A stretch of 34,067 nt of DNA from Alphaproteobacteria bacterium (lineage in GTDB: Bacteria > Pseudomonadota > Alphaproteobacteria > Reyranellales > Reyranellaceae): positions 1 to 34,067 of the forward strand of contig VGCH01000030.1 in assembly GCA_016870115.1 (NCBI GenBank), read 5' to 3'. The notes under the pieces are model-generated. The model saw nothing but the letters and a program-made list of their open reading frames with translations, was not told the DNA's origin and searched no databases. The translations under genes were made by a program, and so were the position numbers. This document shows, piece by piece, positions 1 through 34,067 of this stretch; within the stretch, counting starts at the first letter, position 1, and each line of letters opens with the position of its first letter.

Positions 1-58
1 CATCGGCTTGTCGGAGTCTCGAAACGATCTCTTCAGGCTTGTGCCTCTTCTTCGGCAT
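1..58 (-). CDS. IS3-family transposase OrfA, N-terminal fragment (runs off window)
   Basis: The minus strand reads ATG at 58 followed by MPKKRHKPEEIVSRLRQAD before the window ends. This is the highly recognisable N-terminus of OrfA proteins of IS3-family elements, the helix-turn-helix subunit that binds the element ends. In the family OrfB, the DDE catalytic part, follows by a programmed -1 frameshift; it is not visible here. An AGGAGG ribosome site lies about 6 bases upstream of the ATG. Only 19 codons are present, so integrity cannot be judged. Confidence 0.75.
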   Translation of the reverse strand, partial: MPKKRHKPEEIVSRLRQAD

Positions 59-121
59 TGCAGTCCTCCTTCTTGTCAAAAGACATAGTTCAGGGCGGAC
101 CACTTTTCAGGGGGAGGACCA
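1..121 (-). mobile_element. IS3-family insertion sequence, left-end fragment
   Basis: The fragment holds the start of a transposase OrfA reading off the left edge, plus about 60 bases of leader. On the minus strand the leader contains CCCCCTGAAAAGTGG-type sequence (about 101-115), which resembles terminal inverted repeats of IS3-family elements. The element probably ends near 119-124, at a TGG-initiated terminus. The other end and any target duplication lie outside the window, so the exact boundary is uncertain. Confidence 0.6.
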
Positions 122-397
122 GTTCCCGATCCGGATTCCGCCCCGGGGCGCCGCTGTCGTGCGCGCGTCAATCGACAGGGGGAGGGCACGGAATCTCGAC
201 GGAATCGGCGACAGCTTCGGCGCCGAAACCCCGATGCCATCGGCACTGGCGCGTGTCCTCGACACTCTCGACACTCTCGACAGTTTTAACACTCCACGCG
301 ACAGGGTCACCCGAGCGGAAAGAAACCGATCGATCGGCGCACACAGAGATGCGCGGCCACGCTTCGGCGTCCCCGCGACCCCGCCCGGGCCCCATGC
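122..397. other. Non-coding stretch between IS end and terminator
   Basis: I see no convincing gene in this stretch. It contains a 9-bp tandem repeat (258-282), a 12-bp palindrome CCGATCGATCGG (326-337) and otherwise unstructured GC-rich sequence. Open frames crossing it are antisense extensions of the neighbouring dehydrogenase without ribosome sites or recognisable protein similarity. Confidence 0.5.
258..282. repeat. Short tandem repeat, 9-bp unit
   Basis: The unit CTCGACACT occurs 2.8 times in perfect tandem. It lies in the non-coding stretch between the IS end and the acyl-CoA dehydrogenase terminator. No function can be inferred. Confidence 0.8.
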
Positions 398-423
398 AAA
401 AGGCCGCCCGTTGGGGCGGCCTT
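398..423 (-). terminator. Rho-independent terminator of the acyl-CoA dehydrogenase
   Basis: A perfect 10-bp stem (AAGGCCGCCC / GGGCGGCCTT) with a 4-base loop at 410-413 is followed on the minus strand by a short T run (from 401 downward). It lies 24 bases beyond the stop of the minus-strand gene at 447, the expected place for its terminator. Confidence 0.85.
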
Positions 424-446
424 CGCGTTGGTCCCGGGTGTCGGGA

Positions 447-1670
<1,224 letters not shown>

Positions 1671-1726
1671 CGCTCTCTCCTCTTGGGTCGGCGGACTCTG
1701 GCGGAAAAGCCCGGCCGTGTGAACGG

Positions 1727-2650
1727 TCATTCAGGCGCAGGTCGGGTTTCGGATGGCGGTCGCGCCGGCGCCTCGCGGTGGGCGAGCCACAGGCCCGCGC
1801 CCAGGCACAGGATCGCCGCGCCGAAGAGCGGCGAGAGCGGCTCGCCGAGAAACCACCACCCGAGCAGTGCGGCGGCCAGCGGCCCGGTGCCGACGAACAC
1901 CGTTACCCGCGTGGGCGACGCACGCGCAAGCGCCCACAGCCAGAGGAAGTACCCCAGCCCGCTCGACAGGCCTGCAACGAGGATCGCGAACCAGACGGAG
2001 ACACGAAAACTTGGAACCTCGGCGAAGAAACCCTCGGCGCCAGCGCTCGCGGCCAGTGCCGCGACCGCGGCCACCATGGCGAAGGCACCGACTTGCAGCG
2101 CCGGGTAGTGCCGAACGTAGGGGCGGTAGAGCACACTGCAGATCGCGCCGGTCAGCGCCGACGCAAAGACCGAGAGCTCCGGCCACCAGCCGAGCGGCCC
2201 ATCGGGAATGCCGTCGGTGAGCTTGTCGCCCATCGCCAGCGTCACGCCAGCGAGCGTAAGCGCGACACCGCCCAGCTTCGCCGCGGTCAGGCGCTCGAGG
2301 CCGAAGCTCGCCGCGATCGCGAGCGTGAGCAGCGGGAAGGTGGCGAAGATGAGCGTCGCGCGCGCCGCCGGCATGTGCTGGAGGCCCCAGTTCAGCAGCA
2401 GGATGAGGACACCGAACTGGGCGATGCCCAGCAACCCCATAGGCAACAGATCGCGAGCGGCGAACCGCACGCGGGGCAGGAGGAACACGATTGGCGCAAG
2501 ACAGAGAACGCCGGCAGCATAGCGCAGGAACGCGAGCGCGGCGGGCGATGCCTCGGCCAGCGCGTGCCGGCTGGCCACGGTCGCGAGCCCGATCAGCAGG
2601 CCATTCACCAGAGCGGCAAGCCCGGCGCCTATTCGAGACTCTTGTCCCAT
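1727..2650 (-). CDS. EamA/DMT-superfamily transporter
   Basis: A 307-aa integral membrane protein with about ten hydrophobic segments and the two-fold EamA repeat typical of drug/metabolite exporters (RhaT/YdcZ-type; family length about 280-310). Recognisable family features are an early TM1 with [26 protein letters not shown] and the second repeat around [25 protein letters not shown]. The cargo cannot be told from sequence. The start at 2650 overlaps the end of the MarR-GNAT gene by 22 bases, so the two are probably cotranscribed. A longer in-frame start at 2761 would lie deep inside that upstream gene and adds residues without family resemblance. Confidence 0.88.
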
Positions 2651-3558
2651 GTCTCGCTTACCAGGGTCTGGCCGAAGGCCCGCGTGCGTTCCTCCGAGGA
2701 CTTGGCGTAGCCCTCGGACGCATAGATCGCGCGCGCGGCCACCAACACATCGTGGGTCCACAAGGTCATGCGGCGATACCCTGCCCGACGGGCGAAGCGT
2801 TCGGCCTCGCGCACGAGGCGGCGGCCGAGTCCCGTGCCGCGCATCTCCGGTTCGACCAGCACCATGCGCAGTCGCGCGACCCGCGCACTGTCGCGGACGA
2901 CGAAAGCCGAGCCGACCGGTCGGCCGTCAAGCTCGGCGATGAAGCTGCGTTCTTGAGTGGCGTCGTAGTCGCGGATGAATTTCGCGGCGATCTCGGCGAC
3001 CAGCGCCTCGAACGTGCCGTTCCAACCGAATTCCTGAGCGTAGATCGCACCATGCCGCGACACCACCCAGCCCATGTCCCCAATGCGATGCTCGCGGATC
3101 GCGATGTCGGGCTGCGCGGCGTCGCGGTCGAGGAGGCGCTCGATCGTGCCCATCGCCGCCATCAGGTCGCGCTGCGCGCTATCGGAGAGCGGTTCGAGCA
3201 GGCGGGCGAGCTCCTCCCGCGATCCGCGATCGAGCGGCTCGAAAGCGCGCCGGCCGCGCGCGGTCGGCACCAGAACGCGGCGGCGCGCGTCTGCGGGATC
3301 GCGCTCGAGGCGCAGCAGTCCCTGGCGGCGGAAGCGCGCGAGGATGCGGCTGAGAAAACCGGGATCGACGCCCAGCTCGCGCACCAGCTCGGCCGCCACG
3401 GGTCGGTTGCGACGGTTGAGTTCGTAGAGCACGCGCGCCTCGGTGAGCGGGAAGGGACCGTTATGCAGCCCCTCGCGCAGCGCACCGATGCGCGCGGTGT
3501 AGAAACGGCTGAAGCGTCGCACCGCCTCTATTCGTCGCGCGAGTTCCGCGGTCGCCAT
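2629..3558 (-). CDS. MarR-family regulator fused to a GNAT acetyltransferase
   Basis: A 309-aa two-domain protein. Residues 1 to about 140 form a MarR winged helix: PFPLTEARVLYELNRRNRPVAAELVRELGVDPGF (recognition region, split here only by domain logic) and the wing DPADARRRVL. Residues about 150-309 form a GNAT acetyltransferase, with the acetyl-CoA loop at VEPEMRGTGLGRRLVREA and the late YASEGYAKSSEE. Such fusions are common in Proteobacteria; the acetylated substrate is usually unknown. The start at 3558 has GGGAGG 7 bases upstream. The gene is divergent from the thioredoxin/UGSC operon and leads a minus-strand run with an exporter. A TTGAC-N3-GTCAA palindrome 38 bases upstream is a plausible MarR operator. 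Confidence 0.9.
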   Translation of the reverse strand: MATAELARRIEAVRRFSRFYTARIGALREGLHNGPFPLTEARVLYELNRRNRPVAAELVRELGVDPGFLSRILARFRRQGLLRLERDPADARRRVLVPTARGRRAFEPLDRGSREELARLLEPLSDSAQRDLMAAMGTIERLLDRDAAQPDIAIREHRIGDMGWVVSRHGAIYAQEFGWNGTFEALVAEIAAKFIRDYDATQERSFIAELDGRPVGSAFVVRDSARVARLRMVLVEPEMRGTGLGRRLVREAERFARRAGYRRMTLWTHDVLVAARAIYASEGYAKSSEERTRAFGQTLVSETWDKSLE

Positions 3559-3595
3559 GTCTTGCCTCCCGAGGTGCTGAGAGTCGGGCAATTGG

Positions 3596-3608
3596 TTGAC
3601 GCAGTCAA
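3596..3608. promoter_or_regulatory. Candidate MarR operator (TTGAC-GCA-GTCAA)
   Basis: A perfect 5-bp inverted repeat with a 3-base spacer lies in the 161-bp divergent region between the MarR-GNAT gene and the plus-strand UGSC operon. MarR-family sites are often short palindromes of the TTGA(C/A)...(T/G)TCAA kind, so this is a reasonable autoregulatory site. The TTGAC could equally be a -35 element. Confidence 0.45.
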
Positions 3609-3719
3609 GTATCGCGCCGCCCGTCGCCACTACGCTTCCCTCCCGTGGTGCTTCGATCGACCGCTTTCCCCCGCGCGGGCGATGCCGCATGCTGGGCGCG
3701 GAATCGGACGGGAGGCGGC

Positions 3720-5180
3720 GTGGACGCGGGCAGAGTGACAGGCGTGACGGACGGGTTCGTGCTGGTCGCCAAGCGCGACTGTCCGACCTGCGTGCTGGTG
3801 GCGCCGGCGGTGGCGGAGATTTCGCGCGGCTCGCGGCCGATCGCGGTCTATAGCCAGGACGATCCGGCCTTTCCCGATGGGCTGCCCGGTGTGCGCGACG
3901 ATCGGACCTTGGAGGCCTCGTTCCGGCTGAAGATCGAGACCGTGCCGACGCTGATCCGCGTGGAAGGCGGTCGTGAGGTCGGCCGGCTGGTCGGCTGGGA
4001 GCGCAACGAGTGGCGCGCCTTCACCGGTCTCAATGCGCTGGGCGAGGATCTGCCGGAATGGCGGCCCGGCTGCGGCTCGAAGTCGGTCGAGCCGGGCGTG
4101 CCCGACGAGTTGGAGCTGCGCTACGGCGACGTGTCCTTCCAGGCGCGGACCATCGAGGTCGCCGAGGGCGACGATGAGGTCGAGGCCATGTATTCCCGCG
4201 GCTGGTCCGACGGACTGCCGCTGGTGCCGCCCACGAAGCTGCGCGTCCATCGCATGCTGAAGGGCACGACGCGCGATCCGAAAGAGGTTCTGGGCCTGCT
4301 GCCCCCCGACCTGCGGCCGATCACGGTGGAGAAGGTGGCGATCAACGCCGTCATGGCGGGCTGCGCGCCAGAATACCTGCCGGTGGTGCTGGCGGCCGTC
4401 GAGGCCGCGTTGATGGAGCCCTTTGCGCTGCACGGCGTGCTCGCGACCACCATGTTCTGCGGCCCGATCGCCATCGTGAACGGACCGATCGCGCGCCGCA
4501 TCGGCATGAACGCGCGGGGCAACGCGCTGGGTCAGGGCAATCGCGCCAACGCCACCATCGGCCGCGCCTTGCAGCTTTGCGTGCGCAATGTCGGCGGCGG
4601 CCGGCCGCAGGGCGTGGACCGCTCGACGCTCGGGCAACCTGGCAAGCTCGGCTTCTGCTTTGCCGAAGACGAGGAGGGGTCAGCGTGGAGTTCGCTCGCG
4701 GAGGATCGCGGCTTTACGCGGGACGCCAACACGGTGACGTTGTTCGCGGGCGACTCGCCGCACGGCATCGTCGACCAGCAATCGCGCACACCGGAGTCTC
4801 TCGCACGGTCCTTCGCGCTGTCGCTGCGTTCGGTGAACCACTGGAAGCTCGCGCAGGCGGCGGACGCGATTTTGGTCGTCTGTCCCGAGCACGAACGCAC
4901 CTTCAAGGCCGCCGGCTGGGACAAGGCGCGACTTCGCGCCGAGCTCGACGGCCTCCTGAAGTTGCCGGCGGCGGAGATTGTGCGCGGCGCGGGCGGCATC
5001 GCCGAGGGCGTGCCGGCGGCGGCGCTGGCTGAGCGCGATCACGTGCCGAAATTCCGCCCCGGCGGACTTCTGATCGTGCGCGCGGGCGGCGGAGCGGGTA
5101 TGTTCTCCGCCGTGATCGCAGGTTGGGCCGCTGCCGGTTCCGTCGGCAGTTCGCCGGTGACCTGCGCCATTCGCGACTGA
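3720..5180 (+). CDS. Thioredoxin-fold protein fused to a large uncharacterised domain; UGSC operon partner
   Basis: About 486 aa from a GTG start at 3720, chosen because GGGAGG lies 4 bases upstream; GTG codons at 3735 and 3744 are alternatives. Residues about 10-115 look like a thioredoxin fold: a strand FVLVAKRDCPTCVLVAPAV with a CxxC motif (C21-P-T-C24), and a cis-proline-like TVPTLI followed by EGGREVGRLVGW. The rest (about 120-486) is a cytosolic domain with SRGWSDGLPLVPPT and an LGQGNRANATIGRA stretch, ending in an IVRAGGGAGMFSAVIAGW segment. I recall this domain accompanying UGSC genes, but its function is not known to me. The selenoprotein gene starts 23 bases downstream, so an operon and a redox partnership are likely. 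Confidence 0.8.
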   Translation: MDAGRVTGVTDGFVLVAKRDCPTCVLVAPAVAEISRGSRPIAVYSQDDPAFPDGLPGVRDDRTLEASFRLKIETVPTLIRVEGGREVGRLVGWERNEWRAFTGLNALGEDLPEWRPGCGSKSVEPGVPDELELRYGDVSFQARTIEVAEGDDEVEAMYSRGWSDGLPLVPPTKLRVHRMLKGTTRDPKEVLGLLPPDLRPITVEKVAINAVMAGCAPEYLPVVLAAVEAALMEPFALHGVLATTMFCGPIAIVNGPIARRIGMNARGNALGQGNRANATIGRALQLCVRNVGGGRPQGVDRSTLGQPGKLGFCFAEDEEGSAWSSLAEDRGFTRDANTVTLFAGDSPHGIVDQQSRTPESLARSFALSLRSVNHWKLAQAADAILVVCPEHERTFKAAGWDKARLRAELDGLLKLPAAEIVRGAGGIAEGVPAAALAERDHVPKFRPGGLLIVRAGGGAGMFSAVIAGWAAAGSVGSSPVTCAIRD

Positions 5181-5203
5181 CGCCCACGCTTCGGAGGATG
5201 CAC

Positions 5204-5719
5204 GTGCAGCTTCTCGATCCCACCGCCGAAACCGAACCGGTGCGCCGCACGCGCCGCGCGCCGCCCGAGAAGATCGCCGGGCTGCGCGTGGGGCTGCTCG
5301 ACATCTCCAAGCCGCGCGGCAACATCTTCCTCGATCGCATCGAGAGCAGGCTCGCGGCCGAGGGCGTCGCGGTGACGCGCTATCGCAAGCCCACCTTCAC
5401 GCGGCCCGCGCCGGCCGAGCTCGCCCACAAGATCGCGAGCGAGGTCGATCTGGTGATCGAAGGGTTGGCCGATTGAGGGTCTTGCACATCGTGCAGTCTG
5501 CACGACATCAAGACCCTCGACGAAAAAGGCATCCCCGGCGGCTACGTGGCCTCGTCGGAGTTCACCCAGGCGACGGAGGCCCAGGCCCAGTCACTGGGCT
5601 TCGAGCCCGGCGTCGTTTATGTGCCGCACCCGATTCAGGATCGAACCGACGAGGAGATGCGGGCGCTGGCCGACCAGGCTTATGAGCAGGTGCTCGCCCT
5701 GATCCGCCGCGTCGGCTAA
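5204..5719 (+). CDS. UGSC-family selenoprotein (in-frame TGA read as selenocysteine)
   Basis: A 171-aa selenoprotein. The frame runs IAGLRVGLLDISKPRGNIFL ... LVIEGLAD, meets TGA at 5474-5476 (residue 91), and continues U-G-S-C-T-S-C-S-L-H-D-I-K for 80 more codons to TAA at 5717. The region after the TGA is clearly coding (VASSEFTQATEAQAQ, VVYVPHPIQDRTDEEM), and the product matches the UGSC (seleno)protein family, predicted from metagenomes and of unknown, presumably redox, function; other members carry Cys at the U position. A double stem-loop SECIS begins at the TGA. The start is probably GTG at 5204, with GGAGG 6 bases upstream; ATG at 5198 abuts that ribosome site directly. No selA/B/C/D genes are in this window. 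A nonsense-mutated pseudogene is unlikely because the downstream frame and hairpin are intact. Confidence 0.9.
5474..5519 (+). promoter_or_regulatory. Bacterial SECIS element for UGA recoding
   Basis: The UGA codon (5474-5476) lies at the base of a perfect 10-bp stem (5475-5484 with 5509-5518; U5474-G5519 adds a wobble pair). Above a small internal loop (CACA/CAT) a perfect 7-bp stem (5489-5495 with 5499-5505) carries a 3-base loop GUC (5496-5498), or AGUCU if the last pair opens. A guanine at the loop start, 19 bases after the UGA, fits the SelB-binding rule for bacterial SECIS elements and resembles the E. coli fdhF loop. Confidence 0.9.
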
Positions 5720-5723
5720 CGCG

Positions 5724-5738
5724 ATCCCGCTGCGGGAT
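5724..5738 (+). terminator. Hairpin after the UGSC stop (weak terminator or attenuator)
   Basis: A perfect 7-bp stem ATCCCGC/GCGGGAT with a one-base centre begins 5 bases after the selenoprotein stop. It has no T tract, so it is not a classical terminator. It could be a Rho-type boundary or RNA-stabilising hairpin between the UGSC pair and the ligase gene. Confidence 0.35.
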
Positions 5739-5786
5739 GGCGTCGCTCTCGATGACCTGATCCTCGCCAAGCGATAGCGCGGGCTT

Positions 5787-5804
5787 GCCCCGTCGCGACG
5801 GGGC
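5787..5804 (+). repeat. 18-bp perfect palindrome upstream of the ligase
   Basis: GCCCCGTCGCGACGGGGC is its own reverse complement and lies 37 bases before the preferred ligase start. It may be a protein-binding site or an RNA hairpin. It has no T tract. Confidence 0.5.
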
Positions 5805-5841
5805 GGCAGAATACCGGGCATTCGTTTCCGGGAGACACGCG

Positions 5842-7704
5842 TTGGACACCGCCCTGCAGGCGCCGTTTCGGCCCATCGAGTTCCTGAGCCGCGACGTCGA
5901 GTTCGAGCGGCGACCCGACGGCAGCGCGATTCTGCAGTCGCGGCACGCGCTCAAGCCCTACGAGCGGCACGTGCCGGCGTTCCTCGCGCGCTGGGCGGCG
6001 GAAGTGCCGGGTCGGCTCTGGCTCGCGCAACGCCGCGGACCGGAGCGGGCCTGGACCAAGGTGAGCTACGGGGAGGCCAAGGCGCAGGTCGATGCGGTGA
6101 CCCAGGCGCTGCTCGATCGCGGGCTGGGACCGGACCGTCCGGTCATGATCCTGTCGGGCAATTCGATCGAGTTCGGCCTGCTCACCATGGCCGCGATGCA
6201 GGCGCGCGCGCCTCTCGCGCCGGTGTCGCCTGCCTATTCGCTGATGAGCCGCGATCGGGCGAAGCTGAAGTACGTGTTCGAGCTGGTGAAGCCGGGGCTG
6301 GTGTTCGTGCAGGACGGACGCGCTTATGCCGATGCGCTGGCCGCGCTCGATCTGTCCGGCGTGCTGCTGGTGCATGTCGATGCGCCGCCGCCCGAGCGCC
6401 AGTCGCTGCCCTGGAGCGAACTCGTCGCGACCCGACCGACCGCCGCTGTCGCGCGCTCGATCGCCGCGATCGGCCCCGCGACCGTCGGCAAGTATCTCCT
6501 GACGTCGGGCAGCACCGGCATGCCCAAGGCGGTCATCAACACCCAGGAAATGATGTGCGCCAATCTCGCGATGGGTCAGATGGCGCGGGTGCGCAAAGCG
6601 GACGATCCGGTGCCGACGATGCTCGACTGGCTGCCGTGGAATCACACGATGGGCGGCAACGCCACCTTTCAGGGCAATCTTGCGGAGGGTGGCACGACCT
6701 GGATCGACGACGGCAAGCCGCTGCCCGGCCTGTTCGACGAGACGCTGCGCAATCTGGCCGAGATTTCGCCCACCTACTTTGCCAACGTGCCGGCCGGCTT
6801 CGCGATGCTCGCCACGGCGATGGAGCGCGACGAAGCGCTGGCGCGCAGCTTCTTTCGCAACCTCACGGTGCTTGCCTATGGCGGTGCCACGTTGCCCGAC
6901 GACGTCTATGCCCGCATCGAGGCACTCGCGGTGAAGCACACAGGCTACCGCATTCCGTTTGTGACGGGCTGGGGGTCGACCGAAACGGCGCCGACCGCGA
7001 CCACCGTCCATTGGGCGTCGGAGCGGGTCGGCCTGATCGGGTTGCCGTTTCCCGGCGTGAAGTTGAAGCTGGTGCCGACCGGCGAGGCCGGCCGATACGA
7101 GCTTCGCCTCAAGGGACGGATCGTGACGCCGGGCTACTATCGCCAGCCTGAGCTCACGGCGCGGATGTTCGACGAGGAGGGTTACTACAAGATCGGCGAC
7201 GCCGGTCGCTTCGTCGACGAGGCCGATCCGTCCTGGGGCCTGGTGTTCGATGGCCGCGTCGTCGAGGACTTCAAGCTCACAAGCGGCACCTTCGTGCTGG
7301 TCGGCACCTTGCGGACCACCGCGATCGCGGCGGCGACGCCCGTGCTGCAGGACGCCGTGGTCTGCGGCCAGGATCGTGAATGGGTGGGGCTGCTCGGCTT
7401 TCCCAATCTCGCGGCCTGCCGCCAGCTCGCGGGCGATGCCGAGGGCAAGCTTGCACCCGACGCGTTGCTCGCCCATCCGGCGGTCGTCGCGCGGCTGCGC
7501 GAGGGGCTGGCCGCCATGAACAAAGCGGCGACGGGGTCGTCCATGCGGGTGCGGCGGGTGCTGATGATGGTCGAGCCGCCGTCGGTCGATGGCCACGAGA
7601 TCACTGACAAGGGCTATATCAACCAGCGCGCCACGCTGGAACGCCGCAAAGCGCTGGTCGACCGCCTCTATGCTGGCGGCGACGGCGTGGTCGACATCGG
7701 CTAG
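5842..7704 (+). CDS. Feruloyl-CoA synthase-like AMP-dependent acyl-CoA ligase
   Basis: About 620 aa, an ANL-superfamily enzyme that adenylates a carboxylic acid with ATP and transfers it to CoA. The phosphate loop is YLLTSGSTGMPKA (residues 218-230), followed by the core motif GWGSTETAPTA and the hinge region GRVVEDFKLTSGTFV. The C-terminal EITDKGYINQRATLERR region, with its lysine, is the form found in feruloyl-CoA synthases rather than fatty-acid ligases, whose hinge reads differently. An aromatic or hydroxycinnamate-like acid is the likely substrate, but this is inference. The start is taken as TTG at 5842 (GGGAG 7 bases upstream; the protein then begins MDTALQAPFRPIEF); an ATG at 5785 would include the palindrome in coding sequence. 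It is followed by an SDR and is probably cotranscribed with it. Confidence 0.85.
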   Translation: MDTALQAPFRPIEFLSRDVEFERRPDGSAILQSRHALKPYERHVPAFLARWAAEVPGRLWLAQRRGPERAWTKVSYGEAKAQVDAVTQALLDRGLGPDRPVMILSGNSIEFGLLTMAAMQARAPLAPVSPAYSLMSRDRAKLKYVFELVKPGLVFVQDGRAYADALAALDLSGVLLVHVDAPPPERQSLPWSELVATRPTAAVARSIAAIGPATVGKYLLTSGSTGMPKAVINTQEMMCANLAMGQMARVRKADDPVPTMLDWLPWNHTMGGNATFQGNLAEGGTTWIDDGKPLPGLFDETLRNLAEISPTYFANVPAGFAMLATAMERDEALARSFFRNLTVLAYGGATLPDDVYARIEALAVKHTGYRIPFVTGWGSTETAPTATTVHWASERVGLIGLPFPGVKLKLVPTGEAGRYELRLKGRIVTPGYYRQPELTARMFDEEGYYKIGDAGRFVDEADPSWGLVFDGRVVEDFKLTSGTFVLVGTLRTTAIAAATPVLQDAVVCGQDREWVGLLGFPNLAACRQLAGDAEGKLAPDALLAHPAVVARLREGLAAMNKAATGSSMRVRRVLMMVEPPSVDGHEITDKGYINQRATLERRKALVDRLYAGGDGVVDIG

Positions 7705-7785
7705 GCCGCCGCTGCGGGGGCGCGGAACGGCGCGCTTGCGGCGCCGTGCGTCGCCCCGCACGATGGTTCTCAAGAGCGAGGCGAA

Positions 7786-8655
7786 ATGAAACGTTTGGAC
7801 GGCAAGGTGGCGATCGTGACCGGCGGCGCGAGCGGCATGGGTCGCGCGACCGCGCTCCGCTTCATGGAGGAGGGCGCCCGCGTCGTCGTGGGCGACCTCA
7901 ACACGGAGAACGGCGCGGCTTTCCTCGCCGAGGCGGCGGCGCGCGGACGGGCGGCGGACGCGGCGTTCCTGCGCTGCGATGTGGCCACCGAAGCCGACAA
8001 CGCCGCGCTGGTCGCCGAGGCCGCGCGCCGCTTCGGGCGGCTCGACATCGCCTATCTCAACGCCGGCGTGGGCGGTGCCTTCGGACCGATCGCCGAAACC
8101 TCGGTCGAGGACTGGGACTACACCTTCGCGGTTCTGGTGCGGTCGGTGTTCCTCGGCATGAAGCATGCCTCGCTCGCCATGAAGCGCGGCGGGGCCGGCG
8201 GTGCGATTCTCGTGACCGCCTCGATCGCCGGCATGGTGGGCGGCGGCGGCAGCCACGCCTACTCGGCCGCCAAGGCCGCGACCATCAGCCTGATCGAAAA
8301 CGTCGCGGCCGAGCTGGGGCCGCACCGGATTCGCGTGGTCGGCATCGCGCCAGGTGTGATCTCCACGCCGCTCCTGCATCGCGGCAAGCCGGAGCGATAC
8401 GAGGAACAGTTCGGCCGGCAGCCGTGGCCCGATCGCGGCGCGCCCGAGCATATCGCCGACGTCGCGACGTTCCTCTGCTCCGACGACGCGCGCTTCATCA
8501 CCGGCGAGACCGTCAAGGTCGATGGCGGTCTTCTCGCGCAAGGCGTGGCGCTGTGGGGCACCGGACCCGCCGCCACCTTCCTGCGCTCCGCCGGCGTCAA
8601 TCGCGGCACCACCGGCCAGCCGATGACGGTGCGCCATCTCGATCCGAAAGGCTGA
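7786..8655 (+). CDS. Short-chain dehydrogenase/reductase (SDR)
   Basis: A 289-aa classical SDR that oxidises or reduces an alcohol/ketone with NAD(P). The cofactor loop is TGGASGMG at residues 12-19, the NAG motif is in AYLNAGVGG, and the catalytic pair is Y159-x3-K163 in AYSAAKAA, with a preceding serine in VTASIAG. The terminal VDGGLLAQG is typical of the family; the extra 25 or so residues after it (TFLRSAGVNRGTTGQ) are a short lineage extension. An aspartate-bearing second strand (VVVGDLNTENG) favours NAD over NADP. It sits between the ligase (81-base gap) and the PLP enzyme, whose ATG begins 2 bases after this stop, so the latter pair is translationally linked. Confidence 0.92.
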   Translation: MKRLDGKVAIVTGGASGMGRATALRFMEEGARVVVGDLNTENGAAFLAEAAARGRAADAAFLRCDVATEADNAALVAEAARRFGRLDIAYLNAGVGGAFGPIAETSVEDWDYTFAVLVRSVFLGMKHASLAMKRGGAGGAILVTASIAGMVGGGGSHAYSAAKAATISLIENVAAELGPHRIRVVGIAPGVISTPLLHRGKPERYEEQFGRQPWPDRGAPEHIADVATFLCSDDARFITGETVKVDGGLLAQGVALWGTGPAATFLRSAGVNRGTTGQPMTVRHLDPKG

Positions 8656-8657
8656 GC

Positions 8658-9800
8658 ATGTCTGACGCAGAGCGACTTCACCGCGCGCTGGTGGGCCAGC
8701 AGGGCTCACGCCGCTCGCTCAATACGCCGGCGCTGGTGGTCGACCTCGATCGGCTCGAGCGCAATATCGCGGCGATGGCCGCGTTCGCGCGCGAGAAGGG
8801 CGTGAAGCTGCGCCCTCACGCCAAGACGCATAAATCGCCCGACGTCGCGCGTCGCCAAATCGCCGCCGGCGCGCTTGGGTCTTGCTGCGCCAAGCTGGGT
8901 GAGGCCGAGGCGTTGGCCGAGGGTGGTATCGAGGGACTGCTGATCACCTCGCCCGTGGTGACGCCGCAGGCGATCGCGCGACTGATCGCGCTGAACGAAC
9001 GGATGAGCGAGCTGATGGTCGTGGTCGACCATCCGGCCAATGCCGAGGCGTTGGCCCAGGCAGCGGCCGGGGCCAAGCGACTCAAGGTCGTGGTCGATAT
9101 CGATCCCGGCATCCATCGCACCGGTGTTGCCTCGCCTGAGGCGGCACTCGCGCTCGTTCGGCGTATCACCTCGCTGCCCGCGCTCGACTGGCGCGGCGTG
9201 CAGTTCTATTGCGGGCGGCATCAGCACATCGTCGACTACGCCGACCGTCGGACCCAGATCGAGGAACGTACGACCTATCTGCGCGGCATCCTCGATCTGC
9301 TCGCGACAGCGGGGTTGCGGCCCGCGATCGTCACCGGCTCGGGCACCGGCACCCACCGAATCGATGCGGAGTTGGGCATCTTCACCGAGTTGCAGGTCGG
9401 CTCCTACGTCTTCATGGATCACGACTACAATGTCTGCGACATCGACGGCGCGGGCCGGCCGGTCTACGAGCAGGCGCTGCAGATCGACGCCTCGGTGGTG
9501 AGCGCCAACACGCCAGGCCTTGCGACGGTCGATGCCGGTCTGAAGGCGATGGCGACCGAGAAGGGTCCGCCGCAGATCCTCGCTGGCGCGGCGGCTGGCA
9601 GTACCACGCGCTTCATGGGCGATGAGCATCTGGCCGTGATCGCGCCCGAGGGCGGCGTAGCGCCGGCGTTGGGTGAACGGGTGGTGCTGGTGCCACCGCA
9701 CTGCGATCCGACGGTCAATCTTTACGACGCCTTCCACGTCGTTCGCGGCGACACGCTGGTCGATATCTGGCCGGTCGCGGCGCGCGGCCGGTCGCGGTAG
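8658..9800 (+). CDS. D-threonine aldolase / DSD1-family PLP enzyme
   Basis: A 380-aa fold-type III (alanine racemase-like) PLP enzyme of the D-threonine aldolase / D-3-hydroxyaspartate dehydratase group. The PLP-lysine motif is RPHAKTHKSP (K56 the probable Schiff-base lysine). GTGTHRIDAELGIFTELQVGSYVFMD holds the phosphate-binding glycines. The C-terminal VPPHCDPTVNLYD has the H348-C349-D350 metal motif characteristic of the Zn/Mn-binding family. It would cleave D-beta-hydroxy amino acids to glycine and an aldehyde, or dehydrate them; which one cannot be decided. The gene begins 2 bases after the SDR stop and is followed by sbtA after 10 bases. Confidence 0.9.
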   Translation: MSDAERLHRALVGQQGSRRSLNTPALVVDLDRLERNIAAMAAFAREKGVKLRPHAKTHKSPDVARRQIAAGALGSCCAKLGEAEALAEGGIEGLLITSPVVTPQAIARLIALNERMSELMVVVDHPANAEALAQAAAGAKRLKVVVDIDPGIHRTGVASPEAALALVRRITSLPALDWRGVQFYCGRHQHIVDYADRRTQIEERTTYLRGILDLLATAGLRPAIVTGSGTGTHRIDAELGIFTELQVGSYVFMDHDYNVCDIDGAGRPVYEQALQIDASVVSANTPGLATVDAGLKAMATEKGPPQILAGAAAGSTTRFMGDEHLAVIAPEGGVAPALGERVVLVPPHCDPTVNLYDAFHVVRGDTLVDIWPVAARGRSR

Positions 9801-9810
9801 GGCCGACGCG

Positions 9811-10806
9811 ATGTCGGAGCTGCTTGCGCTCGCGGGCGCCAATCTGCTCTCGCCGATGGTGCTGTGCTTCGTGCTCGGCGCGGTCGCGGCGGCCATCCGA
9901 TCCGATCTCGAGATTCCCGAGGCGATCGCCAAGGGACTTGCGATCTACCTGATGCTCGCGATCGGCATGAAAGGCGGGCTCGCCATGGCGAAGTCGGACG
10001 GCGCCAATGTGCTGCCGTCGATCGCGATGGCGTTGGCCCTGTCCTTCGCCCTGCCGCTGCTTGCCTACGCCATCCTGCGCGGGATCCGTGCGCTGGGGTC
10101 CGTTGATGCCGCCGCTGTCGCCGCGCACTATGGTTCGGTCAGCATTGTCACCTTCGTGACGGCGGTCGAGTTTCTGAATGGCCGGGGCGTGGCGTTCGAT
10201 GGTGTGCTGGTCGCCATGATGGCGGCGATGGAGACACCCGCCATCGTGACCGGCCTCCTGCTCGCGCGCCGCGCCCTGGGCCCGGGAACGCAGCCGCAGC
10301 GCAGCCGGGCGCGCCAATCGCACTTGCTGCGCGAGGTCTTGGCCAATGGCAGCATCGTGGTGTTGGTGGGCGGTTTCGCCATCGGCTGGGCCGTCGGCCC
10401 GTCGGGCATGGAGAAGGTGAAGCCGTTCATCTTCGACATCTACAACGGCATGCTCTGTCTCTTCCTGCTCGATATGGGCCTGGTGGCGATGCGCCAGATG
10501 CGCTCGGTCGATGACCTGGGGCTCAGGCTCGTGGGCTTCGGGCTGGTGATGCCGCCGCTCAATGCCGCCATCGGGTTCGCCGCTGCCCGCGCGCTCGGCT
10601 TCGATGTCGGCAGCACCGCGCTGCTCGCCACGCTCTGCGCGTCGGCGTCCTACATCGCTGTGCCGGCGGCGATGCGGCTGGCCTTGCCGCAGGCGCGGCC
10701 GGCGATCTACGTGACGCTGTCGCTCGGGGTCACCTTTCCGTTCAACGTGGCAATCGGGATCCCGCTCTATCTCTCGATCGCCCAGTGGCTCGCGAGGTCG
10801 CCATGA
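9811..10806 (+). CDS. sbtA: SbtA-type sodium-dependent bicarbonate transporter
   Basis: A 331-aa inner-membrane protein of the SbtA family, Na+-dependent HCO3- symporters best known from cyanobacterial carbon concentration. It has about ten hydrophobic segments in two inverted halves. The conserved glycine-rich segments are LAIYLMLAIGMKGGLAMA near the N-terminus and FLLDMGLVAMRQM and LLATLCASASYIAVPAAMRLALP in the second half. The length fits proteobacterial members (about 320-340). Its stop overlaps the start of sbtB (ATGA at 10803), the same pairing as in cyanobacteria. The function in this heterotroph-like context, perhaps supplying bicarbonate to carboxylases or moving another small anion, is open. 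Confidence 0.88.
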   Translation: MSELLALAGANLLSPMVLCFVLGAVAAAIRSDLEIPEAIAKGLAIYLMLAIGMKGGLAMAKSDGANVLPSIAMALALSFALPLLAYAILRGIRALGSVDAAAVAAHYGSVSIVTFVTAVEFLNGRGVAFDGVLVAMMAAMETPAIVTGLLLARRALGPGTQPQRSRARQSHLLREVLANGSIVVLVGGFAIGWAVGPSGMEKVKPFIFDIYNGMLCLFLLDMGLVAMRQMRSVDDLGLRLVGFGLVMPPLNAAIGFAAARALGFDVGSTALLATLCASASYIAVPAAMRLALPQARPAIYVTLSLGVTFPFNVAIGIPLYLSIAQWLARSP

Positions 10807-11111
10807 CGGTCCACCGCCGCAAGAAGATCGAGATCGTGGTCGAGGCTGCGATGCTGGCTGACGTGGTCGAGTGGCTGACCGAGCATGGCGTGAAGGGCTA
10901 CACCACCGTGCCCAAGGTCTCGGGCTTCGGCCGCCAGGGGCGGCGCCAAGCGGAGGATCCGGCGCGGGTGTTCGAGAACGTGCTGGTGATCGCGATCGCG
11001 GGCGAGGAGACGGCGCGGCGCATCCTGGCGGAAAGCGTCGAGCGTCTGCGCGACTACGCCGCCATCGTCTATCTGAGTGATGTCGAGGTCGCGCGACCCG
11101 ATCACTTCTGA
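10803..11111 (+). CDS. SbtB-like PII-family regulator
   Basis: A 102-aa PII-like trimeric signalling protein, expected to bind adenyl nucleotides and control SbtA by binding its cytoplasmic face. The order is beta strand KIEIVVEAAMLADVVEWL, the T-loop region HGVKGYTTVPKVSGFGRQGRR, strand ENVLVIAIAG, helix EETARRILAESVERL, and strand AAIVYLSDVEVAR. The T-loop lacks the GlnB tyrosine-uridylylation consensus, as in SbtB proteins, and there is no C-terminal cysteine pair (the R-loop of cyanobacterial SbtB). It starts inside the last codons of sbtA (4-base overlap), and its 3' end overlaps the convergent MFS gene by 10 bases. Confidence 0.88.
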   Translation: MTVHRRKKIEIVVEAAMLADVVEWLTEHGVKGYTTVPKVSGFGRQGRRQAEDPARVFENVLVIAIAGEETARRILAESVERLRDYAAIVYLSDVEVARPDHF

Positions 11112-12280
11112 GGCGGACCGACCAGCGAGCTGCCATCCCACCGGCGCGCGAGTGCGGCGATCGCGACGAGGCCCGCGAGGGCGACCACCGCCATGCCGAG
11201 GAACGCACGCGCGGCGAACTCGGCATAGAGCAGACCCGCGATCTGGAACATCACCGCCTGCGTGAGGCCTGTCCCCAGCGCGTAATAGAGGCTCTGGCCC
11301 AGCGAGGCTCCTTCCGCCGGTACCGCGCGCTGCAGAAACGCCATGGCGCCAAGATGGGCGGCGGCGAAGCTGCCGGCATGTAGCGCCTGCAGGATGACCA
11401 GCGCCGGCAGATCGGCGGTGAAGGCCATCGCCACCCAGCGCACGAGCGCACAGCCCAGACCGAAGGCGATCAGGCCGCAGACGCCCAGACGCAGCAGCAG
11501 CCATCCGCTTGCCAGCATCAGCACGATCTCGATCGCCACGCTCTCGGCCCACAGCAAGCTGATCGTGACATCGTCGATGCCGGCGTCGCGCCAGGTGAGC
11601 GTACCGAAGCTGTAGAGCACGGCGTGACTCGCCTGGCAGAGGCCGGTGGCGGCCAGAAACAGCAGGAAGGCGGGCTGGCGCAACAGGTCGCGCGCGCCGA
11701 AGGTCGGTGCCGCACCGGGCGCGCGCGGTTCGGTAGTCGCAACCGGCAGCAGCAGCGCGAGCGGGCAAAGCAGCAGGATTCCAGCCATGCCGACATAGAG
11801 CGTCCAGGCCGGCCCATGGCGGTCGACCGCGAGGCCGCAGAGGAATGCGCCGGCGATGAAGGCGACGGACCCCCACACGCGCACCCGACCATAGACGAAC
11901 CCCAGCCGCTTGCACTCGGGGACGACGACGCCGTCATAGAGCGCCATGGTCGGCGCCCAGATCGTTCCCCAGACAAGAGTCACGGCGAGGATCGCCGCGA
12001 AACCGAACGCGAACTCGTAGAGCCCCATCAGGAGCGCCGCGGCGGCGCCGAGCGCGGCGATCAGGCCGCGCGTGCCGGCTAGCCGGTGCGCGAGCCAGCC
12101 GATCAGGAGCGTGGCTGCCACGCTCACGATCTGGCGACCCATGAACAACGTGCCGATTTCGGCGTCGGCCACACCACGATCGCGTAGCCACACCGGCCAG
12201 TAGCTCATGAAGGCGCCGGACGCGAAGAAGTAGGCGCAGCCATAGGCGCCGAGCCTCACGCCAGCGAGCGGCGGCGTCAC
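11102..12280 (-). CDS. MFS transporter (HcaT/PPP-like)
   Basis: A 392-aa twelve-helix major facilitator. The N-terminal LGAYGCAYFFASGAFMSYWP and the RDRGVADAEIG loop resemble the MFS_1_like/HcaT (3-phenylpropionate transporter) group. FVYGRVRVWGSVAFIAGAF is the conserved second-helix/loop motif of that group, and the C-terminal half includes LHAGSFAAAHLGAMAFLQR. An aromatic-acid substrate is possible but unproven. The start is GTG at 12280, overlapping the stop of the CoA-transferase gene upstream (GTGA), so the two are coupled. A much longer open frame running far upstream on this strand is spurious. Confidence 0.87.
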   Translation of the reverse strand: MTPPLAGVRLGAYGCAYFFASGAFMSYWPVWLRDRGVADAEIGTLFMGRQIVSVAATLLIGWLAHRLAGTRGLIAALGAAAALLMGLYEFAFGFAAILAVTLVWGTIWAPTMALYDGVVVPECKRLGFVYGRVRVWGSVAFIAGAFLCGLAVDRHGPAWTLYVGMAGILLLCPLALLLPVATTEPRAPGAAPTFGARDLLRQPAFLLFLAATGLCQASHAVLYSFGTLTWRDAGIDDVTISLLWAESVAIEIVLMLASGWLLLRLGVCGLIAFGLGCALVRWVAMAFTADLPALVILQALHAGSFAAAHLGAMAFLQRAVPAEGASLGQSLYYALGTGLTQAVMFQIAGLLYAEFAARAFLGMAVVALAGLVAIAALARRWDGSSLVGPPQK

Positions 12281-13404
12281 GAGGCGGCGAACTCCGCCCG
12301 GACCCACTCGGTGTGCTGCCCCAAACGCGGCACGTCGCCGAACCGCTCGGGTTCGCCCTCGAACGCGGCGGCCGGAGCAGGCACCAGCGTCTCGCCCGCT
12401 TCGGTGCCGATTGCGCGCCGGCGGAGCTGCGGATGGGACGACAGGTCGGCGATCGAGCTCACCCGCGCCCAGGCGATCTGAGCGGCATCGAGACGCTCGG
12501 CCAGCGCCGTGAAAGCGAGCGCGCCGAAGCAAGATTGCACCAGCGCGTTGGTCGCATCGCGTCGGCTGTTGCGTGCCACGTTGGTCGCGAAATCGGGGTC
12601 GCTCGGGAGATCGGGCCGTTCCAAGACGCCCTCGCAGAGCCGCACGAACTCGCGGTCGTTCTGGATCGAGATCAGGACCGGCACGCCATCGCCCGTCGAA
12701 TAGACGCCGTAGGGCGCGATGAAGGGATGCGTGAGACCGAGACGCGGCCAGTCGTAGCCGCCCTGGTCGCGCGCGATCAGAGGCACGGTCATCCACTCGG
12801 CCATGGCGGAAAACAGCGACACCGAGATGGTGCGGCCTTCGCCCGTCCGCTGACGCGCGATCAGCGCCTCGAGCACGGCCGCGTGCGCGTACATGCCGGT
12901 GCCGATGTCGGTCGCCGAGACGCCGACGCGACCCGGTGCATGTTCGGTGCCGGTGATCGACGCGAGCCCGCTCTCGGCCTGGACCAACAAATCGTAGGCG
13001 CGCCGCGTGCGATAGGGGCCGAACTCGCCGTAGCCAGACACGTCGACGGCGATCAGTCGGGGGTGGCGCCGGCGCATGTCGGCTGAGCCGAAGCCCGCCC
13101 GCGCCGCCGCGCCGGGCGCCAGATTCTGGATCAGCACATCGGCGCGCGCGATCAGCCGATGGAGCAGCGCCAGATCGTCGGGCGTGCGGAAATCGAGCAC
13201 CACCGATTCCTTGCCCCTGTTGAGCCAGACGAAGTAGCTCGACAGCCCGTTGGCATACTTGTCGTAGGCGCGCGCGAAATCGCCCTCCGGCCGCTCGATC
13301 TTCAACACCCGCGCGCCGGCGTCGGCGAGCCGCGCCGCGCAGTACGGCGCGGCCACGGCCTGCTCGACACTCACCACCAAGACTCCGTCCAGCGCGCCCG
13401 GCAT
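12277..13404 (-). CDS. CaiB/BaiF family class III CoA transferase
   Basis: A 375-aa class III (formyl-CoA transferase-like) enzyme that moves CoA between carboxylic acids. The N-terminal GALDGVLVVSVEQAVAAPYCAARLADAGA matches the family, followed by RVLKIERPEGDFAR. LNRGKESVVLDFRTPDD contains the CoA contacts. The catalytic aspartate lies in the GVSATDIGTGMYAHAAVLEAL segment, with the GEGRTISVSLF motif after it. The start at 13404 has GGGAG 10 bases upstream. It is divergent from a paralogous CoA transferase at 13514 and coupled to a downstream MFS gene. Confidence 0.9.
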   Translation of the reverse strand: MPGALDGVLVVSVEQAVAAPYCAARLADAGARVLKIERPEGDFARAYDKYANGLSSYFVWLNRGKESVVLDFRTPDDLALLHRLIARADVLIQNLAPGAAARAGFGSADMRRRHPRLIAVDVSGYGEFGPYRTRRAYDLLVQAESGLASITGTEHAPGRVGVSATDIGTGMYAHAAVLEALIARQRTGEGRTISVSLFSAMAEWMTVPLIARDQGGYDWPRLGLTHPFIAPYGVYSTGDGVPVLISIQNDREFVRLCEGVLERPDLPSDPDFATNVARNSRRDATNALVQSCFGALAFTALAERLDAAQIAWARVSSIADLSSHPQLRRRAIGTEAGETLVPAPAAAFEGEPERFGDVPRLGQHTEWVRAEFAAS

Positions 13405-13513
13405 CGTGTTTCGACTCCCGACATTGATCTTGCCGGCCACCATGCCCGAGGCAATCGGTGCATGCCATAGTGGCGGCGCGGTGCGGCCATGCGTGCGCAC
13501 GAGAGGAGGGCGG
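13405..13513. promoter_or_regulatory. Divergent promoter region between two CoA-transferase genes
   Basis: This 109-bp region must hold both promoters. It contains a perfect 10-bp palindrome CGTGCGCACG (13492-13501) just ahead of the GAGAGGAGGG ribosome site of the plus gene. I cannot assign -35/-10 boxes with confidence. Confidence 0.45.
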
Positions 13514-14716
13514 ATGCCGGGAGCCTTGGCGGGGGTGCGGGTGATCGACCTGACGGCGGTGTTGCTGGGACCGTTCGCCACGCAGCATCTGGCCGACATG
13601 GGCGCCGACGTCATCAAGGTCGAGCCGCCCGAGGGCGACCTGTTGCGTCTGTCGGGCGGTTCGCTGGGGCGCGACCCACGCATGGGGCCGATCTACATGG
13701 CGGCCAACCGCAACAAGCGATCCCTCTGCCTCGATCTCAAGAAGCCCGCGGCCGTCGCGGCGCTCAAGGAGCTGATCAAGGGCGCCGATCTCTTCGTGCA
13801 CAACAGCCGGCCACAGGCGATCGAGCGACTGGGGCTGGGCTACGAGGAGCTGAAGAAGATCAATCCCGGTATCGTCTATGCCTATTCGCTCGGCTACGCC
13901 CGCAAAGGGCCCTATGGCCACAAGCCCGCCTTTGACGATCTGGTGCAGGGCGTGTCGGGCGCGGCATCGCTTCAGAGCCGCGTCGATGGGCTGCCGCCGC
14001 GATTCATGCCGAGCCTGATTGCCGACAAGACGACGGGCCTGCATCTCTGCATCGCCGTGTTGGGCGCGCTGTATCACCGGCAGCGCACCGGCGAAGGCCA
14101 GATGATCGAGGTGCCGATGCTGGAGACGCTGGCCTCGTTCTGGCTGACCGAGCATCTGTTCGGCGCGACCTGGCGGCCGCAGCGCGGCTCGATGGGCTAC
14201 GACCGTATCATCAACAAGTTCCGCCATCCGTTTCCAACGCTGGACGGCTACGTCTGCGCGCTGCCCTATACCGATGCGCACTGGCAGACCTTCTTCGAGA
14301 TCGTCGAGCGGCCCGATCTCGCGCGCGATCCGCGCTTCGCCGACCGGACCCAGCGGCCCAAGCATTTCAGCGAGCTCTATCAGGTCCTGGACCAGCTCCT
14401 GAAGAATCGCACAACGCAGGAATGGCTCGATGCCTTCGACAAGGCCGACATTCCGGCCATGCCGGTGCGGACGCTGGAAGAACTGCGCGACGATCCGCAT
14501 CTCAAGGCGACCGGCTTCTTCACCGACCGCGAGCATCCGACGGAAGGGCCGATCACCACTGTGGCGAGCCCGCTCGACTTCGAGAAGACCAAGACCGAGT
14601 TCCGCCGCCACGCCCCGCGCGTCGGCGAGGACGGGGTCGAGGTCCTGCGCGAAGCGGGCTTCGCTGACGCCACGATCGAGGACTTGAAGGCCGAGCAGGC
14701 GCTCTTGGTGCCCTGA
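13514..14716 (+). CDS. CaiB/BaiF family class III CoA transferase
   Basis: A 400-aa class III CoA transferase. It begins MPGALAGVRVIDLTAVLLGPFATQHLADMGADVIK, the canonical opening in which the glycine-rich first loop meets CoA. RNKRSLCLDLKKPA and the SLIADKTTGLHLCIAVLGAL segment with its catalytic-type aspartate follow, then GEGQMIEVPMLE. The C-terminal DIPAMPVRTLEELRDDPHL is conserved in the family. The acid partner is unknown. The start is supported by GAGAGGAGGG 3 bases upstream. It is divergent from the gene at 13404 and ends directly at the start of a GNAT gene. Confidence 0.92.
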   Translation: MPGALAGVRVIDLTAVLLGPFATQHLADMGADVIKVEPPEGDLLRLSGGSLGRDPRMGPIYMAANRNKRSLCLDLKKPAAVAALKELIKGADLFVHNSRPQAIERLGLGYEELKKINPGIVYAYSLGYARKGPYGHKPAFDDLVQGVSGAASLQSRVDGLPPRFMPSLIADKTTGLHLCIAVLGALYHRQRTGEGQMIEVPMLETLASFWLTEHLFGATWRPQRGSMGYDRIINKFRHPFPTLDGYVCALPYTDAHWQTFFEIVERPDLARDPRFADRTQRPKHFSELYQVLDQLLKNRTTQEWLDAFDKADIPAMPVRTLEELRDDPHLKATGFFTDREHPTEGPITTVASPLDFEKTKTEFRRHAPRVGEDGVEVLREAGFADATIEDLKAEQALLVP

Positions 14717-15229
14717 GTGCGACAGGCAGGTCCCGGCGACGTTGCCGCCATCGCCGCGCTGCACACGATGAGCTGGCGCTCGGCCTATCGCGGCATCCTG
14801 GCCGACCGCACGTTGGGGCCCGGTCTCGACGCGGAGCGTCTCGCCCACTGGTCGGTCAAGCTCGCTGGACTTCAGCCGCGCGATGTCGTGCTGCTCATCG
14901 ACGGTGAGGGCTTCATCGCGGTGTGGGACCGCCCGGGCGACGCGCACGGCGCCTACATCGACAATCTCCATATTCATCCGGAACGACGGGGGGACGGTCT
15001 GGGCCGGCGCCTGCTGGGCACCGCGATGCGCAGGCTGGCGGCGCAGGACGAGCGACGCGCGCACCTGCACGTCTTCGAAGCCAACCGGCGCGCACTCGCG
15101 TTCTATCAGCGTCTTGGCGGAGAGGTGATCGGGCGTCAGGAGATTGAGATCGACGGCCATCCGGCGCCGGAGCTGTTGGTCGCTTGGACCGACACAGCCG
15201 CACTCGCCACGGCGTGTGGGGTGCCTTGA
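14717..15229 (+). CDS. GNAT family N-acetyltransferase
   Basis: A 170-aa single-domain acetyltransferase. GPGDVAAIAALHTMSWRSAYRGIL is the N-terminal strand and helix typical of RimI-like GNATs, IDNLHIHPERRGDGLGRRLL carries the acetyl-CoA pyrophosphate loop, and FEANRRALAFYQRLGGEVIG is the conserved C-terminal motif. The substrate is unknown. The GTG start immediately follows the CoA-transferase TGA, so translation is probably coupled; no separate ribosome site is visible. An internal ATG at 14769 would lose the first strand. Confidence 0.87.
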   Translation: MRQAGPGDVAAIAALHTMSWRSAYRGILADRTLGPGLDAERLAHWSVKLAGLQPRDVVLLIDGEGFIAVWDRPGDAHGAYIDNLHIHPERRGDGLGRRLLGTAMRRLAAQDERRAHLHVFEANRRALAFYQRLGGEVIGRQEIEIDGHPAPELLVAWTDTAALATACGVP

Positions 15230-15238
15230 CGGCACCCC
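15218..15238 (+). terminator. Possible terminator hairpin at the end of the GNAT gene
   Basis: A perfect 8-bp stem GGGGTGCC/GGCACCCC with a 5-base loop contains the GNAT stop codon. Only a weak TCTC follows, so it may be a poor terminator or 3'-end hairpin. Confidence 0.45.
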
Positions 15239-15363
15239 TCTCGGGCGTCAAGTCGTTCCGCATTGTGGCGCCGAGACCTGCACTGCGGCTGGCCCGCGCT
15301 TGTCGATAGCGGGTCGGCGGCTAATATCCGGCGCATCCATTCAGCCAAGTTCCGGGGGATCCC

Positions 15364-16560
<1,197 letters not shown>

Positions 16561-16562
16561 CC

Positions 16563-17759
16563 ATGAAGCTCGCGCTCGATGCCGGCCATCGCGCCTTCGC
16601 CGACGAGGTGCGCGCGTTCGTCCGGGCGAACCTCTCGCCCGCGACGCGCGCCAAGACGGTGTCGGGTCGCCACTACGACCGCGAAGACCATATGGCCTGG
16701 CAGCGTGCGCTCGGCGCCCGCGGCTGGTTTGCCTATACTTGGCCGAAGAAGCATGGCGGTCCGGGCTGGGATGTGACCCAGCGATTCCTGTTCGAGAACG
16801 TGCTGGCCGAGGAAGGCGCCCCGCGCATCCTGCCGTTCGGCGTGAAGATGGTCGGGCCGGTGATCTACACCTTCGGCACCGACGCCCAGAAGGACCAGTT
16901 CCTGGGACCGATCCGCGATTCCAGCGTCGCCTGGTGCCAGGGCTATTCCGAACCCGGCGCCGGCTCCGACCTTGCCAATCTTCGGACCAAGGCGGTGCGT
17001 GACGGCGATCACTACGTGGTGTCGGGCCAGAAGACCTGGACCTCGTTCGCCCATTGGGCCGACTGGATGTTCTGTCTTGCGCGCACCGATCCCGATGCCA
17101 AGGTGCAGCAGGGGATCTCGTTCCTGCTGATCGACATGAAGAGCCCCGGCGTCACGGTGCGGCCGATCATCATGACCGACGGCGCGCATCACGTGAACGA
17201 CGTGTTCCTCGACAATGTGCGCGTGCCGGTCGCCAACCGCATCGGTGAAGAGGGTGCGGGCTGGACCTGCGCCAAGTTCCTGCTGGCCAACGAACGCCTC
17301 GGCATCGCCGAGGTCGCGGCCTCCAAGCGGGGCGTTCGGGCGTTGCGGGAGATCGCGCGCGCCGAGCCCAATGCGGGCCGCACCATGGCCGACGACCCGG
17401 GCTTCGCGGCCGGGCTCGCCGACCTCGACCTTCAGCTCCAGGCGCTGGAGATGAGCGAGTTGCGCGCGCTGTCGGCGATGGCGCAAGGCGGCGCGCCGGG
17501 TCCGGAAGTGTCGACGCTCAAGATTCGGGGATCGGAGATCCAGCAGCGGATCGCCGAGCTCGCCATGGAGGCGGTCGGCGAGTACGCCCAGCCCTTCCAG
17601 CCGGGACTTCTCTTCCACGAGAGCAACGACACGCCCGTGGGCCGCGACCATGCCCCGCCCGCGGCGCCGCGCTATTTCAACATGCGCAAGACCAGCATTT
17701 ACGGCGGCACCAACGAGATCCAGAAGAACATCGTTTCCAAGATGGTGCTCGGGCTGTAA
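16563..17759 (+). CDS. Acyl-CoA dehydrogenase, PimC-like (large-type) copy 2
   Basis: A 398-aa paralog of the preceding gene and exactly the same length. Shared blocks include AYTWPKKHGGPGW, WCQGYSEPGAGSDLANLR, GHWADW-type FAHWADWMFC and YGGTNEIQKNIVSKMVLGL. Differences cluster in the substrate-facing stretches (for example GAPRILPFGVK against APGIVPFGTK), so the two may differ in acyl specificity or be alternative partners of the third dehydrogenase. It starts 2 bases after the stop of copy 1. Confidence 0.92.
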   Translation: MKLALDAGHRAFADEVRAFVRANLSPATRAKTVSGRHYDREDHMAWQRALGARGWFAYTWPKKHGGPGWDVTQRFLFENVLAEEGAPRILPFGVKMVGPVIYTFGTDAQKDQFLGPIRDSSVAWCQGYSEPGAGSDLANLRTKAVRDGDHYVVSGQKTWTSFAHWADWMFCLARTDPDAKVQQGISFLLIDMKSPGVTVRPIIMTDGAHHVNDVFLDNVRVPVANRIGEEGAGWTCAKFLLANERLGIAEVAASKRGVRALREIARAEPNAGRTMADDPGFAAGLADLDLQLQALEMSELRALSAMAQGGAPGPEVSTLKIRGSEIQQRIAELAMEAVGEYAQPFQPGLLFHESNDTPVGRDHAPPAAPRYFNMRKTSIYGGTNEIQKNIVSKMVLGL

Positions 17760-17787
17760 GCCAGGACCAAAGATTGTGGAGGAGAGA

Positions 17788-18930
17788 ATGGACCTGTCCT
17801 ATTCCGACGAACAGAAAGCCCTGCAGGAGGGCGTCGAGCGTTTCGTGCGCGAGAAGTACGTGTTCGATACCCGGCGCAAGATCGCGGCGAGCGAACGCGG
17901 CTGGCTGCCCGACAATTGGGCGCAGTTCGCCGAGCTCGGCTGGCTCGGCATGTCGTTCTCCGAGGACGATGGCGGGCTGGGCGGCGGCGCGCTCGAGACG
18001 TCGATCCTGATGGAGCAGTTTGGCAAGGGGCTGGTGCTGGAGCCGTTCCTGCCGACGGTGGTGCTGGGCGGCGGCTTGCTCGCGGCGGGCGGCAGCGCGG
18101 CCCAGAAGCAGGCGCTGCTGGCGCCGATGATCGAGGGCAAGAAACAGTTCGCGCTGGCCTGGCTCGAGCGGCAGAGCCGCTACAATCTGGCCGACGTGTC
18201 CCTGAAGGCGACCAAGGAAGGCGCCGGCTGGTCGCTTTCCGGCCACAAGGGCGTCGTCTACAACGCCGCCTCGGCCGACACGATCTTCGTGCTGGCTCGC
18301 ACCTCCGGCGGCGCGCGGGACGAGAAGGGTCTCACCCTGTTCGCGGTCGACGGCAAGGCCAAGGGTCTGTCGCGGCGGGACTATCCCACGCAGGATTCAC
18401 TGCGCGCTTCGGAGCTCACGCTCGACAAGGTGTCGGTCGGTGCCGACGCCGTGGTGGGCGCGGTCGATGGCGCCTTCCCGCTGGTCGAGGGCACGGTCGA
18501 TCGCGCGATCGTGGCGCTCTGCGCCGAGGCGGTCGGCTGCATGGACGCGATCAACGCGGCCACGCTCGAGTACATCAAGACCCGCAAGCAGTTCGGCGTG
18601 CCGATCGGCAAGTTCCAGGTGCTGCAGCACCGCATGGTGGATTGCTTCACCAACGCCCAGGAAGCGCGGTCGATGGCGCTGATGGCGGCGCTCAAGATCG
18701 ACGACGCCGATGCCACGGTGCGCGCCAAGGCCGCATCGGGCGCCAAGGTGCAGATCGGCAAGTCGGGCAAGTTCTGCGGTCAGAGCGCGGTGCAGATGCA
18801 TGGCGGCATGGGCGTCACGGACGAGCTGTCGGTCAGCCACTACTTCAAGCGGCTGACGATGATCGACCTGATGTTCGGCAACCAGCAGCACCATCTGACG
18901 CGGTACTCGAACCTCGCGATGGCGGCTTAG
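17788..18930 (+). CDS. Acyl-CoA dehydrogenase, PimD-like (small-type)
   Basis: A 380-aa ACAD of the shorter type seen as the small subunit of pimeloyl-CoA dehydrogenase. MDLSYSDEQKALQEGVERFV opens it. ELGWLGMSFSEDDGGLGGG and LEPFLPTVVLGGGLLAAGGS are hallmark segments of that group. RKQFGVPIGKFQVLQHRMVD and QMHGGMGVTDELSVSHYFKR form the C-terminal half. It probably assembles with one or both of the large-type proteins just upstream (28-base gap); the ribosome site GGAGGAGAGA is strong. Confidence 0.92.
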   Translation: MDLSYSDEQKALQEGVERFVREKYVFDTRRKIAASERGWLPDNWAQFAELGWLGMSFSEDDGGLGGGALETSILMEQFGKGLVLEPFLPTVVLGGGLLAAGGSAAQKQALLAPMIEGKKQFALAWLERQSRYNLADVSLKATKEGAGWSLSGHKGVVYNAASADTIFVLARTSGGARDEKGLTLFAVDGKAKGLSRRDYPTQDSLRASELTLDKVSVGADAVVGAVDGAFPLVEGTVDRAIVALCAEAVGCMDAINAATLEYIKTRKQFGVPIGKFQVLQHRMVDCFTNAQEARSMALMAALKIDDADATVRAKAASGAKVQIGKSGKFCGQSAVQMHGGMGVTDELSVSHYFKRLTMIDLMFGNQQHHLTRYSNLAMAA

Positions 18931-18961
18931 GCGCGGACACGGCGCCGGACCCGGGACGGCG

Positions 18962-19921
18962 ATGTCGGCGATCGTCGACATCATCGTGCCGGTGTTCGGC
19001 ATCGTGGCGCTCGGCTGGGTGATCGGCCGGTCGCGGCTGCTGAGCGCCGAGGGCCTGCGCGGCTTCACCAACATCACCTTCTACGCGCTGTTTCCGGCGC
19101 TCCTGTTCCGCTCGATGGCCCGGGTCCAGTTCGAAACGCTGGACGCCGATATCCTGTTTGCTTTCTTCGGCGCGGCCCTGTCGCTCTATGCGCTCTTGCT
19201 GCTGGCCGGCCGGGCGCTTGCGCTGGGGCTCGCCGACCGCGCGGTGTTCGCGCTGTCGGGCACGTTCTCCAACGGCGTCGGTATCGGCATTCCCTTCATC
19301 ACGCTCGCCTTCGGACCGGCCGGGCTCGTGCCGCTCCTGATGATCGTGAGCGTCCACTCGCTGATCCTTTTGTCGCTGTCGTCCTTCCTGCTTGAGGTTG
19401 GGACGCAAGGCGGTCGCGCCGGCCTCGCGCGCCGCCTGGGCGGGGCAGCACTCACCATGCTGCGCCATCCGGTGGTGCCGCCGATCTTCGCGGGCCTCCT
19501 CTGGTCGTGGGCGAGCCGCCAGGCCGGCGGATTGGCGCTGCCGGGCATCGTCGATCGAGTGCTGGAGGCGCTCGCCACCGCCGCGCCACCCTGTGGCCTG
19601 CTGATGGCCGGTGCCTCCCTGGCGCATGTCGGTCTGCGCGGCCACTGGCAGGCCGCCGCGCTCGCGTCGGCGGCCAAGCTGCTGGTCTTGCCGGCGCTGG
19701 TCTATGCGCTGGGGCGCTATGTCTTCGCGCTCGACCCGCTGTGGCTCGCGGTGGCGACGCTGAACGCCTGCCTTCCGGCGGGCGCCAATGTGTACATGGT
19801 GGCGCAGCTCTATGGCGTCGGCGTCGGTCGCGCGACCAACGCCGTGGTGATCTCGACCGCCGCCAGCATCGTCACCCTGTCGCTCGCCCTTCTGATCGTG
19901 CCGGGTGTGCCCGGTCGCTAG
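18962..19921 (+). CDS. AEC-family (auxin efflux carrier-like) transporter
   Basis: A 319-aa inner-membrane carrier with ten expected helices in two five-helix repeats. The family features are the N-terminal IIVPVFGIVALGWVIGRSRLL, FTNITFYALFPALLF in helix 2, and the broken-helix segment GTFSNGVGIGIPFI. The C-terminal LNACLPAGANVYMVAQLYG is the matching crossover. Bacterial members move dicarboxylates or other organic acids (malonate and malate in studied cases). The gene follows the ACAD trio after 31 bases and may supply or remove their acid. It ends 2 bases before the convergent zinc-ribbon gene. Confidence 0.88.
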   Translation: MSAIVDIIVPVFGIVALGWVIGRSRLLSAEGLRGFTNITFYALFPALLFRSMARVQFETLDADILFAFFGAALSLYALLLLAGRALALGLADRAVFALSGTFSNGVGIGIPFITLAFGPAGLVPLLMIVSVHSLILLSLSSFLLEVGTQGGRAGLARRLGGAALTMLRHPVVPPIFAGLLWSWASRQAGGLALPGIVDRVLEALATAAPPCGLLMAGASLAHVGLRGHWQAAALASAAKLLVLPALVYALGRYVFALDPLWLAVATLNACLPAGANVYMVAQLYGVGVGRATNAVVISTAASIVTLSLALLIVPGVPGR

Positions 19922-19923
19922 GT

Positions 19924-20223
19924 TCAGAAGTCGAAGATCTCGCCGAGGATCGATTTCTTCTTCTTGTGGGGATACGGCGTGCCGTAGCGCGGGGCGTGAT
20001 GGTACTCGTCCTCGTGCCGGCGCGGCGCCTGCCGGCGCCGATCATCGTCATCGTCATCGTCATCGTCGTCGCGGTCGCGCCGCGCCGATCCCGACTTCTC
20101 GATCAGCTTGTCGAGTTCGCCCCGGTCCAGCCAGACACCGCGGCACTTGGGGCAATAGTCGATCTCGACGCCCTGGCGCTCGCTCATGGTGAGGTTCTCG
20201 GTGGTACACACAGGGCATTGCAT
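19924..20223 (-). CDS. Zinc-ribbon (zf-TFIIB) protein with a poly-aspartate tract
   Basis: A 99-aa protein of unknown role. A zinc ribbon of the zf-TFIIB type is formed by C3-x2-C6 and C24-x2-C27 (YCPKCRGVWLDRGELDKLIE is the conserved signature). It is followed by a run of ten aspartates, a basic/histidine-rich linker (RRRQAPRRHEDEYHHAPR) and a KKKKSILGEIFDF tail. The acidic tract is encoded by a GAT/GAC microsatellite (plus strand 20041-20070). The start is supported by AAGGAG 6 bases upstream. Family members are widespread in Alphaproteobacteria and function is unassigned. Confidence 0.88.
   Translation of the reverse strand: MQCPVCTTENLTMSERQGVEIDYCPKCRGVWLDRGELDKLIEKSGSARRDRDDDDDDDDDDRRRQAPRRHEDEYHHAPRYGTPYPHKKKKSILGEIFDF
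20041..20070. repeat. Trinucleotide microsatellite encoding poly-Asp
   Basis: A tandem ATC/GTC run (GAC/GAT on the coding strand) encodes ten consecutive aspartates in the zinc-ribbon protein. Changes in unit number would keep the frame. Confidence 0.8.
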
Positions 20224-20323
20224 CGCGCTTCTCCTTCGCCCCGCAGATGGGGGCGATGCTCTTCCGCATCAAGGGTCGACATCCCGGAGTCCGTGGGCGC
20301 AATATCCGTCACGGCAGTGAAGA

Positions 20324-21181
20324 ATGCGGATGAGCTACGAGACGATCAAAGTGCGCAAGCTCACGGGTGGCTGTGGCGCGGAGGTGCTGGGCGTCGATCT
20401 GCGGCAGCTCGGCAATCGGCAGTGGGAGGAGGTGCAGCGCGCCTTCGCCGAATTCGGCGTGATCTTCTTCCGCGACCAAACGCTTGAACCGGCGGAACAT
20501 CTCGCCTTCGCGCGTCGCTGGGGGCCGATCGACATCAACCGCTTCTTTCCGACGGTTCCCGGACATCCCGAGATCGCCGAGGTGCGCAAGGAGCCGGCCC
20601 AACGCCAGAATATCGGCGGCGGCTGGCACACCGATCACTCCTACGACACCGCACCCGCCATGGGCTCGATCCTGCTGGCACGCGAGCTGCCGGAGGAGGG
20701 CGGTGACACACTGTTCGCGAGCATGTACGGCGCCTTCGACGCGCTCTCCGACGGGCTGAAGGCTACGTTGCGCGGTCTGAAAGCGGTTCATTCGTCGAAG
20801 CACATTTTCGGCGCCGAGGCGCGCGTCTACGAAGATCCCGTCCTCAAGGCGCGCTTTCGCAATCCGGAGCAAGTGGGCGACGTCGTGCATCCCGTAGTGA
20901 TCCGCCATCCGCTCAGCGGCCGCGAGGCCCTCTATGTGAACGCGGCCTTCACGGTGCGCTTCGACGGTTGGAGCGTGGAGGACAGCCGGCCGCTGCTCGA
21001 TTTTCTCTATCGTCACGCCGCGAAGCCGGAATTCACCTGCCGCTTCCGCTGGCGGCCGGGATCGATCGCCTTCTGGGACAACCGCGCGACCTGGCACTAC
21101 GCGGCCAACGACTATCACGGCGAGCGGCGCCTCATGCACCGCATCACGGTCGGCGGCTGTACGCTCGCCGCTGCCGCCTGA
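20324..21181 (+). CDS. TauD/TfdA-family 2-oxoglutarate/Fe(II) dioxygenase
   Basis: A 285-aa non-heme iron dioxygenase coupling 2-oxoglutarate decarboxylation to substrate hydroxylation. The iron ligands are H102-x-D104 in GGGWHTDHSYD and H272 in RRLMHRITVGG, with the adjacent arginine for the 2-oxoglutarate carboxylate. GVIFFRDQTLEPAEHLAFARRWGP is the characteristic N-terminal motif, and REALYVNAAFTVRFDGW is conserved in taurine/2,4-D-type and alkyl-sulfate members. The substrate is unknown. A second ATG (20330) is possible. It ends 12 bases from the convergent metH2 gene with no visible terminator between. Confidence 0.9.
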   Translation: MRMSYETIKVRKLTGGCGAEVLGVDLRQLGNRQWEEVQRAFAEFGVIFFRDQTLEPAEHLAFARRWGPIDINRFFPTVPGHPEIAEVRKEPAQRQNIGGGWHTDHSYDTAPAMGSILLARELPEEGGDTLFASMYGAFDALSDGLKATLRGLKAVHSSKHIFGAEARVYEDPVLKARFRNPEQVGDVVHPVVIRHPLSGREALYVNAAFTVRFDGWSVEDSRPLLDFLYRHAAKPEFTCRFRWRPGSIAFWDNRATWHYAANDYHGERRLMHRITVGGCTLAAAA

Positions 21182-21193
21182 GCGCGTGCCCGT

Positions 21194-23817
<2,624 letters not shown>

Positions 23818-23818
<1 letters not shown>

Positions 23819-24882
23819 CACAGGAAACTCGCCGCCTCCATGCCCGACAGCCGCAGCGCCGGGGGTAGCGTCCGCCAGCGGCGCGGTTTGATGCCCGCGA
23901 CGGCGCCGGCGATCGCCTTGATGTGGGCTGGCGTCGTGCCGCAGCAGCCGCCCACGACGTTCAGCCAGCCACTCTCGGCCCAGCCGCGCACCAGCTTCGC
24001 CGTCATCTCTGGAGGCTCGTCGTACTGGCCAAGTTCGTTCGGCAGGCCGGCGTTGGGGTAGACGCACAGCATGCTGTCGACCTTCGGATTGAGTGCGTTC
24101 ACATAGGGATGCAGCTCGGTGGCGCCGAAGCTGCAGTTGAGCCCCATCGTGATCGGCTTGGCGTGCCGAACCGAATGCCAGAAGGCCTCGACCGTCTGGC
24201 CCGCGAGGTTGCGGCCGGCGAGATCGGTCAACGTCATCGACACCATGACCGGCAGCACCTCGCCGCGCGCTTCGCCCGCCTCATCGAGGGCGACCAGCGC
24301 GGCCTTGGCGTTCAGTGTGTCGAAAACGGTCTCGATCAGGATGAAGTCGACGCCGCCATCCAACAGCCCGTCGATCTGTTCGCGGTAGATCCCCTTCACC
24401 TCGTCGAAGCTGACAGCGCGGAAGCCCGGATCGTTGACGTCGGGTGACACCGACAGGGTCTTGTTGGTGGGGCCGAGCGCACCGACGACGAAGCGCGGCT
24501 TTTCGGGGCGCGCCTCGGTCGCCCGGTCGGCGCAGGCGCGGATGACACGGGCCGCCGCGAGGTTGACCTCGCGCGCCATGCCGGCGATGCCGTAGTCGGC
24601 GAGGCTGATGGCATTTGCGTTGAAGGTGTTGGTGGCGAGCAGATCGGCGCCGGCGTCGATGTAGGCGTTGCAGATCTCGCCGACGATCTCCGGCCGCGTG
24701 AGGTTCAGGAGATCGTTGTTGCCCTTCTGGTCGTGGTTGAAGCTGCGGCCGGCGCGAAAGCCTTCCTCGTCCAGCCGGTAGCTCTGGATCATCGAGCCAT
24801 AGGGCCCATCCTTCACGAGAATGCGCTCCTCACCGATGCGGCGCAGCAGGTCGGCCTTCGCGGCCCGGTCGATGGCTGTCAT
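23818..24882 (-). CDS. metH1: Homocysteine S-methyltransferase module of methionine synthase (MetH1)
   Basis: A 354-aa protein equal to the N-terminal homocysteine-binding barrel of Met[19 protein letters not shown] replaces the usual DGAMGTMIQ opening. Zinc-ligand cysteines lie in GLNCSFGAT and in the terminal [11 protein letters not shown]. It binds zinc-activated homocysteine and takes the methyl group from methylcobalamin on MetH2. The gene starts with ATGA overlapping the metF stop and ends sharing a base with the metH2 start, so stoichiometric coupled translation is likely. Confidence 0.94.
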
Positions 24883-25781
24883 GGCGCGCGCACTCCCAAG
24901 AGGTGGCAGGTGGCGAAGGTGAGGTCGGCGCGATTCAGCGTATAGAAGTGGAACTGGTCCACGCCTTCGCCGCTCAGCCGCCGGCAGAGATCGCCGGCTA
25001 CGGTCGCGGCGATCATGCGCCGGGTGTCCAGATCGCTGTCGAGGCCTCGGAACAGCTCGGCGAGCCAGGCCGGGACCTTCGCGCCGCAGAGACCCGCGAT
25101 TCGCGACACCGCCTGGAAGTTGGAGACCGGCATGATGCCAGGCACGATCGGCACGCCGATGCCGGCTGCCACCGCGCGGTCGCGGAAGCGCAGATAGTCG
25201 TCGGCCTCAAAGAAGAATTGTGTGATCGCGCGGTCGGCGCCGGCGTCGACCTTGCGCTTCAAGTTCTCGAGGTCCGCGGCCGCGTCGGGCGAGTCGGGGT
25301 GCTTCTCCGGGTAGGCCGCGACGCTGATCTCGAAGTCTCCGATGCGCTTCAGCCCGGCTACGAGCGCGGCGGCGTTGGCGTAGCCCCCGGGGTGCGCGCT
25401 GTAGCGGCCGCCCATGCCGGACGGCGGATCGCCGCGCAGCGCCACGATGTGGCGGATGCCCGCGTCCCAATAGGCGCGGGCAATGGTGTCGACTTCGGCC
25501 TGGGTGGCGGCGACGCAGGTGAGGTGCGCGGCTGCGTCGATCCCCGTCTCACGCTTCAGCCGTACGACCGTGTCGTGGGTGCGCTGACGCGTGGAGCCGC
25601 CGGCGCCGTAGGTCACGGAGAAGAACGTGGGCGCCAGCGGCGCGAGGCGCTGCACCGCCTCCCACAGGGTCTTCTCCATCGCCTCGGTCTTGGGCGGGAA
25701 GAACTCGAAGGACGCGCGCAAGGGCTGGCGCGCGCGCGCAGGGAACTCGGCCGGCGCCGCGGCTGCGGTGTCGGGGCTCAT
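24879..25781 (-). CDS. metF: Methylenetetrahydrofolate reductase (MetF)
   Basis: A 300-aa FAD enzyme that reduces 5,10-methylene-THF to 5-methyl-THF, the methyl donor of MetH. SFEFFPPKTEAMEKTLW is the N-terminal family motif with the catalytic glutamate. FSVTYGAGGSTRQRT, VALRGDPP and AYPEKHPDSPD (FAD contacts) follow, and FFFEADDYLRF and PIVPGIMPVSNF complete the barrel. The length is normal. The start is ATGA overlapping the stop of the ArsR-methyltransferase gene; its own stop overlaps metH1. Placement directly in the methionine operon fits the function. Confidence 0.96.
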   Translation of the reverse strand: MSPDTAAAAPAEFPARARQPLRASFEFFPPKTEAMEKTLWEAVQRLAPLAPTFFSVTYGAGGSTRQRTHDTVVRLKRETGIDAAAHLTCVAATQAEVDTIARAYWDAGIRHIVALRGDPPSGMGGRYSAHPGGYANAAALVAGLKRIGDFEISVAAYPEKHPDSPDAAADLENLKRKVDAGADRAITQFFFEADDYLRFRDRAVAAGIGVPIVPGIMPVSNFQAVSRIAGLCGAKVPAWLAELFRGLDSDLDTRRMIAATVAGDLCRRLSGEGVDQFHFYTLNRADLTFATCHLLGVRAP

Positions 25782-26749
25782 CGGGCTACTCCTTGAACGG
25801 GACGGACGACCGGTTGCGCGGCCGGGCGGGGGCGCTCAGCGCGCCACAGGCCCGTCATGAGACGACGACCGGGGAAGTGGCTCGCCTCCAGCGGCTGCAG
25901 GCCCGCGCTGGCGAGCCAGCCCTGGACCTGGTTGTCGGCGAAGCCGAGATGCACATGGGCGTGGTCGCGCTTCAGCTCGACCAGATCGTGTGGCGCGAAG
26001 TCGACCACCAGCGCGGTGCCGCCGGGTCGCAGCACGCGGGCGGCCTCGGCCAGGGCGGCGGCTGGATCGTCGGCGTAGTGCAGCACATGGTGCACCGTCA
26101 CCGCGTCAAAGCTCGCCGCCTCGAAGGGCAGCGCGTACATGTCCGCCAACCGGACCTCGGCGTTGTCGAGGTCGGCGCGCTGGAGATTGGCGCGGGCAAG
26201 CGCTAGCATCTCGCGGGACTGGTCGATGCCGATCACACTCTCCGCCCGCGGTGCCAGTACTTCCAGCAACCGACCGGTGCCGGTCCCGATATCCAGCAGT
26301 CGCCCGGTGCGAAGCGGCAGGCTCTCGACCAGCGCCTGCTCGATCTCGCCATCGGCGACATGCAGCGCCCGCAGTTCGTCCCAGCGTTGGGCGTTGTCGC
26401 GGAAATAGCGCGCGGCCGCGGTCTGACGGCGCTGTTGCAGCGCTTCCAGCCGGGTCCGGTCGCCCGCCAGTCGCGGTGTCGCGGTGTCGAGCCGGCGCAG
26501 GAACTCGCGCACCAGGCTCGCGGCGTCCCCCTCGCGCGCGAGGCGGAAGCGGGTGAACTGCGCCTCGCGGAAACGCTCAAGCAGCCCCGCTTCAACCAGC
26601 AGCTTCAGATGACGGGACACGCGCGGCTGGCTTTGCCCCAGCACATCAACATAGTCGCTGACGGTCAGGTCTTCCCGGGCGGCCAGCGCCAACATGCGCA
26701 GCCTCGTATCCTCGGCGGCGGCTCTCAGCTGGGTCAGTAGCGTATCCAT
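25778..26749 (-). CDS. ArsR-family regulator fused to a SAM methyltransferase (SahR-like)
   Basis: A 323-aa two-domain protein. Residues 1-80 form an ArsR winged helix (DYVDVLGQSQPRVSRHLKLLVEAGLLERF). From about residue 110 there is a class I SAM-dependent methyltransferase with LLDIGTGTGRLLEV (motif I), VIGIDQSREML, and SFDAVTVHHVLHY. This architecture at the head of metF-metH is that of the alphaproteobacterial SahR group, which senses S-adenosylhomocysteine and represses methionine-cycle genes; the identification here is by architecture and position. The true start is ATG at 26749; a TTG one codon upstream is less likely. No ribosome site is visible, so the mRNA may be nearly leaderless. 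An AT-rich inverted repeat abuts the start. Confidence 0.88.
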   Translation of the reverse strand: MDTLLTQLRAAAEDTRLRMLALAAREDLTVSDYVDVLGQSQPRVSRHLKLLVEAGLLERFREAQFTRFRLAREGDAASLVREFLRRLDTATPRLAGDRTRLEALQQRRQTAAARYFRDNAQRWDELRALHVADGEIEQALVESLPLRTGRLLDIGTGTGRLLEVLAPRAESVIGIDQSREMLALARANLQRADLDNAEVRLADMYALPFEAASFDAVTVHHVLHYADDPAAALAEAARVLRPGGTALVVDFAPHDLVELKRDHAHVHLGFADNQVQGWLASAGLQPLEASHFPGRRLMTGLWRAERPRPAAQPVVRPVQGVAR

Positions 26750-26750
26750 C

Positions 26751-26776
26751 AAAGATCAATATAAGAATATCTTTAT
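26751..26776 (-). promoter_or_regulatory. Candidate SahR operator/promoter of the methionine operon
   Basis: This is an AT-rich island in a GC-rich window, directly before the regulator's ATG. AAAGAT (26751-26756) and ATCTTT (26769-26774) form an inverted repeat. ATAAGAATATCTTTAT (26761-26776) is a 12/16 palindrome close to the AAAGATATCTTT-type core I associate with SahR sites. Its position would allow autoregulation and control of metF-metH1-metH2. Confidence 0.6.
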
Positions 26777-26820
26777 GTATGCAAGTGTCAGATTGTATCT
26801 GCCACGGTCAACCGACTGGC

Positions 26821-26840
26821 TATTCACTTCAATGTGAATA
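26821..26840. promoter_or_regulatory. Perfect inverted repeat TATTCAC-N6-GTGAATA
   Basis: A 7-bp perfect inverted repeat with a 6-base spacer lies between the methionine regulator and mlaA, 114 bases before the preferred mlaA start. Its symmetry and spacing suit a dimeric transcription factor. The regulator is unknown. Confidence 0.45.
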
Positions 26841-26953
26841 AGCACTGTGCAACACTGTCTTTGTTCGGCGCGGGATTGCCGACCCTTTCTGTTGCGCCGG
26901 GCGGTTCCCGGCGGGGGTCGGTTGTTCGGGTAGCCCAGCTAGGTTGGACGGCG

Positions 26954-27751
26954 ATGATGTTTAGCATGATGGGTTCCTGGCTGGGCCGGGCCCGGCAGTC
27001 GGTGCTGGTGGTTGCGGCGGCTGGGGCGCTGGTCAGTGGTTGCGCTTCGCGTGACCAGGACGTGTGGGATCCGATCGAACTGCCCAACCGGTTCATTTTC
27101 TCGATCAACCAGGCGGTCGATGTCATCGCGCTGCGGCCGCTTGCCGTCGCCTACCGCGACCTGGTGCCGGAACCGGCGCAGAGGGGCATCAACAACGCTC
27201 TGCACAATCTCGGTGAGCCGGTGACGGCGATCAACGAGGTCCTGCAGGGAGATCCCGGCCGCGCGCTCACGACGCTCGCGCGCTTCATCGTGAATTCCAC
27301 GATCGGCATTGGCGGTCTGTTCGACGTCGCCTCTGCGATGGGTCTGTCCAAGACCAAGGAAGACATGGGCAAGACGATCGGCATGTGGGCCGCGGCGCCG
27401 CCAGAAGATGGCGGCCCGTACTTGGTCTTGCCGGGTATGGGGCCGTCCAATGCGCGCGACGCCGCGGGCATGGTGTTCGACAACGCCGTCGATCCCTTCA
27501 ACATCCTCGCCTATGCGCTGAACTGGGACCGATTGCTGGTGCTCGGACCGCGCAACGCGGCCCGCGCGGTCGACGCGCGCTCCCGCACGCTGGTGGCGCT
27601 CGACGACATCGAGAAGAACAGCGTCGATTTCTACGCCGCCGTGCGCAGCGCCTATACGCAGCAGCGCGGCGAGTTGATCCGCCGCAAGCGTGAGAAGACC
27701 GATACCCGCGGCGAGCTGGAACGTCGCGAGGACCTTGCGCTGGTCCGCTAG
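26954..27751 (+). CDS. mlaA: MlaA/VacJ-family outer-membrane lipoprotein
   Basis: A 265-aa lipoprotein of the maintenance-of-lipid-asymmetry system, which removes phospholipids from the outer leaflet of the outer membrane and passes them to MlaC. A lipoprotein signal ends at a VSGC lipobox (C30). WDPIELPNRFIFSINQAVDVIALRPLAVAYRDLVP is the family's N-terminal core, and the donut-forming segment with LGEPVTAINEVLQGD and GPYLVLPGMGPSNARDAAG follows. Start choice among ATG 26954, 26957 and 26966 is uncertain because the ribosome site is weak. The next gene is a MlaC-like periplasmic protein. Confidence 0.9.
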   Translation: MMFSMMGSWLGRARQSVLVVAAAGALVSGCASRDQDVWDPIELPNRFIFSINQAVDVIALRPLAVAYRDLVPEPAQRGINNALHNLGEPVTAINEVLQGDPGRALTTLARFIVNSTIGIGGLFDVASAMGLSKTKEDMGKTIGMWAAAPPEDGGPYLVLPGMGPSNARDAAGMVFDNAVDPFNILAYALNWDRLLVLGPRNAARAVDARSRTLVALDDIEKNSVDFYAAVRSAYTQQRGELIRRKREKTDTRGELERREDLALVR

Positions 27752-27778
27752 CGCTTCGGTGCCGGACGCGGGCAGCAG

Positions 27779-28369
27779 ATGATGCGAATGGTCGTGTCGC
27801 GCCGCATTCTGTGCGGGACGGCGCTTGCCTTCCTGGTCTTGCCCGCGCAGGCCAGCGACGCCGCGAAATTCGTGGAAGTCCTTGCCGACAAGGTGGTCGA
27901 GCTCGTGAAGAGCCGGACCGGAGCGGAGCGTCAGGCGGGATTCCAGGAAATCATGCAGGCGAGCTTCGACCTCCCCTACATGGGCCGCTCGGCGCTCGGC
28001 ACCCACTGGGGCCGCGCGAGCGAGGAGCAGAGGTCGCGCTTCCTCAAGGCCGCCGAGAGCGCCGAATCGAAGGCCTATAGCGAGCGGTTCGGCAGCTACG
28101 CCGGTCAGACCATGGCCATCGGCAAGGTGAGCCCGCGTGGCGGCGGCGTCATCATGGTCGAGAGTTCGATCAACCAGAGCTCGGGCCCGCCGATCCGCGT
28201 CGAGTGGGAACTGCAGGACCGTGGCGCCGGACTGCGCGTCACCGACGTGCGCGTCGAGGGTGTCAGCATGGTCATGACGCGTCGCTCCGACTTCAACGCC
28301 TACATCCAGCGCAACGGCGGTGACGTCGAGGTGCTGATCAAGGAACTGGAGTCGCGTGCCGCGCGCTGA
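27779..28369 (+). CDS. MlaC/Ttg2-like periplasmic phospholipid-binding protein
   Basis: A 196-aa exported protein with a signal peptide (basic start, hydrophobic ILCGTALAFLVLPAQA, cleavage about residue 25). The mature part shows the MlaC fold: FVEVLADKVVELVKS, FDLPYMGRSALGTHW and RSRFLKAAESAESKAYSERFGSYAG. The order and length match MlaC/HpnM proteins that shuttle lipids between MlaA and an inner-membrane MlaFEDB complex. No mlaFEDB genes are in this window. It lies 27 bases after mlaA and is probably cotranscribed. Confidence 0.87.
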   Translation: MMRMVVSRRILCGTALAFLVLPAQASDAAKFVEVLADKVVELVKSRTGAERQAGFQEIMQASFDLPYMGRSALGTHWGRASEEQRSRFLKAAESAESKAYSERFGSYAGQTMAIGKVSPRGGGVIMVESSINQSSGPPIRVEWELQDRGAGLRVTDVRVEGVSMVMTRRSDFNAYIQRNGGDVEVLIKELESRAAR

Positions 28370-28445
28370 CCTCCCGGTTTGAAAGCCGAGGCCCGCGAGC
28401 CTATATTTCCCTTCGGGAGGCGCTTGCCGCCGTGAGGAGGGCGCC

Positions 28446-29261
28446 ATGGACAATGCCGTACTGAGGACCGGGGCTGATACCCGGCCCGCGACCGTCGATC
28501 CGGTCTGGAGCCGCATTCGCGACGCCGCGCATGAGCGCGCGCGGGGTGAGCCGGTTCTGGCTGGCCTCTTGCACGCGACCATTCTCAGCCAGCCGCGCTT
28601 CGAAGCGGCGCTGAGCTATCACCTCGCGCGTCTGGCCGGCACCACCGAAGTGCCCGCCGCCCTCATCCGGCAAATCTTCGAGGAGGCCTTTGCGGCCGAT
28701 CCAGCGATCGGGCTCGCGGCCCGCGCGGACATCGTGGCGGTGACCGAGCGCGACCCGGCCTGCACCTCACCGCTCGACCCGCTGCTCTGGTTCAAGGGAT
28801 TCCATGCGCTGCAGACGCACCGCGTGGCGCACTGGCTGTGGACCGAGGGACGCGGCACGCTCGCCCACTTCCTGCAAAGTCGTGCGAGCGCGCTGTTCGG
28901 CCTCGACATCCATCCCGGGGCGCGCATTGGCAAGGGCATCTTCATCGACCACGGCACAGGCGTGGTGATCGGCGAGACCGCGGTCGTGGAGGATGGCGTA
29001 TCGATGCTTCACGGCGTGACGCTGGGCGGCACCGGTAAGGAGCGCGGCGACCGCCACCCCAAGGTCCGACGCGGCGTGCTGCTGGGCGCCGGCGCCAAGG
29101 TGCTGGGCAATATCGAGATCGGCGCCTGCGCGAAGATCGCGGCGGGCAGCGTGGTGCTCGATCCCGTGCCCGCGGGCTGCACTGCCGCCGGCGTGCCCGC
29201 CCGCATCATCGGCTGCGTGGACGTGCCTGAACCCGCGCTCGAGATGGATCAGAGGATCTGA
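28446..29261 (+). CDS. cysE: Serine O-acetyltransferase
   Basis: A 271-aa enzyme that acetylates L-serine for cysteine synthesis. The N-terminal helical domain (DPVWSRIRDAAHERARGEP, LLHATILSQPRFEAALSYHL) is typical of SAT. PACTSPLDPLLWFKGFHALQTHRVAHWLW precedes the left-handed beta-helix HPGARIGKGIFIDHGTGVVIGETAVV, with active-site histidines in IDHGTG and the preceding DIHPG. GGTGKERGDRHPKV is the conserved CoA loop. GAGGAGGG lies 4 bases before the ATG. Linkage to the lipid-transport genes is probably incidental. A strong terminator follows. Confidence 0.95.
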   Translation: MDNAVLRTGADTRPATVDPVWSRIRDAAHERARGEPVLAGLLHATILSQPRFEAALSYHLARLAGTTEVPAALIRQIFEEAFAADPAIGLAARADIVAVTERDPACTSPLDPLLWFKGFHALQTHRVAHWLWTEGRGTLAHFLQSRASALFGLDIHPGARIGKGIFIDHGTGVVIGETAVVEDGVSMLHGVTLGGTGKERGDRHPKVRRGVLLGAGAKVLGNIEIGACAKIAAGSVVLDPVPAGCTAAGVPARIIGCVDVPEPALEMDQRI

Positions 29262-29290
29262 ACAGGGCTTTAGGGGCCCTGTTCGGTTTC
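29260..29290 (+). terminator. Rho-independent terminator after cysE
   Basis: A perfect 9-bp stem GAACAGGGC/GCCCTGTTC with a 7-base loop starts at the cysE stop, followed by GGTTTC. The T run is short, but the position between convergent genes fits. Confidence 0.7.
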
Positions 29291-29321
29291 AGCGTCTAGC
29301 GGCTCAACCGGAGACTCGGCG

Positions 29322-30446
29322 CTACATCGAGTCCGCGAACAGGCGCGCGTAGTCTTCGGCGGAGACGGGGCGTGGATTGGTCCGGCTCGAGAGGTCGGCG
29401 ACGGCGTGCGGCACGAGATCCGGGATCAGGGCCTCGGATACGCCCATGGCGCGGAGCCCACTGGGCAGTCCGATTTCGGCGTTGCGTGCGAGCACGGCAT
29501 CGGAGAGATCCGCCCCCGGCCGCAGCCCCATGATCTCGCGCAGGCGCTCGTACTTTTCCGGCGTGGTGCCGTGATTGAATCTCAGGATGCTCGGCAGGAT
29601 CACCGCGTTCAGCGTGCCATGGTGCAGTTGAAGGTCGCGCCGGCGGCCAACCGCGTGACTCATCGCGTGCACCGCGCCCAACCCCTTCACAAAAGCCATC
29701 GCGCCCTCGGTCGAGGCCATCATCATGTGCCAGCGCGCGTCGCGATTCTTTCCGTCGTGCACGGCCGTGGGGAGGTGGCGCCATCCCCGCCATAGACCAT
29801 CGTAGCCCACGCCCTCGGCGGGAGGATTGACCACCGGCGTCAGGACCGCCTCGATGCAGTGCGTTACCGCGTCCATGCCCGTCGCCGCCGTCAGTGTGGC
29901 CGGCAGTCCGAGTGTCAGCTCGGGGTCGCAGATTGCCACCAGCGGGATCATCTTGGGGCTGGCGAAGGTGAGCTTGCGGCCGTCCTGCATCACGATCACG
30001 AAGCCCACGGACACCTCGCTGCCGGTTCCCGAGGTGGTCGGCACGGCGATCAGCGGTGCCACCCGTCCGATCTTGCGCGCGCCGCCGGCCACGGGATCGT
30101 ATTGCCCCAGCGGCCCGCCGCTGCCGGCAAGCAGCGCCACCGCCTTGCCGAGATCCATTGACGATCCGCCGCCGAGGCCAACCACGCCGTCGCAGCTCTC
30201 GCGGGTGTACAGGTCGAACGCGCGCAGGACGGCGTCCTCGGTCGGATTGCCCGGCGTATCGTCGAATACCGGCGGCGGTTCACCGGCGAGCGTCGCGACC
30301 ACCGTGTCCAGCAGTCCGGCAGCGCGCACCCCGCGATCGGTCACGATCAGGGGACGACGTATCCCCAACCGTTCCAGCTCCTTTGGCAGCAGACGCACCG
30401 CGCCGAAGTCGAAGTGGGTCGTCGTGAGATAGGACAGAATCGCCAT
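29322..30446 (-). CDS. Iron-containing alcohol dehydrogenase
   Basis: A 374-aa group III (Fe-ADH) oxidoreductase that interconverts alcohols and aldehydes with NAD(P). The nucleotide loop is GLGGGSSMDLGKAVALL, and the metal ligands are the aspartate in ICDPELTLGLP and histidines in GMDAVTHCIEA, HAMSHAVG and LQLHHG. PTTSGTGSEVSVGFVI is conserved in the family. A PPAEGVGYDGLWRGW segment is slightly unusual where ADGIALDG is common. GGAAGTG lies about 6 bases before the ATG. It is the third gene behind a Zur-like box, after a COG0523 GTPase and a small protein (13-base gap), suggesting expression in low zinc. Confidence 0.92.
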   Translation of the reverse strand: MAILSYLTTTHFDFGAVRLLPKELERLGIRRPLIVTDRGVRAAGLLDTVVATLAGEPPPVFDDTPGNPTEDAVLRAFDLYTRESCDGVVGLGGGSSMDLGKAVALLAGSGGPLGQYDPVAGGARKIGRVAPLIAVPTTSGTGSEVSVGFVIVMQDGRKLTFASPKMIPLVAICDPELTLGLPATLTAATGMDAVTHCIEAVLTPVVNPPAEGVGYDGLWRGWRHLPTAVHDGKNRDARWHMMMASTEGAMAFVKGLGAVHAMSHAVGRRRDLQLHHGTLNAVILPSILRFNHGTTPEKYERLREIMGLRPGADLSDAVLARNAEIGLPSGLRAMGVSEALIPDLVPHAVADLSSRTNPRPVSAEDYARLFADSM

Positions 30447-30459
30447 GGGTCACTTCCGT

Positions 30460-30705
30460 TCAGTGCGCGCGAACTCCGGCTTCCGGGCGGTCAAGCATGC
30501 TGGCGAGCCATCGCAACCAACGTGCCGTTCGGTCTCTCGATATGTCGGCCGCCGTCAGGTCCACAAGCTCGAGCGCGAGGGCATCAACGATGGCGTCGCC
30601 GGGCAGCCAGCGTTCGCGTGCGCCGGCGATGGCTTCCTTGAGCAGGCGGCGGGCGGCGTCCACATCCTCGGCGTGGACTTTCAGGATGCTGGCCTCGGCG
30701 TTCAT
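30460..30705 (-). CDS. Hypothetical small protein in the zinc-chaperone operon
   Basis: An 81-aa protein starting MNAEASILKVHAEDVDAARR, with GGAG 7 bases before the ATG. It is predicted all-helical (DAARRLLKEAIAGARERWL, then GDAIVDALALELVDLTAADIS and WLRWLASMLDRPEAG), with neither cysteine nor an obvious metal site; only two histidines occur. I do not recognise a family. It lies 41 bases after the COG0523 gene and 13 bases before the iron alcohol dehydrogenase, all on one strand. The longer open frame upstream lies inside the GTPase gene and is a shadow. Confidence 0.7.
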   Translation of the reverse strand: MNAEASILKVHAEDVDAARRLLKEAIAGARERWLPGDAIVDALALELVDLTAADISRDRTARWLRWLASMLDRPEAGVRAH

Positions 30706-30746
30706 GGCGGGCTCCAGGGAAACGGTTGCGCGGTCGGCTGCGACGC

Positions 30747-31961
30747 TCAGAGCTTCCAGGGCGGGAACGGATCGGAGAAACGCGCCCAGAGTTTTGGCCC
30801 AAGGGCCATCTCGGCGTCGGTGAGCAGGCACGCGTCGAGACGAGCTGTGAGATCCTGCTTGTTCATCCCTTTGGTGCCGATGAACACGATCTCCTGGCGG
30901 CGGTCGCCGTAGGGGCTGCGGAACGAGTTTCGGACCGTGGAGCGCCAGGTTGGGTCCTGCGGCCACTCCTTGCGGTCCACCGCCGCCCACCACGCGCCCG
31001 CCGCCTCGTGGCGCACCATGCCCCCGGCTTGCGAGAACGCGCCCGCGATCCCCATCCGGGACGCCAGCCAGAAGAACCCCTTGGAGCGGATGACACCGTC
31101 CCAGCGACCGTTCAGCAGTGCGTAGACCCGCTGCGGGTGGAACGGGCGGCGCGCGCGGTAGACAAAGCTCCAGAAACCGTAGGTCTCGGTCTCCGGAGTA
31201 TGAACGCCGCGCATTTCCTGCAGCCACCCGGCGGACTGGCTGGCGCGCTCGTAGGAAAAGAGGCCGGTATCCAGCACTTCCTCAAGCGGGACCTTGCCAA
31301 AGCTGCTCTGAACAATCCGGGCTTTCGCGTTCAGCCGGCGCAGGAGCGAGGTCAGGAAGCCAAGGTCGGCTTCGGTGACAAGATCCGCCTTGTTGATGAC
31401 GATCACGTCGGCGAACTCAACTTGCTCTACCAACAGATCCACGACGGTACGCTCGTCGTTGTCGACCGCGGTCTGGCGGCGGTCGCGCAGGGAGTCGACC
31501 GAGCTGTAGTCGTCGATGAACGCCTTCGCATCGACCACCGTCAGCATCGTGTCCAGTCGTGCGACCCGGCCGAGACTCTTGCCGTCTTCATCCTCGAATT
31601 CGAAGGTGGCCGCGACCGGCATCGGCTCGGAAATCCCGGTCGATTCGATCAGCAGGTAGTCAAAACGCCGCTCGGCGGCCAGACGCTCGACCTCGCGCAG
31701 CAGGTCTTCCCGCAACGTGCAACAGATGCACCCGTTGGACATCTCGACGAGTTTTTCCTCGTGTCGACTGAGCTCCGCACCGCCCTGGCGCACCAGCGCG
31801 GCATCGATGTTCACCTCGCTCATGTCGTTCACGATGACCGCGACCTTGCGGCCCTCGCGGTTGTTGAGGACATGGTTCAGCAGAGTGGTCTTGCCGGCGC
31901 CGAGATACCCGGAAAGAACGGTGACGGGCAGGCGCGTATCGGTGGCAGTTTGCTTGGACAT
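30747..31961 (-). CDS. COG0523 (CobW/ZagA-like) GTPase, putative zinc metallochaperone
   Basis: A 404-aa G3E P-loop GTPase of the CobW/COG0523 group. Walker A is GYLGAGKTT (residues 18-26). The metal motif is C78-I-C80-C81 in [15 protein letters not shown], and the base specificity motif is VINKADLV. The C-terminal CobW domain has [18 protein letters not shown]. Family members deliver zinc, cobalt or iron to client enzymes. A Zur-like box 40 bases upstream points to zinc limitation here. The start is ATG at 31961; the leader (GGCGCCCCCCC) has no ribosome site, so initiation may be unusual. It leads an operon with a small protein and an iron alcohol dehydrogenase. Confidence 0.92.
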
Positions 31962-32000
31962 GTGGGGGGGCGCCTAGCGTCGATGGGGCAGGATAAGAGA

Positions 32001-32016
32001 TGTTATATTGTAACGT
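32001..32016 (-). promoter_or_regulatory. Zur-like operator upstream of the COG0523 gene
   Basis: GTTATATTGTAAC (32002-32014) is an imperfect palindrome of the GTTATA-N-TRTAAC type bound by the zinc repressor Zur in Alphaproteobacteria. It is an AT-rich island 40-55 bases before the ATG at 31961, where a promoter -10 would be expected, so zinc-bound Zur would block transcription. Confidence 0.65.
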
Positions 32017-32049
32017 ATAGCCCGCTGGACTCATTTCAAGGGCGTTTGT

Positions 32050-32074
32050 CCGCCGCGTGACGTCGTCGCGGCGG
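32050..32074 (-). terminator. Hairpin after ettA (possible terminator)
   Basis: A perfect 8-bp stem CCGCCGCG/CGCGGCGG with a 9-base loop lies 17 bases past the ettA stop. No T tract follows on the minus strand, so it may be Rho-assisted or only an RNA 3'-end hairpin. Confidence 0.4.
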
Positions 32075-32090
32075 CCGTCAGTCCCTGGCG

Positions 32091-33767
<1,677 letters not shown>

Positions 33768-33852
33768 TGCGGCACTCCGGCTGAAATCGGGATCGGGCGC
33801 GCTTGTAGCGGCCCCGCGCCTCGGGTTCAATGACCCGGGGGAGACGCGCGCG

Positions 33853-33957
33853 ATGCTGACGGAACCGACGGTTCTCGGACTGTCGCTGGCCTATCTGGGC
33901 CTGCTGTTCGCCGTCGCCTACTGGGGCGACCGGCACGCGCGCCGCTGGTCGGCCTGA
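33853..33957 (+). pseudogene. Truncated N-terminus of a symporter-type sensor histidine kinase
   Basis: A 34-codon frame, [20 protein letters not shown] then VAYWGDRHARRWSA, ends at TGA 33955. The sequence matches the first helix and following basic turn of PAS-containing hybrid histidine kinases with a sodium/solute-symporter sensor (CbrA/NahK-like), whose proteins normally run to over 900 aa. GGGGGAGA lies 9 bases before the ATG, so the start looks genuine and the gene is cut just after GDR-like residues. The sequence beyond does not continue the family. A real 34-aa small protein is less likely. Confidence 0.6.
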
Positions 33958-34067
33958 TCGGCCCCCATCGAGTGGTCCAGATGGAATGCTAGTTCAGAGT
34001 TGGCCGTTGCGCTAGTTGGAGCGTGGCCGGCGAAGCCGATCGGCGTAGCGCAGCCGGCCATGCGGCG
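33955..34067. mobile_element. Probable insertion-sequence end (runs off window)
   Basis: Beyond the broken kinase stub the base composition drops, and a TGGTCCAGATGGAATGC-type sequence and an 8-bp inverted repeat TGGCCGGC / GCCGGCCA (about 34023-34059) appear. This resembles ends of IS21-like elements, but the similarity is from memory. The TGA of the stub may be the first bases of the element. Confidence 0.4.

Follow-up and report, generated by a model that had tools for sequence, protein, structure and literature searches.

A near-obligate partner gene for the UGSC selenoprotein, with a predicted thioredoxin-fold domain in one clade

The UGSC selenoprotein has a close to obligate partner, a protein with a large domain that we call BIG. 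The pair was found in a window of 34,067 nucleotides, which is the whole stretch of DNA analyzed here (GenBank contig VGCH01000030.1; C30 below). It comes from a 3.56-Mb alphaproteobacterial genome of the family Reyranellaceae. In the window, BIG is joined to an N-terminal domain with a predicted thioredoxin fold (Trx), and the UGSC gene follows on the same strand. The two genes appear to represent a widespread two-component selenoprotein system near the Stickland selenoprotein B. No description of such a system was found in the literature searched.

Co-occurrence of BIG and UGSC

The UGSC gene begins 23 bases past the Trx-BIG stop codon, and the frame coordinates agree with the spacing given in the preliminary description. 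PF24696 and a BIG profile were searched against 398 genomes sampled evenly across the phylum. PF24696 was found in five of these genomes. BIG was found in exactly those five, with 0 discordant genomes. The chance of retrieving an identical five under independence is about 1e-11, a figure that is overstated by the kinship of the genomes. Within the order, 75 of 76 genomes encode both BIG and UGSC, and the remaining one encodes neither.

When 84,980 species genomes were scanned, at least 566 BIG relatives were retrieved. The best 80 were picked by their likeness to BIG and are uninformative on how often UGSC occurs without Trx. They belong to the Pseudomonadota, Chloroflexota, Acidobacteriota, Actinomycetota, Myxococcota, Thermodesulfobacteriota, Gemmatimonadota, and Hydrogenedentota. 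Trx and BIG lie in one frame in all of them (80/80), and across phyla this fused version is about 53 to 80% identical to the window protein. The UGSC gene is next to Trx-BIG in every informative locus (79/79); the remaining locus ends at a contig edge. In 76 loci it is downstream and has the same orientation (median gap, 19 nt), and in 3 it is divergent. No in-frame fusion of BIG to UGSC was found in the 76 same-strand loci.

A dedicated partnership with UGSC had been proposed for this gene. It is borne out by concordance in 398/398 and 76/76 genomes and by adjacency in every informative locus. Homologs occurring mostly without UGSC, which the proposal had named as the contrary outcome of a gene-neighborhood check, were not seen.

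A UGSC-containing protein was described from the GOS selenoproteome in 2008 (PMC2398784). That paper also reported a fusion of UGSC to a domain named "Unknown_1." The UGSC literature searched gives no partner, function, or operon. The window UGSC differs from the published accounts in its near-obligate partner, BIG, and in its predicted fold, which is flavodoxin-like and GrdB related.

The Trx-BIG fusion gene

(a) The thioredoxin-fold domain. The fusion gene (P0001) spans positions 3720 to 5180 of the forward strand and encodes 486 amino acids in a single open frame that is conserved in relatives. It starts with GTG and stops with TGA at 5178 to 5180. An alternative GTG start at 3735 fits the orthologues equally well. 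When 58 fused members were checked with the standard code, a stop was found in just one of them, at the very end, and a few required a shifted start.

The N-terminal domain, including a linker, comprises residues 1 to 137 (positions 3720 to 4130, forward strand) and was delimited from a profile match and an AlphaFold2 model. It contains a CPTC active-site motif at residues 21 to 24 (3780 to 3791), and the form CxTC is kept in 99 to 100% of 82 aligned relatives (Cys21 in 99%, Cys24 in 100%). It also contains a VPT motif (3942 to 3950) with Pro76 at the thioredoxin cis-proline position. Val75 and Pro76 are 100% conserved, the latter across the 82 aligned relatives, in which Trp93 is 99 to 100% conserved.

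The single Trx-BIG sequence matched thioredoxin models below their cut-offs only. It scored 11.8 bits with PF13098 (cut-off, 27 bits) and 13 bits with TIGR01068 (cut-off, 96.8 bits). A profile built from relatives matched solved thioredoxins with an E value of 6.8e-5 (hmmsearch). The AlphaFold2 model of Trx-BIG had a mean pLDDT of 93.6, with values above 95 over most of the Trx domain. Residues 1 to 104 of the model superpose on thioredoxin, CcmG, ResA, and DsbE structures with a Z score of about 10 over 83 to 104 residues (VIA). Foldseek matched the model to thioredoxin-fold structures with an E value of 3.7e-4. On this evidence, the N-terminal domain is predicted to be a thioredoxin fold with a CxxC motif and a cis-proline loop. 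The CxxC is not a chance match, since Cys21, Cys24, and cis-Pro76 are kept in relatives and both the profile and the model match thioredoxins. The CxxC thioredoxin-like domain claimed in the preliminary description is upheld by the profile match, the Z score, and the conserved Cys and cis-proline residues. A structure without a thioredoxin fold, the result that had been named as counting against it, was not found; the predicted model has the fold.

The domain resembles thioredoxin and thioredoxin-like domains (PF00085, PF13098, and the TraF/TrbB type) in its CxxC motif, cis-proline, and fold. Unlike typical thioredoxins, it is divergent (below the family cut-offs), is fused to BIG, and has a conserved linker Cys118. 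This residue (PGCGS; 4071 to 4073) is a candidate relay thiol and is 100% conserved in Trx-fused relatives. The linker that carries it is present in the Trx-fused clade only and is missing from the non-fused paralogues.

(b) The large domain. BIG is the label coined here for the domain after the Trx part, roughly residues 138 to 486 (positions 4140 to 5177, forward strand). It has a confident predicted model and no Pfam or NCBIfam model. Earlier it had been described as about 370 residues of unknown function; the missing family model agrees with this, and the length is nearer 350. When Pfam and NCBIfam were searched with 69 family members at E values of 0.1 or less, no family beyond thioredoxin-like ones was retrieved, and the other matches came from single members. 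No PDB sequence match to BIG was present among the 60 matches listed for the family profile.

Structure searches with the full Trx-BIG model retrieved mostly thioredoxins, and a viral structure library returned almost only thioredoxin-like entries. The only match seen that covered BIG was a class I fumarase (6uqn). It was rejected as the BIG fold for being too weak (E value, 7e-3; probability, 0.57; TM score, 0.2).

BIG contains a SRGWSDGLPLVPPT motif at residues 159 to 172 (4194 to 4235), in which Asp164, Gly165, and Pro167 are invariant. It also contains a LGQGNRANATIG motif at residues 270 to 281 (4527 to 4562). Cys215 (MAGC; 4362 to 4364) is kept in 100% of the fused clade and in at least 90% over the BIG subtypes. 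Cys313 (4656 to 4658) is invariant in all of them. All four features lie on the forward strand. The residues invariant in both fused and non-fused BIG are D164, G165, P167, P171, G271, I280, G281, R282, N290, C313, and E316.

The UGSC gene and its selenocysteine

The second gene spans positions 5204 to 5719 of the forward strand and encodes 171 amino acids with a selenocysteine, Sec91. It scored 149.9 bits with NF041046 (cut-off, 125 bits) and 142 bits with PF24696 (cut-off, 25 bits). By these models it is a member of the UGSC family, with the motif U91-G-S-C94. It is like that family in scoring above both cut-offs and in having its predicted Sec within UGSC. The in-frame UGA that is predicted to be read as Sec91 lies at 5474 to 5476, and a TGA is found there in 113 of 114 aligned UGSC sequences. 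D90, G92, S93, C94, H100, D101, F120, H142, and P143 are conserved in 100% of the 114. One UGSC subtype has Trp in place of the second Cys (UGSCSSW).

A predicted SECIS hairpin lies at 5473 to 5520 of the forward strand. Its folding energy is -28.9 kcal/mol, with a z score of -6.8 against dinucleotide shuffles. A similar apical hairpin follows the TGA in many UGSC relatives. Just 23 of 73 SECIS regions of relatives fold at z scores below -2 (simple shuffles), so the case for a SECIS across relatives rests on the shared apical hairpin and not on energy. Contig C19 of this genome contains a tRNA-Sec (72 bits) beside SelB (444 bits). Judged from these matches, the putative SECIS and the Sec machinery for UGA read-through are both present.

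In beta- and gammaproteobacterial loci (L023, L029, L041, L045, L055, L064, L076, and L092), selB lies downstream of the UGSC gene, and several also contain selA. The UGSC module looks as though it takes Sec machinery of its own along when it moves.

Kinship of UGSC to selenoprotein B

The UGSC model has a pLDDT of 92 and contains a five-stranded flavodoxin/Rossmann-like domain. Sec91 lies at the start of a helix (residues 92 to 107), right after a strand (residues 83 to 89). The best solved match is 8s7v_H, a subunit of the methyl-coenzyme M reductase activation complex (Z score, 12.4; rmsd, 2.9; 130 residues). A thioredoxin-like fold had been suggested for UGSC (PMC2398784). It was rejected here; the model matches flavodoxin/Rossmann-like proteins and not thioredoxins.

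The glycine-reductase selenoprotein B model TIGR01917 was matched by 40 of 55 UGSC sequences (best E value, 1.4e-4), and the sarcosine GrdF model was matched by 33 of 55 (best E value, 4.5e-5). GrdH and PrdB models were matched as well. The window UGSC scored 13.3 bits with TIGR01917 against a cut-off of 602 bits, over profile positions 333 to 397 of 431. Its Sec lies within the matched stretch. The likeness to GrdB is limited to about 75 residues around Sec.

A GrdB-family selenoprotein with the Sec motif UGSCNRC is encoded at L134:1234-2529 (minus strand), in a genome that also has a Trx-BIG/UGSC pair. It was identified with PF07355 (396 bits). Its gene adjoins what reads like a GrdE-type partner. 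The stretch around its Sec, VDGVLLVATUGSCNRCG, aligns with VDLVIEGLADUGSCTSCS of the window UGSC (hhalign E value, 1e-5). A PrdB-like selenoprotein (MUPVC; TIGR04483 E value, 6e-37) is encoded at L174:9483-10350, near two BIG-UGSC pairs and a gene for an LLM flavin monooxygenase.

UGSC is, from these alignments, a relative of the selenoprotein B Sec domain. It is not a member of that family, since the rest of GrdB is missing and the cut-offs failed. It shares with GrdB, GrdF, GrdH, and PrdB (PF07355; the glycine, sarcosine, betaine, and D-proline reductases) a UGxC-type motif that follows a beta strand and contains the aligned Sec. Like selenoprotein B, it carries Sec and has a larger subunit as its partner. 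Unlike GrdB, it does not contain the N-terminal two thirds, and its scores are far below the cut-offs. As UGSC appears to be flavodoxin-like and GrdB related, it would be a Sec catalyst of a kind other than a second thioredoxin. BIG members had no match to GrdE or PrdA models (NCBIfam, Pfam). BIG is thus not recognizably similar to GrdE/PrdA, the pyruvoyl partner of the Stickland reductases. The hosts of BIG-UGSC include many ordinarily aerobic lineages, which also sets the pair apart from selenoprotein B.

The Sec, Cys, and His residues of UGSC might instead be ligands for a metal or metalloid that is detoxified or delivered, and Trx would keep them reduced. We consider this very unlikely. 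The sequence UGSCxxC...HD is a ligand-rich motif, and selenoproteins tied to heavy-metal handling are known (PMC13188914). However, the motif matches that of GrdB, whose Sec is a nucleophile, and in the UGSCSSW subtype the second Cys is replaced by Trp. No metal-resistance or metal-transport genes were recognized beside the pairs examined.

Non-fused subtypes and origin of the fusion

This genome contains four UGSC loci, each adjoining a BIG gene. Trx is present on the window copy only, and three of the four partners do not contain it. A redox pairing of Trx with UGSC had been suggested for the window. The partnership with UGSC stands, and the Trx domain is dispensable for the pairing, as these three sites are without it. 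Relatives from the order contain several non-fused BIG subtypes, and in one of these a pair of BIG genes comes after UGSC.

A tree was built from 137 BIG domains. One branch (SH-aLRT, 97) separates the fused domains from the others, which requires one change against 41 in shuffles. This placement suggests that Trx and BIG were fused once. A Cys pair (CVDGAC or CIDC) stands at the C terminus of two non-fused subtypes. The pair is found in 14 of 58 non-fused sequences versus 0 of 88 fused ones, counts in which a few are the same gene fetched twice. Cys-tailed non-fused BIG genes are found at L011:3820-4923, L158:8505-9557, L162:6978-8105, and L174:7108-8229. The Cys pair could be an alternative shuttle dithiol, that is, another electron-delivery part. 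Several BIG-UGSC subtypes have neither Trx nor the Cys tail, so the Trx domain would not be essential to the basic reaction. Since other subtypes do without Trx, some with the Cys pair and some with neither, the preferred view of the Trx domain is that of a reductant which a single clade has built into the protein.

The fused Trx may not serve UGSC at all. It could reduce the BIG cysteines (C313 and C215) or help in docking, and UGSC would be recharged by the general thioredoxin/glutathione pool. We hold this to be unlikely. It draws on the invariance of C313, and the near invariance of C215, in BIG with or without Trx, and on the lack of a Trx domain in most BIG-UGSC subtypes of this genome. 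Against it, the extra linker Cys118 of all fused members fits a shuttle to the partner, and so does the C-terminal Cys pair of other subtypes.

Neighboring genes

The paralogous pairs adjoin genes for an LLM flavin monooxygenase, a TauD-like dioxygenase, Liv and Tct transporters, an amidohydrolase, and acyl-CoA enzymes (read by eye). These neighbors suggest small-molecule metabolism or catabolism. The conserved neighbors vary by lineage, so no substrate is indicated. At L011:2588-3823, the LLM flavin monooxygenase gene and the start of a non-fused BIG gene share a four-base overlap (translational coupling). One stretch opens both contig C30 (window positions 39 to 120) and contig C36 (L011, from base 45). 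It is a contig-end repeat that reads MCLFFGIAVLLLVKRHSSGRTTFQGED in one frame.

A small membrane protein is encoded directly upstream (320 to 500 bases) of Trx-BIG in nine gammaproteobacterial loci (L081, L078, L077, L086, L075, L090, L056, L059, and L067). In seven Chloroflexi loci (L034, L031, L036, L040, L043, L052, and L061), a peroxidase-related AhpD-like selenoprotein is encoded just upstream of Trx-BIG. The one at L034:7652-8320 has the motif CKYU (TIGR01926 above the cut-off).

BIG-UGSC could serve in thiol or peroxide defense or repair instead of acting as a catabolic reductase. In that case peroxides, sulfenic acids, or mixed disulfides would be reduced by Sec, which Trx would then regenerate, with BIG as the platform for binding. 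The UxxC-type motif, the constant Sec, and the fusion to Trx would be usual in a thiol redox enzyme. The AhpD-like neighbor in Chloroflexi and the level of identity of the fused version across phyla, as for a general function, also fit. However, the predicted fold of UGSC is not that of a peroxiredoxin, GPx, or thioredoxin, and its Sec motif aligns with GrdB. The paralogues are duplicated and dispersed among transporter and oxygenase genes, and most genomes do not contain the pair. We regard this role as improbable.

Proposed mechanism

The two genes may encode one two-component selenoenzyme, in which BIG binds the substrate, the UGSC Sec attacks it, and the fused Trx restores the Se-S state. 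We give this reading about even weight. In glycine reductase, the nucleophile is a Sec and the reductant is thioredoxin (PMC10298544), and the fused Trx of the UGSC partner is a point of likeness to that enzyme. The small-molecule Sec mechanism is drawn from this analogy.

BIG and UGSC are inferred to form a physical complex. BIG would bind a small substrate and orient it next to UGSC. Sec91 would attack the substrate and form a Se-substrate adduct. Cys94 or Cys97 would then resolve the product and leave a selenenyl-sulfide with Sec91. The CPTC motif of the fused Trx, perhaps via the linker Cys118, may reduce this selenenyl-sulfide. The Trx domain would in turn be recharged by the thioredoxin-reductase system of the cell, if electrons flow in this direction.

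GrdB-like proteins diversify by substrate, and a role even in C-F cleavage has been proposed (PMC10838667). It is possible, though we would advance it only tentatively, that BIG-UGSC forms a new enzyme class in which C-S, C-N, or C-halogen bonds are cleaved reductively with the help of Sec. Such enzymes would operate apart from the Stickland pathways, in aerobes too. The class would have a substrate-binding subunit of a new fold and substrate-specialized paralogues, with one clade having its own thioredoxin.

Implications

BIG has no Pfam or NCBIfam model despite its many relatives, at least 566 in one genome scan. The wiring of such selenoenzymes would be revealed by their exchangeable electron-delivery parts, either a Trx domain or a C-terminal Cys pair. 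UGSC becomes a testable two-protein enzyme through its near-obligate partner, which carries the likely reductant, and through its tie to the chemistry of glycine reductase.

Follow-up and report, generated by a model that had tools for sequence, protein, structure and literature searches.

A UGSC-family selenoprotein gene and its upstream partner: candidate components of a thioredoxin-fed two-protein reductase

In the window analysed here (the whole stretch of 34,067 nucleotides), a reading frame extends for 90 codons from GTG 5204 to an in-frame TGA at codon 91 (5474-5476) and then continues through 80 sense codons to a TAA, raising the question of whether the TGA terminates the gene or is read as selenocysteine (Sec) and, in the latter case, what the protein might do. 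A reading made from the sequence alone had proposed a hidden selenoprotein of the UGSC family, split by this TGA and lying in an intact operon. Its coordinates (5204-5719, TGA 5474 and TAA 5717) are exact to the base and the selenoprotein assignment stands; the word 'hidden' is an overstatement, as the UGSC family is by now covered by an NCBI equivalog model. The features of the locus are collected in Table 1.

Table 1. Features of the UGSC locus, in window coordinates
Feature	Position	Strand	Remarks
Divergent MarR-GNAT gene upstream of the module	2629..3690	-	Not a conserved neighbour
Partner gene	3717..5180	+	Start uncertain, about 3717-3744; N-terminal thioredoxin domain and 330-aa domain
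CPTC redox motif, partner thioredoxin domain	3780..3791	+	CxTC kept in most thioredoxin-bearing partners
330-aa partner domain	4089..5177	+	Conserved-motif alignment; AlphaFold pLDDT 92.4
Ribosome-binding site GGAGG	5193..5197	+	6 nt 5' of GTG 5204
UGSC-family selenoprotein gene	5204..5719	+	171 aa with Sec; GTG start, TAA 5717-5719
In-frame TGA, predicted Sec91	5474..5476	+	TGA in 97/97 relatives and in 44/44 UGSC genes of the class sample
SECIS hairpin starting at the TGA, apical loop GUC	5474..5519	+	-27.8 kcal/mol, z -6.0
Cys94 to Cys97 codons	5483..5494	+	Motif U-G-S-C-x-x-C

Reading of the in-frame TGA

Comparison of the 171-residue product with the family models, a check that the sequence-only reading had suggested, gave 149.9 bits against NF041046 ('UGSC family (seleno)protein'; cut-off 125) and 142.2 bits against PF24696 (cut-off 25), both in excess of the curated cut-offs and upholding the family assignment. 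The ATG start codons of five Reyranella-type orthologues align with GTG 5204, and the Reyranella orthologues have the ribosome-binding site in the same arrangement ahead of their ATG.

A search of named genomes produced 80 relatives. Those from Reyranella massiliensis and allied alphaproteobacterial genomes are the closest, with 82-83% identity over the full length, and also have the TGA; further relatives are found in Gammaproteobacteria, Acidimicrobiia, Latescibacteria, Chloroflexi and Gemmatimonadota. All 97 relatives that are readable in the given orientation, which represent many phyla, have TGA as the motif codon, and a cysteine codon is found in none of them. A single internal TGA is present in each of 44 UGSC matches from 17 genomes of the class; UGSC genes also occur in 75 of 75 same-family genomes, with one internal TGA in each listed match. 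Residues that are invariant in the UGSC alignment are Lys36, Lys62, Asp90, Sec91, Gly92, Ser93, Cys94, His100, Asp101, Phe120, His142 and Pro143, and Cys97 is nearly so. The earlier placement of the TGA at the Sec position of the family is thus borne out by a codon that is TGA in all relatives, while the cysteine triad said to follow it is slightly misplaced, the triad being Sec91-Cys94-Cys97.

Relative to five Reyranella orthologues, dN/dS is 0.16-0.32 on the 5' side of the TGA and 0.06-0.13 on the 3' side, and the downstream part is therefore translated and selected as protein; these values and the full-length identity also confirm the protein character that had been attributed to the frame past the TGA. 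Under the standard bacterial table TGA is read as a stop, and it could accordingly be a true stop here or an assembly error, with the downstream frame a remnant. However, the same codon in 97 of 97 relatives spread over many phyla, the purifying selection past it, the presence of a SECIS hairpin and the complete Sec machinery of the genome (see below) leave this explanation a negligible probability. A frameshift or a pseudogene was rejected in view of the conserved TGA, the SECIS hairpin and the purifying selection past the TGA.

Bacterial SECIS elements are defined as stem-loops just past the UGA with a G in a small apical loop (PMC1088965), a definition that the hairpin at 5474-5519 fits. 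The 50 bases from the TGA have a folding energy of -27.8 kcal/mol (z -6.0), and none of 200 shuffled sequences was equally stable. Across 90 aligned relatives, comprising 81 distinct sequences, 95% of the upper-stem cells are paired (over the distinct sequences) and the apical G and U are invariant; pair 18-30 occurs as G-C, G-U or A-U, with both sides altered in five sequences. The third-codon-position bases C21 and T24 at the apical stem-loop are fixed in 90 of 90 sequences although the amino acids would permit change, indicating selection on the RNA. Per-locus energies compared with synonymous recodings give a mixed picture (mean z -1.5, with 30 of 97 below -2) because the lower stem is variable, so that the support for a SECIS element comes from the upper stem. 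A search of Rfam gave no match at this element.

The genome to which the window belongs (3.56 Mb, 100% complete) contains all four of the genes that the sequence-only reading had proposed to look for, with selC (tRNA-Sec, 72 bits) at C19:1476-1567, selB at C19:2903-4750, selA at C19:5546-6856 and selD on contig C34. As judged from sequence, both the cis and the trans parts of the decoding apparatus are present, and UGA 5474 would be read as selenocysteine by SelA, SelB, tRNA-Sec and SelD under the guidance of the hairpin at 5474-5519. It is nearly certain that 5204-5719 encodes a genuine UGSC-family selenoprotein. As a sequence, it is a fresh member of an already known family; the new points are that it has an obligate partner, that its predicted fold is not that of thioredoxin and that it may be tied to PrdB/GrdB, and no statement of any of these three was found in the literature searched.

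Linkage to the upstream partner gene

The gene upstream of UGSC ends 23 nt before the UGSC start codon. Its N-terminus produced weak hits with thioredoxin families in Pfam and NCBIfam, a profile match to thioredoxin 2o85 (E 2.9e-4) and, via structure comparison of residues 1-105, matches to thioredoxins at Z about 10; having both a CxxC motif and a thioredoxin fold, it is a thioredoxin domain. The 330-residue domain that follows has no match in Pfam or NCBIfam. It is characterized by the invariant or near-invariant motifs GWSDGLPxVPPT, NAVMAGCxPxY, IGRA, PxKxxxCxAE and GGxAG, and its conserved Cys codons lie at 4362-4364 and 4656-4658. A fold search with the whole partner returned matches that were taken up by the thioredoxin domain, and comparison of the partner with the NCBIfam pyruvoyl-subunit models (PrdA and GrdE) gave no match up to E 1. 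Many partner genes are without the thioredoxin domain.

A relative of the partner domain is present in all 113 UGSC loci examined. Over 80 loci the partner is the sole conserved neighbour, adjoining UGSC on the same strand in 76 of 76 cases, with every other neighbour family found at no more than 13 of the 80. In a class sample of 190 genomes, the partner occurs in 17 and UGSC in the identical 17, with no genome containing one alone; because the genomes are related, a simple probability for this co-occurrence would mislead. In 17 class genomes, 41 of 44 UGSC genes adjoin a partner, and no partner match was found near the remaining three. UGSC and the partner are genetically linked, and it is very probable that they constitute an obligate two-gene module. 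Of the intact operon proposed previously, the pairing with the upstream gene stands, and the downstream acyl-CoA ligase and SDR genes drop out as not being conserved neighbours. On the same grounds, a functional operon extending downstream through the acyl-CoA ligase, SDR and aldolase-like genes was rejected, the partner alone being conserved. The divergent MarR-GNAT gene is a possible regulator.

Three layouts are observed: UGSC preceded by a thioredoxin-bearing partner, UGSC preceded by a partner, and UGSC with two partner genes after it. All three are represented among the four UGSC genes of the present genome, each of which has the TGA. At C5:89543-91892, a tandem pair of diverged partner genes lies after UGSC and the UGSC motif is UGSCSSW, lacking the third Cys; the same layout is seen in other genomes. 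A further partner-UGSC pair on C6 (L124:6640-14623) lies near genes for a TauD-family dioxygenase, a branched-chain amino-acid-type ABC transporter and an SDR. More generally, some UGSC paralogues are found beside branched-chain amino-acid-type ABC transporters or TauD dioxygenase, amidohydrolase or acyl-CoA genes. The presence of several paralogues per genome and such neighbours fit a catabolic role with differing substrates; the neighbours are not conserved and prove nothing.

Elsewhere in the window, a gene for a member of the Na+-dependent bicarbonate transporter family (Sbt_1, PF05982) is found at 9673-10806. A methionine synthase MetH-like gene is present at 21194-24067 on the minus strand, with an open frame that is without the first 350 model positions; the missing part may be the separate gene at 23818-24882.

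Predicted fold and relation to PrdB and GrdB

An AlphaFold model based on 57 UGSC sequences (pLDDT 93.8) contains five alternating strand-helix units and places Sec91 between strand 3 (residues 83-89) and the helix formed by residues 92-107. UGSC is thus predicted to be a five-unit β-α Rossmannoid with Sec in the U-G-S-C-x-x-C motif after strand 3. A thioredoxin fold had been suggested for the family in a 2008 survey (PMC2398784); the modelled strand order differs from the thioredoxin order β-α-β-α-β-β-α, and the model argues against that fold. Foldseek matches to UGSC are a mixture of Rossmannoid and flavodoxin-like folds; several GPCR entries also appear, probably because these structures contain flavodoxin as a fusion partner. 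By sequence, no relatives of UGSC or of the PrdB-like proteins were found in the PDB.

The top structural neighbour of UGSC residues 23-171 is chain H of 8s7v (Z 12.6, 3.0 Å over 131 residues), the methyl-coenzyme M reductase (MCR) activation complex, with the next natural entries at Z about 10. Chain H may be Mmp7, which has an McrC-like domain; in the MCR activation complex, McrC and Mmp7 hold Fe-S clusters (PMC12176620). This best match, together with the presence of the invariant His100, Asp101 and His142 alongside the Sec/Cys motif in one small protein, could indicate that UGSC binds a metal or metalloid compound through Sec91, Cys94, Cys97 and conserved His as part of a transfer or detoxification complex. 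However, the identity of chain H is not certain, the match may reflect the shared Rossmannoid fold alone, the partner's thioredoxin domain suggests redox cycling and metal genes are not conserved nearby, which together make metal binding improbable.

A second line of comparison involves the Sec-containing PrdB and GrdB subunits. Alignment of the UGSC profile with one built from about 25 PrdB-like sequences using hhalign gave a score of 30.7 (E 7e-4 over 79 columns, hhalign probability 26%) with Sec aligned on Sec; the maximum was 24.7 for 100 column-shuffled controls and 24.8 for 38 unrelated neighbour families, and masking of the UxxC columns left a score of 29.2. A PrdB-like HMMER profile reached at most 10.7 bits on UGSC sequences (decoys 2.6), the reverse test with a UGSC profile on PrdB-like sequences was barely apart from the decoys (4.2 versus 3.2 bits), and one PrdB-like protein matches the NCBI UGSC model at E 0.014. 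UGSC sequences gave no match at any reported level to PF07355, TIGR04483 or TIGR01918. The GrdB motif is UxxCxxC (PMC13188914), with which UGSC-x-x-C is also compatible. These profile comparisons are suggestive of shared descent between UGSC and the Sec domain of PrdB/GrdB, although part of the signal may be one that any Rossmannoid could share.

PrdB-like selenoproteins with UPxC are encoded in genomes of the same family (TIGR04483, E about 1e-30) and in 36 of 289 genomes of the class, many being about 400 residues in length with an extra C-terminal part. The present genome has two PrdB-like genes, C2:169185-169766 and C2:104769-105344, each with one in-frame TGA; together with the four UGSC genes, it therefore has at least six selenoprotein genes.

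Candidate function and comparison with known systems

The explanation that best accounts for these observations as a whole, and one that is moderately probable, is that the Sec-decoded UGSC protein is the selenol half of a two-protein, thioredoxin-fed reductase completed by the upstream partner. UGSC and the upstream-gene product would form one enzyme, presumably as a physical complex, in which the selenol of Sec91 would act as the nucleophile, attacking a small organic substrate held by both proteins. The oxidized state would be a Sec91-Cys94 selenenylsulfide with Cys94 as the resolving residue, and re-reduction would be carried out by the CPTC thioredoxin domain of the partner or, where the partner is without one, by a separate thioredoxin. 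The reaction could be the reductive cleavage of a small organic molecule, as performed by the PrdB/GrdB selenoproteins; by analogy from the weak homology and the shared active site, this chemistry is a plausible option with somewhat less than an even chance.

Alternatively, UGSC could be a thioredoxin-fed selenol peroxidase or disulfide reductase, with Sec91 reducing peroxides or protein disulfides and the partner merely supplying electrons. The combination of UxxC with a dedicated thioredoxin domain is in keeping with such a role, and UxxC selenoproteins are mostly thiol oxidoreductases as described in the survey (PMC2398784). However, the predicted UGSC fold is not thioredoxin-like, an electron carrier would need nothing near the size of the conserved 330-residue partner domain, which persists in partners without the thioredoxin domain, and several paralogues occur per genome, some in catabolic neighbourhoods, so that this role is rather unlikely.

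Returning to the two-protein reductase, a more specific and tentative proposal is that UGSC and its partner form a new selenoenzyme class of environmental bacteria that is driven by thioredoxin, branches distantly from PrdB/GrdB and would cleave a carbon-heteroatom bond, with the partner domain, in both its one-gene and two-gene versions, serving as the subunit that confers substrate specificity. UGSC is a widespread selenoprotein family without known function, listed in the survey among the most abundant selenoprotein families of water metagenomes (PMC2398784), and the partner offers a first testable lead. Paired with an obligate partner that contains its own thioredoxin domain, the former orphan becomes part of a two-protein system open to expression, reconstitution and substrate trials. 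If the link to PrdB/GrdB is true, selenium chemistry of the PrdB/GrdB type, familiar mainly from anaerobes that ferment amino acids, would be extended to bacteria of soil and water.

Compared with known systems, the protein shares with the UGSC family (NF041046 and PF24696) a full-length match above both cut-offs, the UGSC motif, the Sec codon and the SECIS element, and shows no essential difference from it, as is also seen from its identity to the Reyranella orthologues. The UGSC/Unknown_1 fusion described in the GOS survey (PMC2398784) likewise joins UGSC to an uncharacterized conserved domain in which one or more Cys residues are conserved; there the two are fused in one gene, whereas here they are two closely spaced genes, and that paper assumes a thioredoxin-like fold for UGSC. 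Judged by its description, Unknown_1 may be the partner domain. Thioredoxin-fold selenoproteins (Trx-like and Prx-like) have the UxxC motif in common with UGSC, whereas the UGSC model consists of alternating β-α units with best matches to flavodoxin-, receiver- and Rossmann-like structures. In contrast to D-proline reductase PrdB and glycine/betaine/sarcosine reductase GrdB, UGSC has no match to the family models and a shorter N-terminal part, its partner does not match the PrdA/GrdE models and its hosts here are not clostridia; what it shares with them is Sec in a UxxC motif (UxxCxxC in GrdB), a weak profile match that places Sec on Sec and the presence of PrdB-like genes in the same genome.
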